A stretch of DNA of 64,000 bases from Alphaproteobacteria bacterium. Its GTDB lineage: Bacteria; Pseudomonadota; Alphaproteobacteria; SP197. This document shows, piece by piece, positions 1-64,000 of the stretch. Both the position numbers and the translations under genes were made by a program. The stretch is from contig VGDP01000013.1 of NCBI GenBank assembly GCA_016869675.1, forward strand, positions 1 to 64,000. The letters run 5' to 3'. Within the stretch, counting starts at the first letter, position 1; the number at the start of each line of letters is the position of its first letter. The notes beneath the pieces are model-generated. The model saw only the letters and a program-made list of their open reading frames with translations, made no database searches and was not told the origin of the DNA.

Positions 1-319
1 GCCCCAGCACCAGCACCGAGGCACGCATCTTGCGCACCAGGTCGTAGGGCGCGGTGGTGCTGGCGATGGTCGCAGCGTTCAGGACCAGGGCACGGCCATG
101 GCGGCCGTCGGCCTCGGGCTGTTCGTCAATCGCGGCGCCCAGGCGGATCAGCAGGGCGCCCATCGAGGCAACGTCGGCCAGGGCGGGCAGGTTGTCGAGC
201 ACCAGCGGCTGGTCGGTCAGCAGCGCGGCGGCCATCAACGGCAGGGCGGCATTCTTCGCCCCGCCGATGACAATCGCGCCGGTCAGCGGAACGCCCCCGC
301 GAATTCGAATCCTCTCCAT
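1..319 (-). CDS. murA: UDP-N-acetylglucosamine 1-carboxyvinyltransferase, N-terminal part
   Basis: First enzyme of peptidoglycan precursor synthesis; it transfers enolpyruvate from PEP to UDP-GlcNAc in the cytoplasm. Only the first 106 codons are present and the gene runs off the left edge. The start MERIRIRGG and the motif [10 protein letters not shown], with the substrate-binding Lys22-Asn23 pair, are typical of MurA. The catalytic cysteine loop lies outside the window. The ATG at 319-317 gives the standard N-terminus. The next gene upstream on the same strand ends about 70 bp away. Identification is firm; only completeness is unknown. Confidence 0.95.
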
Positions 320-391
320 GCCGCGCCTTGTCCTGGGCCAGGGCCTACTTAGAGCAACGGCCGGAACGGCCGCAAGACGACCGGCACTTCA

Positions 392-766
392 TCAGAACGT
401 CGAGACCCGCCCGTCGTGCATGACCGCCGAATAGCGCGTGCCTGAGGGCGAGATCCATACAATCTGGTCGTCCGACGCCCAGACCTCGTAGCAGGACCAG
501 CCGCCGTCGCGCCATTGGGAGCAGTAGAGACCGTCATCGCCGACCCGCTAGAGACCGCGATCGGGAGGGGCGGAACGAGTGATGTAGGTCGTGACGCCGC
601 TGGCGTCGAAGAACTGCAGGAACTCCGGGCCCAGCGCGACCCCGCGCGCGGTGTTGCCGGTCAGGGCCTCGGCGATGGCCTCGGCATCAAGGCGCCGCTC
701 CTCGGCGGAACCTGGTCCGCCGCCAACCAAGGCGAGGAGAACGGCAAGAAGCAAGGCGCGCGTCAT
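392..766 (-). pseudogene. small secreted protein interrupted by an in-frame TAG
   Basis: The 125-codon frame starts MTRALLLAVL, with a hydrophobic leader over residues 2-17 and a likely signal peptidase site after GSA. An amber codon at 550-548 stops it after about 72 residues. The same frame then stays open for 51 further codons to a TGA at 394-392. That part reads like a genuine continuation rich in Trp, Tyr and Cys (CSQWRDGGWSCYEVW). A single TGG-to-TAG change would explain the stop. The ATG overlaps the stop of the upstream 54-aa gene (ATGA) and follows GGAGA. I do not recognise the family. It could be a truncated but expressed protein; the preserved downstream frame favours recent inactivation. 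Confidence 0.6.
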
Positions 767-927
767 GACGTCTCCTCGTCCGGCGGTCCCTCGGCTGGTT
801 CCGGCACGGACTGCCCGTCGCGCGCCCGAGCCTGGGCCTTGCGTCGGCGCAAATTGTCGCGCAACGCGGCCTCCAGCCGCCGGGCGGCGGCCGCGCGCTC
901 GTCCTCGGGCGTCCGTTCCCGCGCCAT
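763..927 (-). CDS. hypothetical protein, 54 aa, charged helical
   Basis: Short ORF MARERTPEDERA...PPDEETS. It is rich in Arg, Ala and Glu in its first 35 residues, probably one amphipathic helix, with an acidic Pro-rich tail. It has no membrane segment. Its TGA (765-763) overlaps the ATG of the downstream secreted-protein gene by 4 bp, which suggests translational coupling and is the main evidence that it is real. It reads away from the tRNA-Thr gene. Function unknown; I do not recognise a family. Confidence 0.55.
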   Translation of the reverse strand: MARERTPEDERAAAARRLEAALRDNLRRRKAQARARDGQSVPEPAEGPPDEETS

Positions 928-985
928 CAGTCCCTTCCCTTGCCCGTACCAGGGCCGTGTGGCATTTTCCGGGCGCCATTCTAGC

Positions 986-1060
986 GCCGCGGTAGCTCAG
1001 GGGCAGAGCACGTCCTTGGTAAGGACGGGGTCGGTGGTTCGATTCCACTCCGCGGCACCA
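986..1060 (+). tRNA. tRNA-Thr (anticodon GGT)
   Basis: A 75-nt cloverleaf. The acceptor arm GCCGCGG (986-992) pairs with CCGCGGC (1050-1056), followed by A and an encoded CCA (1058-1060). The anticodon stem CGTCC/GGACG encloses the loop TTGGTAA, with GGT at 1018-1020. The T arm carries GGTTCGATTCC. It reads Thr ACC/ACT codons. It is followed at once by truncated gene fragments, as is common downstream of tRNA genes used as integration sites. Confidence 0.97.
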
Positions 1061-1109
1061 TGGTTCCCGTCGCACCTCGGGCGGACCCACCAGGGAAGGT
1101 CGGCGGATC

Positions 1110-1415
1110 ATGGCGGACACCTTGAACCGGCGACAGATCGCTGCCCGGAACCTGGCCGTGATCCAAAGGCTCGCCACCTGGCTGGCGCCGCGCGTGCCGG
1201 CCAACACGGTCTCGCTCATCGGCTTGGCGTACGGCCTCGGCGCCGGCATGGCCGCAAAGGGTCCCATCCGCCGCTTCGGGTCCACTCCGGGAGAGTTCAA
1301 CGCGGCGACGGGACCCCTACCGACGCGCGAAGTTCCTACGATTTCCCCGCGCGGGCAATTCCGGCTCATGGGATGCGCTCCATGCCCGTTTCGTGACTCG
1401 TCGCATCAACCATAG
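1110..1415 (+). pseudogene. N-terminal fragment of a CDP-alcohol phosphatidyltransferase
   Basis: The first 48 or so codons (MADTLNRRQIAARN...VSLIGLAYGLGAGMA) resemble the N-terminus of the CDP-alcohol phosphatidyltransferase family: an amphipathic RR..AARN..IQR..W segment, then P.NTVSL and the start of the first membrane helix. After codon 50 the similarity stops and the rest is Arg/Pro-rich noise to a TAG. The catalytic D..DG..AR motif is absent. I read it as the leftover 5' end of a deleted gene directly downstream of tRNA-Thr. The family assignment rests on a short stretch and is moderate. Confidence 0.45.
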
Positions 1416-1439
1416 CGTCGCGTTCTCGTTTGACGGCGC

Positions 1440-1895
1440 GTGCACCAATCAGGCGGAAAGCTACTCTCCCAGCTGCGCCGCGCCGAAGTCGAGCTGCGGT
1501 TCGAGAACGATGTCTACGCGGCACTCTTCGATGAGCTGGTCGAAATGACCCCAGGAGATACCTGGGCGTACGAACCATCCGACATGATCGTCGCCATCGA
1601 GCAGGTGGACCCAACGCACATCACCTTCCAACTGCGTGCTGGGCTGCCCTGGACGAACGGCTTCGGCGAGGTCTCCGCGGAAGATGTGAAGTACTCGTTT
1701 GAAAGGATCGCCGATCCAGCGAACGGGTCCTGTTACGCCGGCGATTGGATCAGCCTCGACCATGTCGAGGTGCGGGATGCGCTAAGCGGCATGATCGTCC
1801 TTAAGAATCCAGATACCGCCTTGTGGACCACGGTCTTGACCTGGGGCTCCGGCAACTGGCGCTCGGACCTGGACCGTAGCGCAAGGCGCTTCTAA
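1440..1895 (+). pseudogene. fragment of an ABC-transporter substrate-binding protein (family 5)
   Basis: The open frame contains a recognisable internal piece of an oligopeptide/nickel-type periplasmic binding protein: YAALFDELVEM, WAYEPSDMIV, FQLRAGLPWTNGFGEV, AEDVKYSFERIADP and DWISLDHVEV. The signal peptide and everything beyond about 135 residues (normally 500 or more) are missing, and the end (SDLDRSARRF) is unrelated. No ABC permease or ATPase of this type is adjacent. The piece begins without a plausible ribosome binding site and ends 9 bp before the TauD gene. Non-functional remnant. Confidence 0.75.
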
Positions 1896-1904
1896 CCTGG
1901 GCGC

Positions 1905-2741
1905 ATGACGCTGCACACCCGCCCGCTGTCGCCCGCGCTCGGCGTCGAGGTCGAAGGGCTGGACATCGCCGTCCCCATCGGCGCGGACACGGCCGAGGTG
2001 CTGCGCGACCTGCTGCGGCGCCACCACCTGCTGTTGCTGCGCGGCCCGGTCGTGGACGAGGCGACCCAGGTGCGCTTCGCCCGTGTGTTCGGCCCGATCT
2101 CCCATCGCGGTGCCTGGATGAAGACGCGCGACGCGGCGCTGGTGTCGAACACGGCGCCCGACGGCGTGCTCGGCCAAGGCGAGATGCTGTTCCACGCCGA
2201 CCACACGTTCTTCCGCCGGCCCCTGAAGGCGCTGGCACTGCACGCGCTCGAGGTGCCGCGCACCGGCGGCGACACGCTGTTCGCCAACTGCATCCTGGCG
2301 TATCGCAACCTGCCGGACGCGCTCAAGGCGCGGCTCGCGGGCCGCATTTCGGTCCAGCTCTTCGAGTACGGCGGCGAGTACAACACCCGCGTGCCGCTGG
2401 CACGGGCCTCGGCGGCCGCCCTGCGCGCGGCGCACCCGCTGGTGCTGCCCGACCCCGACAGCGGCGCGCCGATCCTGTTCGCCCACCCGCTGACCACGGC
2501 GGCGATTTCCGGCCTCGAGGACGACGAAACCCAGGCCCTGCTGGACGAGCTGGCGCCCACCATCGCCGACCCGGCCATCGGCTACCGCCATGTCTGGCGC
2601 GTCGGCGACCTGGTGGTTTGGAACAACCTGACGCTGCAGCACGCGCGCACGGCCTTCGAACGGACCGAACGCCGCACGCTGCGCCGCACGCCGATCGCGG
2701 TCTCGGACGCCGAGGCCTACGACGAGACCGCCGCCGCCTGA
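1905..2741 (+). CDS. TauD/TfdA-family 2-oxoglutarate-dependent dioxygenase
   Basis: 278-aa Fe(II)/2-oxoglutarate oxygenase of the taurine/2,4-D dioxygenase type. The iron-binding facial triad is visible as His97-x-Asp99 (FHADHTF) and His246 (LQHARTAF), with the 2-oxoglutarate-binding Arg among R257-R261. The length is normal. The family hydroxylates or desaturates small carboxylates, sulfonates or amino-acid derivatives; the substrate cannot be read from sequence. It is the first gene of a tight plus-strand operon (17 bp to the deacetylase, then SDR, then M20 peptidase), which suggests a small catabolic pathway. It begins right after a decayed transporter fragment. Confidence 0.85.
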   Translation: MTLHTRPLSPALGVEVEGLDIAVPIGADTAEVLRDLLRRHHLLLLRGPVVDEATQVRFARVFGPISHRGAWMKTRDAALVSNTAPDGVLGQGEMLFHADHTFFRRPLKALALHALEVPRTGGDTLFANCILAYRNLPDALKARLAGRISVQLFEYGGEYNTRVPLARASAAALRAAHPLVLPDPDSGAPILFAHPLTTAAISGLEDDETQALLDELAPTIADPAIGYRHVWRVGDLVVWNNLTLQHARTAFERTERRTLRRTPIAVSDAEAYDETAAA

Positions 2742-2758
2742 TCCGAGGGACCCGCGCC

Positions 2759-3607
2759 ATGAGCCCCGCCGCATCGCCGACCGAGACCCGCATCGCCTGG
2801 CCGAACGGCGCCCGTTGCGCCGTGATGCTGAGCTTCGATTTCGACGCCGAGACCCTGTGGATCGGGCGCGACCCGGCGAACCTGAAGCGGCCCGGCACCC
2901 TGTCCCAGGGCACCTACGGCGCCCGCGTCGGCGTGCCCAAGATCCTAGAACTCCTGGCGGACCAGGGCCTGCCGGCGACCTTCTTCGTGCCCGGTTGGAC
3001 CGCCGAGACGCACACCGCCCGGGTGGAAGCGATCGTGCGCGCGGGCCACGAGGTCGGCCACCACGGCTACCTGCACAAGTGGCCCGACCCGGACCGCCCG
3101 GCCGAGGAGATCGAGGAGATCGAGAAGGGCCTGGAGGCACTGCGCCGCACCGTCGGCGTCAAGCCGACCGGCTACCGCTCGCCGGCGGGCGAGACCAGCG
3201 AAAACCTGTTCCGCCTGCTCGTCGAGCGCGGCTTCGTCTACGACTCGTCCCTGATGGCGGACATCAACCCCTACCGCATCCCGGCCGGCGACGGCCGCAC
3301 GCTGATCGAGCTGCCCTGGCACTGGAGCCTGGACGACGCGCCCTACTTCCTGTTCTCGATCAAGACGCCCCGGCCGATCTTCACCAACGACCACGTGTTC
3401 CAGGTGTGGACCGAGGAGTTCCGCGAGATCTATCGCTGGGGCGGCCTGTTCGACCTGGTCATGCACCCGCAGGTCACGGGTCGGCCGTCGCGCGTGGCAC
3501 TGCTGCGCCGCATGATCGGGTTCATCCGTTCGTTCCCCGACGTCTGGTTCGGCACCGGCAGCCAGGTCGCGTCGGCCTGGGCCGCGCAGGCCGGCCCGGG
3601 CGTCTGA
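2759..3607 (+). CDS. polysaccharide deacetylase-family (NodB-fold) hydrolase
   Basis: 282-aa metal-dependent C-N hydrolase. The motifs are LSFDFDAE (catalytic and metal Asp), HEVGHHGYLH (metal His pair) and the C-terminal MHPQVTGRPSR. No signal peptide is visible, so it is cytoplasmic. That fits the PuuE-like members that act on small ureides or imides rather than polysaccharide. The ATG at 2759 was chosen because it lies 17 bp after the TauD stop behind GAGGGA. The product probably acts on the same metabolite as its operon neighbours; the substrate is unknown. Confidence 0.82.
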   Translation: MSPAASPTETRIAWPNGARCAVMLSFDFDAETLWIGRDPANLKRPGTLSQGTYGARVGVPKILELLADQGLPATFFVPGWTAETHTARVEAIVRAGHEVGHHGYLHKWPDPDRPAEEIEEIEKGLEALRRTVGVKPTGYRSPAGETSENLFRLLVERGFVYDSSLMADINPYRIPAGDGRTLIELPWHWSLDDAPYFLFSIKTPRPIFTNDHVFQVWTEEFREIYRWGGLFDLVMHPQVTGRPSRVALLRRMIGFIRSFPDVWFGTGSQVASAWAAQAGPGV

Positions 3608-3613
3608 GCCGCC

Positions 3614-4354
3614 ATGGCGGGTCGGTTTGACGGCAAGGCTGCGATCGTCACCGGCGCGGCCTCGGGCATCGGCCGGGCGACGGCGCTGCGTCTCGCGGCT
3701 GAAGGCGCCCGCGTGCTCGGCGTCGACGTCAACGACATTGGGCTCGACGGCTTCACCGGCCTGGTGTGCGACGTGGCGGCCGACGACGGCCCCCGGCGCA
3801 TCGTGGCGCGCTGCCTCGAGGCGTTCGGCCGGCTCGACATCCTGGTCAACAACGCGGGCATCGGCGGCGCGCGTTCAGCGCTCGAGACCACCGACGAGGC
3901 GTGGGACCGCTTTCTCGACGTCGACCTGCGCAGCGTCTTCCGCCTGTCGCGCGAGGCGCTGCCGCGCCTGACCGCGCCGGGCGGGCGGATCGTCAACATC
4001 TCGTCGGTGTTCGGGTTGGTCGGCTTCCCGGGAAGCTGCGCCTACGGCGTGGCCAAGGCCGGGGTGGCGCAGCTCACGCGGCAGCTGGCGGCGGACTATG
4101 CGCCGCGCGGCATCCTGGTCAACGCCATCGCGCCCGGCATCATCGAAACGCCGCTGACCGCCAAGCGCATCGCCGAGGACCACTGGTACAACACGGTCAT
4201 GATCGAGGCGACGCCGACGCCCTACAACGGCAAGCCCGAGGACATCGCCGGGGTCGTCGCCTTCCTGTGCTCAGACGACGCGCGCTTCATCGCCGGCGAG
4301 ACGATCACCGTGGACGGCGGCTGGCTCGCCGCCCGCTATCTGCCGAAGCCATGA
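3614..4354 (+). CDS. SDR-family oxidoreductase
   Basis: 246-aa classical short-chain dehydrogenase. The NAD(P)-binding TGAASGIG lies near residue 14. NNAG, the catalytic Ser (NISSVFG) and YGVAKAG (Tyr-x3-Lys) are all present, and VDGG lies near the C-terminus. An acidic residue at the end of beta-2 (GVDVND) suggests NAD(H) preference. It starts 6 bp after the deacetylase and its TGA overlaps the ATG of the M20 peptidase, so it is co-translated with it. The substrate is probably an intermediate of the TauD/deacetylase pathway (inference). Confidence 0.88.
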   Translation: MAGRFDGKAAIVTGAASGIGRATALRLAAEGARVLGVDVNDIGLDGFTGLVCDVAADDGPRRIVARCLEAFGRLDILVNNAGIGGARSALETTDEAWDRFLDVDLRSVFRLSREALPRLTAPGGRIVNISSVFGLVGFPGSCAYGVAKAGVAQLTRQLAADYAPRGILVNAIAPGIIETPLTAKRIAEDHWYNTVMIEATPTPYNGKPEDIAGVVAFLCSDDARFIAGETITVDGGWLAARYLPKP

Positions 4355-5484
4355 GCGGCAACGCGCCCGCCTTCGACGCCGACGAGATCCTCGAAGGCAT
4401 CAAGACCTGGGTCCTGGTCGAGAGCCCGACCAGCGAGCCCGCGCGCGTCAACCGCATGATGGACCTGGCGGCCGAGGCGATGGCGCGGCTCGGCGCCACG
4501 ATCAATCGCGAGAGTGCCGGCGAGGGCTACGGCGACCTGCTGATCGCGCGCGTGCCCGGGCGCACGGAAGGGCCGGGCATCCTGGTGCTGGGCCACCTCG
4601 ATACCGTGCACCTTGTCGGCACACTGGATCGAGACCTGCCCTGGCGGCGCGACGGCGACAAGGTCTATGGCCCCGGCATCTACGACATGAAGGGCGGCAT
4701 GTACGCCGCGGTCTACGCGCTGCGCCAATTGCTGCGCGCGGGAACAACGCCGCGCCTGCCCGTCACGGTCATGTTCGTGCCCAACGAGGAGGTCGGCAGC
4801 CCGACCACGCGGGCGCGCATAGAGGACGAGGCGCGCCGGCACCGCTACGTCCTGGTGCCCGAGCCCGCCAAGCAGGGCCGGCTGGTGACCGGGCGCTTCG
4901 CCTTCGCGCGGTTCCGCCTGCACGCGCGCGGCCGTCCGGCGCACGCGGGCGCCACGCTCGCACGCGGCCGCAGCGCCATCCGCGAGATGGTCCAGCAGGT
5001 GCTGCGCATCGAGGCCATGTCGAACCCGGAAACCGGGGTCACGCTGAGCGTCGGCATCATCCAGGGCGGCACCTTCGTCAACGTGGTGCCCATCGAGTGC
5101 CGCGCCGAGGTGCTGGCGGTGATGCCCAGCCGCGCGGCGTTCGAGGAGACGTGCGTGCGCATGCTGGCGCTCGAGCCGATCAGCCCCGACGTGGCGTTCA
5201 CGGTGGAACAAGGCCCCGTCCGCCCGCTGTTCGAGCCGAACGACGGCGTGCTCGCGCTCTACGACCGCGCGGAGGCAATCGCCAAGGACATCGGGTTCGT
5301 GCCCGGCCACGGCAGCTTCGGCGGCGGCAGCGACGGCAATTTCACCGGTGCGCTCGGCATACCGACCCTCGACGGCCTGGGTCTGTGCGGCGACGGCGCC
5401 CACACCCACGACGAGCACGTGCTCTACTCGTCTCTGGTGCCGCGTGCGCGCCTGCTGGCCGGGCTGTTCGAGGCGCTGGACTAG
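4351..5484 (+). CDS. M20-family metallopeptidase (carboxypeptidase G2-like)
   Basis: 377-aa dinuclear-zinc amidohydrolase/peptidase. The metal-site motifs are GHLDTVH, YGPGIYDMKGG (bridging Asp), PNEEVGS (catalytic Glu pair) and the late His in GDGAHTHDEH. The lid domain sits at about residues 180-290. There is no signal peptide. The ATG overlaps the SDR stop (ATGA) and places the gene last in the operon. It most resembles the glutamate carboxypeptidase/ArgE-type group, which cleaves N-acyl or C-terminal amino acids. Its TAG overlaps the stop codon of the convergent acoC. Confidence 0.88.
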   Translation: MSGNAPAFDADEILEGIKTWVLVESPTSEPARVNRMMDLAAEAMARLGATINRESAGEGYGDLLIARVPGRTEGPGILVLGHLDTVHLVGTLDRDLPWRRDGDKVYGPGIYDMKGGMYAAVYALRQLLRAGTTPRLPVTVMFVPNEEVGSPTTRARIEDEARRHRYVLVPEPAKQGRLVTGRFAFARFRLHARGRPAHAGATLARGRSAIREMVQQVLRIEAMSNPETGVTLSVGIIQGGTFVNVVPIECRAEVLAVMPSRAAFEETCVRMLALEPISPDVAFTVEQGPVRPLFEPNDGVLALYDRAEAIAKDIGFVPGHGSFGGGSDGNFTGALGIPTLDGLGLCGDGAHTHDEHVLYSSLVPRARLLAGLFEALD

Positions 5485-6572
5485 GATCCCAGCGCCGCGA
5501 TGAGGCGCGCGACGTCGGCGGCGCGTTCCATGTGCGGCATGTGGCCGGCGTCGAGCCGATGGACGGCGACCGCGGCCGGCAGGCCCTCGGCGTGGGCGAC
5601 CGGGATCACGCGGTCGGCCAGGCCCCAGATCACCTGGGCCGGAATGCGCAGGCCGGCGAGCCGGCCGCGCAGATCGTCGGCCTGGCGCCCGGCCGGAAAA
5701 CACGCGGCCGCGATGGCCCGCAGCGCGGCCTGCGCGCCGTCGATGCGCTTGGCCTTGAGCACGTCCTCGGCCATCGGACGCGTCACCAGCGCCGGGTCGG
5801 CGAACAGCGCGCCCAGCGCCGCCGCCATCTCCTTGCGCCGCTCCGCCGCCAGAAACGCCTCGATGTAGGCACCGTTGATCGCGGGCCCCAGGCTGGCGCT
5901 GGCGATCAGGGTCAGCGCGCTGGCACGCCCGGCCGCCACGAGGCAGACCGCGCCGCCGAGCGAATGACCGACCAGATGGGCGCGCTCGACGCCCAGCGCA
6001 TCGAGCGTCGCCTCGAGCACACGGGCGAGGGCCGCCACGCCGGCCCCGCCAACGTCCATGGTCGAACCGCCATGGCCCGGCAGGTCGAGCGCCACGACCC
6101 GACGTGTTGTCGCCAGGGCGGGCTGGACGAACAACCAGCCGTTCAGATCGCCACCGAAGCCGTGCACCAGAACGACCGTCTCCTCGCCCGCGCCGGTCTC
6201 CTGCACGCGGATCGCCCGGCCGTCCGCCACGACGGTGCGGGTGCGCGGCCCGCCCTCGCCTTCGCCATCGTCGGGCGCGACGACGAACCCGGCGACGAAC
6301 GCGTCGATCTCGGCGTCGGGCACGTCGGGCGCCGCCACGACACCGAGCAGGCCGCCGACCGGCAGGGTGTCGCCCACCTGGCCGACGATGCGGCGCAGCG
6401 TGCCGTCGACCTTGGCCTCAATGGCGTTGGCGATCTTGGTCGATTCGACGTCCAGCACGTCCTGGCCGGCCGCCACCGACTGGCCTTCGGCGACGTGCCA
6501 GCCGGTGACCGTGCCGGCGTCCATCGCCATGCCCCACTTGGGCACGGTGATGGCGTGGATGCGTTCGCTCAT
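5481..6572 (-). CDS. acoC: acetoin dehydrogenase E2-type protein: lipoyl domain plus alpha/beta hydrolase
   Basis: 363 aa. An N-terminal lipoyl domain (residues 1-80) carries the lipoylated Lys46 in DVESTKIAN, where most E2 proteins have a T/S-D-K-A motif. An alpha/beta-hydrolase domain (about 115-363) has nucleophile Ser204 (GHSLGG), Asp320 (GLADRV) and His344 (AGHMPH). This layout is typical of AcoC and replaces the classical acyltransferase core. It transfers the acetyl group from E1 to CoA. The start ATG overlaps the acoB stop (ATGA). No E3 (dihydrolipoamide dehydrogenase) is present, so E3 must come from elsewhere. The true substrate may be another 2-oxo or acyloin compound. Confidence 0.85.
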   Translation of the reverse strand: MSERIHAITVPKWGMAMDAGTVTGWHVAEGQSVAAGQDVLDVESTKIANAIEAKVDGTLRRIVGQVGDTLPVGGLLGVVAAPDVPDAEIDAFVAGFVVAPDDGEGEGGPRTRTVVADGRAIRVQETGAGEETVVLVHGFGGDLNGWLFVQPALATTRRVVALDLPGHGGSTMDVGGAGVAALARVLEATLDALGVERAHLVGHSLGGAVCLVAAGRASALTLIASASLGPAINGAYIEAFLAAERRKEMAAALGALFADPALVTRPMAEDVLKAKRIDGAQAALRAIAAACFPAGRQADDLRGRLAGLRIPAQVIWGLADRVIPVAHAEGLPAAVAVHRLDAGHMPHMERAADVARLIAALGS

Positions 6573-7582
6573 GCGCGCATCACGGACCGCACGGCGTCCG
6601 CGATCCGCGCCCGGCTCGGGATGAACGCGTCCTCTAGCTCGGGTGCGAAGGGCACAGGCGTGTGCGGCGGCGTCACCTTGCGGATCGGCGCCTTGAGATC
6701 GTCGAACGCGTGCTCGGCCACCAGGCTGGCGATGTCCGCCGCCATGCCGCAGCGCGGGTACGCCTCGTCGACCACCACCAGGCGCCCCGTCTTGGCCACG
6801 CTGTCGAGGATGGTCTCCTCGTCGAGCGGCGAGATGGTGCGCGGGTCGACGATCTCCACGTCGATCCCTTCCTTGGCGAGGTCGGTCGCGACGTCCTGGG
6901 CGAAGTGCACCATGCGGGCGAGCGCGACGATGGTCACGTCCTTGCCGTCGCGCACGATGGCGGCCTCGCCGAACGGGATCGTGTAGGGCGCCTCGGGCAC
7001 GTCACCCTTGGCCTTGTCGTACAGCAGCTTGTGCTCGAAGAAGACGACGGGGTCATCGTCGCGCACGGCGGTCATGAACAGGCCCTTGGCGTCGTAGGGC
7101 GTGGACGGCACCACGCACTTGAGCCCGGGGATGTGGGTGAACAACGGGTAGAGGCACTGCGAATGCTGCGCCGCTGCGCGGTAGCCCGCACCGATCTGGG
7201 TGCGGATGACCACCGGCGTCCGGGCCTTGCCGCCGAACATGTAGCGGAACTTGGCGGCCTGGTTGAAGATCTGGTCGAAGCACACACCCATGAAATCGAC
7301 GAACATCAGCTCGACGACCGGGCGCAAGCCACAGGTGGCGGCGCCCACGGCCGCGCCGATGAACGCGGATTCGCTGATCGGCGTGTCGATCACGCGGGCC
7401 TCGCCGAAGCGGCCGATCAGGCCCTTGGTGATGCCCATGTCACCGCCCCAGGCGTCCTGGTCGCCGGGCGCGCCCTTGCCGCCGGCGATGTCCTCGCCCA
7501 GCATGATGATGGTCGGGTCGCGTTCCATCTCCTGGCGGAACGCCTCGGACAGCGCCTGCCGGTAGCTCAGGATCCGTGCCAT
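6569..7582 (-). CDS. acoB: thiamine-dependent acetoin dehydrogenase E1 beta subunit
   Basis: 337-aa transketolase-like pyrimidine-binding subunit. It has MLGEDIAGGKGA near residue 26, a GARVIDTPISE-type motif (EARVIDTPISESAF) and the C-terminal transketolase domain (VVDEAYPRCG). It pairs with AcoA to form the TPP site that splits acetoin or decarboxylates a 2-oxo acid. It begins 9 bp after acoA behind a strong AGGAGGG, and its end overlaps acoC. Paralogous pyruvate and branched-chain dehydrogenases are similar; the AcoC neighbour is what favours acetoin. Confidence 0.88.
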   Translation of the reverse strand: MARILSYRQALSEAFRQEMERDPTIIMLGEDIAGGKGAPGDQDAWGGDMGITKGLIGRFGEARVIDTPISESAFIGAAVGAATCGLRPVVELMFVDFMGVCFDQIFNQAAKFRYMFGGKARTPVVIRTQIGAGYRAAAQHSQCLYPLFTHIPGLKCVVPSTPYDAKGLFMTAVRDDDPVVFFEHKLLYDKAKGDVPEAPYTIPFGEAAIVRDGKDVTIVALARMVHFAQDVATDLAKEGIDVEIVDPRTISPLDEETILDSVAKTGRLVVVDEAYPRCGMAADIASLVAEHAFDDLKAPIRKVTPPHTPVPFAPELEDAFIPSRARIADAVRSVMRA

Positions 7583-7591
7583 CGCGCCCTC

Positions 7592-8572
7592 CTAGTACGA
7601 GACGTAGACGTCGGTCAGGAGTTGGTCGGCGGCGGGGCGCGGCGCCGTCCGCGCCTCGGCCACGGCGCGCTCGACCAGCGCCTTGACCTCGGCGTCGACG
7701 GCGTCGAGTTCACCGCCACCCAGCAACTTGGCGTCGCCGACACGCTTGCGGAACCGATGCAGGCAGTCATGGTCGCGGCGCAGCGCCTCGACCTCGCCCT
7801 TGCCCCGGTAGCTTTGATTGTCGCCTTCGTGGTGGCCGAAGAAGCGGCCGAGCTTGACCTCGATCAAGGTCGGTCCGCCGCCCGTGCGGGCGCGCTGGAC
7901 CGCTTCGGCCGCCGCGTCGTGCACGGCGAAGAAGTCGAAGCCGTCCACCTGCACGCCCGGCATGCCGAAGGCCGGTGCGCGCTTGACGATGTCGCCGCAC
8001 GCCACCGACCAGGACGACGCAGTGGTCTCGGCGTAGCCGTTGTTCTCGAACACGAACACCACGGGCAGCTTGAAGATCGCCGCGAAGTTGAGGCTTTCGA
8101 ACGTGGTGCCCTGGTTCGAGCCGCCGTCGCCCGTGAACGCCACGGCGACCTTGCCGGTTCCGAGCGTCTTGGCCGCCAGCGCCGCGCCGCACGCCAGCGG
8201 CGGACCGCCGCCGACGATGGCGTTGGCACCCATCATGCCCTTGCCCATGTCGGCGATGTGCATCGAGCCGCCCTTGCCCCGGCACGTGCCTTCGCTCGAG
8301 CCGAACAGTTCCTTCATCATGCCGACCACCTCGCAGCCCTTGGCGATGCAGTGGCCGTGGCCGCGATGGGTCGAGATGATGCGGTCGTCGTCGTCGAGGT
8401 GGCTGCACACGCCGACGGCGCTCGCCTCCTCGCCGGCGTAGAGATGGACGAAACCGGGCAGCGCGCCGGATTCGAATAGGTCATGCACCGTCTCCTCGAA
8501 GACGCGGATGGTCGCCATCCGGCGGTAGGCCTCGAGGAGCTTGTCGCGGCTGAGCTGCAGTCCCGTCGTCAT
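7592..8572 (-). CDS. acoA: thiamine-dependent acetoin dehydrogenase E1 alpha subunit
   Basis: 326 aa. The TPP-binding motif starts at GDGGSNQGT and ends at FENN. The phosphorylation-loop region is present (YRGKGEVEALRRDHD), as is the N-terminal YRRMATIRVFEE. Ribosome binding site GGAGG precedes the ATG. It lies 36 bp downstream of puuE on the same strand. A perfect GGTATACC palindrome at 8597-8604 sits in that gap and may be a promoter or operator of the aco genes (inference). Confidence 0.88.
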   Translation of the reverse strand: MTTGLQLSRDKLLEAYRRMATIRVFEETVHDLFESGALPGFVHLYAGEEASAVGVCSHLDDDDRIISTHRGHGHCIAKGCEVVGMMKELFGSSEGTCRGKGGSMHIADMGKGMMGANAIVGGGPPLACGAALAAKTLGTGKVAVAFTGDGGSNQGTTFESLNFAAIFKLPVVFVFENNGYAETTASSWSVACGDIVKRAPAFGMPGVQVDGFDFFAVHDAAAEAVQRARTGGGPTLIEVKLGRFFGHHEGDNQSYRGKGEVEALRRDHDCLHRFRKRVGDAKLLGGGELDAVDAEVKALVERAVAEARTAPRPAADQLLTDVYVSY

Positions 8573-8608
8573 GGTCGGTTCCTCCGTCGGGCGAACGGTA
8601 TACCAGGG

Positions 8609-9520
8609 TCAGGGGCGATAGGGGTGGCGTTGAATCCAGTGCCGCGCGATGTCGATCCGGCGCGCGACCCACACGTCGGGGAAACCGCGCACATGGTCGA
8701 GGAAGCGAGCCAGCGCCATGGCGCGGCCCGGGTGGCCGACCAGGCGCATGTGCAACCCGACCGACATCAAGCGCGGAGTCGTCGCGCCTTCGGCGTATAG
8801 CATGTCGAAGGAATCCTTGAGGTAGCCGAACCACTGATCCGCGGTGCCGATGCTGCCGCGCGTGAACAGGCCGTCGTTGGTGGTCAGCGAATAGGGCACC
8901 ACCAGGCGCGGCCGGCCGTCGACCAGGACCCAGAACGGCAGTTCGTCGGCGTAGGAATCGCTGTCGTAGAGGAACCCGCCTTCCTCGGCGATCAGCCGGC
9001 GCGTGTTGGCGCTGGGACCGGTGCGGCAGTACCAGCCGAGCGGCCGCTGCCCCACCGTGCGGGTCAGCGAGTCGATGGCCCGGCGGATGTGCTCGCGCTC
9101 CTCCGCCTCGGTCAGCTTGTAGTGCTCGATCCAGCGCCAGCCGTGGCAGCAGACGTCGTAGCCGGCCTCGACCACGGCGCGCGCGATCGCCGGGTTGCGT
9201 TCCAGAGCCAGCGCGCAGGCGAACATGGTCGCCGTCATGCCCCGTTCCTGAACCAGGCGATGCAGGCGCCAGAACCCGACGCGGCCGCCGTACTCGAAGA
9301 GCGATTCGGCGGCGAAGTCGCGCGAGCCCAGCGGGTAGGTCGAGGCGCGGATCTCGGTCAGCCCGGTCTCGGAGAAGCCGTCGCCGTCGGGCACGGAATA
9401 CTCCGAGCCCTCCTCCAGGTTGAACACGATGTTGAGCGCGAGCCGGACTCCGCCCGGCCAGTCGGCAAACGGCGGCGCGGCGCCGTAGCCCACCATGTCC
9501 CTGGGGTAATCCGTCGCCAC
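8609..9520 (-). CDS. puuE: PuuE-type allantoinase / polysaccharide deacetylase-family protein
   Basis: 303 aa. It shows the features of cofactor-independent allantoinase PuuE: the N-terminal YPRDMVGYG and WPGGVRLALN, NLEEGSEYS, YGGRVGFWR, CHGWRWIEHY and the C-terminal LVGHPGRA. Members open the hydantoin ring of allantoin or related ureides in the cytoplasm. The start is GTG (9520-9518) behind AGGAGG. The gene is divergent from an SDR, with 68 bp between them, and co-directional with acoABC. No other purine-catabolic gene (uricase, allantoicase) is near, so the substrate may be another ureide. Confidence 0.78.
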   Translation of the reverse strand: MATDYPRDMVGYGAAPPFADWPGGVRLALNIVFNLEEGSEYSVPDGDGFSETGLTEIRASTYPLGSRDFAAESLFEYGGRVGFWRLHRLVQERGMTATMFACALALERNPAIARAVVEAGYDVCCHGWRWIEHYKLTEAEEREHIRRAIDSLTRTVGQRPLGWYCRTGPSANTRRLIAEEGGFLYDSDSYADELPFWVLVDGRPRLVVPYSLTTNDGLFTRGSIGTADQWFGYLKDSFDMLYAEGATTPRLMSVGLHMRLVGHPGRAMALARFLDHVRGFPDVWVARRIDIARHWIQRHPYRP

Positions 9521-9588
9521 CGCGGCCGCCTCCTGGCCATGCCCCCGCGCCGGGCGCTAACCTAGCAGAGCGACAGGAGAAAGCGACG

Positions 9589-10368
9589 ATGGATCTGGGC
9601 ATCAAGGGACGCAGCGCCATCGTGTGCGCGGCGAGCAAGGGATTGGGTCGCGGCTCCGCCCTGGCGTTGGCCCGCGAGGGCGTGGCCGTCACCATCAATG
9701 CCCGCCGCGCCGACGCGCTGGAGGCTACGGCCGCCGCGATCCGCAAGGAAACCGGCGTGAAGGTCACGGCCGTGGCCGGCGACATCACCACCGAGGCCGG
9801 CCGGGCCGCCGTGCTGGCCGCGTGCCCCGTGCCCGACATCCTGGTGACCAACGCGGGCGGGCCACCCTCGGGCGATTTCCGCGCCTGGTCGCGCGAGGAT
9901 TGGCTGAAGGCGCTGGACGCCAGCATGCTGGCGCCGATCGCCCTGATGAAGGCGACGATCGACGGCATGATTGATCGCCGCTGGGGCCGCGTCGTCAACA
10001 TAACCTCGGGCTCGGTCAAGAACCCCTACCCCACCCTTGGCCTGTCCAACGGCGCGCGCGCCGGGTTGACCGGCTTCGTCGCGGGTCTGGCGCGCCAGGT
10101 GGTCAAGCATGGCGTGACGATCAACAACCTGCTGCCGGGCTCGCACGAGACCGACCGGCTGCATCAACTCGCCGAGGCGGAAGCCAAGGCCGCCGGCAAG
10201 ACCGTCGAGGCCGTGCTCGAAGCCAACAAGGCCTACGAGACCGCCGGCCGCTACGGCACCGCCGAGGAGTTCGGCGCCGCCTGCGCGTTCCTGTGCAGCG
10301 CGCACACCGGCTTCATCACCGGTCAGAACCTGCTGCTGGACGGTGGCGCCTACCCTGGGACGCTGTAA
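9589..10368 (+). CDS. SDR-family protein lacking the usual Tyr-Lys pair
   Basis: 259-aa Rossmann-fold short-chain dehydrogenase homologue. The nucleotide-binding loop (AASKGLGRGSA, in place of TGxxxGIG), TNAGGPP and LDGG near the end are visible. At the catalytic site the Ser is present (NITSGSV), but the YxxxK positions read S-N-G-A-R (GLSNGARAG), so Tyr and Lys are replaced by Ser and Arg. I recall a widespread SDR subgroup with this LSNxxR signature whose reaction is unclear. It is preceded by AGGAGA and stands alone between divergent puuE and convergent RidA-like genes. Confidence 0.85.
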   Translation: MDLGIKGRSAIVCAASKGLGRGSALALAREGVAVTINARRADALEATAAAIRKETGVKVTAVAGDITTEAGRAAVLAACPVPDILVTNAGGPPSGDFRAWSREDWLKALDASMLAPIALMKATIDGMIDRRWGRVVNITSGSVKNPYPTLGLSNGARAGLTGFVAGLARQVVKHGVTINNLLPGSHETDRLHQLAEAEAKAAGKTVEAVLEANKAYETAGRYGTAEEFGAACAFLCSAHTGFITGQNLLLDGGAYPGTL

Positions 10369-10374
10369 CGCGCG

Positions 10375-11607
10375 TCAGCCCTGGGCGACACCCCAGATCT
10401 CGACCATGGTCGCCGGGTCGTGCATGTGCGGCTGGGGCACGACCGTGATCGGCGGCAGCGGCCCACCGATGGCGGCGGCGACGGTCGCCAGGAACGTCTC
10501 GGTCGCCTCGGGCGTGCCGTCGGACGTGAAGTAGGCGACGATCAGCTTGAGGTCGGCCGGCCGCCGCCCGAAGCCGCGTAGCAGGTCCTCGATCAGGCTC
10601 ATGGTGAAGCGGGTCTGCGGCACGAGTTGGCTGGGCAGGATGCGCCGGCCGTTGTTCGCGTTCGGCTCGGACGGCACCTGGCCGCCCAGCCAGATGGTGT
10701 CGCGCAGGCGGATCGCCTGGCGGTAGGGCAGCGGGATCGGCCAGTCCCACACCCGGCGCGGCCAGTGGTCCTCGCGCGGGATGTACTTGTCGAAGCCGTT
10801 CCACAGCTCGCGCATGGCCATGACCTCGATCTTGGTCAAGGCCCCCGTGGGTCCCAGCCGATGGCACGGAACAACGGTCGCCACCGGGCCGGGCTCGCGG
10901 AAGTGGCTGGCGCGCGCCTTGGCCAACGGCGCCCAGTGTTCGCGCGTCGTGCCGAAGTAGTAGCCCTCCATCTTGATCGCGTCCTGGGTCGAGGCACCGA
11001 GACCGGCCAGCGTTGCCTCGTGCGTCGCCATGATCGCGTGGCTCTGGGCCACCGGGTCCTTGGCCTTGGCGATGCGGTCGTCGCCGTCGGCGGCGGTACG
11101 GTTGGCCACGGCGACGAACTCGCCGGCGCGCAGGCCCCCGGTGACGTCGCGCCCCTTGAATAGGCCGCGGTACTTGGCCGGCACAGGGCGCGTCACGACG
11201 CGCACGTCGTCGCCCTTGCGCCAACGGCGCTGGGCGATCGCCTGGACCTGGATGCGCTGGCCGGCAAAGGGCTGCATCGGCACCGGCACGGTGCTGACGG
11301 CGGGCATCGGGTTCTTGCGGATCGAACGGGCCAGGCCAGCGATGACCGGCCAGTCGGACGCGCTGGGATCGGCCGTGTAGAAAGCCTTGAGCTTCACCAC
11401 GTCGTCGAGCGAGCAGCCTTCGGGCGCCAGCGCCTCGGCGATGTTGGCCATGGTGCCGTCGATCTGCGCCTCGAGATCACCCGGGTGGCGGATGGCACCT
11501 TCGGAATCCAGATCTGCGCCGCCGCCGACGAAGGTCAGCACGCCGGCCGTCGCGCCGACGTGATGGTTGATCTCGATGGGCATGCGCCAGATGTCACGCT
11601 GGGTCAC
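10375..11607 (-). CDS. three-domain RidA (YjgF/YER057c/UK114) family protein
   Basis: 410 aa. Three RidA-like units can be traced: about residues 9-125 (GVLTFVGGGADLD, then LDDVVKLKAFY), 135-265 (GEFVAVANRTA, then QDAIKMEGYY) and 275-410 (DTIWLGGQVPSE, then ADLKLIVAYF). Single RidA proteins of about 125 aa trimerise and hydrolyse reactive enamine/imine intermediates; here one chain could supply all three units of a trimer. The start was set at GTG 11607-11605 because GGGAGG lies 6 nt upstream; the first ATG is 8 codons later. The gene is divergent from an M24 protein with 96 bp between. The conserved Arg of active RidA was not confidently placed in any unit, so activity is uncertain. Confidence 0.75.
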   Translation of the reverse strand: MTQRDIWRMPIEINHHVGATAGVLTFVGGGADLDSEGAIRHPGDLEAQIDGTMANIAEALAPEGCSLDDVVKLKAFYTADPSASDWPVIAGLARSIRKNPMPAVSTVPVPMQPFAGQRIQVQAIAQRRWRKGDDVRVVTRPVPAKYRGLFKGRDVTGGLRAGEFVAVANRTAADGDDRIAKAKDPVAQSHAIMATHEATLAGLGASTQDAIKMEGYYFGTTREHWAPLAKARASHFREPGPVATVVPCHRLGPTGALTKIEVMAMRELWNGFDKYIPREDHWPRRVWDWPIPLPYRQAIRLRDTIWLGGQVPSEPNANNGRRILPSQLVPQTRFTMSLIEDLLRGFGRRPADLKLIVAYFTSDGTPEATETFLATVAAAIGGPLPPITVVPQPHMHDPATMVEIWGVAQG

Positions 11608-11703
11608 GTCGATCCTCCCTGATGCGCGCCGTCGCACGAGACGACACGGCTGTCCAGGCGGTATACACTGGAGCGATGCTTCGCGCACGCAACGGAGGCA
11701 CCC

Positions 11704-12957
11704 ATGACGGCGACGACGATCCTTGGCCTGACGCCCGGCGCACTGGAGCCGTGGCCCGAACAGGATCGCGACATCGCGTTCTCGGCCGCCGAGTACCACG
11801 AGCGCATCCGGCGCGTGCGCAAGCGCATGGCGAAGGACGGCATCGACCTGCTCTACGTCACCGTGCCGGATCACGTGGCCTATCTGCACGGCTACATGAT
11901 CAGCTGGTACAAGGCCAACAGCCCCATGCGGTATCCGCAGCTCTACGGCACCGCGATCCACGTCGACCACGACGCGTTCATCCACTTCGACAACCCGACC
12001 GAGCTGCCGGTGCTGCAGAAGACCTCGGTCTCGACCGACAACCGCTTCTTCCCCAGCCGCGACGGCGCGCCGAACATCGCCTTCGTCATGAACGAGCTGC
12101 GCGCCAAGGGCTGGCTCAAGGGCACGGTGGGTCTGGAATACTGGGGTTACGTGCCCAACCGGGCGATCAGCACCATGCTGGAGGGTGCCTTCCTGGCCGA
12201 GGGCTGCCGGGTGGTCGACGCCAGCGCGATCGTGCGGCGCGTGCGCCGTGTCAAGTCGCCGGCCGAGATTGCCTACATCCGCAAGGCCGTCGAGATCGCC
12301 GACATCGGCCACGCCACGGTGGTGGCGACCGCTCGGCCGGGCATGACGGAGCTGGAGGTCTACGGCGAGACGCTGCGTGCCATGATGAAGGCGGGAGGCG
12401 AATCGCCCGCACTGGTGCACAGTTTCACCTCGGGCCCGATCCGGGGCGGACGCCCCGTGGCCCACGGCCACGCGATGATGGGCCGCAAGGTGATCCGCGC
12501 CGGCGAGTTCCTCAAGATCGACATCGCGGGCGCCTACCATCGCTACCACGGCAACGTGCAGCGCGGTTACGTGATGGGCGACCCGCTCAAGGCGATGGTC
12601 GAGCGCACGCGTCTGGCCGCCGGCGCGTTCGACGTGTTCGCGGCCGAGGTGAAGGCGGGCATGACCGTGCGCGAGGTCAACGGCATTATGCGCCGCTACT
12701 ACGAGAGCGTCGGCCTGTGGAACGAGCCGGGCTGGGGCGTCGGCTACGAGCTCGGGCTCAGCCTGCCGCCCGACTGGGTCGGCGAGTTCTACTTCAACGT
12801 GCGCGACGAACGCTGGCTCGACCGGGTTATCAAGCCGAACATGGTCACCAACTACGAGAGCATGTTCAACACGTGGCTGGTCGACACCTGCGTCTACACG
12901 CCGACCGGATCGCCCTTCATGTCGAAGACGCCGCTGGCGCTCCAGGGCATCGGCTGA
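11704..12957 (+). CDS. M24 (pita-bread fold) creatinase/prolidase-like protein with degenerate metal site
   Basis: 417 aa. The N-terminal creatinase domain (about 25-175) is followed by an M24 catalytic fold. Aligning the five metal ligands of aminopeptidase P by motif gives Asp273 (KIDIAG), Asn284 instead of Asp (YHGNVQR), Trp344 instead of His (EPGWGVG), Glu385 (TNYESMF) and Val393 instead of Glu (LVDTCVY). It therefore probably does not bind two metals. The family includes metal-free creatinase and ectoine hydrolase (DoeA), which cleave C-N bonds. Strong ribosome binding site (GGAGG). It is divergent from the three-domain RidA protein. The substrate is unknown; a small amidine or ureide is my guess. 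Confidence 0.8.
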   Translation: MTATTILGLTPGALEPWPEQDRDIAFSAAEYHERIRRVRKRMAKDGIDLLYVTVPDHVAYLHGYMISWYKANSPMRYPQLYGTAIHVDHDAFIHFDNPTELPVLQKTSVSTDNRFFPSRDGAPNIAFVMNELRAKGWLKGTVGLEYWGYVPNRAISTMLEGAFLAEGCRVVDASAIVRRVRRVKSPAEIAYIRKAVEIADIGHATVVATARPGMTELEVYGETLRAMMKAGGESPALVHSFTSGPIRGGRPVAHGHAMMGRKVIRAGEFLKIDIAGAYHRYHGNVQRGYVMGDPLKAMVERTRLAAGAFDVFAAEVKAGMTVREVNGIMRRYYESVGLWNEPGWGVGYELGLSLPPDWVGEFYFNVRDERWLDRVIKPNMVTNYESMFNTWLVDTCVYTPTGSPFMSKTPLALQGIG

Positions 12958-12982
12958 GCCCGCACCGCGCTGGGGCCACGTC

Positions 12983-13855
12983 ATGCTGAAGGGCGCGAAC
13001 GCGCCCGCGATCGCGTTCCTGATGGCGTCGAACCTGGCGTTCGTCGTGCTCGAGTTGTTCGCCAAGCAGCTCGTCGCCGTCCAGGACATGAACCCGATGC
13101 AGATCCTGTGGATTCGCGCGGCGGCCGCCATGGTGATCCTGCCCATGGTCCTGCGCGTCTCGCCGCTGCGCCTTGTGCGCACGCGGCACCCGGCCAAGCA
13201 GACGATCCGTTCGCTCTTGATGCTGGCGGCGGGGCTCGGGTTCTTCTTCTCGCTCCAGGCGGTGCCGCTGGCCGACGCGGTCGCGATCGTCTTCGTCTCG
13301 CCCCTGCTGCTGACCGCGATCGCCGCGGTCGTGCTGGGCGAGATGGTGGGCTGGAGGCGCTGGTCGGCGTGCTGCGTCGGCTTCGCCGGCGCGCTCCTGA
13401 TCATCCAGCCGGGCATGGAAGGTCGCCACTGGATGTACGCCTTGCCGCTGATCGATGCCGCGTGCTCGGCGGTCTATTCGGTGCTGACCCGGCTGATCGG
13501 CCGCGACGACCCGGCCTGGACCAGCCTCTACTACACGATCCTGGGGACCGGCGTGATCCTGACTGCCGTGATGCCGTTCATCTGGATCGCGCCGAGCCCA
13601 TTCGAGTGGCTGCTGCTGATCGGGATCAGCGTCACCGGGCTGGTCGGCCACTTCTTCCACATCCGCGCGTTCGTCGAGGGCGAGGCGTCTCTGATGGCGC
13701 CGCTCACCTACATCCACGTGGTGCTGACCACCGTCGCCGCCTTCGCGATCTTCGGCACGCTGCCGGATTCGCTCGCCCTGGTCGGCATCGCGCTGATCGT
13801 GGGTTCAGGGCTCTACGTCCTGCACCGCGAGACGCTGCGCGCCCGCGCTACGTAG
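12983..13855 (+). CDS. EamA/DMT-family transporter
   Basis: 290-aa membrane protein with about ten hydrophobic segments in two EamA repeats. It starts AIAFLMASNLAFVVLE..AKQL and ends GLYVLHRE, as in RhaT/EamA drug-metabolite exporters. The family exports amino acids or other small metabolites by proton exchange. It lies 25 bp after the M24 gene, so they are probably co-transcribed. It ends 10 bp from the convergent permease remnant. A paralogue with the same C-terminal signature sits at 30343-31239. Confidence 0.85.
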   Translation: MLKGANAPAIAFLMASNLAFVVLELFAKQLVAVQDMNPMQILWIRAAAAMVILPMVLRVSPLRLVRTRHPAKQTIRSLLMLAAGLGFFFSLQAVPLADAVAIVFVSPLLLTAIAAVVLGEMVGWRRWSACCVGFAGALLIIQPGMEGRHWMYALPLIDAACSAVYSVLTRLIGRDDPAWTSLYYTILGTGVILTAVMPFIWIAPSPFEWLLLIGISVTGLVGHFFHIRAFVEGEASLMAPLTYIHVVLTTVAAFAIFGTLPDSLALVGIALIVGSGLYVLHRETLRARAT

Positions 13856-13865
13856 GGCGTCGCGA

Positions 13866-14900
13866 TCAGGCGCCGCGTTCGCGCCGGCCGACGACGATGG
13901 TGCGCACCACCACGCCCGCGACCGTCAGCAGGATCAGCACGGTGGCGCACGCGGCGATCGTCGGGTCAGCCTGGTCGCGGATGCCGTCCCACATGCGCCG
14001 TGGCAGCGTGAAGACGTTGAGTTTGGAGACGAACAGAGTCACCACGATCTCGTCCCACGACAGGATGAAGGCGAACACGGCGCCCGACACTACCCCTGGC
14101 AGGATGTTGGGCAGGATGACCAGTCGCAGCGACTCGCCGACCGTGGCGCCTAGGTTGCGCACCGCATGCTCGAGCCGGAGATCGAAGCTCGCCAGCGACG
14201 TCGAGACCGTAATCACCACGAAGGGCGCGGCCCGCACCGAATGGGTCAGGATCACGCCGAACATGGTGTCGAGGATGCCGAGCTCGACGAACACGCGGAA
14301 GAACGCCAGCGCCGAGACGATGGGCGGCACGATGATAGGCAGCAGGACGAAGGCACGCAGCGCCTCGCCGAAGCGCGAGGCGAGCCGCCACAGCCCGATC
14401 GCGGCGAGCGTGCCGGTCAGCACCGCGATGGTCGTCAAGGCGACGGCGATGATCAGGCTCTGCCAGATCGCGTCGGTCCACTTCTCGTTGGTGAAGAAGT
14501 TGACGTAGTGGCGCAGCGAGAGTTCGTCCTCGGGCAGGAACAGAAAGCGCTCGGGCGTCAGCGAGACGGGTGCGACCACCAGGAGCGGCAGCAGGAAGAC
14601 CCAGGCCACCAGCACCACCGCCAGCATCGAGCCGATGCCCCGGCGCACCACCTGCAGGATCTGCACGCTGACGCACTCGGCGATCATGATGGTCTTGCCG
14701 CCGCCCAGGATCGCGGGCGTGACGAAGAAGCCGAGCGTCAGGATGAACACCAGCACGCCCGCCGCCACGATGCCCGGCAGACTGAGCAGCAGAAAGATGC
14801 GCGCGAATGCGCCGAACGGCCCGGTGCCCAAACCGCGCGCGGCGGCGACCGTGCGCTGGTCGATCGCGGCCATCGCCGCGAACAGCGGCAGACCCGCGTA
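13866..14900 (-). pseudogene. truncated, fused ABC permease (PotB C-terminus joined to PotC-like)
   Basis: The frame reads PYAGLPLF..AIDQ...AARGLG, which is the EAA-loop half of a PotB-type spermidine/putrescine permease. It then runs (VVLVAWVFLLPLLVV) without a break into an almost complete PotC-type permease with its own EAA-like loop (AVRNLGA) and C-terminus (VVRTIVVGRRERGA). The first 150 or so residues of PotB and a start signal are missing. Upstream of about 14,900 the frame enters sequence antisense to the acyl-CoA ligase remnant. A second in-frame deletion appears to have fused PotB and PotC, although two-permease fusions exist naturally. No ATPase or binding protein gene is adjacent. 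Non-functional in my view. Confidence 0.7.
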
Positions 14901-14901
14901 G

Positions 14902-15918
14902 GGCACCACGGGCCACCCGAAGGGCGCCATGCTGACGCACCAGGGCGTGGTGCTGAACGCCGCCATGACCGCCAACATGCACGTGCGCACGGCGGTCGAT
15001 ACGGTGGTCACGGCGCTGCCGTGCGCCCACGTCTAGGGCAACGTGGTCATGAACGGTGCCTTCATGACCGGCATGACGCTGGTGCTGATGCCACGTTTCG
15101 ACCCGGATCAAGCGATCGGTCTGATCCAGAGCCACCACGCGACCATGTTCGAGGGCGTTCCGACCATGTTCATGTACATGCTCAACGCCGCCAGCCTGGC
15201 CTGCGCGGACCTCGGTTCGCTGACCCGCTGCACGGTCGGCGGCCAGACCATGCCGGTCGCCAAGATAGAAGAGGTCGAGCAACGCTTCGGCTCTCCGCTG
15301 TTGGAGCTGTGGGGCATGACCGAGATCGCCGGCTTGGGTACGACCCATCCGGCCTACGGCCCCAGCAAGCTCGGCTCGATCGGCATCGCCCTGCCTTATG
15401 TCGAGTGCCGCATCGCCAACGTGGCCGACGCCGGGCGCACGATTCCCGCCGGCGAGGTCGGCGAGCTGATGGTGCGCGGGCCCATCGTCATGCAGGGCTA
15501 CTTCGGCAATGAGAAGGCGACACGCGAAACCATCGAGCCGGACGGTTGGCTCCATTCCGGCGATCTGGCGCGCATGGACGACCAGGGCCACATCTTCGTG
15601 GTCGACCGCAAGAAGGACATGATCATCACCGCCGGCTTCAACGTCTATCCGGCCGAGATCGAACGGGTCGTCGCGGCGCACCCGTCCGTCGCCCTGGTCG
15701 CGGTCGGCAGCCAGCCGGACGAGCTCAAGGGCGAGATCGCCAAGGCCTACGTGGTGCTCAAGTCGGGTGCCACGGCGGATGCGGACTCGATCCTCGCCCA
15801 CTGCCGCCAGCACCTGGCCGCCTACAAGGTGCAGCGCGCGGTCCAGTTCGTGGCCGACGTGCCGAAGACCTCGACCGACAAGATCCTGCGCCGCGCGCTG
15901 CGCACGCTCGACGCCTGA
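14902..15918 (+). pseudogene. truncated AMP-dependent acyl-CoA synthetase with in-frame TAG
   Basis: The similarity starts abruptly at GTTGHPKGAMLTH, the ATP-binding P-loop of the ANL superfamily, so the N-terminal 170 or so residues are missing. It continues to a normal C-terminus with WGMTE, HSGDLARMD, DRKKDMIITAGFNVYP and TSTDKILRR. A TAG at 15034-15036 interrupts LPCAHV-stop-GNVVMNG, where relatives have Tyr (TAC/TAT). The remaining open part from 15043 encodes about 290 residues. The truncated end abuts the truncated 5' end of the minus-strand permease, as if one deletion removed both gene starts. Non-functional. Confidence 0.85.
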
Positions 15919-15921
15919 TCG

Positions 15922-16395
15922 TCAGTCGATCAGCATCAGAAGACCGGCGTTCAGGTAGGTCGCGAAACCAACCCACGCCAAGTAGGGCAGGAACAGATAC
16001 CCGGCCCAGCGGTCGACACGCCGGAAGGCCAACCACGTCATGGCGATCGCCGCAAGCAGGACCAGCACCTCGGCCATGGCCAGGTCGATCCGGCGCATGC
16101 CGAAGAACAGCCAGGACCAGCCGAGGTTCAAGGCGAGTTGGAGAACGAACCAGGCAAAAGCCCGACCGGCGCCCGCCTTTCGCCAGACACGCCACGCCGC
16201 AACGGCCATGGCGACGTAGAGCGCCGTCCAAACCACCGGGAACACGGCGTCGGGTGGGTTCAGCGCCGGCTTGTCGAGCGTCTGGTACCAGGTATCGACC
16301 GACGCGGCGCTGAAGGTGCCGCCTACGTAGCCGACCCCGAGGCACAGCCCCAGAGCGCCCACGAGGGCCGCGCCGTCACGTCGGGCCAAAGCCAT
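15922..16395 (-). CDS. tspO: TspO/MBR-family tryptophan-rich sensory protein
   Basis: 157-aa membrane protein with five predicted helices and the family motifs WYQTLDKPALNPPD (residues 36-49), FPVVWTALY and LNLGWSWLFF. Bacterial TspO binds porphyrins and is linked to tetrapyrrole or stress signalling; here the role is inferred from family only. The length matches the family. It starts 12 bp after the BaiN-like gene's stop on the same strand and ends 3 bp from the convergent ligase remnant. Confidence 0.9.
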   Translation of the reverse strand: MALARRDGAALVGALGLCLGVGYVGGTFSAASVDTWYQTLDKPALNPPDAVFPVVWTALYVAMAVAAWRVWRKAGAGRAFAWFVLQLALNLGWSWLFFGMRRIDLAMAEVLVLLAAIAMTWLAFRRVDRWAGYLFLPYLAWVGFATYLNAGLLMLID

Positions 16396-16407
16396 CTTGC
16401 TTGCCTC

Positions 16408-17580
16408 CTAAGCTTCCTGTCCGGCCGTCCAGCCGCTCGACCAGGCCCACTGGAAATTGTAGCCGCCGAGCCAGCCCGTGACGTCCACCGCTTCGCCGAC
16501 GATGAACAACCCCGGCACACCACGCGCCGCCATGGTGCGCGACGACAGGTCCGCGGTGCTGACGCCGCCCAGCGTCACCTCGGCCTTGGCGTAGCCTTCG
16601 GTGCCGCTGGGGACCAGACGCCAGGCCTTGAGTGCCTCCATGCACCGGATCAGATCCCGATCAGGCAGATCAGCCAGGGGCCGCACCGGCAGGTGCCGCT
16701 CCGCCATGATCTGGGCGAGCCGCTCGGGCATTGCCTCGGCCAGCGCCGTCGCGGGCAACACCCTGGGCCGCGCCTTCTTGCGTTCGACCAGGAAGCGGGT
16801 GTCGTGATCCGGCAGCAGATCGATCGTCACCGGCTCGCCCTCGCGCCAGGTCGACGAGACTTGCAGGATCGCCGGACCCGACAGGCCGCGATGGGTGAAC
16901 AGCATCGCCTCGCGGAACCGCGCACGTTCGCTGCACGCGACGACATCGAGCGACACGCCGCTGAGCGACCGCATCAGGTTCAAGTCCTCGCCCACGAAGG
17001 TGAGCGGCACCAGGGCGGGGCGCGTCGCGGTGACGGCAAGCCCGAACCGGCGCGCCACATGGTGGGTGAAGTCGGTGGCCCCCATGCGCGGGATCGACAG
17101 GCCGCCCGTCGCCAGGACCAGGGACGGAGCCATGAACGAGCCACCGCTGGTCTCGATCCGGAAGTGGTCCGAGCGCGTGACGTCGGTGACGTCAAGGCCA
17201 GCGCGCAGGCTGACCCCAACCGCCGCGCCCTCCTCCAACAGCATGGCGACGATGGCGCGCGCCGAACCGTCGCAGAAAAGCTGCCCCAGGGTCTTCTCGT
17301 GGTAGGCGATGCCGTGGCGCTCGACCAAGGCTACGACATCGCGCTGGGTGAAGCGTGCGAGCGCGGACTTGCAGAAGTGCGGGTTGTTGGAAAGGAACCG
17401 GTCGGGTGCGGTGTGCAGGTTCGTGAAGTTGCAGCGGCCGCCACCCGAAATCAGGATCTTCTTCCCGGGCTTCTCGGCCCGTTCGAGCGCCAGGACGCGC
17501 CGCCCGCGACGTCCGGCGGCGATGGCGCCCATCAGCCCGGCCGCGCCGGCGCCGATCACGATGACATCGAAGGATTCCAT
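16408..17580 (-). CDS. BaiN/HI0933-family NAD(P)/FAD-dependent oxidoreductase
   Basis: 390-aa flavoprotein. The FAD dinucleotide motif is VIGAGAAGLMGA at residues 7-18, followed by the family signature ISGGGRCNFTN. The C-terminal FAD contact is FIVGEAVDVTGWLGGYNFQWAWSSG (residues about 361-385). The start was set at 17580 because AGGGAAG lies just upstream; an ATG six codons earlier lacks a site. The physiological substrate of most members is unknown (BaiN itself acts on bile-acid intermediates). It is divergent from uup across 65 bp and leads into tspO. Confidence 0.88.
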   Translation of the reverse strand: MESFDVIVIGAGAAGLMGAIAAGRRGRRVLALERAEKPGKKILISGGGRCNFTNLHTAPDRFLSNNPHFCKSALARFTQRDVVALVERHGIAYHEKTLGQLFCDGSARAIVAMLLEEGAAVGVSLRAGLDVTDVTRSDHFRIETSGGSFMAPSLVLATGGLSIPRMGATDFTHHVARRFGLAVTATRPALVPLTFVGEDLNLMRSLSGVSLDVVACSERARFREAMLFTHRGLSGPAILQVSSTWREGEPVTIDLLPDHDTRFLVERKKARPRVLPATALAEAMPERLAQIMAERHLPVRPLADLPDRDLIRCMEALKAWRLVPSGTEGYAKAEVTLGGVSTADLSSRTMAARGVPGLFIVGEAVDVTGWLGGYNFQWAWSSGWTAGQEA

Positions 17581-17645
17581 GGCTTCCCTATAGCCCACGG
17601 CGGCCGTTGGCGCCGCCCGCCGTGTTCACCTATCCTCCGCGCCCC

Positions 17646-19436
17646 ATGACCGCCGCCCTGCTCGCGCTGCGCGACATCCGCCTGACCTTCGGCGGCCATC
17701 CCTTGTTCGAGGGCGCCGACCTGGCCGTGCGCGAGGGCGAGCGGCTGGCCCTGGTCGGGCGTAACGGCTCGGGCAAGTCGACCCTGCTGAAGGTCGCGGC
17801 CGGTATCATCGAGCCCGATGGCGGTGAGCGCTTCGCCCAGCCGGGTTTGACCGTGCGCTATCTGGCCCAGGAGCCGGACTTCACGGGCCTCGCGACGACG
17901 CTCGACCACGCCACCGCCGACCTCGACGACCCGGACCAGCGCCACCACGCACGCGCCCTCCTCCATGCGCTCGGCCTCGACGGCACCGAGGCCGCGGACC
18001 GGCTGTCGGGCGGCGAGGCGCGGCGTTGCGCGCTGGCGCGCGCGCTGGCCGGCGACCCGGACATCCTCTTGCTGGACGAGCCGACCAATCATCTCGACCT
18101 GCCGGCCATCGAATGGCTGGAGCGCGAGCTGGCCGCCTCGCGCGCGGCCATCGTGCTGATCAGCCACGACCGTCGGTTCCTGGAGACCCTGTCGCGGCGC
18201 ACGACGTGGCTCGCCCTGGGCCGCACCCGCACGCTCGACCAGGGCTTCGCCGCGTTCGAGCCATGGCGCGACGCGCAGATCGAGCAGGAGGCGGACGCCA
18301 AGCACAAGCTCGATCGTCGTATCACCGCCGAGACCGAGTGGCTGCGGCGCGGCGTCACCGCCCGGCGCAAGCGCAACGAAGGGCGTCTCAGGCGCCTGAT
18401 CGCGCTGCGCGCCGAACGCCGCGACCGGCGCGAAGGCCCCGGTACGGTCGCGTTCGCGCGTGCCGAGGGCGATACGTCCGGGCGCCTGGTCATCGAGGCG
18501 AAGGGATTGGCCAAGTCCTTCGACCGGCCCGTGGTGCGCGACCTGATGTTGCGCGTGGCGCGCGGCGACCGGCTCGGCATCGTCGGTCCCAATGGCTCTG
18601 GCAAGACGACGCTGGTCAACCTGCTGACCGGCGGCATGGATCCGGATGCCGGCCGGGTGCGTCTCGGCGCCAACGTCCAGATGGTCACCCTGGACCAGCG
18701 CCGCGAGGCGCTCGAGGCCTCGGTCACCCTGGCCGAGGCCCTGACCGAGGGGCGCGACGACACGGTGTCGGTCGGCGGCCAGGCGCGCCACGTGGTCGGC
18801 TACATGAAGGACTTCCTGTTCACGCCCGAGCAGGCATCCATGCCGTTCGGCGCCCTCTCGGGCGGCGAGCGCGGCCGGTTGATGCTCGCCCGCGCGCTCG
18901 CCCGGCCGTCAAACCTGCTGGTGCTCGACGAGCCGACCAACGACCTGGACCTGGAGACCCTGGACCTGTTGCAGGAAATGCTCGCCGACTACGCCGGCAC
19001 GGTGCTGCTGGTCAGCCACGACCGCGATTTTCTCGACCGGGTCGTGACCTCGACGCTCGCCGCCGAGGGTGACGGGCGCTGGGTCGAGTATGCCGGGGGC
19101 TACAGCGACATGCTCGCCCAACGCGGCGACCGCCCGGGCGCCGCGAAGCCGCGCGAACGCAAGGCGACCGTGGCACCGCGCGCGTCACAGGCACGCAAGG
19201 GCCTGACCTTCAAGGACAAGCACGCGCTGGCGACCCTGCCGGCGCGGATCGAGGCGCTCCAGGCGGAGCTATCGGGCTTGCGCGAACGCCTCGCCGATCC
19301 GGGTCTCTACGCGCGCGACCCGAAGGGTTTCGATGCGGCGGCCCAGCGCCTGACCGCTGCCGAGGCTGAAATGGCGGCGGCCGAGGACGCATGGCTCGAG
19401 CTCGAGTTGCGCCGCGAGGCGGCGGAGGGTCCATGA
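17646..19436 (+). CDS. uup: ABC-F family ATPase (Uup-like)
   Basis: 596-aa soluble protein with two ATPase domains. The first has Walker A GRNGSGKST near residue 38 and signature LSGGEARR. The second has GPNGSGKTT near 319 and signature LSGGERGR. A short linker of charged helices lies between them. The C-terminal 80 residues form the coiled coil that separates Uup from other ABC-F proteins. ABC-F proteins act on ribosomes or branched DNA intermediates; Uup mutants have transposon-excision phenotypes in E. coli. The ATG at 17646 was chosen to match the usual N-terminus. Its stop overlaps ggt (ATGA). Confidence 0.9.
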   Translation: MTAALLALRDIRLTFGGHPLFEGADLAVREGERLALVGRNGSGKSTLLKVAAGIIEPDGGERFAQPGLTVRYLAQEPDFTGLATTLDHATADLDDPDQRHHARALLHALGLDGTEAADRLSGGEARRCALARALAGDPDILLLDEPTNHLDLPAIEWLERELAASRAAIVLISHDRRFLETLSRRTTWLALGRTRTLDQGFAAFEPWRDAQIEQEADAKHKLDRRITAETEWLRRGVTARRKRNEGRLRRLIALRAERRDRREGPGTVAFARAEGDTSGRLVIEAKGLAKSFDRPVVRDLMLRVARGDRLGIVGPNGSGKTTLVNLLTGGMDPDAGRVRLGANVQMVTLDQRREALEASVTLAEALTEGRDDTVSVGGQARHVVGYMKDFLFTPEQASMPFGALSGGERGRLMLARALARPSNLLVLDEPTNDLDLETLDLLQEMLADYAGTVLLVSHDRDFLDRVVTSTLAAEGDGRWVEYAGGYSDMLAQRGDRPGAAKPRERKATVAPRASQARKGLTFKDKHALATLPARIEALQAELSGLRERLADPGLYARDPKGFDAAAQRLTAAEAEMAAAEDAWLELELRREAAEGP

Positions 19437-21067
19437 ACGGTACCGAATCCTCGGTGATCGCCGGGCAGGGCGTCGCCGCCGCCGGCCACGCCGACGCGGC
19501 CCGGGTGGCGGTCGGGGTCTTGCGCGCGGGCGGCAATGTGGTCGACGCCATCGTCGCCGGGGCCTTCGCGGCGTTCGTGGTCGAGCCCGGCATGTGCGGC
19601 ATCGGCGGTCACGGGCGGCTGTCGTTGGTCATGGCCGGAACGGCGGAGCCGCGGGGCATCGATCACTTCCTCATCGTGCCGCGCGCGGCAACCCCCGAGG
19701 CCTATGGCGCGGCGTTGCGCGCCATGGCGCGACGTCATCCGGACCGGGACGCGCGAGCGTTGGCCGAGACCGGCCCCCTGTCGGTCGGCGTGCCGGGTGC
19801 GGTCGCCGGCCTGTGCGAGGCCGTGCGTCGGTTCGGCTCGTGGCCGCTCGTGCGCCTGCTCGGCCCCGCCATCGATCTGGCCGAGGCGGGCATCGTGCTC
19901 GACGCGCGGCACGCGGCGCTGGTCGCCCTGCACGCCGATGCGATCCGCGCCCAACCGGCCCTGGCCGATTGGTTGATGCCGGGCGGTACCCTGCCCGCGC
20001 CCGGCGCGCGGCTTGATGGACGCGATCTGGCGCGGACACTCCGGCGCATCACCATCGACGGGGCCGCCGCCCTGCACGACGGACCGATCGCCCTCGCCAT
20101 CGAGCAGGCCGTGGCGGGCGCGGGCGGCCTGCTCGACGCCGCCGACTTGGCGGCCTATCGGCCGCGCGCCGCGCGCCAGGCTGAACAGAACTATCGCGGC
20201 CTGCGCTACGTGACGTGCGACGATCTCATCGCCATCGAAGCGCTCAACATCCTGGAGTGCTTCGACTTGGTCGGCGCCGACGAGGCGACGGCCCTGCACC
20301 TGCTGGCCGAGTCCCTGGCCCAGGCGTTCGTCGACAACTTCGCCCTTGGCGGTGACCCGGTGAACGCCGAGCTGCCCCTGGCCGGCCTGGCGAGCAAGGC
20401 CTACGCGCGCGAACGCGCCGCGACCATCACGGCCACCAGGGCCCGCGCCGCCGTGGCACCGGGCGAGCCGTGGCGCTTCGGCGCGGTCGGCGCGGGCGCG
20501 CCGCCGTTCGCCGGCACGACCCAGATCTGCGTGCTCGACGCCGCGGGCAACGGCGCCAGCCTGATCACCAGCATCGACGGCGCGTTCGGCTCCATGATCC
20601 TGGTGCCGGAAACCGGCATCCTGCTCGGCAACGGGCTGCAGCTCTTCGATCTGTTCCGCCACGGCCGCAACCCGATGGCGCCGGGGCGGATGCCGCTCTA
20701 CGGCGCGCCCGTCTTCATGGCCATGGACGAACGGGGCGCGCTGGGCGGCCTGGCCGGCGCCGGCGGCTATCGCATCGCCACCGGTATCCTGAACACTCTG
20801 GTCCAGGTCGTCGATCGCGGGCTGGGCCTGACGGCGGCCATCGAACGGCCGCGCGTGCACCACCAGGGCGACGGTTTGGACGTTGCCGACGACATGGCCA
20901 TGGCAACGCGCGAGATCCTCGAAGCGCTCGGGCATCGCATCACCATCGCCCAGCGCACCGCCACAAGCTGGCCGTTCGGCCGGACCAGTGGCGTGTGGCG
21001 CGACAAGCACGGCGACCTGCACGCGGGCAGCGGCCCGGCGTGTGGTGCCGCGCGCGGCTGGGACTGA
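19433..21067 (+). CDS. ggt: gamma-glutamyltransferase family protein
   Basis: 544-aa Ntn-hydrolase. Autocatalytic cleavage would occur before the nucleophile Thr362 (FAGTTQICV), giving a large subunit of 361 and a small subunit of 183 residues. The small subunit carries GNGLQLF and GAGGYRIATG. The residue after the Thr pair is Gln where E. coli has His. There is no signal peptide, unlike periplasmic Ggt, so it belongs to the cytoplasmic group that includes cephalosporin acylase-like and oxamate amidohydrolase (HpxW)-like members. The ATG overlaps the uup stop. Glutathione as substrate is not assured. Confidence 0.85.
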   Translation: MNGTESSVIAGQGVAAAGHADAARVAVGVLRAGGNVVDAIVAGAFAAFVVEPGMCGIGGHGRLSLVMAGTAEPRGIDHFLIVPRAATPEAYGAALRAMARRHPDRDARALAETGPLSVGVPGAVAGLCEAVRRFGSWPLVRLLGPAIDLAEAGIVLDARHAALVALHADAIRAQPALADWLMPGGTLPAPGARLDGRDLARTLRRITIDGAAALHDGPIALAIEQAVAGAGGLLDAADLAAYRPRAARQAEQNYRGLRYVTCDDLIAIEALNILECFDLVGADEATALHLLAESLAQAFVDNFALGGDPVNAELPLAGLASKAYARERAATITATRARAAVAPGEPWRFGAVGAGAPPFAGTTQICVLDAAGNGASLITSIDGAFGSMILVPETGILLGNGLQLFDLFRHGRNPMAPGRMPLYGAPVFMAMDERGALGGLAGAGGYRIATGILNTLVQVVDRGLGLTAAIERPRVHHQGDGLDVADDMAMATREILEALGHRITIAQRTATSWPFGRTSGVWRDKHGDLHAGSGPACGAARGWD

Positions 21068-21130
21068 GACGCGCTGCCGCCCTAACATGGCCGTTCCACC
21101 ACTCCGGTCCACACCGTACAGTCGCGCCCC

Positions 21131-21589
21131 ATGAACGAACGTGCCTACGAGGACTACACGGTCGGCGAACGCATCGTATCGCGCGGCCATACCCTGACCG
21201 AGGCGGCGATCATCGACTTCGCCTTCCGCTACGATCCGCAGCCCTTCCATATCGACGTCGAGGCGGCGCGCCAGGGACCCTTCGGCGGCGTGATCGCGAG
21301 CGGCTTCCAGACGCTCGCCGTGGCGTTTCGCATCCTGTGGGACACCGGCGCGATCGCCGGTGGACTCGGCTCTCCCGGCTTCGACGAACTCCGCTGGCTC
21401 AAGCCCGTGCGTCCCGGCGACACCATCCGCACGCGCATCGAAATCCTCGAGAAGCGCGTCTCGTCCTCGAAGCCCGACCGTGGCATCCTGCGCGTGCGCC
21501 ACGACGTGGTGAACCAGCGCGATGAACCGGCGATGACGTTCACCTCGACGGTCTTCGTGCCGCGCCGCGATCAGGGAGCACCATCGTGA
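21131..21589 (+). CDS. MaoC-family (hot-dog fold) acyl dehydratase
   Basis: 152 aa. The hydratase-2 motif is seen as FRYDPQPFHID, with catalytic Asp and His near residues 35-40, followed by GGVIASGFQT. Such proteins hydrate or dehydrate acyl-CoA thioesters. It begins 63 bp after ggt. Its TGA overlaps the GTG start of the PhzF gene (GTGA), so the two are co-translated. The substrate is unknown. Confidence 0.87.
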   Translation: MNERAYEDYTVGERIVSRGHTLTEAAIIDFAFRYDPQPFHIDVEAARQGPFGGVIASGFQTLAVAFRILWDTGAIAGGLGSPGFDELRWLKPVRPGDTIRTRIEILEKRVSSSKPDRGILRVRHDVVNQRDEPAMTFTSTVFVPRRDQGAPS

Positions 21590-22374
21590 ACCTGCCGTTC
21601 TATTGGGTCGACGCCTTCGCCGAGGCCCCCTTCAAGGGCAACCCGGCGGGCGTCGTGCCTCTGCGCTCCTGGCTCGACGACGCCTTGATGCAGGCGATCG
21701 CCACCGAGAACAACCTCTCCGAAACCGCGTTCTTCGTGCCCGAGGGCGCGGGCTACCACCTGCGCTGGTTCACCCCGACGGTCGAGGTCGAATTGTGCGG
21801 CCACGCGACGCTCGCCTCGGGTCACGTGGTCATGACCGTGCTCGACGCGGCGCGCAACAGCGTGACGTTCCGTTCGGCCTCGGGGCCGCTCGGTGTCGCG
21901 CGCGACGGCGACTGGCGCGTGCTCGACTTCCCTTCGCGCCCACCCGCGCCGATTGCCGTGCCGTCGTGGCTGCCGGCGGCGCTCGGCGCCGAGGTGCGCG
22001 CGTTCCACGACGCACCAGGCGGCAATACGCTGGCCCTGCTGGGCCGCGCGGCCGAGGTCCGAGACCTGGTACCCGACATCCCGGCGCTCGGCCGGGGGCT
22101 CGAGGATAGGGGCATCATCGTCACCGCGCCCGGCGACGACGTTGACTTCGTGTCGCGCTACTTCGCGCCGAACCACGGCATCCCCGAGGACCCGGTCACC
22201 GGGTCGGCTCACTGCACGCTGACGCCCTACTGGGCGGACCGGCTGGGCAAGACGACGCTGGAGGCGCGCCAAGTGTCGCGCCGGGGCGGCGGGCTGCGCT
22301 GCACGGTCAAGGGCAACCGGGTCCTGATCGCGGGCCGGTGCATCACCTACCTGGCCGGCACGATCAGCGTCTAG
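21586..22374 (+). CDS. PhzF-family isomerase
   Basis: 262-aa protein of the diaminopimelate-epimerase fold. The N-terminal FYWVDAFAEAPFKGNPAGV and the catalytic Glu in NNLSETAFF, near residue 44, identify PhzF-like proteins. The second half has PVTGSAHCTL, another family hallmark. The start is GTG at 21586, supported by GGGAG 8 nt upstream and by the 4-bp overlap with the MaoC stop. PhzF of phenazine producers isomerises dihydrohydroxyanthranilate; there is no other phenazine gene here, so its role is unknown. It ends 3 bp from the convergent epimerase. Confidence 0.88.
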   Translation: MNLPFYWVDAFAEAPFKGNPAGVVPLRSWLDDALMQAIATENNLSETAFFVPEGAGYHLRWFTPTVEVELCGHATLASGHVVMTVLDAARNSVTFRSASGPLGVARDGDWRVLDFPSRPPAPIAVPSWLPAALGAEVRAFHDAPGGNTLALLGRAAEVRDLVPDIPALGRGLEDRGIIVTAPGDDVDFVSRYFAPNHGIPEDPVTGSAHCTLTPYWADRLGKTTLEARQVSRRGGGLRCTVKGNRVLIAGRCITYLAGTISV

Positions 22375-22377
22375 GCG

Positions 22378-23352
22378 CTAGACGCCGTGGTAGTCGCGGT
22401 ACCAGGCGACGAAGCGCGGCAGGCCCTGGTCGATCCGTGTCGCCGGCTGGAAGCCCAGGATTTCCTGGGATTCGGTGATATCCGCGTAGGTCTCGTAGAC
22501 GTCGCCCGGCTGCATGGGCGCCAGCTCGACCATGGCCTTGCGGCCACACGCCTCTTCCAGCACTTGGACGAAGCGGCGCAGTTCCTCGGTCCTGTGGTTT
22601 CCAAGGTTAAACACCCGATGCGGCGAACGGTCGCCGGGGTCGGCCGGCGGGTGGTCGAGCGTCGCGATGGTCCCGGCGACGATGTCGTCGATGTAGGTGA
22701 AGTCGCGCTTCAGATCGCCGCGGTTGAACAGGGTGATCGGCCGGCCCTCGAAGATCGCCTTGGTGAAGATGAACGCCGCCATGTCGGGGCGACCCCAAGG
22801 ACCGTAGACCGTGAAGAAGCGCAGGCCCGTCATGGGCAGCCGGTAGAGGTGGCTGTTGCACTCGGCGATCAGCTCGCACGCGCGCTTGGTCGCAGCGTAG
22901 AGCGAGACCGGCCGATCGACCGGATCGGTCACCGAGAAGGGATGCTTGGTGTTGCCGCCGTAGACCGACGAGGAACTGGCGTAGACGAAGTGCCGCAGGG
23001 CCGCGCAGCGGCGCGCCAGCTCGATCATGGCGATCTGGCCCATGACGTTGGCCTCGCCATAGGCGAAGGGGTTGGTCCGGGGGTAGCGCACGCCGGCCTG
23101 GGCCGCCAGGTGGACGATGCCGGTGACATCGGCCGCCGCCAGGCCCTGGACCTGCTCCCAGCGCGCGATGTCGAGCCGGTGGAAGGCAAAATCCGGGTGC
23201 GCCGTGAGCTTGGCTAGACGTGCTTCCTTGAGGCGGACGTCGTAGTAGTTGTTGACGTTGTCCACGCCGATGACCCGCTCGCCGCGCGCGAGCAGGCTGA
23301 TCGCGACGTGGAACCCGATGAAGCCCGCGGCTCCGGTGACGATGATGGCCAT
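22378..23352 (-). CDS. NAD-dependent epimerase, UDP-glucuronate 4-epimerase type
   Basis: 324-aa extended SDR. It has GAAGFIG at residues 7-13, DNVNNYYDVRLK, YASSSSVYGGN (catalytic Ser/Thr site), SLYAATKRACE (Tyr-x3-Lys) and FTVYGPWGRPDMA. The NNYYD..LK and GPWGRPDMA signatures are those of UDP-glucuronate/UDP-galacturonate 4-epimerases, which supply uronic acid for surface polysaccharide. The ATG at 23352 directly precedes the Rossmann motif; the upstream open frame is not protein-like. It is alone, with no glycosyltransferase neighbours, and divergent from the response regulator gene. Confidence 0.87.
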   Translation of the reverse strand: MAIIVTGAAGFIGFHVAISLLARGERVIGVDNVNNYYDVRLKEARLAKLTAHPDFAFHRLDIARWEQVQGLAAADVTGIVHLAAQAGVRYPRTNPFAYGEANVMGQIAMIELARRCAALRHFVYASSSSVYGGNTKHPFSVTDPVDRPVSLYAATKRACELIAECNSHLYRLPMTGLRFFTVYGPWGRPDMAAFIFTKAIFEGRPITLFNRGDLKRDFTYIDDIVAGTIATLDHPPADPGDRSPHRVFNLGNHRTEELRRFVQVLEEACGRKAMVELAPMQPGDVYETYADITESQEILGFQPATRIDQGLPRFVAWYRDYHGV

Positions 23353-23529
23353 GACGTGTCCCGTACCCCTGGCGCCCCTGTCCTGTTGGTGGGCGAGCCC
23401 CGAACGCGTCGGGCGACCCCTACCCTTGTTGCCTCCGTCCCGTTCTGGTACGCAGGCCTTCACGCGCCCGCGTTTGACGCTTCATGCTTAACGCATCCTT
23501 CAGCCTGCCTATGGCATGGAGCGACCGGC

Positions 23530-25023
23530 ATGGCCAAGACCATTTTGATCGTCGACGATGATCCGGTGCAGCGCCGCTTGCACAGCGAGATCGTGACGCG
23601 CGCGGGCTTCCGTCCCGTGCAGGCGGATGGCCCGAAGGCCGCGATCAAGATGGTGGAGCAGTCGAGCGAGGGCGATTTCGACCTCATGCTGCTCGACCTC
23701 CTGATGCCCGAGATCGATGGCCTTGGCGTGCTCGACAAGGTCAAGCCGATGCGGCCCAACCTGCCGGTCATCGTGGTGACGGCGCACGCGGGCATCGAGC
23801 ACGTGGTCAAGGCCATGCGCGCCGGCGCCATCGACTTCGTGGTCAAGCCCGTGTCGCAGGAACGACTGCAGGTCTCTATCGAGAACGCCCTGCACATCAA
23901 GTCCCTGGCCGGCGAGGTCACGCGTCTGCAACGGTGCGCGGGCGGCGGGGTCGACCCCACCGACATCGTCGGCGGCAGCCCGGCCTTGCGCAAGGCGCTC
24001 AACCTGGCTGAACGCGCCGCGCAGTCCTCGATCCCGGTGCTCATCGAGGGCGAAAGCGGCGTCGGCAAGGAGCTGATCGCGCGTTACATCCGTGCCCGGA
24101 GCGATCGGGCCGAGAGGCCTTTCGTCGCGGTCAACTGCGGCGCGATCCCCGAGAACCTAGTCGAAAGCATCCTGTTCGGCCACGAAAAGGGCTCGTTCAC
24201 CGGCGCCACCGGGCGCCACATTGGCAAATTCCAGGAAGCGGATGGCGGCACGCTGTTCCTCGACGAAATCGGCGAGCTGAGGCAGGACCTCCAGGTCAAG
24301 CTGTTGCGCGTGATCCAGGAAGGCGAAGTCGACCCGGTCGGCAGCAAGCAACCGGTCAAGGTCGACGTGCGCCTGATCTGGGCGACTAACCGTGATCTGC
24401 AGAAGCTGGTCGCCCAGGGCGTGTTCCGCGAGGATCCCTACTATCGCGTCAACGTCTTCCCGGTCTCGGTGCCGTCACTGCGGGATCGCAAGGAGGACAT
24501 TCCGACCCTGGTCGAGCACTTTGCCCAGCGGTTCGCGGCCGCCGAGGGCCTGAAGGTCAAGGGCGCCACGCCCGAGGCGCTCGAGATGCTGGGGTCGTAC
24601 CACTGGCCGGGCAACGTGCGGCAGCTCGAGAACGCCGTGTTCCGCGCGGTCGTGCTGGCCGATTCGGACCTGCTGCGTCCGGCGGATTTCCCGCAGGTGG
24701 CCCAGTGGGTCGGCATCGATCTGCCCAGCGATCCGGTCGCCGCGCCCACGCCCGCTGCCGCGCACGGCCCCATGGCGGTGGCGCCCGCGATGCCCGCGCC
24801 ATCAGCCCCGCCCGCCGGCCCGGCGGCCGGAAGCATCCGGCTGCTGGGCGAGGACGGCAACGTGCGCCCGCTGGGCGACATCGAGGCCGAGGTCATCCGC
24901 CTGGCGCTCGACCACTACCACGGCCAAATGTCAAAGGTGGCGCGACGCCTGGGCATCGGCCGTTCGACGCTCTACCGCAAGGTGCGCGAACTCGGGCTGG
25001 AGCCCGCCGAGGCCGAAGGCTAG
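23530..25023 (+). CDS. sigma-54-dependent response regulator (NtrC family), orphan
   Basis: 497 aa. The receiver domain (1-120) has the phosphoacceptor Asp56 (LLDLLMP) and the acidic DDD pocket. The AAA+ domain (about 145-385) has Walker A GESGVGKE, the sigma-54 contact loop GSFTGA in place of GAFTGA, and Walker B GGTLFLDEIGE. An Ala/Pro-rich linker (about 405-437) leads to a Fis-type HTH (MSKVARRLGIGRSTLYRKV). It activates RpoN promoters once phosphorylated. No histidine kinase gene is adjacent, so its partner is elsewhere. It lies 75 bp upstream of the indolepyruvate oxidoreductase; whether it controls it is unknown. Confidence 0.92.
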   Translation: MAKTILIVDDDPVQRRLHSEIVTRAGFRPVQADGPKAAIKMVEQSSEGDFDLMLLDLLMPEIDGLGVLDKVKPMRPNLPVIVVTAHAGIEHVVKAMRAGAIDFVVKPVSQERLQVSIENALHIKSLAGEVTRLQRCAGGGVDPTDIVGGSPALRKALNLAERAAQSSIPVLIEGESGVGKELIARYIRARSDRAERPFVAVNCGAIPENLVESILFGHEKGSFTGATGRHIGKFQEADGGTLFLDEIGELRQDLQVKLLRVIQEGEVDPVGSKQPVKVDVRLIWATNRDLQKLVAQGVFREDPYYRVNVFPVSVPSLRDRKEDIPTLVEHFAQRFAAAEGLKVKGATPEALEMLGSYHWPGNVRQLENAVFRAVVLADSDLLRPADFPQVAQWVGIDLPSDPVAAPTPAAAHGPMAVAPAMPAPSAPPAGPAAGSIRLLGEDGNVRPLGDIEAEVIRLALDHYHGQMSKVARRLGIGRSTLYRKVRELGLEPAEAEG

Positions 25024-25098
25024 GGCGGCGCACCTTGCCGGGCCTGGGCCTCAGGTCCATCATGACCTTGGCTGGGATCGGGCACTGAGGGTGAGACC

Positions 25099-28000
25099 AT
25101 GACGCTCGCCGCCGTCACGCTCGACGACAAGTACGCGCTCGACGACGGTCGGGTCTATCTGACCGGAACCCAGGCTCTGGTGCGCCTGCCGCTCATGCAG
25201 CGCCGGCGCGACGCGCGGGCGGGCCTGAACACCGCCGGCTTCATCGCGGGGTACCGTGGTTCGCCGCTCGGCGGCTTCGACCAGGCGCTGTGGCGCGCCA
25301 GGCCGTTCCTCGACCGCCAGCACATCCGTTTCCAGCCCGGCGTCAACGAGGATCTGGCCGCCACCGCCGTTTGGGGCAGCCAGCAGGTTGGCCTGTTCCC
25401 CGGTGCCAAGTACGACGGCGTGTTCGGAATCTGGTACGGCAAGGGACCCGGGGTCGACCGCACGGGCGACGCCTTCAAGCACGCCAACAGCGCCGGCACG
25501 GCGCGCCACGGCGGCGTGCTGGCGTTGGCCGGGGACGACCACACGTGCAAGTCCTCGACGCTCGCGCACCAGAGCGAATACGCCTGCATGGACGCGATGA
25601 TCCCGGTGCTGAACCCGTCGAACATCCAGGAGATCCTGGATTACGGCCTGATCGGCTGGGCGATCTCGCGCTACGCCGGGGTCTGGGTGGCCATGAAGGT
25701 GGTCGCCGACACGGTCGACGGCTCGGCTTCGGTCCAAGTCGGAACCGACCGGGTGCGGCTGATCGAGCCGACCGACTTCACCATGCCCGAGGGCGGGCTC
25801 AACATCCGCTGGCCAGACCCGCCGCTGGTGCAGGAGGAACGGCTGCACCGGCACAAGCTCTACGCCGCGCTGGCCTACGCGCGGGCGAACCGGCTGGACC
25901 GCGTGGTGCTGGATTCGCCGAACCCGCGCTTCGGCATCATCACCACGGGCAAGACCTACCTGGACGTGCGCCAGGCGTTGGACGACCTGGGCATCGACGA
26001 AGCGATGGCGCGGCAGATCGGCCTGCGCGTTTACAAGGTCGCCATGAGCTGGCCGCTGGAGCGCGAGGGCGCGCGCCGCTTCGCCGAAGGCCTCGAGGAA
26101 GTGCTCGTGGTCGAGGAGAAGCGCGCCGTCATCGAGAACCAGCTCAAGGAGCAGCTCTACAACTGGGACGTCAAGGACCGGCCGCGCATCATCGGCAAGT
26201 TCGACGAGGAGCGGAATCTGATCCTGCCCTCGTTCGACGAACTGACGCCGGCCCGCATCGCGCGCGTCATCGCCCGGCGCATTGGCCGGTTCTTCACCAG
26301 CGAGGACATCCGCGACTGCCTGGCGTTTCTCGAGGCCAAGGAGCGCGCGCTGACCACCGAGCCGGCGCCGATCAGCCGCATCCCCTACTTCTGCTCGGGC
26401 TGCCCGCACAACACCTCGACCAAGGTACCCGAGGGCAGCCGCGCGCTGGCCGGCATCGGCTGCCACTACATGGCGCTGTGGATGGACCGCTCCACCGCGA
26501 CCTTCACACAAATGGGCGGCGAAGGCGCCTCGTGGATCGGCCAGGCCGCGTTCACCGAGACGTCGCACGTGTTCCAGAACCTGGGCGACGGCACCTACGT
26601 CCACTCGGGCCTGCTGGCGATCCGCGCCGCGGTCGCGGCGGGCGTCACCATGACGTACAAGATCCTCTACAACGACGCGGTCGCCATGACCGGCGGCCAG
26701 CCGACCGAGGGGCACCCATCGGTCGCCCAGATCACCCACCAGCTTTACGGCGAAGGCGTGCGGCGCATCGTCGTGGTCACCGACGAGCCCGACAAGTACC
26801 CGATCGACGCGGGCTTCGCGGCCGGTGTCACGGTCCATCACCGAAGCGAGCTCGACGCGGTGCAGCGCTCCTTGCGCGCGACCGCCGGCGTCACGGCCCT
26901 GATCTACGACCAGGTGTGCGCCACCGAGAAGCGGCGTCGGCGCAAGCGCGGCCTGATGGCCGATCCGGACGTGCGCGTCGTGATCAACGAGGACGTATGC
27001 GAAGGCTGCGGCGACTGCAGCCGAACCTCGAATTGCCTGTCGGTGGTGCCGGTCGAGACCGAATTCGGCCGCAAGCGCCAGATCGACCAGTCCTCGTGCA
27101 ACAAGGACCTGAGCTGCGTCGAGGGCTTTTGCCCCAGCTTCGTCACCGTGCGCGGCGGGCGTATGCGTAAGCGCCGCGCCGCAGGCGCCGACGGCCTCGG
27201 GCCGGAGGCCCTGCCCGAGCCGAGCGAGCCCACGCTGGACGAGCCGTTCGGTATCCTGGTCACCGGCGTCGGCGGCACGGGCGTCGTCACGGTCGGCGCG
27301 ATCCTGGGCATGGCGGCCCACCTGGCCGGGCGCGGCGTCGGCGTGCTCGACCAGACCGGGCTGGCGCAGAAATACGGCGCCGTGGTCAGCCATGTGCGCA
27401 TCGGCCGCCGGCCCGAGGACATCCACGCGGTCAAGATCGCGGCCGGCGGCGCCGACCTGCTGCTGGGCTGCGATCTGGTGGTGGCCGCCGGGTTCGACGC
27501 CCTGGCCAAGCTGCGCGAGGGCCGCGCCACGGCCCTGATCAACGCCCACGAATCGCCGACCGGCGAATTCACCCGCAAGCCCGACCTGGTGTTCCCCGGC
27601 GCCCGTCTGCGCGCGCGCATCGAGACGGCGGTCGGACCGGGGCACGCCCATTTCCTCGACGCCACGACGATTGCGACCCATCTGTTCGGCGACGCCATCG
27701 CGACCAACCTGTTCATGGTCGGCTGGGCGTACCAGAAGGGCCTGATCCCCCTGCCCGGCGCGGCGATCCTCCGGGCCCTCGAGCTGAACGGCGCCGCCGT
27801 CGCGCTGAACACCGCGGCGTTCCACGCCGGGCGCCACGCGGCCCTGGATCCGGACGGCTTGGTGCGGCAGGTGCGTGCCGCCGAGCCCGCGCCCGCGCAC
27901 CGCCAGTTGAGCGCCACGACCGAGGACGTCGTCGCCCGCCGCGCACGGCACCTGGCGGCCTACCAAGACCAGGCCCTGGCCGAGCGTTTCCGCGCCTTCG

Positions 28001-28575
28001 TCGGCCGCGCCGCCGACGCCGAGCGGACCAGGGCCGAGGGCATGACCGGCCTAGTCGATGCCGTCGCGCGCGGCTACCACAAGGTGCTCGCCTACAAAGA
28101 CGAGTACGAGGTCGCGCGGCTCTACACGGACCCGGCCTTCGCCGCGCGCATCGCCGGCCAGTTCGAGGGCTCGCCACGGCTGGAGGTGCACCTCGCGCCG
28201 CCGATCCTGGGCGAGCGCGATCCCGTCACCGGCCACGCCCGCAAGCGCACCTTCGGCCCGTGGGTGTTCGCGCTTTTCCGCGTGCTGGCCCGACTCAAGG
28301 GTTTGCGCGGCACGCCGTTCGACCCGTTCGGGCGGACCGCCGAACGGCGTGCCGAGCGGGCATTGATCGCGACGTACGAACAGGCCGTGACCGAGGCGCT
28401 GGAGCGGCTCGACCACGACAGCCATTCCCTGGTGGCGGAGATCGCGCGCCTGCCCGAACAGGTGCGCGGCTTCGGCCACGTCAAGGAGGCGAACCGGGTC
28501 AAGGCGCTGGCGTGGCTCGACGAGCTGATGGGCCTGCTGCGCGCCGGCCCGCACGCGGCGCGCGCGGCCGAGTAA
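25099..28575 (+). CDS. indolepyruvate:ferredoxin oxidoreductase, fused alpha/beta subunits
   Basis: 1158-aa cytoplasmic TPP and Fe-S enzyme that oxidatively decarboxylates aryl-pyruvates, products of aromatic amino-acid transamination, to acyl-CoA with ferredoxin reduction. In order it has an N-terminal pyrimidine-binding domain (GYRGSPLGGFD, residues 51-61), a TPP-binding region (CSGCPHNTS near 433, GGEGASWIGQA near 474), a short Cys-rich insert (CEGCGDCS near 635) and a C-terminal gamma domain (TGVGGTGVVT near 722). The length fits the fused proteobacterial type. The ATG at 25099 follows GGGTGAG. A 69-aa membrane-anchored protein follows. Confidence 0.92.
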   Translation: MTLAAVTLDDKYALDDGRVYLTGTQALVRLPLMQRRRDARAGLNTAGFIAGYRGSPLGGFDQALWRARPFLDRQHIRFQPGVNEDLAATAVWGSQQVGLFPGAKYDGVFGIWYGKGPGVDRTGDAFKHANSAGTARHGGVLALAGDDHTCKSSTLAHQSEYACMDAMIPVLNPSNIQEILDYGLIGWAISRYAGVWVAMKVVADTVDGSASVQVGTDRVRLIEPTDFTMPEGGLNIRWPDPPLVQEERLHRHKLYAALAYARANRLDRVVLDSPNPRFGIITTGKTYLDVRQALDDLGIDEAMARQIGLRVYKVAMSWPLEREGARRFAEGLEEVLVVEEKRAVIENQLKEQLYNWDVKDRPRIIGKFDEERNLILPSFDELTPARIARVIARRIGRFFTSEDIRDCLAFLEAKERALTTEPAPISRIPYFCSGCPHNTSTKVPEGSRALAGIGCHYMALWMDRSTATFTQMGGEGASWIGQAAFTETSHVFQNLGDGTYVHSGLLAIRAAVAAGVTMTYKILYNDAVAMTGGQPTEGHPSVAQITHQLYGEGVRRIVVVTDEPDKYPIDAGFAAGVTVHHRSELDAVQRSLRATAGVTALIYDQVCATEKRRRRKRGLMADPDVRVVINEDVCEGCGDCSRTSNCLSVVPVETEFGRKRQIDQSSCNKDLSCVEGFCPSFVTVRGGRMRKRRAAGADGLGPEALPEPSEPTLDEPFGILVTGVGGTGVVTVGAILGMAAHLAGRGVGVLDQTGLAQKYGAVVSHVRIGRRPEDIHAVKIAAGGADLLLGCDLVVAAGFDALAKLREGRATALINAHESPTGEFTRKPDLVFPGARLRARIETAVGPGHAHFLDATTIATHLFGDAIATNLFMVGWAYQKGLIPLPGAAILRALELNGAAVALNTAAFHAGRHAALDPDGLVRQVRAAEPAPAHRQLSATTEDVVARRARHLAAYQDQALAERFRAFVGRAADAERTRAEGMTGLVDAVARGYHKVLAYKDEYEVARLYTDPAFAARIAGQFEGSPRLEVHLAPPILGERDPVTGHARKRTFGPWVFALFRVLARLKGLRGTPFDPFGRTAERRAERALIATYEQAVTEALERLDHDSHSLVAEIARLPEQVRGFGHVKEANRVKALAWLDELMGLLRAGPHAARAAE

Positions 28576-28589
28576 CGGCGGGGACGGCC

Positions 28590-28799
28590 ATGAGCGAAGA
28601 GCGCGAACAGAGGATCCTGGAGGCCCTGCGCGACATCCGCGACGGCCAGCGCGCGATCCTCGAGGCGCTCAACCGCCAGAAGGACCTGGCGCAAGACCAC
28701 TACAATCTGGTCTCGAATCTGGTCTATGGCGCCCGCGCGATCGGCGTGATGATCATCATCCCCATCGCGGCGATCGTCTTGGTGGTGCGCTACTTCTGA
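28590..28799 (+). CDS. small single-pass membrane protein, 69 aa
   Basis: Residues 1-40 (MSEEREQRILEALRDI...) form a strongly charged helix with heptad-like Leu/Ile spacing, likely a short coiled coil. Residues about 47-66 (YGARAIGVMIIIPIAAIVLV) form one membrane helix, ending in VRYF. It starts 14 bp after the indolepyruvate oxidoreductase behind GGGGACGG. Function unknown. It could be an independent small membrane protein or an anchor for the upstream enzyme (inference). Its 3' end overlaps the convergent TIM-barrel gene by 10 bp. Confidence 0.7.
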   Translation: MSEEREQRILEALRDIRDGQRAILEALNRQKDLAQDHYNLVSNLVYGARAIGVMIIIPIAAIVLVVRYF

Positions 28800-29638
28800 G
28801 TCTCCGCCTCGAGGCGCGCCCAGATCGCCTCGACGCGCCGGCGGATCATCAGGGCCTCGTCCCAGCGGTCCGACAGCTCATAGCCGTCGGGGCCGGTGAT
28901 CGCGTACTCATTCGGCCCCAGTTCGCACAGGAACAGCAAGGTCGCGTCGGACCGCACCCGCGCCCGCCACAGGCGAAACCCGTCTTCCCACCAGCCGGCG
29001 AACAGGTCGAACCACTTGGCGTGCTGCGGGAACGAGATCTGCACCTGGATCTGTTCGCGCGACGCCACGCGCCCCTGGAACGAGTCCGACCGTTCCAGGA
29101 TGCGTCGGATCAGGCCATGGTTCTCGGCCGAGATCGGGTACCAGAACTCGCGGTCGAGCAGGTAGTGCGACAGGTCCGCGCACAGGCGCATCTCGGGCAC
29201 CGCGTCGATCAGTTGCAGTGTGGCGAACAGGTCGTTGGTGATGCAGTTGCGGTGGGTCTCGAACTGGATGGCGACGCCCTCGTCCTCGGCCATGGCGATC
29301 CAGGCACGGATCACCGGAATCATGCCAGCCACCGTCAGTGGCATGACCTGGCCGATCACGTTGACGAAGCGGGCGTCGAAGTCCCGCGCCATGCGCAAGA
29401 CCGGGCGCAGGTCCTCGATGCTCTTGGGGAACGCGTTGATGAGGCAGCCCAGGCCGTGGCGCGCGAACAGCGGCCGGGTGCGGCGCATGGCGTCGTCGTC
29501 GAAGATGCCCATGTCGATGGCCATGCCGGCGTAGCCGGCCTCGGCGACCATGGCGAAGGATTCCTCGACCGGCCGCTCGACCCCGTCGGGTCGGCGCAGC
29601 TCCATGGCCCATAGGGACTGGAAGACCTCGAGCCGCAT
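28790..29638 (-). CDS. TIM-barrel sugar-phosphate isomerase/epimerase-like protein
   Basis: 282 aa, AP-endonuclease-2/xylose-isomerase-like TIM barrel. Likely metal and active-site positions are visible: FETHRN near residue 130, CADLSHY near 155 and the late Glu in CELGPNEY near 240. The family holds isomerases and epimerases with diverse substrates; none can be assigned. The ATG overlaps the TGA of the upstream isochorismatase-family gene, so the two work in one operon. It ends inside the 3' end of the convergent 69-aa gene. Confidence 0.8.
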   Translation of the reverse strand: MRLEVFQSLWAMELRRPDGVERPVEESFAMVAEAGYAGMAIDMGIFDDDAMRRTRPLFARHGLGCLINAFPKSIEDLRPVLRMARDFDARFVNVIGQVMPLTVAGMIPVIRAWIAMAEDEGVAIQFETHRNCITNDLFATLQLIDAVPEMRLCADLSHYLLDREFWYPISAENHGLIRRILERSDSFQGRVASREQIQVQISFPQHAKWFDLFAGWWEDGFRLWRARVRSDATLLFLCELGPNEYAITGPDGYELSDRWDEALMIRRRVEAIWARLEAETQK

Positions 29639-30225
29639 CAGAGCGTCATGCCGGCCGGCACGGGCGCGTTCATCAAGGCCTTGACGCGGCGGTGCGTGGC
29701 CAGGTCGCGCACCCATTCGTAGTAGATGCCCTTGGTCGAGGTGACGGCGATGCCGGCGTCGCGCAGGCGCCGCAGCCCGTGGTCGTGGTTGGGCGGCGGG
29801 CTGGCGCATGCATCGTCGATGACCACGGCGTGGTGACCGAGCGCCGCGAGCCCCAGCGCCGAGTGGGCGACGCACACGTCGGTTTCCATGCCGGTCAGCA
29901 CGAAGGTATCGCGCCCCGTCGCCTGGACCGCGGCACGGATATCGTCCTGGCGGTCGAGCCCGAAGATCATCTTGTCGAAAATCGTGGCACCTTCGGGCAG
30001 CCGCGTCGCCAGATCGGGCACCAGGGTGCCGTTGGTCGCGATGTCCTCGGCGGTCGCGACGATCGGGATGTCAAGAGCGCGGGCCGCGTTCATCAGCCAG
30101 CCGATGCGTTCGACCAACGGTCCACGTTCGTGCAGCGGCAGCTTGGTCAGGAAGTAGGCCTGCACGTCGATGACGACGAGGCACGAACGGTTGCGGTCGA
30201 CGACGCCGGTGTCCTTCGCGGTCAT
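29638..30225 (-). CDS. isochorismatase-family cysteine hydrolase
   Basis: 195 aa. The catalytic Asp lies in LVVIDVQ near residue 20 and the catalytic Cys in TGMETDVCVAHSA near 118. Family members hydrolyse nicotinamide, N-carbamoylsarcosine, biuret, ureidoacrylate or isochorismate. No helix for carrier-protein binding is present, so it is a free amidase type. The ATG at 30225 was preferred (GGGAGGG upstream) over an in-frame upstream start. Coupled to the TIM-barrel gene. Divergent from the EamA gene across 117 bp. Confidence 0.85.
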   Translation of the reverse strand: MTAKDTGVVDRNRSCLVVIDVQAYFLTKLPLHERGPLVERIGWLMNAARALDIPIVATAEDIATNGTLVPDLATRLPEGATIFDKMIFGLDRQDDIRAAVQATGRDTFVLTGMETDVCVAHSALGLAALGHHAVVIDDACASPPPNHDHGLRRLRDAGIAVTSTKGIYYEWVRDLATHRRVKALMNAPVPAGMTL

Positions 30226-30342
30226 GGTGCCCTCCCCTCTGGCGCGCCAACCGTTCCATGGGGCGGCGACGCGGGTCAACCGGCCCGACAGGAGCGCCGG
30301 CGTGGGCTATGATGGCTGCCCGCCGCGCCCCGCAACGGTCCT

Positions 30343-31239
30343 ATGTCCTCCGCTCCCACACCGGCATCGCAGCCCCTCGCCGGCATCGGCTACTTGTTGG
30401 CTGCGGTGATCGTCTTCTCGATCATGGACGCGCTCATCAAGTGGCTGAGCGCGGACTACCCGACGTTGCAGGTGATCTTCTTCCGTGGCGCCTGCGCGTT
30501 CATCCCGCTCAGCCTGTTCATCGCGCGCCAGGGCGGCCTGGCCGCGCTGCGCACGAACCGGCCGGTCGGCCACATCCTGCGCTGCCTGGTCGGCGTGTCG
30601 TCCATGGTGCTCGGCTTCTGGGCGCTCGCGGTGCTTCCCCTGGCCGACGTGATCGCCATCGGCTTCGCCGGGCCGATCTTCCTGACCGCGCTCTCGGTGC
30701 CATTGCTGGGCGAGACCGTCGGCTGGCGGCGCTGGTGCGCCGTCTTCGCCGGGTTCCTCGGCGTCATCGTCATGGTGCGCCCGGGCTCCAGCCTGTTCCA
30801 GGTCGAAGCCCTGATCCCGGTGGGCGGCGCCGTAGGCTACGCCTTCGCCATGGTGCTGGTGCGCCGGCTGACCGCGACCGAGACCATCGCGGCCATCGTG
30901 TTCTACTTCACCCTGACCACCACGGTGGTCAGCGGCGCCATCCTACCCTTCGTGTGGGTCACGCCGACCTGGGGTGACTTGGGCCTGCTGGTTTCGGTGG
31001 GCTTGTGCGGCGGCGTGGCGCAACTGCTCATGACACGAGCGTTCAAGATCGCGCCGGGGTCGCTGATCGCGCCGTTCGAGTATTCGGCCGTGATCTGGGC
31101 CGTGACGTTCGGCTGGGTCATCTGGCACGAGCTGCCCGATGCCGCCATCTGGACGGGCAGCGCCATCGTCATCGCCAGCGGCCTCTACATCCTGCACCGC
31201 GAGGCCGTGATCGCGCGGTGCCGGCGCGGTCGGACCTGA
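30343..31239 (+). CDS. EamA/DMT-family transporter
   Basis: 298 aa, ten predicted membrane helices in two EamA repeats. The N-terminus IGYLLAAVIVFSIMDALIKWL and the C-terminus GLYILHREAVI are typical of S-adenosylmethionine/metabolite transporter-like members. It resembles the protein at 12983-13855 in layout (FFRGA/WIRAA, WRRWxA, GLYxLHRE), so the two are paralogues. Substrate unknown. It ends 13 bp from convergent hutU. Confidence 0.85.
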   Translation: MSSAPTPASQPLAGIGYLLAAVIVFSIMDALIKWLSADYPTLQVIFFRGACAFIPLSLFIARQGGLAALRTNRPVGHILRCLVGVSSMVLGFWALAVLPLADVIAIGFAGPIFLTALSVPLLGETVGWRRWCAVFAGFLGVIVMVRPGSSLFQVEALIPVGGAVGYAFAMVLVRRLTATETIAAIVFYFTLTTTVVSGAILPFVWVTPTWGDLGLLVSVGLCGGVAQLLMTRAFKIAPGSLIAPFEYSAVIWAVTFGWVIWHELPDAAIWTGSAIVIASGLYILHREAVIARCRRGRT

Positions 31240-31252
31240 TAGCAACCCCGCG

Positions 31253-32926
31253 CTATTGGCCGAGCATCGGCAGGTTGAGGCCTTGTTCGCGGGCGCAATC
31301 GATCGCCTCGTCGTAGCCCGCGTCGGCGTGACGCATGACGCCCGAGCCCGGATCGTTGGTCAGCACGCGTTCAAGCCGCCGGTCCGCCTCGGCGCTGCCG
31401 TCGCACACGATGACCATGCCGGCGTGCTGGGAGTAGCCGATGCCCACACCGCCGCCGTTGTGCAGGCTGACCCACGTGGCGCCCGAGGCGCAGTTGAGCA
31501 GCGCGTTCAGGAGCGGCCAGTCGGCCACGGCGTCGGAACCGTCGCGCATGCCTTCGGTCTCGCGGTTGGGGCTGGCGACCGAGCCGGAGTCCAGGTGGTC
31601 CCGGCCGATCACGATGGGCGCCTTGACCTCGCCCTTGCGCACCATCGCGTTGAACGCTAGCCCGACGCGGGCGCGCGCGCCCAGCCCGATCCAGCAGATG
31701 CGCGCGGGCAGGCCCTGGAACTTGATCCGCTTGCCGGCCATGTCGAGCCAGCGGTGCAGGTGCGGGTCGTCGGGGATCAGCTGCTTGACCCTGGCATCGG
31801 TCTTGAAGATGTCGTCCGCCTCGCCGCTGAGCGCGACCCAGCGGAACGGCCCGACGCCGCGGCAGAACAGCGGCCGGATGTAGGCCGGCACGAAGCCCGG
31901 GAAGGCGAAGGCGTCGGCCACCCCCATGTCCTTGGCGAACTGGCGGATGTTGTTGCCGTAGTCGAAGGTCGGCACGCCCTGGGCATGGAAGGCCAGCATG
32001 GCACGCACATGGGTCGCCATCGACGCCTTGGCCGCCCGGGCGACGCCGTCGGGATCGCTCTTCTGGCGCTCCTCCCACTGCTCCAGCGTCCAGCCGGCCG
32101 GCAGATAGCCGTGGATGGGGTCGTGGGCGCTGGTCTGGTCGGTGACCATGTCGGGGCGCACGCCGCGCCGTACCAGATCCGGCAGCACCTCGGCGGCGTT
32201 GCCCAAGAGCCCGATGGAGACGGCACGGCCCGCGCGTCTGGCCTCGTCGAGCATGGCGAGCGCCTGGTCGAGACTGTCGGCGTGGCGCTCGAGATACCGG
32301 GTCTCGAGCCGCCGCTCGATCCGGCTGGGGCGACACTCAACCGCCAGCATCGAGGCGCCGGCCATGGTCGCGGCCAGTGGCTGGGCGCCGCCCATGCCGC
32401 CCAGGCCCCCGGTCAGGATCCAGCGGCCCTTCAGATTGCCGCCATAGTGCCGCCGCCCGGCCTCGACGAAGGTTTCGTAGGTGCCCTGCACGATGCCCTG
32501 ACTGCCGATGTAGATCCACGAACCAGCGGTCATCTGGCCGTACATCATGAGCCCCTTGCGATCGAGCTCGTTGAAGTGCTCCCACGTGTTCCAATGGCCG
32601 ACCAGATTGGAGTTGGCGATCAGCACGCGCGGCGCGTCCGCATGGGTCTTGAACACGCCGACCGGCTTGCCGGACTGGATCAGCAGGCTTTCGTCGTCGC
32701 CCAGGTCCTTGAGAGCGGCGACGATGCGATCAAAGCAGCGCCAGTCGCGCGCGACCCGCCCGATACCTCCATAAACCACAAGTTCGTCAGGTTTCTCAGC
32801 TACATCCGGATCGAGGTTGTTCATCAACATGCGCAACGGCGCCTCGGTCAGCCAGCTTCGGGCGCTGCGCGCCGTGCCGCGTGGAGCGCACAACGTGCGG
32901 GCGTTGGCGAAACGGTCGTTGGGCAT
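31253..32926 (-). CDS. hutU: urocanate hydratase
   Basis: 557 aa, the standard urocanase length. It converts urocanate to imidazolone propionate in histidine degradation, using tightly bound NAD as electrophile. Diagnostic stretches are [75 protein letters not shown]-type region [17 protein letters not shown] (within 446-470) and [12 protein letters not shown]. No hutH, hutI or hutC is adjacent, so the hut genes are dispersed. The ATG at 32926 gives the normal N-terminus. Confidence 0.96.
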
Positions 32927-33326
32927 GACGGCTCTCCCTGGCGGGCCCGGCGGCGGCACGTGGCTCACCATATCGTGTTCGCGCGTCCGCGAAAATCGGC
33001 GCCATCCCATTGTGCGGCGGCGCGGACGAACCATATAGGCCGCATGGGAGGCGCACACGGCCCGGTACGCGGGCCGACCGAGCGCGGGCCATCCCCCCAG
33101 CCACCGCGCTCCTTGGCGAACGGCGCCCAACGCCCGACGCGCACCGCCTCCTGACGACCGCGCCGCCTCCCAGCCCCTCCCGGAGGCGGCGCAATCGTTT
33201 TCGGCGAGTCCTCAACATCGTGTCACATCCTGTTGATCGGGCGTGACTTGTGATCCGAATCTAACGGAACAACCTAGATGGGGACATGACCCCGACCCGG
33301 GGGCCCGCTGTCAGGAGGACCGCATC
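32927..33326 (+). other. 400-bp intergenic region upstream of hutU and a 52-aa ORF
   Basis: No convincing coding frame. It must contain the minus-strand hutU promoter and a plus-strand leader. TCACA near 33222 and TGTGA near 33250 form a loose inverted pair. The stretch 33279-33310 is rich in short G/C inversions (GGGGACATGACCCC, then CCCGGGGGCCC) and may fold. A strong Shine-Dalgarno (AGGAGGA) ends the region. I see no recognisable hut operator, riboswitch or clear sigma-70 pair. Confidence 0.4.
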
Positions 33327-33485
33327 ATGACACCACGAGGACGCGAGTTCATCGCCGCTTGGCTGATCGTCGCCACCCTGGGCTCGGCGCTGGCCGTGCT
33401 CCCCAACCTCACGAGGGACGGGGCTAGCCGCGACGAAACGTGGGCCGGTGTCACGATCCCCGGCCGTACCGGCTGGCAAGCTTAG
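33327..33485 (+). CDS. hypothetical 52-aa protein with one hydrophobic segment
   Basis: MTPRGREFIAAWLIVATL...: a positively charged start, one membrane or signal-like helix (residues 8-26) and a polar Gly/Thr-rich tail ending GRTGWQA. AGGAGGA sits 8 nt before the ATG, the best ribosome binding site in this part of the window, which is the main reason to call it. I know no homologue. It could be a small membrane protein or a short exported peptide. Confidence 0.45.
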   Translation: MTPRGREFIAAWLIVATLGSALAVLPNLTRDGASRDETWAGVTIPGRTGWQA

Positions 33486-33690
33486 GCGGCCTTGACCGGC
33501 GTACCGCAGGGCGAGGACGTATCAACGTTCGTCGAGGACGAACGGCCGATCTGGCAACGGGGCCACATGGCCACGAGGAACGAGGATCGGCGGTGGCCGC
33601 CCGCCGGCGCCCTGTGCCTGGCCGCCCTGCTCATGGATACGCCTGTGCAGATGGACACCGCGCCCGTGTCGATCCCTTGCTGAGCGGTGG
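33486..33690 (+). other. short gap before pntB with a weak 38-codon ORF
   Basis: A frame from ATG 33567 to TGA 33683 (MATRNEDRRWPPAGALCLAALL...) has a short hydrophobic centre but no Shine-Dalgarno. It could also be read from a TTG at 33492. I give it little weight. No hairpin followed by T residues is visible between it and the end of pntB. Confidence 0.25.
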
Positions 33691-35076
33691 TCAGAGCGCT
33701 TTGACGATGTCCTCGACCATCTTCTTGGCGTCGCCGAAAAGCATCATCGTGCCCGCCTTGTAGAACAGTGGGTTGTCGATGCCGGCGTAGCCCGACGCTA
33801 GGCTGCGCTTGACGATCAGCACGGTCTTGGCGTTCTCGGCATCAAGGATCGGCATGCCGTAGATGGGGCTTGAGGAGTCAGACTTGGCGATCGGGTTGAC
33901 CACGTCGTTGGCGCCGATCACGAAGGCAACGTCGGCCCCGGCGAACTCGCTGTTGATCTCCTCGAACTCGAACACTTCGTCGTAGGGCACGTTGGCCTCG
34001 GCCAGCAGCACGTTCATGTGCCCCGGCATGCGCCCGGCCACGGGGTGGATGGCGTACTTGACCTCGATCCCTTCCTTCTTAAGCAGCCCCGCCATTTCGC
34101 GCATCGCGTGCTGGGCCTGCGCCACCGCCATGCCGTAGCCCGGCACGATGATGACCTTGCGCGCGTTCGACATGATGAATGCCGCGTCCTCGGCCGAGCC
34201 CTGCTTGACAGTGCGTTCGCCGGCATCCGCCGGCCCCGCCGACGCCTCGGCCCCGAAGCCGCCCAGGATGACGCTGATGAACGAGCGGTTCATCCCCTTG
34301 CACATGATGTAGCTGAGGATCGCGCCCGAGGCGCCGACCAGCGCGCCCGTGATGATCAGGAGCTGGTTTTCGAGCGTGAAGCCGATGCCGGCGGCTGCCC
34401 AGCCCGAGTACGAGTTGAGCATGGAGATGACCACCGGCATGTCGGCGCCGCCGATGGGGATGATGATCAGCACGCCGACCAGGAGGGCGAGCGCGGTCAT
34501 CAGCCAGAACGCCTCGCGGCCCTCCTCGGCGACGAACCACGCGCCGAAGCCAATGATGGCAAGCCCGATCACCAGGTTGAGCAGGTGCTGGCCGGGAAAC
34601 ACGACCGGCGCGCCTGAGACGAGGCCCTGGAGCTTGGTGAACGCGACGACCGAGCCGGAGAACGTGATCGCGCCGATCACGATGCCCAGGCTCATCTCGA
34701 TGCGGCTGGCGGTCTTGATGGCCCCGACCGTGCCGATGCCGTAGGCCTCTGGCGCGTAGAGCGCCGCCGCCGCCACCAGCACGGCGGCCGTGCCGACCAG
34801 GCTGTGGAACGCTGCCACGAACTGGGGCATGGCCGTCATCTGGATGCGCAGCGCGGTGACCACGCCGATGCCACCGCCCAGCACGATGCCGGCCAGGATC
34901 CATTCGTAGGACAGCACGCCCGGGTCAAGGAGCGTCACGGCGATGGCCAGCGCCATGCCGCCAATGCCGATCAGGTTGCCGCGCCGCGACGAGGTCGGTG
35001 ACGACAGACCCTTCAGCGCCAGGATGAAACAGACCGACGCCACCAGGTAGAGCAGCGCCGAAAGGTTGGCCGACAT
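33691..35076 (-). CDS. pntB: NAD(P) transhydrogenase subunit beta
   Basis: 461 aa. The N-terminal half is membrane domain dII (about nine helices, starting ANLSALLYLVASVCFILALKGL). The C-terminal 180 residues form the NADP(H)-binding domain dIII, with IVPGYGMAVAQAQH (residues 316-329), HPVAGRMPGHMNVLLAE (352-368) and VIGANDVVNP. With PntAA and PntAB it uses the proton motive force to reduce NADP+ with NADH. It follows pntAB by 12 bp. Confidence 0.97.
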   Translation of the reverse strand: MSANLSALLYLVASVCFILALKGLSSPTSSRRGNLIGIGGMALAIAVTLLDPGVLSYEWILAGIVLGGGIGVVTALRIQMTAMPQFVAAFHSLVGTAAVLVAAAALYAPEAYGIGTVGAIKTASRIEMSLGIVIGAITFSGSVVAFTKLQGLVSGAPVVFPGQHLLNLVIGLAIIGFGAWFVAEEGREAFWLMTALALLVGVLIIIPIGGADMPVVISMLNSYSGWAAAGIGFTLENQLLIITGALVGASGAILSYIMCKGMNRSFISVILGGFGAEASAGPADAGERTVKQGSAEDAAFIMSNARKVIIVPGYGMAVAQAQHAMREMAGLLKKEGIEVKYAIHPVAGRMPGHMNVLLAEANVPYDEVFEFEEINSEFAGADVAFVIGANDVVNPIAKSDSSSPIYGMPILDAENAKTVLIVKRSLASGYAGIDNPLFYKAGTMMLFGDAKKMVEDIVKAL

Positions 35077-35088
35077 CGCGCGTGCCCG

Positions 35089-35394
35089 CTACTTCGCCTG
35101 TCGCTTCTTGAACATCTGCAGCATGCGCTGGGTCACCGCGAACCCGCCGAAGATGTTGACCGAGGCGAGCATCACCGCCACGAAGCCCAAGATCTTGGAT
35201 AGGCTGGCGCCCTCGGGCCCGGCGGCGATCAGGGCGCCGACGATGATGACGCTGGAGATCGCGTTGGTCACCGCCATCAGCGGCGTGTGCAGGGCTGGCG
35301 TCACGCTCCACACCACGTAGTAGCCGACGAAGATCGCCAGCACGAAGATGGTGAAGCGGAAGATGAACGGATCGATGGCCGCGACGGCTTCCAT
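35089..35394 (-). CDS. pntAB: NAD(P) transhydrogenase subunit alpha 2 (membrane part)
   Basis: 101 aa with three to four membrane helices ([60 protein letters not shown]). This is the separate small alpha subunit found in alphaproteobacteria, corresponding to the C-terminal membrane part of E. coli PntA. It lies 28 bp after pntAA and 12 bp before pntB. Confidence 0.95.
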
Positions 35395-35422
35395 GATGGC
35401 GTCTCCTCGGCGGGTCGGGGGA

Positions 35423-36574
35423 TCAGGACGCTAGGAGCAACGGGTGGACGACCTTGCCGTCGCGGGCGACCAGGCTGCCCTTGACGATCTCGTCGTCCCA
35501 GTCGATGGCAAGCGCGCCCGCCTTCTTGTCCACAAGCGGCGTCACGAAGTTGAGCAGGTTGCGGGCGAGAAGCGTGGAGGCGTCGGTCGCGACGCGCGAG
35601 GGGTAATTGCCCTCGCCCACGATGGTCACGCCGTGCCGCTCGACGACCTTGCCCGCCTCGCACAGTTCGCAGTTGCCACCGGCTTCGGCCGCCATGTCGA
35701 TGACGATCGAGCCCGGCGTCATCGCCTGGATCATGGCCGCCGTGATCAGACGCGGCGCCGGCCTGCCGGGGATCAGCGCCGTCGACACGACGATGTCGAC
35801 CTTGACGATGGCGTCGTGGATGGCCTGGGCCTGGCGGCGCTTGTAGTCCTCGCCCATCTCGCGCGCGTAGCCGCCAACGGTCTGGGCCTCGGCGCCCGCC
35901 TCGGCCGGCACCTCGACAAACGAGGCGCCGAGCGACTCGACCTCCTGCTTGACGGCGGGGCGCACGTCGAAGGCGGAAACCACGGCGCCCAGCCGGCGCG
36001 CGGTGGCGATCGCCTGCAGCCCGGCGACGCCGGCACCCAGCACCAGGACCTTGGCCGGCGCGATGGTGCCCGCCGCGGTCATCATCATGGGCATCATGCG
36101 ATCGAGTCGCGCAGCCGCGTCCAGCACGGCCTTGTAGCCGGCCACGTTGCTTTGGGACGACAGCGCGTCCATGCCCTGGGCGCGCGTAATGCGCGGCACG
36201 AGTTCCAGCGCGAACGCGACGATGCCCTGGTCCGCGTACGCCTGGGCATCGGCACGGCGCCCGAGTGGATCGAGCAGGCCAATCAGGATAGCGTCCTTGG
36301 GCAGGGCGGCCAGTTCGTCGAACTCGCCCTCGCCCGCGCGCAAGGGCCGCCGGACCTTGAGGATCATGCCGGCTTCGCCCAGCGCCTCGGCCGCGGTCGG
36401 CACGATGGTCGCGCCGGCCTCGGCGAAGGCCGCGTCGGTCAGGCGCGCGCCGGCGCCCGCGCCGCTCTCGATCGTCAGGGCGAAGCCCAGGGCCTTCAAC
36501 TTCTTGACCGAGTCGGGCGAGACCGCCACGCGCCGCTCGCCCGGCAGCCGTTCCCTGATCACGCCGATCCGCAT
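35423..36574 (-). CDS. pntAA: NAD(P) transhydrogenase subunit alpha 1 (NAD-binding)
   Basis: 383-aa soluble dI domain. [17 protein letters not shown] opens it. RQD-loop equivalents ([12 protein letters not shown]) follow, then the NAD-binding [15 protein letters not shown] near residue 170 and [13 protein letters not shown]. The ATG at 36574 matches the usual start. It is the first gene of pntAA-pntAB-pntB and is divergent from the broken AHSA1 gene across 87 bp, which must hold its promoter. Confidence 0.96.
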
Positions 36575-36661
36575 GATGCGTTGCCCCCTCGCAAAGCGGC
36601 GGCACAATGCCCGCTCGCACCCGGCTTGCCAAGCCCCGGACGGTATCGGCATGCTCGGGCC

Positions 36662-37144
36662 ATGGAGAACCTGACGTTCAACCCGGGCGGCGCGCCGCTG
36701 TCACCATCGCTGACCTTGCACCTGACCCGCGTGCTGGAGGCGCCGCGCGAACGCGTGTGGCACGCTCTCACCGACGCGGCCACGTTCCAGCGCTGGTGGC
36801 GGCCGCCCGGCTTCATCTGCCCGCTAGTCGAGTTCAACCTGCGCGAGGGCGGCGCGTACCAAGTACACATGCGCTCGCCGCGCGACACGCTGCACACGTT
36901 CGGCCGGCGCTAACGCACCATCGAGGCGCCTGCGTGCCTGGTCTACACCTGGATCTTCAACGAGGGTCGCTACGCCGGCCGCGAGACCCTGGTGGATCTC
37001 ACCTTCGAGGAACTCGGCGGCGCGACCGAGTTCACGTTGAACCAGACCGGGTTCACTGCGGCCCAGATGCAGGCTGACTTCGGCGGCGGCTGGGAGAACT
37101 GCCTGCACATGCTGGCCGACCTGCTGGAAGAACCGCAGGGCTGA
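36662..37144 (+). pseudogene. AHSA1/SRPBCC-family protein interrupted by in-frame TAA
   Basis: 161-codon frame. Residues 1-83 (LHLTRVLEAPRERVWHALTD, then RWWRPPGF) form the N-terminal half of an activator-of-Hsp90 homologue-1 (START-like) domain. TAA at 36911-36913 stops it. The frame continues unbroken with RTIEAPACLVYTW to GGGWENCLHMLADLLEE and a TGA. Relatives have Tyr at the stop position (FGRR-Y-RTIEAP), so a TAC/TAT-to-TAA change explains it. A second AHSA1 gene lies at 37553, on the other side of the ArsR gene, and is also broken. Short truncated product or dead gene. Confidence 0.82.
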
Positions 37145-37176
37145 CACGCCCTCATCGGCGTTGATGCGCGTCGCGC

Positions 37177-37205
37177 TTGACCCATTCTGTCGTGCGATCT
37201 ATAGT
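37177..37205 (+). promoter_or_regulatory. sigma-70-type promoter of the arsR-like gene
   Basis: TTGACC (37177-37182), a 17-bp spacer and TATAGT (37200-37205). The predicted transcription start, 6-8 nt beyond the -10 box, falls at about 37212, on or next to the ATG at 37213. The mRNA would be leaderless, and there is no Shine-Dalgarno, in agreement. Confidence 0.7.
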
Positions 37206-37220
37206 TAACCAAATGGTTAA
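37205..37220 (+). promoter_or_regulatory. ArsR-type operator palindrome TTAACC-AAAT-GGTTAA
   Basis: A perfect 6-bp inverted repeat (TTAACC 37205-37210; GGTTAA 37215-37220) around AAAT. It overlaps the last base of the -10 box, the predicted start site and the ATG. Such AT-rich palindromes next to an ArsR gene are the usual autoregulatory sites, so the product probably represses its own operon by blocking polymerase. Confidence 0.7.
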
Positions 37221-37542
37221 ATATCAGCACGCGGCCCTCGACCGCACATTCGCCGCCCTGGCCGACCCGACGCGGCGCGCCATGGTGGCCCGCCTCGCCC
37301 TGGGGACCGCCACGGCCGGCGAACTGGCCAGGCCCTTCGCGCTTTCACTGCCCGCGATCTCGAAGCACCTCAAGGCGCTGGAAGGCGCCGGACTTATCGA
37401 GCGACGACGGGAAGGACGAACCCATCATCTGACCCTGCGAGCCGAGCAGCTGACCGATGCGGCCGGCTGGCTCGAACAGCAGACCAGCTTATTGAAGCGA
37501 AGCCTCGACCGACTGGCGCGCACCCTCGACGAACCCGCGTAG
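37213..37542 (+). CDS. ArsR-family transcriptional regulator
   Basis: 109 aa with a winged helix-turn-helix. DRTFAALADPTRRAMVARLA (residues 10-29) is the family opening, and ELARPFALSLPAISKHLKALEGAGLIERRREGR (about 37-69) is the HTH plus wing. No Cys metal-binding motif is present, so it belongs to the metal-independent ArsR group that usually precedes AHSA1/SRPBCC genes. The ATG at 37213 sits inside the operator palindrome. The downstream AHSA1 gene starts 10 bp later and is frameshifted, followed by a GST gene in overlap. Confidence 0.92.
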   Translation: MVKYQHAALDRTFAALADPTRRAMVARLALGTATAGELARPFALSLPAISKHLKALEGAGLIERRREGRTHHLTLRAEQLTDAAGWLEQQTSLLKRSLDRLARTLDEPA

Positions 37543-37552
37543 GAGAACGACG

Positions 37553-38027
37553 ATGAACACCGCGACCGCGGCGACCGCAGCGAACACCGACCACACTCTG
37601 CGGCTCGAGCGCCGCTTCAGGGCGGCACCGGACAGGGTGTTCCGCGCCTTGACCGACCCGGCGATCCTCAAGACCTGGTGGGGTCCGCCCGGCTTCACCA
37701 CGCCGCGCGCCGAGCTGGACGTGCGCCCCGGCGGTGCCTACGCCATCGACATGCAGGCGCCGAGCGGCAACAACCTGCGCATCCGAGGCACCTTCCGCGA
37801 AGTCGTGGCGCCGTCCCGCCTGGTCTACACGTGGGCGTGGCAAGACGGCGGCTATGCTGGGGTGGCGACGCTCGTCGCCCTGGACTTCGTGGCCGATGGC
37901 ACGGTAACCCTGCTGCGGGGTGACCCACGCGTTGATGACGTCGGCCGACATGGCCGGCGATCACGGCAAGGGCTGGAACGCCTGCCTCGACCGACTCGAG
38001 GCCCTGGCCGAGGGAGGCCTGGCATGA
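37553..38027 (+). pseudogene. AHSA1/SRPBCC-family protein with a one-base frameshift
   Basis: The N-terminal 120 or so codons (HTLRLERRFRAAPDRVFRAL, then KTWWGPPGF, RLVYTWAW) are intact AHSA1 sequence. After TVTLLRG the frame turns to Arg-rich noise. The expected ending (VTHALMTSADMAGDHGKGW, then CLDRLEALAEGG) lies in another frame and ends at a TGA overlapping the GST ATG (ATGA, 38024-38027). One extra G in the run GGGG at 37917-37920 restores everything. It could be a real mutation, programmed slippage or a sequencing error in the homopolymer. Confidence 0.82.
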
Positions 38028-38653
38028 GCGACGTCATCGTCTTCGGTTCCGACCTGTCGCCCTTCGTGCGCACGGCGCGGCTTACCTTCGTCGAGAAGGG
38101 CGTGCCCCACCAGCTCGAGGCCGCCGCGCTGGCGGACCCCGCGTACCGCGCGCGCCACCCTTACGCCCGCATGCCGGCCATGGAACACGGCAGGGTCCGT
38201 CTGTTCGAGACAGCGGCGATCGCCCGCTACGCCAACGAGGGGTTCGACGGACCGCCGCTGCAACCGACCGACGCAGTGGGGCGCGCGCGCATGACCCAGT
38301 GGATCAGCGCGTACAACGCTTACATGGCGGTCGTGTTCGGCCAGCGCCTGGTGATCGAGCGGTTCGCGCCCAGAATCTTCGACCGGCCGACCAACGAGGC
38401 GGTGATTCGCGACAACCTGCCGGATCTCGATCGAGCACTCAAAGTGCTGAATGGCAGTCTGGCCGACCTGCCCTACCTGGCCGGCCCGAACGCCAGCTTG
38501 GCCGACCTGCACGTGGCGCCGATGCTCCGGTACGTCGGCATGCCCCCCGAAGGCCAGCAGCGCCGGCCCGCACGCCCAGCGCTCGGGCGCTGGCTCGAAA
38601 CGGTGTTGGCGCGGCCGAGCTTCGCGGCGACCATGCCCAAGTTCGGGAGCTGA
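38024..38653 (+). CDS. glutathione S-transferase-like protein
   Basis: 209 aa. The N-terminal thioredoxin-like domain has VFGSDLSPFVRTARL (active-site Ser/Pro region near residues 9-14), ARMPAMEHG and FETAAIARY, with a Glu-Thr glutathione contact in place of the usual Glu-Ser. The alpha-helical domain (90-209) contains LADLHVAPML. The ATG overlaps the natural stop of the AHSA1 gene, so it belongs to the ArsR-controlled operon. It ends 7 bp from the convergent kinase gene. Confidence 0.88.
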   Translation: MSDVIVFGSDLSPFVRTARLTFVEKGVPHQLEAAALADPAYRARHPYARMPAMEHGRVRLFETAAIARYANEGFDGPPLQPTDAVGRARMTQWISAYNAYMAVVFGQRLVIERFAPRIFDRPTNEAVIRDNLPDLDRALKVLNGSLADLPYLAGPNASLADLHVAPMLRYVGMPPEGQQRRPARPALGRWLETVLARPSFAATMPKFGS

Positions 38654-38660
38654 CATTGCG

Positions 38661-40013
38661 TCAGTCCGGCTGGGCGACCCCGCAGGCGTCGAGCGCCGCG
38701 GCCTGGCGCTTGGCCAGCGCCTTGACGTCGAAGCCGGTGACGAGTTCGTGGAACAGGCGGTGCCAGTTGATTTCCGCCTTGAGGTGCAGGAACACGGCGC
38801 CGAGCCCGATCGCGGTGCGATCCATGAACACGAACTCGCGCGGCACCGTGACGCCGCCCAGTTCGCGCAGACGTGCATGGACCCGGCTCGCGACCCGGGC
38901 GCCGTACATGCCGCCACCCTCCTCCTGGATGCGGCGCGGCCGGTCCTCGAGCAGCGGCGCGTAGACGAACTCGGCCCACAGGTTGAGCGTGTCGATGACC
39001 TCGTTCTTGAGGCCGGCGAAGCCCCACGTCTCGTAGGCGTGCACGGCCAACGCGCGATCGTCGCGTTCGAGCGCGTGGTAGAGGTCGATGACGCCTTGGA
39101 CGAAGGGCGGGCGGAACTTCCGGATGCAGCCGAAGTCCAGGAGCTGAACGTCGAGGTTCGCAGCGACCTTGTAGTTCCCGAGATGCGGATCGCCGTGAAT
39201 CACGCCGTAGTTGTAGAAGGGCACGTACCAGGCGCGGAACATGGTGTGGGCCAGCCGGTTGCGGTCCTCGACCGTGCGGCCGACGAAACCCATCAGCGGC
39301 GCGCCATCCATCCACGTCATGGTCAGCAGCCGGCGCGTCGACAGTTCGTCGACCACCTCGGGCACGCGCACGTGCCGCTCGCCCTTCAGCATGGCGCGGT
39401 AGAGCCGCATGTGCCGGGCCTCGAGCGCGTAGTCGAGCTCCTCGCGCAGGCGCGCCGCGATCTCGTCGTGGATGCGCGAGGGATCGACGGCGCGGTCGTA
39501 GCGGCGATAGACCGCGAAGACGATCCGTAGCTGGTTGAGGTCGGCCTCGACCGCCGAAGCCATGTCCGGGTACTGCAGCTTGCACGCGAGCGCGCGGCCG
39601 TCGTGCGCCATCGCCCGGTGCACCTGGCCGAGCGAGGCCGCCGCGACCGCCGCGCGGTCGAACGAAGCGAAGCGCGCCTCCCAGTCGGACCCGAGTTCGC
39701 TCGCCGTGCGGCGCTTGACGAAAGGCCAGCCCATCGCCGGGGCGTTGGCCTGGAGCTGGGCAAGCTCGGCCGCGTACTCGGCCGGCAGCGCGTCGGGGAT
39801 GGTCGACAGCAACTGAGCCACCTTCATGAGCGGGCCCTTGAGCCCGCCCAGCGCGGCGCGCAGGTCGGCGGCGAAGCGGGTGCGGTCGACAGGCACGCCG
39901 AACAGGCGTTCGGCGCCCACCCGCGCCGCCAGGCCGCCCATCGACGAAGACACGCGCGCGTAGCGCCGCACGCGGCGGCCCAGCGTGTTCTTCTCGTCGG
40001 GCGCGCGTGCCAC
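38661..40013 (-). CDS. ABC1/UbiB (AarF)-family atypical kinase
   Basis: 450 aa. The family features are in order: an N-terminal KxGQ-like motif seen as MKVAQLLSTIPDALP (residues 61-75), the Ala-rich nucleotide loop AAASLGQVHRA (about 125), the catalytic HGDPHLGNY (about 255) and DFGCIRKF (metal Asp). UbiB/COQ8 proteins are lipid-associated ATPases needed for ubiquinone synthesis. This copy stands away from ubiE/ubiJ and lacks the C-terminal membrane helices of E. coli UbiB, so it may be a paralogue. It starts 3 bp after pepF. Confidence 0.88.
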   Translation of the reverse strand: MARAPDEKNTLGRRVRRYARVSSSMGGLAARVGAERLFGVPVDRTRFAADLRAALGGLKGPLMKVAQLLSTIPDALPAEYAAELAQLQANAPAMGWPFVKRRTASELGSDWEARFASFDRAAVAAASLGQVHRAMAHDGRALACKLQYPDMASAVEADLNQLRIVFAVYRRYDRAVDPSRIHDEIAARLREELDYALEARHMRLYRAMLKGERHVRVPEVVDELSTRRLLTMTWMDGAPLMGFVGRTVEDRNRLAHTMFRAWYVPFYNYGVIHGDPHLGNYKVAANLDVQLLDFGCIRKFRPPFVQGVIDLYHALERDDRALAVHAYETWGFAGLKNEVIDTLNLWAEFVYAPLLEDRPRRIQEEGGGMYGARVASRVHARLRELGGVTVPREFVFMDRTAIGLGAVFLHLKAEINWHRLFHELVTGFDVKALAKRQAAALDACGVAQPD

Positions 40014-40016
40014 CGC

Positions 40017-41789
40017 CTAGCTCAGCGCCGCGAGCTCGTCGATGGTGCGCGCGATCACGCCCAGCCCCTTGGCCCAGAAGCGCGGGTCCGAGGCATCCAG
40101 CCCGAAGGGCGCCAGCAGTTCGCCGTGGCGCTTGGTGCCGCCCGCGCGCAAGAGATCCATGTAGCGCGCCTGGAAGCCACGCGGCTGTTCCTCGTAGCGG
40201 GCGTATAGCGCGTTCACCAGGCAATCGCCGAACGCGTAGGCGTAGACATAGAACGGCGAGTGCACGAAGTGCGAGATGTAGCACCAGAAGTTGGCGTAGC
40301 TGGCGTCGAAGCGCAGCGCCGGGCCCAGGCTCTCGCCCTGGATCGCGAACCAGATCTCCGATAGCCGATCCACCGTCAGTTCGCCCTTGCGTCGCTCGGC
40401 GTGCACGCGGGTTTCGAACTCGAGGAACGCGATCTGGCGCACCACGGTGTTCAGCATGTCCTCGACCTTGCCGGCCAGCAGGATCCGGCGCCGCGCGCGG
40501 TCCTTCTCGCGTACGAGCAGGCTGCGGAACGTGAGCTGCTCGCCGAACACCGAGGCCGTCTCGGCCAACGTGAGCGGCGTGTCCGCCATGAGCGGTCCCT
40601 GCTCGGCCGCCAGCACTTGGTGCACACCGTGGCCCAGCTCGTGCGCCAGCGTCATGACGTCGCGGGTGCGGCCCTGGTAGTTCAGCAGCAGGTACGGGTG
40701 CGCCGAGGGCACGGTCGGGTGCGCGAAGGCGCCGCCCACCTTGCCTGGGCCGACCGGCGCGTCGATCCAGCCCTTGTCGAAGAAGGGTTGCGCGACCTTG
40801 GCCAGGTCCTTGGAGAACGCCGCGTAGGCGTCCATGACCGTGTTGCGCGCGTCGTTCCAGGCGAAGATGTCCTCGTCCACTTCGGGCAGAGGCGCGTTGC
40901 GGTCCCACCAGTCGAGTTGGTTGCCGCCGAGCCAGCGCGCCTTCATGGCGTAGTAGCGGTGGGCGAGGCGCCGATACGCCTGCCGCACCGCGGCGACCAG
41001 CGCGTCGACCACCTCGTCCTCGACCTGGTTGGCGACGTTGCGCGACGAGATCGGCCGCTTGAAGCCGCGCCAGCGGTCCTCGATCTCCTTGTCCTTGACC
41101 AGGGTGTTGAGGATATGGGCGAACAGCCGCGAGTTCTGGCCGAACACGCGGCCGAGTTCGAGGCCCGCCTCGCGCCGCCGCGCCGGATCGGGCGAGCTCA
41201 ACCCGTCGAGCGCCTCGGTCTCCGACAGGCTCTGGCCGCCCAGGTCGAAGCGCATCTGGGCGACCGACTCGTCGAACAAGCGCGTCCACGCCTCCGCGCC
41301 CGCCACGGACTTCTCGTGCAGGATCTTCTCGATGCCATCGTCGAGCTGGTAGGGCCGGAACGCGCGCACGTCGCGCAGCCACGGACGGTAGCGACCGGCG
41401 GCGGGGTGCGCGAGCTTGCGCTCCAGCACCGCGTCGTCGATGCGGTTGATCTCCAGCGTGAAGAACAGAAGGCGCGTCGAGGTCTCGTTCGTCCGTTCGG
41501 ACATGGTCTGGAAGAAGCGGCCCTTTTCGGGGTCGTCGACCGAACGGCAGAAGTAGAGATAGGCGTAGCTTCCGATGCGTTGCAGGCGCTCGCTCTGATG
41601 CTCGTACGACGCGATGGCGGCACCGAAATCCTCGCCTGTGAGGCCGGCGAGCTTGCCCTTGTACGTCCGCTCGAAGCGCGCCGCGTCCCTGTCCGACGCG
41701 GCCAGGTCGCGCAGCAGCGCCTTGGACTGGGGGCCAGTGTAGAGATCGTCCAGCTTCCAGGTCGGCAGCGCGCCGAGGTCGTGCGCCAT
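40017..41789 (-). CDS. pepF: M3-family oligoendopeptidase F
   Basis: 590-aa cytoplasmic zinc peptidase of family M3B. The zinc motif HELGH (LAHELGHGVHQ) is near residue 387, with the downstream Glu in ASVFGEQL. The N-terminal helical domain starts LPTWKLDDLYTG. It degrades oligopeptides. Its upstream region was displaced by the adjacent insertion sequence: only 57 bp lie between its ATG and the target duplication. Confidence 0.93.
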   Translation of the reverse strand: MAHDLGALPTWKLDDLYTGPQSKALLRDLAASDRDAARFERTYKGKLAGLTGEDFGAAIASYEHQSERLQRIGSYAYLYFCRSVDDPEKGRFFQTMSERTNETSTRLLFFTLEINRIDDAVLERKLAHPAAGRYRPWLRDVRAFRPYQLDDGIEKILHEKSVAGAEAWTRLFDESVAQMRFDLGGQSLSETEALDGLSSPDPARRREAGLELGRVFGQNSRLFAHILNTLVKDKEIEDRWRGFKRPISSRNVANQVEDEVVDALVAAVRQAYRRLAHRYYAMKARWLGGNQLDWWDRNAPLPEVDEDIFAWNDARNTVMDAYAAFSKDLAKVAQPFFDKGWIDAPVGPGKVGGAFAHPTVPSAHPYLLLNYQGRTRDVMTLAHELGHGVHQVLAAEQGPLMADTPLTLAETASVFGEQLTFRSLLVREKDRARRRILLAGKVEDMLNTVVRQIAFLEFETRVHAERRKGELTVDRLSEIWFAIQGESLGPALRFDASYANFWCYISHFVHSPFYVYAYAFGDCLVNALYARYEEQPRGFQARYMDLLRAGGTKRHGELLAPFGLDASDPRFWAKGLGVIARTIDELAALS

Positions 41790-41846
41790 AGTCGTTCTCC
41801 CGCAAACCGTTCACCGGAACATAGGGTGGGCAGGCGCCCGGGCCAA

Positions 41847-41863
41847 GGTTCCAACGGCGGCGC
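41847..41863 (+). repeat. left 17-bp target-site duplication of the insertion sequence
   Basis: GGTTCCAACGGCGGCGC, identical to 43278-43294 and directly abutting the terminal TGTCG of the element. The exact copies on each side show that the element inserted here and that neither junction has drifted. Confidence 0.9.
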
Positions 41864-41892
41864 TGTCGCGAGCAGATGAGTCGTCCGGGTTA
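41864..41892 (+). repeat. left terminal inverted repeat
   Basis: Starts TGTCGCGAGCAGATGAGT. Aligned to the reverse complement of the right end with one gap, about 22 of 29 positions agree. Confidence 0.75.
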
Positions 41893-41941
41893 GGTAGCAC
41901 ACGAGTTGTCCGGTTTGGTGAGCCTGCGAGGGAGCGGGGCG

Positions 41942-43135
41942 ATGAACCGGACGACGTTGCTACAGGACCGCAGGATGGAGAAGATCGAGGATGTTCTTGG
42001 GCGCTACTTGCGTCGAGAGCTATCGGGATTGGAAGCTGGGGAGCTGTTGGGCGTCTCGGAGCGTCAGTTCCGGCGCTACCGCCGCCGCTTTGACGAGGAG
42101 GGTCTGGACGGTCTCGTGGACCGTCGGCTTGGCAAGGCTTCGGCGCGGCGGGTTCCGGTGGACCGGATCGCGTGGCTTCTGGATGAGTATCGGACGCGGC
42201 ACATGGGCTGAACGGTGAAGCACTTCCACGAGCACGTTCAGGCGCGTCACGGCTTTCGGCTGAGCTACAGCTGGACCAAGACCCAGCTGCACGCCGCCGG
42301 CCTGGTGGATCGGGCGAAGCGGCGAGGCGCGCACCGTCGCCGTCGGCCGCGCAAGCCATGCGCCCGCATGATGCTGCACCAGGACGGCAGTCGGTTCGCC
42401 TGGCTGGCTGGCGCGCCCGAACTGCACCTGATCGTGACCCTGGACGACGCGACCAGCACGATCCACTCGGCCTTCCTGGTCGAGGAGGAGGGCACGGCCT
42501 CGACCTTGCGCGCGCTGCTCGACGTGTTCACGGCCGGGGGTCTTCCGGCGAGCCTTTATACCGACCGGGGCAGTCACTACTTCCACACGCCTGAGGCAGG
42601 CAGCAAGGTGGACAGGACCCGGCTGACCCAGGTGGGCCCGGCGCTCGATCGTCTGGGTGTCGAGCACATCGCGGCATACTCGCCCGAGGCGCGCGGACGC
42701 TCGGAGCGCGCCTTCGGCACGCTGCAGGATAGCTTGCCCAAGGAACTCGCGCTCGCCGGCATCGCCATGATTGAGGCGGCCAGCCGCTTCATCCGCGCGG
42801 TCTACCTGCCGGCGCACAACGCCCGCTTCGCGGTGGCGCCGGAGCTGCCCGAGAGCGCCTTCGTGACGGTGACGGACCGGGCCGCACTGGTCGAGATTCT
42901 GTGCGTCGAGGAAGAGCGCATCGTGGCGCGCGACAACACCGTCGGCCTTGGTCGGCTCCGGCTCCAGTTGCCGCCAAGTCCGTTGCGTCACCACTTCGTC
43001 AAGGCCCGCGTCAAGCTGCGCGTCTATCCCGACGGCACTCTCGCCGTCGCCCATGGACCCCGTGTCATCGCCCGCTACGACAAGGAGGGAACCCTGATCG
43101 ACCCACAACGACCGGCGCTGGGGGCCGCGGCGTGA
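41942..43135 (+). pseudogene. DDE transposase of the insertion sequence, interrupted by TGA
   Basis: 398-codon frame. The N-terminal HTH region (LSGLEAGELLGVSERQFRRY, residues 30-49) is followed by a linker, then an rve-type DDE core. The catalytic residues appear as Asp in VTLDDATS, Asp in YTDRGSH and Glu in ARGRSERAF. A C-terminal barrel-like domain ends at GAAA. TGA at 42209-42211 interrupts RTRHMG-stop-TVKHFHEH inside a motif that is normally continuous, so a TGG-to-TGA change is likely. The ATG at 41942 was chosen. The copy should be immobile unless read through. Confidence 0.85.
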
Positions 43136-43247
43136 AACGCTTCGACGCCGCGCAACCCCAGCGCCCCGTGGATATGTGGACGACGCTCCGCGCCGCCCAC
43201 ATCCCCACAGGGCCATCAACAACAGAAGCGGACAACCATTGTGCTAA

Positions 43248-43277
43248 AAAAACGGTCAACTCAATGTGCTACCGACA
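43248..43277 (-). repeat. right terminal inverted repeat
   Basis: Reverse complement starts TGTCGGTAGCACATTGAGTT and matches the left end. A second related copy lies just inside it. The very end (CGACA) mirrors the left TGTCG. Confidence 0.75.
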
Positions 43278-43294
43278 GGTTCCAACGGCGGCGC
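43278..43294 (+). repeat. right 17-bp target-site duplication
   Basis: Second copy of GGTTCCAACGGCGGCGC. It lies 19 bp before the start codon of the acyl-CoA synthetase gene, so the insertion replaced that gene's upstream promoter region. Confidence 0.9.
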
Positions 43295-43313
43295 GACCGG
43301 ATAGACTGACGTT

Positions 43314-45074
43314 ATGAGCCGTGTCATCGACGCATCGCCCGCGACTTGGCCCAACCTGGTCGCCATGTTCTTCGACCAGGCCGCGCGCCTGGGCGATCGA
43401 CCCTGGCTGTGGGCGAAGCGTGACGGCGCGTTCCGGCCGACCCGCTGGGACGAGGCGGCACGCGACGTGACCGCGCTGGCCCATTCCCTGCGCGGCCTGG
43501 GCATCGCGCCGGGCGATCGCATCGCCCTCGTCGCCGAGAGCCGGCCGGAATGGGCGATCGCCGACTTCGCGATCATGGCGGCGGGCGGCGTGACCGTGCC
43601 GGCCTACGTCACGAACACGGCCGCCGATCATCGTCACGTGCTGAACGACAGCGGCGCGCGCGTCGTGATCGTCTCGACCGCCAAGCTGGCCGAGCGGGTG
43701 ATGGAGGCCGCGGCCGAGTGCCCTTCGGTCGAAACCGTCGTGGCGATCGAACCGGTCAAGCAGAGGGGAGCCGTGCGCGTCGCCGCGTGGTCGGACCTTA
43801 TGGCGGCGCGGCCCCCCGACGGTGCGCCGCTGGGCGGCCAGAGCCGCGACGACATCGCGTGCCTGATCTACACGTCCGGCACGGGCGGCACGCCCAAGGG
43901 CGTCATGCTGAGCCACGGCGCGATCCTGCACAACGTGCGCGGCGCCCGGCGCCTGTTCCACTCCATCGGCCTGAACGACGAGGTGTTCCTGTCGTTCCTG
44001 CCGCTCAGCCACGCGTACGAGCACACCGCGGGTCTAATGTTCCCCGTGGCGATCGGCGCCCAGGTCTACTTCGCGGAAAGCGTCGGCGAGCTATCCCGCC
44101 ATTTCGTCGAGGTCCGCCCGACCATCGTGACCTGCGTGCCCAGGCTGTACGAGGTCCTGCGCGAGCGCATCCTGGGCCAGGTGCACAAGAACACGGGGCT
44201 GAAGCGTCGCCTGTTCGACCTGGCGCTCGACATCGGGCTGCGCCGGCACGGCGCGGGCGGCCGTGTAGGCCTGCTGGAGCAGCTGATCGACCCGCTGCTC
44301 GATCGCCTGGTGCGCAGCAAGGTGGCCGCGCGCTTCGGCGGCCGACTCAAGGCATTCGTCTCGGGCGGCGCGCCGCTCAACCCTGAGGTCGGCCTGTTCT
44401 TCCTGGCGCTCGGCGTTCGCGTGCTGCAGGGCTACGGCCAGACCGAATCGGCACCGGTGATCAGCGCCAATCTGCCCGAGCGCAACAAGATCGCGACCGT
44501 CGGTCCGCCGCTGGAGGATGTCGAGGTGCGCATCGCCGAGGACGGCGAGATCCTGGTGCGTGGCGAGCTGGTCATGAAGGGCTACTGGCGCAACGAGGCG
44601 GCCTCGCGCGCCGCGCTGGTCGACGGCTGGCTGCACACCGGCGACATCGGCCACCTGGATGAGGACGGCTACCTCGTCATCACCGACCGTAAGAAGGACA
44701 TCATCGTCAATTCGGGTGGCGACAACGTCGCCCCCCAGCGCGTCGAAGGCATGTTGACGCTGCAACCGGAAGTCGCCCAGGCCGCCGTGTTCGGCGACCG
44801 CCGGCCCCATCTGGTGGCCCTGCTGGTACCCGATGCGGATGGCCTGCGTGCGCAGGGCGTCGACGCCCGCGACGCGGAGGCCGTACACCAAGCGCTGGGC
44901 GACGCGGTGAGTCGCGCCAACGAGAAGCTCTCGGTCATCGAGAAGGTCAAGCGCTTCGCCCTCGCCGACGAGCCGTTCACCATCGACAATGGCCTGATGA
45001 CCGCGACGTTGAAGGTGCGCCGGCACGCGGTGCTCGCGCGTTATCGCGAGCGCATCGAGGCGCTTTGGGCCTGA
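43314..45074 (+). CDS. long-chain acyl-CoA synthetase (AMP-forming)
   Basis: 586 aa, FAA1/FadD15-like ANL enzyme that activates fatty acids to acyl-CoA. Motifs are YTSGTGGTPKGVMLSH (residues 184-199), QGYGQTES, WLHTGDIGHLDEDG and DRKKDIIVNSGGDNVAP. It ends normally (HAVLARYRERIEALWA). GACTGACGTT precedes the ATG, with no strong Shine-Dalgarno. The promoter was split from its regular upstream DNA by the insertion sequence. A GTG-start Rieske gene follows after 4 bp. Confidence 0.9.
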   Translation: MSRVIDASPATWPNLVAMFFDQAARLGDRPWLWAKRDGAFRPTRWDEAARDVTALAHSLRGLGIAPGDRIALVAESRPEWAIADFAIMAAGGVTVPAYVTNTAADHRHVLNDSGARVVIVSTAKLAERVMEAAAECPSVETVVAIEPVKQRGAVRVAAWSDLMAARPPDGAPLGGQSRDDIACLIYTSGTGGTPKGVMLSHGAILHNVRGARRLFHSIGLNDEVFLSFLPLSHAYEHTAGLMFPVAIGAQVYFAESVGELSRHFVEVRPTIVTCVPRLYEVLRERILGQVHKNTGLKRRLFDLALDIGLRRHGAGGRVGLLEQLIDPLLDRLVRSKVAARFGGRLKAFVSGGAPLNPEVGLFFLALGVRVLQGYGQTESAPVISANLPERNKIATVGPPLEDVEVRIAEDGEILVRGELVMKGYWRNEAASRAALVDGWLHTGDIGHLDEDGYLVITDRKKDIIVNSGGDNVAPQRVEGMLTLQPEVAQAAVFGDRRPHLVALLVPDADGLRAQGVDARDAEAVHQALGDAVSRANEKLSVIEKVKRFALADEPFTIDNGLMTATLKVRRHAVLARYRERIEALWA

Positions 45075-45078
45075 CCGC

Positions 45079-46228
45079 GTGACCGACCCTTTCGACATCG
45101 GCCGCTTCTCGCTTGATCCCGACGACGCTTGGACCCTGCCGGCGCCCTACTACACCGCGCCCGAGGTGTTCGACGCCGAACAACGCGCCATCTTCCGTGC
45201 CACGTGGCGTTTCATGGGCCATGTCAGCGAGCTGGCGAACGCAGGCGACTACCTGGCGCGGTCGATCGCCGGCTCCGATGTGTTTGTCTTGCGCGATCAG
45301 GCCGGTGTGTTGCGCGGATTCCACAATGTCTGCCGACATCGAAGCCATCGCCTGCTGCCCGGGTCCTCGGGCCAGGTCCGCGCCGTCATCACCTGCCCGT
45401 ACCACTCCTGGGCCTACGGCCTGGACGGCCGGCTGCGCACGGCACGCAACAGCGAGAACGTACGCGCCTTCGATGCTAGCGCCTTCGGTCTGCTGCCGGT
45501 ACGCACCGAGACGTGCGGCGGCTTCGTCTTCGTCAACCTCGATGACGACGCTCCAGCGCTACATGCCCAATCTCGACCGCATGGTCCGCGTCGATCGCCA
45601 GGACTTCGACATCGCGGCCAACTGGAAGGTCGTCGCCGAGGACGGCATCGACGGCTACCACGTGTTCCTGTCCGGGCCGGCGCATCGTGCGTTCGGCCGG
45701 TTCATGGACGGCCACGGCCTACGCATGATCAACCGGCCGGACTGGATCCTGCTGCACGCCGGTCCGGGCTCGCCGGACAGCGGCGTCTACGACTACCGCT
45801 CGAACATCGGCAAGGGCCAGACGCCGGACTACGTGACCTTCTTCCTGTGGCCCGACCTGCTGATCTTCACGTTCCCGCACGTGGGCGCGGTGTGGAGCTT
45901 CCCGATGACGCCCACGGGGCCCGAACGCACCCACGAGGAGGTGGTCGCCTACACGCCCGGCGGGTGCGCTCTCGACGAGGTCACCGCTGCGGCGGTGCGC
46001 TGGATGGCCGAGGTGCTGGGGCCGGAGGACGTCGCGCTGAACGTGGGCGTGCAGCAGGGCCTGCGCTCGCCCGCCAGACGCCAGGGCCGGCTGCTGATCG
46101 ACGCGGCGCGCGGCGATATGAGCGAGCATGCCATCCACTGTTTCCAGGCGTGCGTGCTGGAGGCCCTGGGGCGCCTGCCGGCCGGCTCGGCCGCGACGCT
46201 CCTTTCACCCCCGACCGAGGTGGGGTGA
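45079..46228 (+). pseudogene. Rieske non-heme iron oxygenase large subunit with a one-base frameshift
   Basis: The first 157 codons give the Rieske domain with both cluster motifs, CRHRSH and CPYHSW, then FVFVNLDDDA. At 45541-45553 the frame changes by one. The second part (LQRYMPNLDRMVR, NWKVVAEDGIDGYHVF, HRAF, LLIFTFPHVGAVW) is the catalytic START-like domain and runs to a TGA at 46226-46228. Removing one base there rejoins the halves as VNLDDDLQRYMPNLD. The start is GTG. This class hydroxylates or demethylates aromatic or quaternary-amine substrates. Either a recently broken gene or an assembly indel. Confidence 0.85.
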
Positions 46229-46238
46229 GCCGGGAAGC

Positions 46239-46910
46239 CTATCCGGCGGCTCCATGGAATCCGGCGCGCACCGCCGCGAGCGCGATGCCGACCGCCGCGG
46301 CCGTGGGATCGACCACGGGCACGCCGAGCGCGACGCGCAACCGGTCATTGTAGCGGGCCATGCCGGCGCACGCCGGCACGATCACCTGGGCGCCGTCCTC
46401 CTCGACGAGGCGGCGGGCGTTGTCGATCATCGCCGGCAGGCCGCGCGTCTCGTCGGGCAGGCCGACCACGGGGATGCCGACAGCGCGCACCCCCGCCACA
46501 CGCGCCCCGATGCCGAGCGAACGGTTCTGCCGGTGATGCCCGGCGATGTCGCCCGCCAGATTGGTGACGATGCCGATCCGCTCGCCGAGGTTGAGGCCAG
46601 CGGTCAACCCCGCCTCGCCGATGCCGATCACCGGCTTGCTCGTGACCTCGCGCACCGCGTGGATCCCCGGATCGCCGAAGCACGCGATGACGAAGGCGCC
46701 GGCGTCGTTGTCGTACCGCTCGACGAGCCGGCATAGCGGCCCGACCACTACCGCCGCGTCCATCGCGGTCTGGATGCCCTTGGGCACGTCGTCCAGGGTC
46801 AGGCAGGTAATCGGCGGGCCGTCGCGGAAGCGCAGGCCCTCGAGCCCACGGTCGAGGTGCGCCGTGACCTCAGCGTCGCTGTTCGGGTTGATGACGACGA
46901 TGGCGTTCAT
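46239..46910 (-). CDS. Asp/Glu/hydantoin racemase-family protein
   Basis: 223 aa. The two catalytic cysteines are visible in VIACFGDPG near residue 79 and VPACAGMA near 185, in the typical two-domain pseudo-symmetric fold ([10 protein letters not shown] at the N-terminus). Members racemise hydantoins, aspartate or allantoin. The ATG overlaps the stop of the upstream acyl-CoA synthetase (ATGA). It ends 10 bp from the convergent Rieske pseudogene. Confidence 0.87.
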
Positions 46911-48565
46911 GCTGTCCTGGCCTCGGCCAGGCCGAGCTCCTGCTTCATGTGCTCGCGCATCACGTACTTCTGGATTTTTCCGGTCACGGTCATGGGGAAG
47001 CTGTCGACGAACTTCACGTAGCGAGGGATCTTGTAGTGGGCGATCTGGCCCTGGCAGAAGGCGCGGATGTCCTCGGCGCTGGCCGCGACGCCCGGCTTCA
47101 GCTTGATCCAGGCGCACAATTTCTCGCCCATGCGCGCGTCGGGCACGCCGATCACCTGCACGTCGGCGACCGCCGGGTGGCGGTGGAGGAACTCCTCCAC
47201 CCTGCGCGGGTAGACGTTCTCGCCGCCGCGGATCACCATGTCCTTGATGCGCCCGACGATGTTGCAATAGCCCGCGTCGTCGAGCGTCGCCAGGTCGCCC
47301 GTGTGCATCCAGCCGGCGCGGTCGATCGCCTCGTCCGTGCGCGCCGGATCGTCCCAGTAGCCCAACATGACCGAGTAGCCGCGCGTGCAGAGTTCGCCCG
47401 GTGTGCCCGGCGGCACGACGCGACCCTCGGCGTCGACGATCTTGACCTCGACGTGCGGGTGGATGCGCCCGACGGTCGAGACGCGCTTGTCGAGCGGGTC
47501 CGCCGGCGACGTCTGGAAGCTGACCGGGCTAGTCTCGGTCATGCCGTAGGCGATGGTGACCTCGGCCATGTGCATGTCGCTGACGACGCGCTTCATCACC
47601 TCGATCGGGCACGGCGAGCCGGCCACGATGCCCGTGCGCAGGCTGGTCAGATCGAAGCGCCTGAACTCCGGATGGTCGAGCTCGGCGATGAACATGGTCG
47701 GTACGCCGTAGAGCCCCGTGCAACGTTCCGCCGCCACCGTCTCCAGCACGGCCAACGGATCGAACGCCTCGCCAGGGTAGACCATCGCCGCGCCATGGGT
47801 GACGCACGCCAGGTTGCCGAGCACCATGCCGAAGCAGTGGTAGAGCGGCACCGGGATGCACACCCGGTCGCGCTCGGTCAGCGCCAGCGACTCGCCAATA
47901 AAGTAGCCGTTGTTGAGGATGTTGTGGTGGCTAAGCGTCGCCCCCTTGGGCGCGCCGGTGGTGCCGCTGGTGAACTGGATGTTGACGGCGTCGTCGAACT
48001 GCAGCCGCGCGCCGATTTCGGCCAAGCGCGCGCGTTCAGCCGCGCGGCCACGCGCCGCCACGGCATCGAACGGGATCGCGCCGGGCAGCGTCCCGTCGCC
48101 GACCACGATGACCGTCTCGAGCCGTGACAGTCGGGCCTGGCCCAACTCGGCCACCATCGCCAGGTAGTCGCTCGACTTAAACCGCGTCGCCGTGACCAGG
48201 GCGCGGCAACCCACCTTGTTGAGCGCGTACTCCAGCTCGGCCAGGCGGTACGCCGGGTTGATGTTGACCAGCACGAGCCCTGCCTTGGCGGTGGCGAACT
48301 GAGTGACGACCCACTCGGCGTTGTCGGGCGACCAGATGCCGACGCGATCCCCCGGCTCCAGCCCGAGCGCGAGAAGCCCGGCGGCGAACGCCTCGACCCG
48401 ACGCGCGAGCCCGGCGTAGGTCCAGCGCACCGATTGGGAGCGGACAACCAGTGCGTCGCGCTCGGCCCAGCGCGCGACGGCGCCGTCCAGATGCTCGCCG
48501 ATCGTCGTGCCGATCAGCGGCACCGACGCCGCGCCGTGGACATAGCTACGGGTCAACCCTGCCAT
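46907..48565 (-). CDS. AMP-dependent acyl-CoA synthetase
   Basis: 552-aa ANL enzyme of the FadK/AcsF-like group. Motifs are [16 protein letters not shown] (residues 200-215), [39 protein letters not shown] and the catalytic Lys in [10 protein letters not shown]. It activates a medium-chain or other carboxylate with ATP and CoA. It is coupled to the racemase gene downstream and begins 19 bp after the CocE-like pseudogene on the same strand. Confidence 0.92.
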
Positions 48566-48584
48566 GGCGCGCAGTATAGGCGGT

Positions 48585-50605
48585 TCAGACGCCGCACCGT
48601 GGGATCACTTCATCCCACGTCCCGGTGAACACCTTGGCATCGCTTTCGAAAGCGTCGAGTTTGGCTTGCAGGAGGAACGCCGTGGAATCGCCGCCGAGCC
48701 GCATGCGCGTCTCGATGCGCACCGACCAGCCGTCGCGTTCATAGGCCACGCGGCGCTGAGTCTCCGTCACGGCCGAGGCGGGGTCGCCCTCGCCAAAGCT
48801 GTGCACGCCCTGGCCCCAGCCCTCGTGGATGAGCCCGATGTCGTCGAGGCGGAAGCGGCCGCGATCGCGCACCGAAACCAAACGCGTCGTGCCCGTGGCG
48901 TCTGCCGCGAGCGCCTGGCGGCCGCGTGTCGGCGCGCGCAGCACGGTGAAGGCGCGTTCCGGCGCGCACTCCGCCGGGCCGAACGGCGCCAGCGTCGTGT
49001 CGGTGGCCTTCGGCGCGCGCACCGGCAGGGTCAGGGAGCCGGAGCCGAGCGCGACCGTCAGTGTCACGGGCTCGGGCGCAGGCCAGACCACGGGCCAGTA
49101 CGATGTGCCGAGCGCGACGCGCACCCGGTGCCCGGCCGGGAAGGCGTGCGCGCAGTCGTTGAGCGCGAGCCGCACCCGGTAGCTCCGCCCCGGCTCCAGG
49201 GGTTCGGGCCGTTCGTGCCCGCCGCGGTGGGTCAGGTTGAGCACGCCGTACGTCACGCGCACGGAGCTGCCGTCGGGCGCCACATCGCACAGGCGCACAA
49301 CGAGTTGGGCTACGGGCCGGTCGGCGGCGACGTTGATGGCGAGCACCGGCGCGCCTAGGATGTCGAGTGGGCGATCCAACGGTTCTGAGTCGAACACCGG
49401 GGCGACGGCATCGTCCTCGCGCTGGTCGGTCGCCAGATCAGGACCCAGGCCGTAGGGGCACCAGTCGCTGGAAGCGCGGCCCGCCACGGTCGGCGACGCC
49501 ACCGAACTCGCCGCGTTCGATGCCGTGCGCGTGCGCGAAAGCCCCTGCTCGCCAAGCCACATGTCCAGACCCGGTGCGGCGGGGTCGGGCCAGGCGTGCG
49601 CGGCCACCCAACGGCCGCGGCGCACCGGGATCTCGGCCAGCGGTGGTTCCCACTCCTGCATCCAGACGCGGATCGGCGGCTCGTCCATGACGCCGGTGGC
49701 GCGGCCCTTGAGCCAGTGGTCCCACCAGCGCAGCGTCTCCTGCAGGTACCCGATCAACGGACCCGGCCCGCCCTCGTAGGGGAAGCAATGCCCCACGGCC
49801 CGATCAGGGCCTTCTTGGGGCAGGTCAGATGGCGCATCAGGCGTGGGATGGCGTTTGAGTAGCCGTCGGCCCAGCCGCCCACGGCGTAGACCGCGCACTG
49901 GATCGCGCCGTAGTCCTCGCACACCGAACCCTGGCGCCAGTAGTCGTCGCGGGTCTGGTGCTCGAGCCAGGCCAGCACCGGCGGCCGGACCACCTCGAGG
50001 CGTTGCTGCCACATGGCGCGCCACGCGGCGCCAACCACCACTGGGTCGGGCGGCGTCGGCAAGTAGCCGAGGAACGTGGCGCCCCAGCCCATGGTGTCCA
50101 TCAGCACGCAACCGCCCATGTAGTGCATGTCATCGGCGTAGCGGTCGTCGGTGGAAGCGACAGTGATGATCGCCTTGAGCGCAGGCGGACGACGGGCCAC
50201 CACCTGCAAGCTGTTGAAGCTACCCCACGAGATGCCGGTCATGCCCACCTTGCCGTCGCACCACGGCTGCGCCGCGATCCAGGCGATGGCGGTGACCGCG
50301 TCGTCCTGCTCGGAACGCAGGTACTCGTCCTGCAGCACGCCCTCAGAGTCGCCGGACCCGACGATGTCCAGGCGGATGCACGCGTACCCATGCGCGGCGA
50401 GGTAGCCGTGCACGCGCTGGTCTTCCAGCGTCTGACGGTCGCGCTTGCGGTAGGGGATGTACTCGAGGATCGCCGGAACAGGCGACGTCTCGGCCCCGGC
50501 GGGCAGTCAGACGCGCGCCGCCAGTCGCCGTCCGTCCGGCATCGGGATCCACAGGTTCTCGATGTCGACGACGGACACCGGCGGTATCGCGATACGTGTT
50601 GTCAT
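48585..50605 (-). pseudogene. CocE/NonD-family hydrolase (X-Pro dipeptidyl-peptidase-like) with TGA and frameshift
   Basis: The gene starts MTTRIAIPP at 50605. A TGA at 50509-50507 breaks LAARV-stop-LPAGAE, where relatives have Trp. The frame then continues with EYIPYRKRD, GYACIRLDIVGSGDSEG and the nucleophile in GISWGS. Near 49,791-49,794 a missing base in a C run (G on the coding strand) shifts the frame at ALIGPWG. The second part (HCFPYEGGPGPLIGYL, LRWWDHWLKG, then the C-terminal jelly-roll domain) continues to TGA at 48587-48585. Full length would be about 673 residues. Two independent lesions indicate a real pseudogene. Confidence 0.88.
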
Positions 50606-50635
50606 GGCACTCCCCTCGTCCCCGAGCCTGCGCGA

Positions 50636-50665
50636 TTGTATACGCCTGCACCCTGCGCGTAACAT
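50636..50665 (+). promoter_or_regulatory. possible promoter of the catabolic operon
   Basis: TTGTAT (50636-50641), an 18-bp spacer and TAACAT (50660-50665), 25 nt before the ATG of the acyl-CoA dehydrogenase remnant. A GTATAC core (50638-50643) overlaps the -35 box and on the other strand supplies TATACA upstream of the CocE-like gene. It could be a divergent promoter/operator. Confidence 0.35.
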
Positions 50666-50690
50666 TGCGCGAGCGCAGGGGAGTGCGACC

Positions 50691-51855
50691 ATGGATGTGA
50701 ACTTCAGCCGCGATGACAAGGACGTGTGCGCCCGGGCGCGGGGTTCGCCGAGAAGCATCTTTTCCCCCACGAGGAGGAACTCGACGTTAACGACCACCTG
50801 CCGGAGGAGACGGAGGAGGCGATCCGTCAGGCGGTACGCGACTACCACCTGAACGCGGTCAACCACGCGGTCGAATGGGGCGGCCAGGGCAGGTCGTCCA
50901 GTTGATGATCGTTAACGAGGAGGTCGCCAAGGCGACGGGCGCCCTGTGGGGCCGCGTCTGGCTGCCGCCCATGTGCCTGAAGGACGGCACGCGCGAGCAG
51001 AAGGAGGAGATCCTGCGCCCGGCCTGCGCCGGCAAGGTCTTCGTCGCGTTCTGCACGTCGGAACCGGGCGCGGGCTCGGATGCCGGGGGCGTCCGCACGA
51101 GCGCGGTGCTGCGCGGCAACCACTGGGTCGTCAACGGCGAGAAATGCTTCGCGAGCTTTTCCGAAGGCGCCGACTTGGCGCTGCTGACCACCATCGTCGA
51201 CAGTGATCCGAAGAAGCCGACGCTGCTGATCATCAACCCGAAGACCAAGGGCTACAACATCAAGCGCCTGCCAAGCTTCATGCAGCGCTCGGGCCACGGC
51301 CATCCCGAGGTCGATATCCGCGACATAAAGGTGCCCGCCGATGCGATGCTCGGCGAGGTGGGCCAGGGTTTCGAGCTGACCAAGGACTGGTTCGTCGAAG
51401 CGCGCCTCGCCATAGCCGCGCGCTCGATCGGCATGGCGATCCGCGCGACCGAGTTGGCCGAGGCCTACGCCGCCAAGCGCGTCCAGTTCGGCCGCCCGAT
51501 TGGCGATTTTCAGGCGATCGAGTTCATGATCACCGAGATGGCGGCGGACATCATGACCGGCAAGAGCATGCTCTACCGCGTGTGCGCCGAGATCGACGGC
51601 GGGCTCGACCGCAAGCATGCCCACGCCAAGGCCAGCGCGACAAAGTGGTACTGCTCGGAAGCCGGCTGGCGCGTGGTCGACAAGGCGTTGCAGATCTTCG
51701 GCGAGCGTGGCGCCATGTGCGAGAACCCGGTCGAGCGGCTCCACCGTGACGTGCGGCTCGAGCGCATCTGTGAAGGCACGTCCGAGATCCAGAAGGTCAT
51801 CATCGGCGGCCATATCCGCAAACGCGGTCTCGACGTCTACACGGGATGGTCGTAG
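50691..51855 (+). pseudogene. acyl-CoA dehydrogenase with two frameshifts
   Basis: MDVNFSRDDKDVCARAR is followed by a shift in GGGG (50740-50743). The next frame gives FAEKHLFPHEEELD to NHAVEWGGQG, then a second shift near 50882-50896. The third frame carries the bulk (QLMIVNEEVAKATGALWG, AFCTSEPGAGSD, FAD-domain motifs, and ICEGTSEIQ with the catalytic Glu) to the stop. At the second site several residues are also missing. The flavoprotein would have had about 385 residues. It heads an otherwise intact operon of CoA-ester enzymes. The 3' two thirds could still give a protein from an internal start, but without the N-terminal helical domain. Confidence 0.85.
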
Positions 51856-51886
51856 AAACCCGCGTCCACAACCACCGAGATTCTTC

Positions 51887-53974
51887 GTGACTGAGACGAA
51901 CGACCGCGCGCAACGCCGCGCCAACCTCCGGCGAGGCCTGGCGGCACGCTCGATCGCCTTCATCGGCGGCAGCGGCGTCGAGCACGCGATCCAGTATTGC
52001 CACGAACTGGGCTACACCGGGCGCCTCCATGCGGTGAACCCCAAGCGATCGTCGATCGCCGGCGTGTCCTGCGTCCCCTCAGTGTTCGATCTGCCCGAGC
52101 CGCCCGAGTGCAGCTTCATCGCCGTCACGCCCGAAATCGCCATCGACGCGGTGGCCGACCTGGCGGCGATCGGCGCGCCCTCGGCCGTGATGTACACCGC
52201 TGGCTTCGCTGAGGTGGGCGATCAGGATCTGCAGCGCCGGTTGCGCGAGGCGGCCGGGCCGTCGCTCGCCTTGGTCGGCCCCAACTGCATCGGTACGGTC
52301 AACTACTTCGACGCCGTGCCCGTGGCCATCGGCAACCACGGTGTCGAGCGCCCCGCCAAGGGCGTCGCCGTGATCGCCCAGAGCGGCACCATCACCATCA
52401 ACTTGGTCGGCTCCGATCGTTCGCTGCCGATCGGCTACCTGTTGAGCATCGGCAACCAAGCGGTGCTCGGCATGGCCGACTACGTGGACGTGGTGCTCGA
52501 CGATCCGCGCGTGACCGGGCTCGTGCTCTACGTCGAGGGGCTCAACGATGCCCAGGCCTTCGCCGAGGCCGCCGCCAAGGCGCACGCGCGCGGCGTGCCG
52601 ATCATCGTGCTGAAGGCGGGCGTGTCCGAGATGGGGCGCAAGATCGCGCTGTCGCACACGGGCTCGATGACCGGCGCCTCGGAGCTCTATGACGCGTTCT
52701 TCGAGCGCCTCGGCGTCGTGCGCGCCGAGTCGTTCACGGAGTTGCTCGAGGTCGCGAAGCTCCTGACCATGGGCCCCATGCCCAAGGGCAACCGGCTGTC
52801 GATCGAGACCTGCTCGGGCACGGATGCAGGCTACTGCGCCGACCTCGCGGAACGGTACGGCGTCGCCCTGCCCCAGCCCTCGCCCGCCGTCCAGGACGCG
52901 CTGCGCAAGGTCATCCCGCCCATCGCCACGCCGGCCAACCCGCTGGACGTGACCATGATGCAGTGGAACGATCGCGCCGGCCAGGCGACCTCGCTCATCA
53001 CGTTGCTCCAGGAGCCGACCGACGCCGCGGCCCTGATCATCAACTACCCGACCAATTCGGAAGGCTCGACCTACGACCCGGCGATCGAGGCGATGATCCA
53101 CGTGCGGGCGGCGACCGACCTGCCCTGCTATGTCATCACCAACCTGCCCGAAGGCGCGCCACGCCGGGTGCGAGACACCATGGCGAAGCATGGCGTCGTG
53201 ACACTCCAGGGATTCGAGGACGCCTTCGCCGCGTTCGGGCGCGCGGCACGCTTCGCGGCGCGCCGCAGCGCGCTCGACGCCCAGGGCGGTGTCGAAAGTC
53301 GCCTGGTGCTGGCGCCGAACGGCGGCGGCGAAGCCAAGGGCGCCGACGAATGGGCCAGCAAGGCCTGGCTACGGACGGCCGGCGTGGCGTTGCCCGAAGG
53401 GCGCCGCGTCACCGACGCAGAGGACGCGGCGCGGACCGCCGAGGCACTCGGTTACCCGGTCGTGCTCAAGGGTTGCGGCGCGCGCCTCCTGCACAAGACC
53501 GAGGCCGGCGCGGTCGCGCTCAACCTCGGCGATTCCGGCGCGGTTCGCGCCGCCGCCGCCGCCATGGCCGCCGTGCCGGGCCTCGAAGGCTTCATCGTCG
53601 AACGCATGGTCAAGGGCGCGGTCGCCGAGCTGATCGTCGGCGCGCGGCGCGATCCGCTGTTCGGCATGACGATCACCCTCGGCGCCGGCGGCGTCCTGAC
53701 CGAGCTCCTGCGCGATGTGCAGACCCTGATCCTGCCGCTGCGCGAAGCCGACGTGCGCGAGGCCCTGCACCGCTTGCGATCCTGGCCGCTGCTCGACGGC
53801 TTCCGCGGCCGGCCCAAGGGGGACGTGGACGCGGTCGTCGCGGCGGTCATGGCCATCGCCAAGGCGCTCGAACGCGATGCCCGACGGATCGCCGAACTGG
53901 ACGTGAACCCGCTGATGGTTCTGCCGCACGGTCAGGGCGTCGTGGCGGTCGACGCCCTGCTGGTGTCCGCATGA
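51887..53974 (+). CDS. acyl-CoA synthetase (NDP-forming), ACD superfamily, copy 1
   Basis: 695 aa, fused alpha and beta subunits. The CoA-binding domain (1-130) has SIAFIGGSG and HAVNPKR. Succinyl-CoA ligase-like domains follow, with VGPNCIGTVN and the phosphohistidine in ALSHTGSMTG near residue 264. An ATP-grasp domain (about 480-695) has YPVVLKGCG, HKTEAGAVALN and ITLGAGGVLTE. It forms acyl-CoA from acid, CoA and ATP with ADP release, reversibly. The start is taken as GTG 51887, 31 bp after the dehydrogenase remnant; its ribosome binding site is weak. The TGA overlaps the next ATG. Confidence 0.9.
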   Translation: MTETNDRAQRRANLRRGLAARSIAFIGGSGVEHAIQYCHELGYTGRLHAVNPKRSSIAGVSCVPSVFDLPEPPECSFIAVTPEIAIDAVADLAAIGAPSAVMYTAGFAEVGDQDLQRRLREAAGPSLALVGPNCIGTVNYFDAVPVAIGNHGVERPAKGVAVIAQSGTITINLVGSDRSLPIGYLLSIGNQAVLGMADYVDVVLDDPRVTGLVLYVEGLNDAQAFAEAAAKAHARGVPIIVLKAGVSEMGRKIALSHTGSMTGASELYDAFFERLGVVRAESFTELLEVAKLLTMGPMPKGNRLSIETCSGTDAGYCADLAERYGVALPQPSPAVQDALRKVIPPIATPANPLDVTMMQWNDRAGQATSLITLLQEPTDAAALIINYPTNSEGSTYDPAIEAMIHVRAATDLPCYVITNLPEGAPRRVRDTMAKHGVVTLQGFEDAFAAFGRAARFAARRSALDAQGGVESRLVLAPNGGGEAKGADEWASKAWLRTAGVALPEGRRVTDAEDAARTAEALGYPVVLKGCGARLLHKTEAGAVALNLGDSGAVRAAAAAMAAVPGLEGFIVERMVKGAVAELIVGARRDPLFGMTITLGAGGVLTELLRDVQTLILPLREADVREALHRLRSWPLLDGFRGRPKGDVDAVVAAVMAIAKALERDARRIAELDVNPLMVLPHGQGVVAVDALLVSA

Positions 53975-54771
53975 CCGACACGACCGTCTTCGCGGCCGGC
54001 ATCCTGGCGGGGCGCCACGCCCTGGTCACGGGCGGCGGCACCGGTATCGGATTTGCCATCGCGCGCGAGCTGGGGGCCCTGGGCGCGCGTGTCACCATCG
54101 CCGCACGGACGGCGGAGCGTCTGCCGACGGCGGCCGCCGAGCTTCACGGCACCGGCATCGATGCCGCCTGGCGGCCGGTCAACATCCGCAAGGAGGCCGA
54201 CGTCGAGGCGCTCTACGACTGGGTCGAGGCCGAGCGTGGCCTGCCCGACATCCTGGTCAACAACGCTGGAGGCCAGTTCGGGGCCAAGGCGATCGACATT
54301 TCGCCGAATGGATTCCGCGCCGTCGTCGACCTCAACGTTCAGGGCACCTGGCACATGTGCCACGCCCAGGCGCGCCGCCTGTTCGCCGCCGGTCACCAGG
54401 GCCGCATCGTCAACGTCGTGTTCTGCGATACCGACGGCATGCCGTACTTCGCCCATGCGGCGGCGGCACGTGCGGCCGTGGTCAACCTGACCAAGACGCT
54501 GGCCATGGAATGGGGGCGCCAGGGGATCCTGGTCAACGCGGTCGGCCCCGGGCCGATCGAGACGCCGGCGATCGCCCAGTACACCGGAGCCATGACGAGC
54601 GGCCTGCGCCTCGGGAAGCTCCCGATACCGCGCATGGGCACGCCGTGTGAGTGCGCCCTGGCCGTGGCGTTCCTGTGCTCGGCCGCCGGCGACTACATCA
54701 CCGGCGCGTTTATCCCGGTCGACGGCGGCTCGGCGCTCGTCGGTCGCGACTTACCTGGAGACGCTTCATGA
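53971..54771 (+). CDS. SDR-family oxidoreductase (dienoyl/enoyl-CoA reductase-like)
   Basis: 266 aa. NAD(P) binding is at TGGGTGIGFA near residue 20 and NNAGG near 93. At the active site the usual Tyr-x3-Lys is replaced by HAAAARAAV, following VNVVFCD. This pattern is known from peroxisomal-type 2,4-dienoyl- or enoyl-CoA reductases and related acyl-CoA SDRs. It overlaps both neighbours by 4 bp (ATGA at each end), so it is translated with the two acyl-CoA synthetases. It probably acts on their CoA esters (inference). Confidence 0.85.
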   Translation: MTDTTVFAAGILAGRHALVTGGGTGIGFAIARELGALGARVTIAARTAERLPTAAAELHGTGIDAAWRPVNIRKEADVEALYDWVEAERGLPDILVNNAGGQFGAKAIDISPNGFRAVVDLNVQGTWHMCHAQARRLFAAGHQGRIVNVVFCDTDGMPYFAHAAAARAAVVNLTKTLAMEWGRQGILVNAVGPGPIETPAIAQYTGAMTSGLRLGKLPIPRMGTPCECALAVAFLCSAAGDYITGAFIPVDGGSALVGRDLPGDAS

Positions 54772-56882
54772 GCGAGGCCCTTGCCACCGTCGAGGCGCGC
54801 GCGGCGCATCTGGTGCCGCTGCTGGCGCCACGGTCCATCGCTCTCGTCGGGGCATCGCCTAAGCAAGGCTCGTTCGGCAACGGTATGGTGCGGGCGCTCC
54901 GCGAGTGCGGCTTCCCCGGCGCGGTCTACCCGGTCAACCCCAACTACGAGGCGATCGAGGACTATCGCTGCTACCCTTCCGTGTCGGCCCTGCCCGAGCG
55001 GGTCGACCACGTGGTGCTGGGTGTGGCGAACCGGCTGCTCGAGGCGGCGCTGGATGATGCGCTGGCGGCGCAGGCGCGGTCGGCCACCATCTTCGCGAGC
55101 GGCCACCTGGACGGCGACGGCGAACCCAAGCTGCTCGATCGCCTGCGCGCCAAGGTCCGTGCCGCCGGCATCCCGCTTTGCGGTGGCAACTGCAGCGGTT
55201 ACGCCAACACCACGGCGGACACCTACATCGCGCTGGGCACGCGCGGGCCCATGCCCAAGGGTGACGCGACGCTGATCACGCAGTCGGGCTCCGTTCAACT
55301 CGCCATGCGGCTCAACAACGGCCGCGTGGCGTGGAACCTGCTCATCGGTTCAGGTCAGGAGATCGCCACAAGCGCCGCCGACTACATGGCCTTTGCGTTG
55401 ACCCGGCCGGAGACTCGAGCGATCGGCCTGTTCCTCGAGACGGTGCGCGACGGCCCGGCGTTCCTGGCGGCGCTCGAGGTCGCGGCCGAGCGCGGCATCC
55501 CCATCGTCGCCGTCAAGGTGGGGCGAAGCGAGGCGGCGGCGCGCCTCGCCGTCAGCCATTCGGGCGCCATCGCGGGCAACGATGCGGCCTACGAGGCGGC
55601 GTTCGACCGTTACGGCGTGCACCGGGTCGATGACCTGGACGAAATGACGGCGGTGCTTCAGATGGTCCGCTCGCCCCGGCGCGCGGCGCGGGGCGCCCTG
55701 GTGGCCTTGCACGATTCAGGCGGCGAGCGCGAACTTCTACTCGACCATGCGGATCGGCTGCGCGTGCCGGTGACCGCGATCTCGGCGGCGACCACGGCCC
55801 GGCTGCGTGCCTGCCTGGAACCCGGCCTGGAGCCCGTGAACCCGTTGGACGCCTGGGGCACCGGCAACGACTACCAGGCGATCTTCGGCGCGGGCTTCGC
55901 GGCGCTCATGGACGACGAGAACGCCGCGGTCGGCTTGTGGGTCGCCGATGTGCTCGACGGCTTCGGCATTCACGAGGGCTACATGGACCCGCTGCTGCGG
56001 GTCGCCGCGACCACCACCAAGCCGGTCGCCGTAGCGACGTGCTTCAGCAAGGGCGCCAACACCGGTCTGGCCGAGCGGCTGATGCGTCACGACGTACCCC
56101 TGCTGGAGGGCATTCGGCCGGCTCTGCTCGCCGCACGTGCCATGCTGGACTTGCGCGACGCGGCTGCCCGCCCACGGCCGCGTCGCGGCCCGGCGCCCGC
56201 GCCCGCCGTGGTGGACCGATGGCGCGTCCGGCTGGCTGGCGGTGCCACGCTGGACGAGGTCGAAGGGCTGGCGCTGCTGGCGGACTTCGGTGCCCCCGTC
56301 GTGCCGCACCGCGTCGTCGAGACCGTCGTGGCGGCCGAGGCGGCCGCCCGCGACCTTGGCTTCCCGGTCGTGCTCAAGACCGCCATGCCGGGCATCGCGC
56401 ACAAGACCGAGGCCGGCGGGGTGCGGCTGAACCTGGCCGACAGCGCGGCGGTCGCGCGCTCCTACGAGGACGTGGCCGGCCGGTTGGGACCGCGCGTCAT
56501 GGTGGCGCCGATGGTCCGGGGTGGCGTGGAACTGGCGCTGGCCATGGTGCACGACCCGACCTTCGGTCCGATCGTCGGCGTGGGCGCCGGCGGCACCCTG
56601 GTCGAGTTGATGTCCGACGTGCGCTGGGGCCTGACGCCGCTGGACGACGCCTGGGCGCGCCGCCTGATCGACCGCCTGGCGTGCCGCCGCCTGCTCGACG
56701 GCTACCGGGGCCAGCCCGCCGCCGACCTCGACTCCCTGGCGGCGGCCGTGGCACGGTTCGCCGTGATCGCCGAGGTCCTGGGACCCTGGCTGGCCGAGAT
56801 GGACGTCAATCCCGTGATCGCTGGCCCCGAAGGCGCGGTCGCGATCGATGCCCTGGTCGTGCCACGACGCAACCCCGCCTGA
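54768..56882 (+). CDS. acyl-CoA synthetase (NDP-forming), ACD superfamily, copy 2
   Basis: 704 aa with the same domain order as copy 1: SIALVGASP and YPVNPNY at the N-terminus, LCGGNCSGY, phosphohistidine in AVSHSGAIAG near residue 265, then the ATP-grasp part with FPVVLKTAM, HKTEAGGVRLN and GVGAGGTLVE. The two copies are clearly diverged, so this is not a recent duplication. Two different acid substrates, or the two ends of one pathway, are likely. An enoyl-CoA hydratase follows after 19 bp. Confidence 0.9.
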   Translation: MSEALATVEARAAHLVPLLAPRSIALVGASPKQGSFGNGMVRALRECGFPGAVYPVNPNYEAIEDYRCYPSVSALPERVDHVVLGVANRLLEAALDDALAAQARSATIFASGHLDGDGEPKLLDRLRAKVRAAGIPLCGGNCSGYANTTADTYIALGTRGPMPKGDATLITQSGSVQLAMRLNNGRVAWNLLIGSGQEIATSAADYMAFALTRPETRAIGLFLETVRDGPAFLAALEVAAERGIPIVAVKVGRSEAAARLAVSHSGAIAGNDAAYEAAFDRYGVHRVDDLDEMTAVLQMVRSPRRAARGALVALHDSGGERELLLDHADRLRVPVTAISAATTARLRACLEPGLEPVNPLDAWGTGNDYQAIFGAGFAALMDDENAAVGLWVADVLDGFGIHEGYMDPLLRVAATTTKPVAVATCFSKGANTGLAERLMRHDVPLLEGIRPALLAARAMLDLRDAAARPRPRRGPAPAPAVVDRWRVRLAGGATLDEVEGLALLADFGAPVVPHRVVETVVAAEAAARDLGFPVVLKTAMPGIAHKTEAGGVRLNLADSAAVARSYEDVAGRLGPRVMVAPMVRGGVELALAMVHDPTFGPIVGVGAGGTLVELMSDVRWGLTPLDDAWARRLIDRLACRRLLDGYRGQPAADLDSLAAAVARFAVIAEVLGPWLAEMDVNPVIAGPEGAVAIDALVVPRRNPA

Positions 56883-56901
56883 CCCTGCCCGAGGAGACGC
56901 C

Positions 56902-57714
56902 ATGCCTGCGCACATCCTGGTCACCAAGAAGGACCGCATCGCCCACATCCAGATCAATCGGCCGAAGCAGATGAACTCGATCAACCCCGAGGTCATGGCC
57001 GAGCTGTCGGCGGCGTTGAAGGAGGCCGACGAAGCGAAGGACGTCAGCGTCATGGTGCTGTCGGGCATCGGCGCCAACTTCGGCGCGGGCTACGACCTGA
57101 AGTTCCCGTGGGGCGAGCACTATGGCGGGCGCGGGCCCATGTCGATGCGCGACATGCTGCGCGCCTGCGTCGATTTCGAGCTGACACCGTGGAGCTGCAG
57201 GAAGCCGGTCATCGCCATGGTGCGCGGCTACTGCCTGGCGGGAAGCTGTGAACTGGCGATGATGTGCTGCGTGACCTTCGCCTCGAAGCAATCAACCTTC
57301 GGCGAGCCGGAGATCCGCTTCTCGACCGCGCCGCCGGCGGTGGTCATGCCCTGGATCGTCGGGCTGAAGAAGGCGCGCGAGCTGCTCTACACCGGCGACC
57401 TGATCGACGCCGAGGAAGCCTTGCGCGTCGGCATGGTCAACCGGCTGTTCCCTGACGACAAGCTGGAGGAGGAGACCTTCCGCTACGCCCGGCGCGCCGC
57501 GGCGATCGCCGTGGAAGGCCTGATCACCACCAAGGCGTCGATCAACCGCGGCGCCGAGATCGCCGGGCTGCGCCAGGCGCTCGACTATGGCGTCGAGACC
57601 GGCGCGATCCTCGATGCGGAGGAGACCGAGACCTACAAGACGTTCAAGGCGATCGCCGCCAAGGACGGCCTGACCGCCGCGATCCGCTGGCGCGAAAGCC
57701 AGTTCAAGGACTGA
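56902..57714 (+). CDS. enoyl-CoA hydratase/isomerase-family protein
   Basis: 270-aa crotonase. The oxyanion-hole positions are GANFGAGYDLK near residue 62 and GYCLAGSCEL near 110. Glu residues at SCEL and FGEPE correspond to the two catalytic acids of hydratases. The variant spacing after GYDL (KFPWGEHYGG) suggests a substrate other than simple fatty acyl-CoA. Good Shine-Dalgarno (GAGGAG). It is part of the long operon, 10 bp before the enolase-superfamily gene. Confidence 0.88.
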   Translation: MPAHILVTKKDRIAHIQINRPKQMNSINPEVMAELSAALKEADEAKDVSVMVLSGIGANFGAGYDLKFPWGEHYGGRGPMSMRDMLRACVDFELTPWSCRKPVIAMVRGYCLAGSCELAMMCCVTFASKQSTFGEPEIRFSTAPPAVVMPWIVGLKKARELLYTGDLIDAEEALRVGMVNRLFPDDKLEEETFRYARRAAAIAVEGLITTKASINRGAEIAGLRQALDYGVETGAILDAEETETYKTFKAIAAKDGLTAAIRWRESQFKD

Positions 57715-57724
57715 GGAGGACCCG

Positions 57725-58861
57725 TTGCGCATCACCAACATCGAGGTCATCGAGCTGCGCGTGCCCGGCTGGGACGGCTCGGGCTACGACGGCAGCTGGG
57801 ACGACTGTGTCATCCGCGTCCACACGGATGCCGGCATCACCGGCATCGCCGAGGTGGACAGCGAGCCGGTCGTGGTGCGGGCGATCGTCGAGGCGCCGGT
57901 CGCCCACACCAAGTCGCGCGGCCTGCGTTCGGTCCTGCTGGGCGCGGACGCGCGCGACATCGAGGCCCTGTGGGATCGCATGTACGACGCGACCTACCAC
58001 TTCGGCCGGCGAGGCGCGGCGATTCACGCCATCAGCGGCATCGACATCGCGCTGTGGGACATCAAGGGCAAGGCTGAAGGCAAGCCGGTGGCCGCGCTGC
58101 TGGGCGGCCGCAAGCGCGACCGGGTCAAGGCCTACGGCACGGTCTACCCGCTGGGGCGAACGCCCGACGAGGTGCGCGCCAATCTCGACCGCGGGCTCGC
58201 CCTGGGGCTGAAGGCGATCAAGATCGTCGCCGACCCGTTCTGGGCCGACGACATCGCCGTCACCGAGCGCATCGTCCGCACCGCGCGTGACCACGTCGGC
58301 CCCGACGTGGACTTGATGGTCGACGCGGCGACCGCTTGGACCAGCGCCGAGCAGGGCCTGCCCCTGCTGCCGCTGTTCCGCGAATGCCGCATGGCGTGGC
58401 TCGAGGCACCCTTGCCGCTCGACGACGTGGCGGGGCACGCGCGTTTCGCCGGGCACGGCGTGCCGGTGGGCGGCGGCGACATGGGCCTGACGACCCGCTT
58501 CGAGTTCCTCGACATGCTGGACCGGGGCCGCTGCGACATCGCCCAGCCCGACATCACCATGGTCGGCGGCTACACCGAGATGCGCCGGCTGGCCGCCGAG
58601 GTGGCGACGCGCGGCAAGCGCATCGTCACCCACGGCTACAAGACCAACCTTCTGGTCGCCATCAACCTGAACTTCCTGGCCGCCCAGGCGGCCGACGAGC
58701 CGTGCGAATATTCGACCAGCGTCTCGCCGTTGCGCTGGGAACTGACCAACGAGCGATTCCCCATCAGCGCCGACGGCCGCATCGCGGTGCCCGACGCGCC
58801 GGGCGTCGGCGTCACCCTCAGCGAGGACGCCTTGGTCAGGTTCGCCCGCCGCCGTGTCTGA
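57725..58861 (+). CDS. mandelate racemase/muconate lactonizing enzyme-family protein
   Basis: 378 aa, enolase superfamily. It has an N-terminal capping domain (MRITNIEVIELRVPGWDG) and a barrel with base Lys (LGLKAIKIVAD), metal ligands in LMVDAATAW, WLEAPLPLDD and GGGDMGL, and THGYKTN near residue 300 with a possible catalytic His. The start is TTG at 57725, strongly supported by GAGGAGG 6 nt upstream. Members racemise or dehydrate acid sugars and amino acids. The substrate is unknown. It joins the CoA-enzyme operon. Confidence 0.87.
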   Translation: MRITNIEVIELRVPGWDGSGYDGSWDDCVIRVHTDAGITGIAEVDSEPVVVRAIVEAPVAHTKSRGLRSVLLGADARDIEALWDRMYDATYHFGRRGAAIHAISGIDIALWDIKGKAEGKPVAALLGGRKRDRVKAYGTVYPLGRTPDEVRANLDRGLALGLKAIKIVADPFWADDIAVTERIVRTARDHVGPDVDLMVDAATAWTSAEQGLPLLPLFRECRMAWLEAPLPLDDVAGHARFAGHGVPVGGGDMGLTTRFEFLDMLDRGRCDIAQPDITMVGGYTEMRRLAAEVATRGKRIVTHGYKTNLLVAINLNFLAAQAADEPCEYSTSVSPLRWELTNERFPISADGRIAVPDAPGVGVTLSEDALVRFARRRV

Positions 58862-58868
58862 GGAGCCC

Positions 58869-60071
<1,203 letters not shown>

Positions 60072-60075
60072 CCCA

Positions 60076-61260
60076 CTACCAGCGCCGCTTGCGCGCGTGG
60101 GTCAAGAGTTCGTGGCCGGTCTCGGTCACCACGACGGTCTGCTCGAAGTCGCCGACATAGCCGTGCTTCTCGACCGAGCGTTCGACGCACAGCACCATGT
60201 TGGGCTCGAGCACCGTGGGGTCGCCCGGCACCAGCCAGGGCAGGTCCCAGCCCATGCCGACGCCGTGGCCCATGCCGTTGAAGTCGCTCTGGGTCGAGAA
60301 GCCGCGCGCGCGCAGCGCGTCGTAGCCCGCGTCGGCGACCTCGCCGGCGGTCGCGCCGGCGCGGATGCGCGCCATTGAGCCCTCGACCGCCGCGATCGCC
60401 GCCTCGAACGCCTCGATCTGCGGCGCCGTCGGGTTGCCGATGGGCTTGGAACGCGAGTGGTCGAAGTAGTAGCCGCGCCACACGCCCGAAGCGCCGATGT
60501 GGAACCAGTCGCCGTCCTCGATGCGCGCGGTCGAGCTCCACGTCGGGAAGTCGGCGTAGTGCATGCGCGGGTCGTTGCCGCCGCGCCCGGAGCCGATGAA
60601 GTTGTTGTAGAGCATGGCGCCGTGGGCAGCGAGGCAGCGCAGGCCCTCGCCCATCACCTTGCCATGGGTCGCGCCGGCCACGGCCTTGTCCATCATGGCG
60701 TCGATCGCCTCGCCGCCAATCTCGGAGACCCGGCGCAGGACGGCGATCTCGGCCGGCGACTTGATCATGCGCAGCCGGTCGAGCAGCGCGTCCGCCGGCT
60801 CGAACACGGCCTCGGGCAGCGCCGCCTGAACCGCGCGGAAGCTAGTCCAGGGCAGCGCGTCGGCGCCGGCGACCGCGAGGCGAGCCCGCCCCAAGCCACG
60901 CTCGTTCACCGCCTGGGCCACGAGCCCGACCACATCGTCGCCGGTCAGCACATCGGCGATGCGCACCTCGTCCTTCTTGACCGGCATGTCGGTGATCAGC
61001 ACCGGCGCGCCCTCGACCGGCAGGACGATGAACGCGTGCGCCCGCGCTGACCAATGGCCGGCCACGTCGGGAATGAACGGGAACGACGAGTAGAAGTTCG
61101 CCAGGTAGAGCACGTTGGCGTAGCGGTCCACCGTGCCGCCGCCGCGCGAACAGACCAGGATGCCGTCATAGCCGGCGGCACGGGCGGCGGCGGCGGCGCG
61201 CCGCTGGCGGTCGGCGAACTCGGCCGGCGGCACCTGGTACGCGTGGTCGTGATCGGTCAC
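60076..61260 (-). CDS. M24-family Xaa-Pro peptidase-like protein
   Basis: 394 aa. N-terminal creatinase domain (10-165), then the M24 fold. Four of five metal ligands are conserved: Asp267 (FDHSR), His332 (GHGVG), Glu360 (CVERS) and Glu373 (DFEQT). The first Asp is replaced by His254 (FHIGAS). The start is GTG 61260-61258 behind AGGAGA, 29 bp after the EamA gene. The family includes prolidases and other enzymes on small carboxylates, for example the DMSP lyase DddP. The sequence does not allow a choice. Probably co-transcribed with the transporter. Confidence 0.83.
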   Translation of the reverse strand: MTDHDHAYQVPPAEFADRQRRAAAAARAAGYDGILVCSRGGGTVDRYANVLYLANFYSSFPFIPDVAGHWSARAHAFIVLPVEGAPVLITDMPVKKDEVRIADVLTGDDVVGLVAQAVNERGLGRARLAVAGADALPWTSFRAVQAALPEAVFEPADALLDRLRMIKSPAEIAVLRRVSEIGGEAIDAMMDKAVAGATHGKVMGEGLRCLAAHGAMLYNNFIGSGRGGNDPRMHYADFPTWSSTARIEDGDWFHIGASGVWRGYYFDHSRSKPIGNPTAPQIEAFEAAIAAVEGSMARIRAGATAGEVADAGYDALRARGFSTQSDFNGMGHGVGMGWDLPWLVPGDPTVLEPNMVLCVERSVEKHGYVGDFEQTVVVTETGHELLTHARKRRW

Positions 61261-61289
61261 GGCGTGGTCTCCTGGTTCGTGGTCGATGG

Positions 61290-62243
61290 TCAGCCCCTGC
61301 GGGTTCGCGCCGCGAGGCGCGGGCCGACCTGCATGATGATGACGGCGATCAGGACCAGCACGCCTCCGACCACCTGCAGGCCGCCGATCGTGCCGCCCCA
61401 GGCCAGCGAGAGCGCCACGGCGACGACCGGCACGAGGTTGCCGAACAGCGACGTCACGGTGACACCCAGGCGGCTGACCGCGAAGTTCCACAGCACCGTG
61501 CCAAGCGCCACGGAGCCCGCGGCCGAGAAGAACACGAGCCCGAGCGAGGACGCGCCGGTGTCGTAGGCGACCGGCCCGTACCCCAGGACGAGCACCGCGC
61601 CGTAGCCGCCGGTCGAGGCGAAGGCACCGGTGATCATGGTGATCGTAGTCGCCCGGAGCTGCGAGAACCCCGGCAGCGCCTTCTGGATCATGATCATGTA
61701 CCAGACCCAGGTCAGGGCGGCGGCGAGCACCATGAATTCGCCGCCCATGAACGAGCCGTCCCAGCCGCTGCCGCCCAGCGTGACGATCGTGACGCCGGCG
61801 AGCGCCAGGACGATCGCGAACCAGGCGAGCCAGCGCGGCCTTTGCCCGTAGAAGAACCAGGCCATGAGCGCTGCAAGCACCGGCGTTCCGCCCGTGATCA
61901 GGGCTGCCGGCACCGCTCCGGCGAACTGTACGGCGTACGACGACAACAGGATGTTCGCCGCGACACCGACGACACCGATCAGCCAGACCGGACGCCACGG
62001 CACGTCGCGGATCAGGGACCGCGCGCCCTCGGTCATGACCAGCAGGACGCCCAGCGCCATGGCCGCCATGACGTTGCGCGCCCAGCTGAGCGTGACCGCG
62101 TCCCACGACGCAAGCAGGTACTCGATGATCGGGTAGTAGGAGCCCCAGATCGTCACCGACAGCAGCGCGGCGGGAATGGCGAGACGTGACGGTGGGCGGA
62201 CCGTCTCGCCTCCCCTCTCCAGCACCGCCCCGACGTTCGCCAC
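61290..62243 (-). CDS. EamA/DMT-family transporter
   Basis: 317 aa from GTG 62243 (GAGGG upstream); longer in-frame starts have no ribosome binding site. About ten membrane helices in two EamA repeats (SVTIWGSYYPIIEYLL at the start, LQVVGGVLVLIAVII at the end). It is the most diverged of the three EamA paralogues in the window. It probably exports or imports the substrate of the adjacent M24 protein (inference from the operon). Confidence 0.82.
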   Translation of the reverse strand: MANVGAVLERGGETVRPPSRLAIPAALLSVTIWGSYYPIIEYLLASWDAVTLSWARNVMAAMALGVLLVMTEGARSLIRDVPWRPVWLIGVVGVAANILLSSYAVQFAGAVPAALITGGTPVLAALMAWFFYGQRPRWLAWFAIVLALAGVTIVTLGGSGWDGSFMGGEFMVLAAALTWVWYMIMIQKALPGFSQLRATTITMITGAFASTGGYGAVLVLGYGPVAYDTGASSLGLVFFSAAGSVALGTVLWNFAVSRLGVTVTSLFGNLVPVVAVALSLAWGGTIGGLQVVGGVLVLIAVIIMQVGPRLAARTRRG

Positions 62244-62367
62244 GACCAGGCCCTCGGTCCCTGCCCCGTTGCCGTTGATTCTATGTCGCCGATGCGTGCG
62301 GGCGCCATGGTCCCGCGCGGCCGAGGGCATGTGCTAGGTTGCCGGCCGACCGACCAGGGGCGGACCC

Positions 62368-62809
62368 ATGAGCCTACGCATCGACACGGCCGCCTTGGCG
62401 CCTGGCGGAGAACAAGCCTTGGAGGCGCTCGAAGCCTACGTGGAATCGTGTGGCCTCGATCATGCCCTGCTCGAGTTGGTCAAGATGCGCGTCTCGCAGA
62501 TATAACGGATGCGCGTTCTGCCTCGCGATGCACGGGCGGCTGGCCCGCCGCCACGGCGTCTCGACGGTGCAGCTCGACACCCTCGCCGCGTGGCACGAAT
62601 CACCCGCGTTTGACGCACGCGCCAAGGTGGCGCTGCAGTGGGCCGAAGCGGTGACCAACGTCGCCGGCGGCGTTCCCGATGCCGACTTCGCCGATCTGCG
62701 CCAGCACTTCGACGACCGCGCGATCGTCGACCTGACGTGGGCCATCGTCCTCATCAACGGTTGGAACCGCGCCATGGTCGCCTTCCGCGTGCCACCCGAG
62801 GCGCGCTGA
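62368..62809 (+). pseudogene. carboxymuconolactone decarboxylase/AhpD-family protein with frameshift
   Basis: MSLRIDTAALAPGGEQAL to LLELVKMRVSQI is normal for the family and ends at TAA (62503-62505). In the next frame NGCAFCLAMHGRLARRHG follows directly, with the redox CxxC and the His, then a normal C-terminus to TGA. One extra base in CAGATATAAC (62498-62506) explains the break; CAG-ATN-AAC would read Gln-Ile-Asn. Full length is 146 residues. AhpD-like proteins are peroxidatic thiol enzymes. Broken or a sequencing indel. Confidence 0.85.
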
Positions 62810-62812
62810 GGG

Positions 62813-64000
62813 TTACAGGCCGCGTGGCAGGCAGCGGGTCAGGCCGGCGAATCCGAACATCAGGACGCCCGTTACGGCGAACACGATCCACAGGTCGAAC
62901 ACGCTGAGCAGGCCGGCGAACACGCCCATGGCCACCAGGCCCGCGATGTCGCCGTAGGTCGAGTAGACCATGGTCATCTCGGGCCGCTCGCGCTTGCGCA
63001 CGGCACGGAAGAACGTGACGTTCGCCACCGAATCGCACGCCGTGATGGCCAGGGCCGCGAGGACGAGCAGGGCCGCGCCGGCGATCCACTGGTCGTAGAC
63101 CGCTAGGACGCCGAGTGTCAGGGTTCCCACCGCGACGAAGCCGATCTCCATCACCGGGCGCACGCCGAAGCGCCGAGCGAACCAGCCGAAACCGAGCGCG
63201 CCCACCATCGTGACCATGCCGCCCGACACCACATAGGCGGCGGTTTCGTTGCTGGTGCCGGCGACGACCAGATAGACCGGCGCGTAGACCAAGAATAGAT
63301 CCCACCAGAACTCGCGCCCGAAGCCCAACGCCCAGGCCAGGCGCAGCCGGGGCTGCACGGCGAAACGGCGGACGAAGCGGAGCGGGTTGGGCGGCGGCAC
63401 TTTCATGGGCGCTACGGTGGGCGCGTCGGTCAGGCGCAAGTACCAGAAGTAGGCCAGCTCGGCGATCGCCAGGGCGCTCGCCGTGCCGAACGCGGCCCAC
63501 GGCGCCACCCGCTCGAACAGCAGTACCCCGATGGTCGGACCACCGGCCCAAGCCAGCGCGGAAAGGCCGAACTTCAACGGCTCGACCCGCGCCAGGTCCT
63601 GCTTGCGCACGTAGTCCATGATGTAAAGGTTGAGGTTGATGTTGACGCAGCCGCCGCCAAACCCGCGCAGCACCGAGCCGGCCACCAGCCCCGCCAGACT
63701 GCCGGTGCCGATCAGGATCGGCGCCACCATGACGAACAACGCGCCCGCCGACAGCACCCGGCGGCGCCGGAATCGGCGGATCAGGAGCGGGATCAGGAAC
63801 CGCGCCAGGAACGCACCCCAGCCGGTGACGAAGAACAGCACCGAGACGTCCCGCGCGTTGCCCAGCAGGCGCAGCGCCTCGAGCGGGATGATCGTCATGG
63901 TGGTCGCCTGCGAGAAGCTGTGCAGCGTGTAGAGCACGGCGAACGACAGGGCCCCGGGCCCGCTGACGCTAGGTTCGATGGGTTCGGCGCGACTGGCCAC
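62813..64000 (-). CDS. MFS-family transporter, possibly incomplete at the 5' end
   Basis: At least 395 aa with about twelve membrane helices. It has the MFS loop 2-3 basic motif (RRFRRRRVLSAG, residues 75-86) and a second domain from about residue 215. A GTG lies exactly at the window edge (64000-63998) and could be the start, but the true start may be outside. Substrate unknown. It ends 3 bp from the convergent CMD-family pseudogene. Confidence 0.82.
   Translation of the reverse strand: MASRAEPIEPSVSGPGALSFAVLYTLHSFSQATTMTIIPLEALRLLGNARDVSVLFFVTGWGAFLARFLIPLLIRRFRRRRVLSAGALFVMVAPILIGTGSLAGLVAGSVLRGFGGGCVNINLNLYIMDYVRKQDLARVEPLKFGLSALAWAGGPTIGVLLFERVAPWAAFGTASALAIAELAYFWYLRLTDAPTVAPMKVPPPNPLRFVRRFAVQPRLRLAWALGFGREFWWDLFLVYAPVYLVVAGTSNETAAYVVSGGMVTMVGALGFGWFARRFGVRPVMEIGFVAVGTLTLGVLAVYDQWIAGAALLVLAALAITACDSVANVTFFRAVRKRERPEMTMVYSTYGDIAGLVAMGVFAGLLSVFDLWIVFAVTGVLMFGFAGLTRCLPRGL

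Follow-up and report, generated by a model that had tools for sequence, protein, structure and literature searches.

The 410-residue product of a minus-strand gene in the 64,000-nucleotide window, the whole stretch of DNA that was analysed, is a real, conserved three-unit Rid protein. Judged from its sequence and its predicted structure, the chain is a covalently linked pseudo-trimer of three Rid folds with trimer-like packing, and at most one of its sites, which has no catalytic arginine, looks to be maintained. The reading we prefer, held tentatively and at slightly under an even chance, is that this linked pseudo-trimer keeps a single site at unit 3 for a chemistry other than 2-imino-acid deamination.

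The reading frame shows no internal stop on translation, and its features are collected in the table. The Pfam family PF01042 (Ribonuc_L-PSP) matches the protein at 81.9 bits against a cut-off of 27.3, which places it in the Rid/YjgF superfamily, and the match is made of three stretches at E values up to 1. With the stretches scored separately in a genome search, 11233-11547 and 10813-11136 reach 36.7 and 29.7 bits, and the third (10384-10728) lies under the cut-off at 23.0 bits. Besides PF01042, Pfam up to E 1 returned a weak PRTase_2 match and nothing else; no effector domain appeared.

Features of the triple-Rid locus in the window
Feature	Coordinates	Strand	Basis or remark
Triple-Rid gene, 410 aa	10375..11607	(-)	GTG start, stop codon within the range; translation, PF01042 with three stretches, relatives
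AGGGAGG, likely ribosome-binding site	11614..11620	(-)	6 bases from the GTG; sequence, role putative
Unit 1, residues 1-131	11215..11607	(-)	Structure alignment ranges and residue columns
Unit 2, residues 134-268	10804..11208	(-)	Structure alignment ranges and residue columns
Unit 3 with leader, residues 268-410	10378..10806	(-)	Structure alignment ranges and residue columns
Trp287-Asp288-Trp289, invariant, precedes unit 3	10741..10749	(-)	61/61 in alignment
Glu403, invariant; proposed acid of the single maintained site	10399..10401	(-)	61/61 and chorismatase superposition end points
M24/creatinase-like protein, divergent	11704..12957	(+)	Not conserved as neighbour
Short-chain dehydrogenase, convergent	9589..10368	(+)	6 bp from the 3' end of the Rid gene; not conserved as neighbour

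An AlphaFold2 model of the triple-Rid protein, computed from an input that included 16 relatives, has a pLDDT of 85.3 and a pTM of 0.89; the remaining four models have mean pLDDT values of 83.6, 64.3, 62.1, and 55.8. The leader with the Trp-Asp-Trp motif lies where the model is weakest, in a stretch (residues 277–294) with pLDDT below 50. RidA-family single chains superpose on model residues 2–131, 134–268, and 268–410 with best Z-scores of 14.3, 14.1, and 14.3 and an rmsd of 2.0–2.5. The best matches to the predicted whole chain are chorismatases (PDB 5a3k, 5ag3, and 4bps), with Z-scores of 26.3–27.0 over 296 residues at 3.0–3.1 Å; we take 5a3k and 5ag3 to be Hyg5 and 4bps to be FkbO. The chorismatase superposition stops at model residue 409 and at chorismatase chain residue 340 or 344. 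Reading back from these end points, and assuming an ungapped last strand, Glu403 falls at chorismatase residue 334 or 338; its distance from the final aligned position is six residues, equal to that of 334 from 340, a correspondence read from the end points. Glu334 is described as the essential acid of Hyg5, near its C terminus, in the part of the Hyg5 report cited here (PMC7170507). In the same fold comparison, chains of the human F-box protein FBXO22 follow far behind (Z ~14, 248–267 residues, 3.9–4.4 Å, 4–5% identity), a possible distant fold likeness to the model.

Relatives of the protein are found on independent contigs. One scan of bacterial genomes yielded 17 loci, 16 of which have an unbroken full-length frame, at 56–71% identity. 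Of 16 genomes in the taxonomic family of the window, its own included, 15 hold a relative at an E value of 1e-30 or better; in two of these 15 the only match is to the more distant group B described below. At E 1e-40 or better, 9 of 385 genomes in a sample of the class have a match, and in a sample of the phylum the count is 1 of 398, which is the window's own genome. Five plasmid records, all from rhizobia, carry a relative at E 1e-20. The window's genome holds a second triple copy, 34% identical to the first, plus nine further single-unit Rid loci. The triple proteins fall into three groups: A, which contains the window protein; B, ~30–36% identical to it; and C, from two Mesorhizobium plasmids. 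In a tree of the individual units, units 1, 2, and 3 each branch as a clade inside group A and inside group C (support 1.0), and across groups the unit clades are not clean, a pattern compatible with or without a single triplication. The preliminary description had proposed three diverged Rid domains in one chain, to be checked by full-chain prediction for trimer-like packing and by a search for the same domain order in other genomes. The three PF01042 stretches and the relatives just described bear this out, and the model agrees, with three predicted units and a chorismatase superposition that reaches Z 27 at the pTM given above.

The site residues were compared in 61 distinct triple proteins: 40 from a first alignment (398–417 aa) and 21 of 22 further loci, which were chosen without requiring the WDW letters and from which one short piece (L107) was dropped. 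The column equivalent to Arg105 of RidA was read from an alignment with YabJ and single Rids of the window's genome, and that of Tyr17 was located by visual inspection of the alignment. In the window protein, the Tyr17, Arg105, and Glu120 positions are occupied by His15, Val104, and Gln120 in unit 1, by Val155, Ala243, and Lys259 in unit 2, and by Tyr295, Ile387, and Glu403 in unit 3, the only unit that retains the Tyr17 residue as well as the Glu120 residue. The catalytic arginine, which the preliminary description had suggested looking for unit by unit, is absent from all three units in 61/61 triple proteins. The Arg105 column holds Ile (39), Val (16), Met (2), Leu (2), or Thr (2) in unit 1, Ala (55) or Gly (6) in unit 2, and Thr (18), Ile (12), Met (11), Ser (10), Val (8), or Leu (2) in unit 3. 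At the Glu120 position, unit 1 has Gln (38), Glu (20), Met (2), or Leu (1), and unit 2 has Lys (49), Arg (8), Glu (2), or Gln (2); in unit 3 all 61 proteins have Glu. The Tyr295 column is Tyr in 55 proteins and Phe in six, and W287, D288, W289, and T388 are each present in 61/61.

According to the portion of the 2015 Rid survey used here, Arg105 is required for imine hydrolysis and an Ala in its place almost abolishes RidA activity, whereas replacing the Tyr17 or Glu120 residue by Ala has little effect on the Salmonella enzyme (PMC4433059). Because this carboxylate-binding arginine is absent from every unit, the triple Rid is probably not a 2-imino-acid deaminase. Since the substitutions at Tyr17 and Glu120 have so little effect on the Salmonella enzyme, conservation at these positions is in turn no proof of catalysis. 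The earlier suggestion of one or two working sites stands in part: the residue pattern fits it, but with no Arg105 in any unit, imine hydrolysis is unlikely throughout.

The decay of the sites is graded across the three groups. Unit 1 carries the Glu in 13 of 14 group B proteins, in 0 of 24 from group A, and in 0 of 2 from group C. A WxW leader precedes unit 1 in 3/24, 11/14, and 0/2 proteins of groups A, B, and C, respectively, precedes unit 2 in 0, 5, and 2 of the same proteins, and precedes unit 3 in all 40. Among the triple proteins, group C alone carries an Arg four positions past the Arg105 column, in all three units of both its members; the window protein has Pro at this position in units 1–3. 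The same Arg is present in two single-unit Rids that have a Trp-Asp-Trp leader and no Arg105, one on a Paracoccus plasmid (L081:6962-7414) and one on an Arthrobacter plasmid (L084:7971-8420). In group C and in these single-unit proteins it could bind the carboxylate in place of Arg105, and its observation lowered our confidence in the preferred reading from an even chance to just below it. Single-unit WDW Rids of this Arg105-less kind are plausible as the one-unit ancestor type. After the Paracoccus gene come genes of the M20 peptidase and adenine-deaminase-like types. Among six single Rids of the window's genome that were checked, four (L068, L069, L072, and L074) have Ser at the Arg105 position.

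The genes around the triple Rid vary from locus to locus. When 15 window genes were sought at 11 same-family loci (1–8 kb of flank per locus), the Rid gene itself was recovered, the gene at 6569-7582 gave weak matches (~25%) at two of the 11, and no other window neighbours were found, the convergent dehydrogenase among them. A broader neighbour tally covered 115 genes, up to two per side, at 32 loci with the window excluded, by Pfam at E 1e-8, and the best 25 of 104 families were listed. To obtain expected numbers, family counts from nine genomes were set against an assumed total of 3,400 genes apiece, with genes called at a minimum length of 100 aa. Amidases (7/115 vs 0.47 expected) and M81 (MlrC-type) proteins (5/115 vs 0.12 expected) are above expectation, in counts that are not independent, since the loci are related; on ~4 separate contexts, a number set by judgement, the amidase enrichment has P 0.0014. 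D-2-hydroxyacid dehydrogenases account for 5/115 neighbours.

An MlrC gene lies directly downstream of the triple Rid in L001-L004, L006, and L009, and the encoded proteins are 76–79% identical to that of L002. Because the remaining neighbours of these loci differ while MlrC stays, except in the near-relative pairs L001/L009 and L003/L004, the arrangement suggests that triple Rid and MlrC are a working pair in that branch; a literature search on RidA together with MlrC found nothing relevant. In L006 a 943-aa ORF (5980-8811) reads from the triple Rid into MlrC. A gene fusion was rejected on a one-base difference from its relatives at the end of the Rid gene, and the read-through is probably a frameshift or sequencing error.

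Elsewhere, an oligopeptide-type ABC ATPase gene is directly upstream of the triple Rid (L045), glycine-dehydrogenase-type (PLP) genes are upstream of it (L001, L009), and a luciferase-like monooxygenase and a beta-keto acid cleavage enzyme form its context (L046). The small protein adjoining the triple Rid in L046 (6928-7380) weakly matches the arginine ADP-ribosyltransferase family, at 35.5 bits against a cut-off of 22.3. A UbiA prenyltransferase gene is beside the triple Rid in L048 (6567-7484), identified by Pfam on that copy only, and UbiA genes lie 4–5 kb away in L015 (7888-8814) and L016 (11550-12458), loci of the same one subgroup. The usual substrate of UbiA is 4-hydroxybenzoate. A single pathway for all relatives was rejected, as the MlrC, amidase, dehydrogenase, ABC, L046, UbiA, and ectoine-like contexts differ. 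Within the window, two polysaccharide-deacetylase-type genes (8609-9520 and 2759-3607) cluster together, and the former resembles the allantoinase PuuE under its cut-off (386.9 vs 424.6).

The triple-Rid gene is indeed divergent from a creatinase-like M24 gene, as first described, with 96 bp between them. From this arrangement it had been proposed that the two proteins share a C-N substrate and that an imine is produced from it, an account that is not supported and that we regard as scarcely probable, on the evidence of 41 synteny loci (repeats included: L042-L044 are L002, L001, and L003), the 11 same-family loci, nine genomes, and the Pfam tally. The window's M24 is found at 0/11 same-family loci in the flanks searched, and M24 proteins among the triple-Rid neighbours number 2/115 vs 0.84 expected (the window's own locus excluded), which is near chance. 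Genomes hold 5 to 38 M24 genes each (nine counted), and in 8/9 the relatives of the window's M24 (E 1e-30 or better), the window itself apart, are located elsewhere than the triple-Rid loci. Imine hydrolysis would also call for the missing Arg105. Against this, weak M24 relatives are close to 2/41 triple-Rid loci, and on plasmids of Mesorhizobium sp. B2-1-1 and B2-1-8 the group C triple Rid is directly upstream of an M24 gene, an exception to the lack of support for the M24 pairing. The plasmid M24 is a different protein, 22–23% identical to that of the window. The best curated matches of the window's M24 protein are ectoine hydrolases, far under the NCBIfam cut-offs (NF038259, 138.3 vs 575; TIGR02993, 118.5 vs 613). 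The plasmid genes belong to ectoine-utilisation-like clusters (L082:2610-10754 and L083:7965-16109) with the distant triple Rid as first gene, together with M24, an amino-acid ABC importer, a DoeB-like deacylase, and an EutB-like (threonine/serine) dehydratase. The L082 M24, deacylase, and dehydratase are all under the ectoine equivalog cut-offs, and the clusters perhaps serve a related cyclic compound. Separately, on contig 7 of the window's genome (L085), a single Rid (6741-7181) lies ~2.3 kb from a second M24 (9506-11557) that is 65% identical to the window's; a Rid is nearby in 1/7 M24 loci inspected.

Other accounts of the protein have evidence on both sides. One is a Rid scaffold with no catalytic activity, in which a pseudo-enzyme for ligand binding or regulation would sense an intermediate of the catabolic genes nearby; it would agree with the unit-by-unit loss of canonical site residues and with retention of the protein while its neighbours vary. 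We consider it unlikely, given that the invariance of W287, D288, W289, T388, and E403 in 61/61 proteins is more than packing alone seems to need and that Pfam shows no effector domain. Somewhat less probable is a 3x-RidA of the usual kind, deaminating imines or enamines as a linked trimer and protecting against reactive intermediates made nearby, even though the identical three-unit layout has been published and Ser occupies the Arg position in ~10% of RidA proteins, as stated in the cited part of the survey (PMC4433059). In its favour, the group B protein of L058 scores 136.5 against the NCBIfam TIGR00004 cut-off of 106.25, the group C protein of L082 scores 100, the Mesorhizobium relative clusters with a threonine/serine dehydratase, and the PLP genes of L001 and L009 are upstream of a triple Rid. 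Yet the window protein reaches only 45.5 against the same cut-off, Arg105 is missing from every unit in 61/61 proteins, where Ala nearly abolishes RidA activity, and PLP enzymes and amine oxidases are not regular neighbours, FAD-dependent oxidoreductases (DAO) making up 2/115 among the best 25 of 104 families. A true functional relative of the chorismatases, acting on chorismate or a related cyclic acid, is very improbable. The best whole-chain fold match, the apparent placement of Glu403 at the essential Glu334 position by superposition end points, and the nearby UbiA genes point that way; identity is only 14–16%, Pfam to E 1 gives no chorismatase family, PDB sequence searches (E 1; E 0.001) gave no chorismatase-named match, and the UbiA link is limited to one subgroup. 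The least probable account is a concatenated-Rid hydrolase of the cyanuric acid hydrolase/barbiturase kind, opening cyclic amides before neighbouring amidases act. Concatenation has a precedent there, amidases are over-represented as neighbours, and cyclic amide hydrolases do appear in the Foldseek list, but as poor matches (TM 0.34–0.41 on the model, rmsd 8.7–10 Å, against 3.0 Å for the chorismatases).

In the preferred reading, a single Arg-less site kept at unit 3, the units of the trimer would have been alike at the start, and two of the three inter-unit clefts would have decayed into scaffold. The remaining site would be built around unit 3 from Glu403, Tyr295, and the Trp-Asp-Trp leader, and in the window's group only this last unit would retain its site. 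More likely, the conserved Glu would work as the acid/base in a reaction on some other small molecule, one that may be aromatic or cyclic, in the manner of the single-chain chorismatases. To judge from its neighbours, the protein may take part in breaking down nitrogen-containing compounds, with amidases, MlrC-like hydrolases, and importers beside it in various lineages. A wider proposal, more doubtful than the single-site reading itself, is that the triple proteins and their single-unit relatives make up a 'WDW' Rid branch with its own chemistry, whose triple form would be the third independent linked Rid trimer with one new site, after chorismatase and cyanuric acid hydrolase, and whose subgroups would capture the other two sites at differing degrees of loss. 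If the single-site reading is true, this family also displays stages by which a symmetric trimer became an enzyme with one site. In a linked trimer each site can be altered separately, which is not so in a homotrimer, and because its sites can be altered one by one the triple-Rid family offers a direct test of the role of an Arg-less Rid site. As a genome feature it is modest, its layout being already known and its chemistry a guess.

The three-unit layout is already known as 3x-RidA, a proposed linked trimer: such proteins have three Rid domains in tandem, are presumed to be covalently linked trimers, and are exemplified by EF_0115 of Enterococcus faecalis in the survey part cited (PMC4433059). 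The window protein likewise has three tandem Rid domains in one chain, but its family differs from 3x-RidA, which was published as a subset of RidA and is compared here by description, in having no Arg105 in any unit. What appears new, from the alignments, is a triple family in which Arg105 is missing, the WDW leader never varies, and one Glu alone is kept, a combination of which we met no account in the literature searched. With Rid5/Rid6 and other Arg-less Rids the family shares the Rid fold and variable residues in place of Arg, whereas those proteins are single units; Rid4-Rid7, which have no arginine, had no known function in the part of the 2015 survey consulted (PMC4433059). The joining of YjgF units end to end, with the gain of a new active site, is the probable origin of cyanuric acid hydrolase, and in the Toblerone fold that this enzyme shares with barbiturase the site lies in the central barrel, unlike Rid clefts, as set out in the cited portion of its structural report (PMC3758960). 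The triple Rid resembles these enzymes in joining YjgF-type units in one chain and differs from them in its poor superposition. With the chorismatases it shares a single chain and a fold match over the whole of it, although the two are far apart in sequence, and the only chorismate-related genes noted near triple Rids are the UbiA genes at three loci of one subgroup. By sequence the triple Rid is not a chorismatase, but the match in fold may indicate what it works like.
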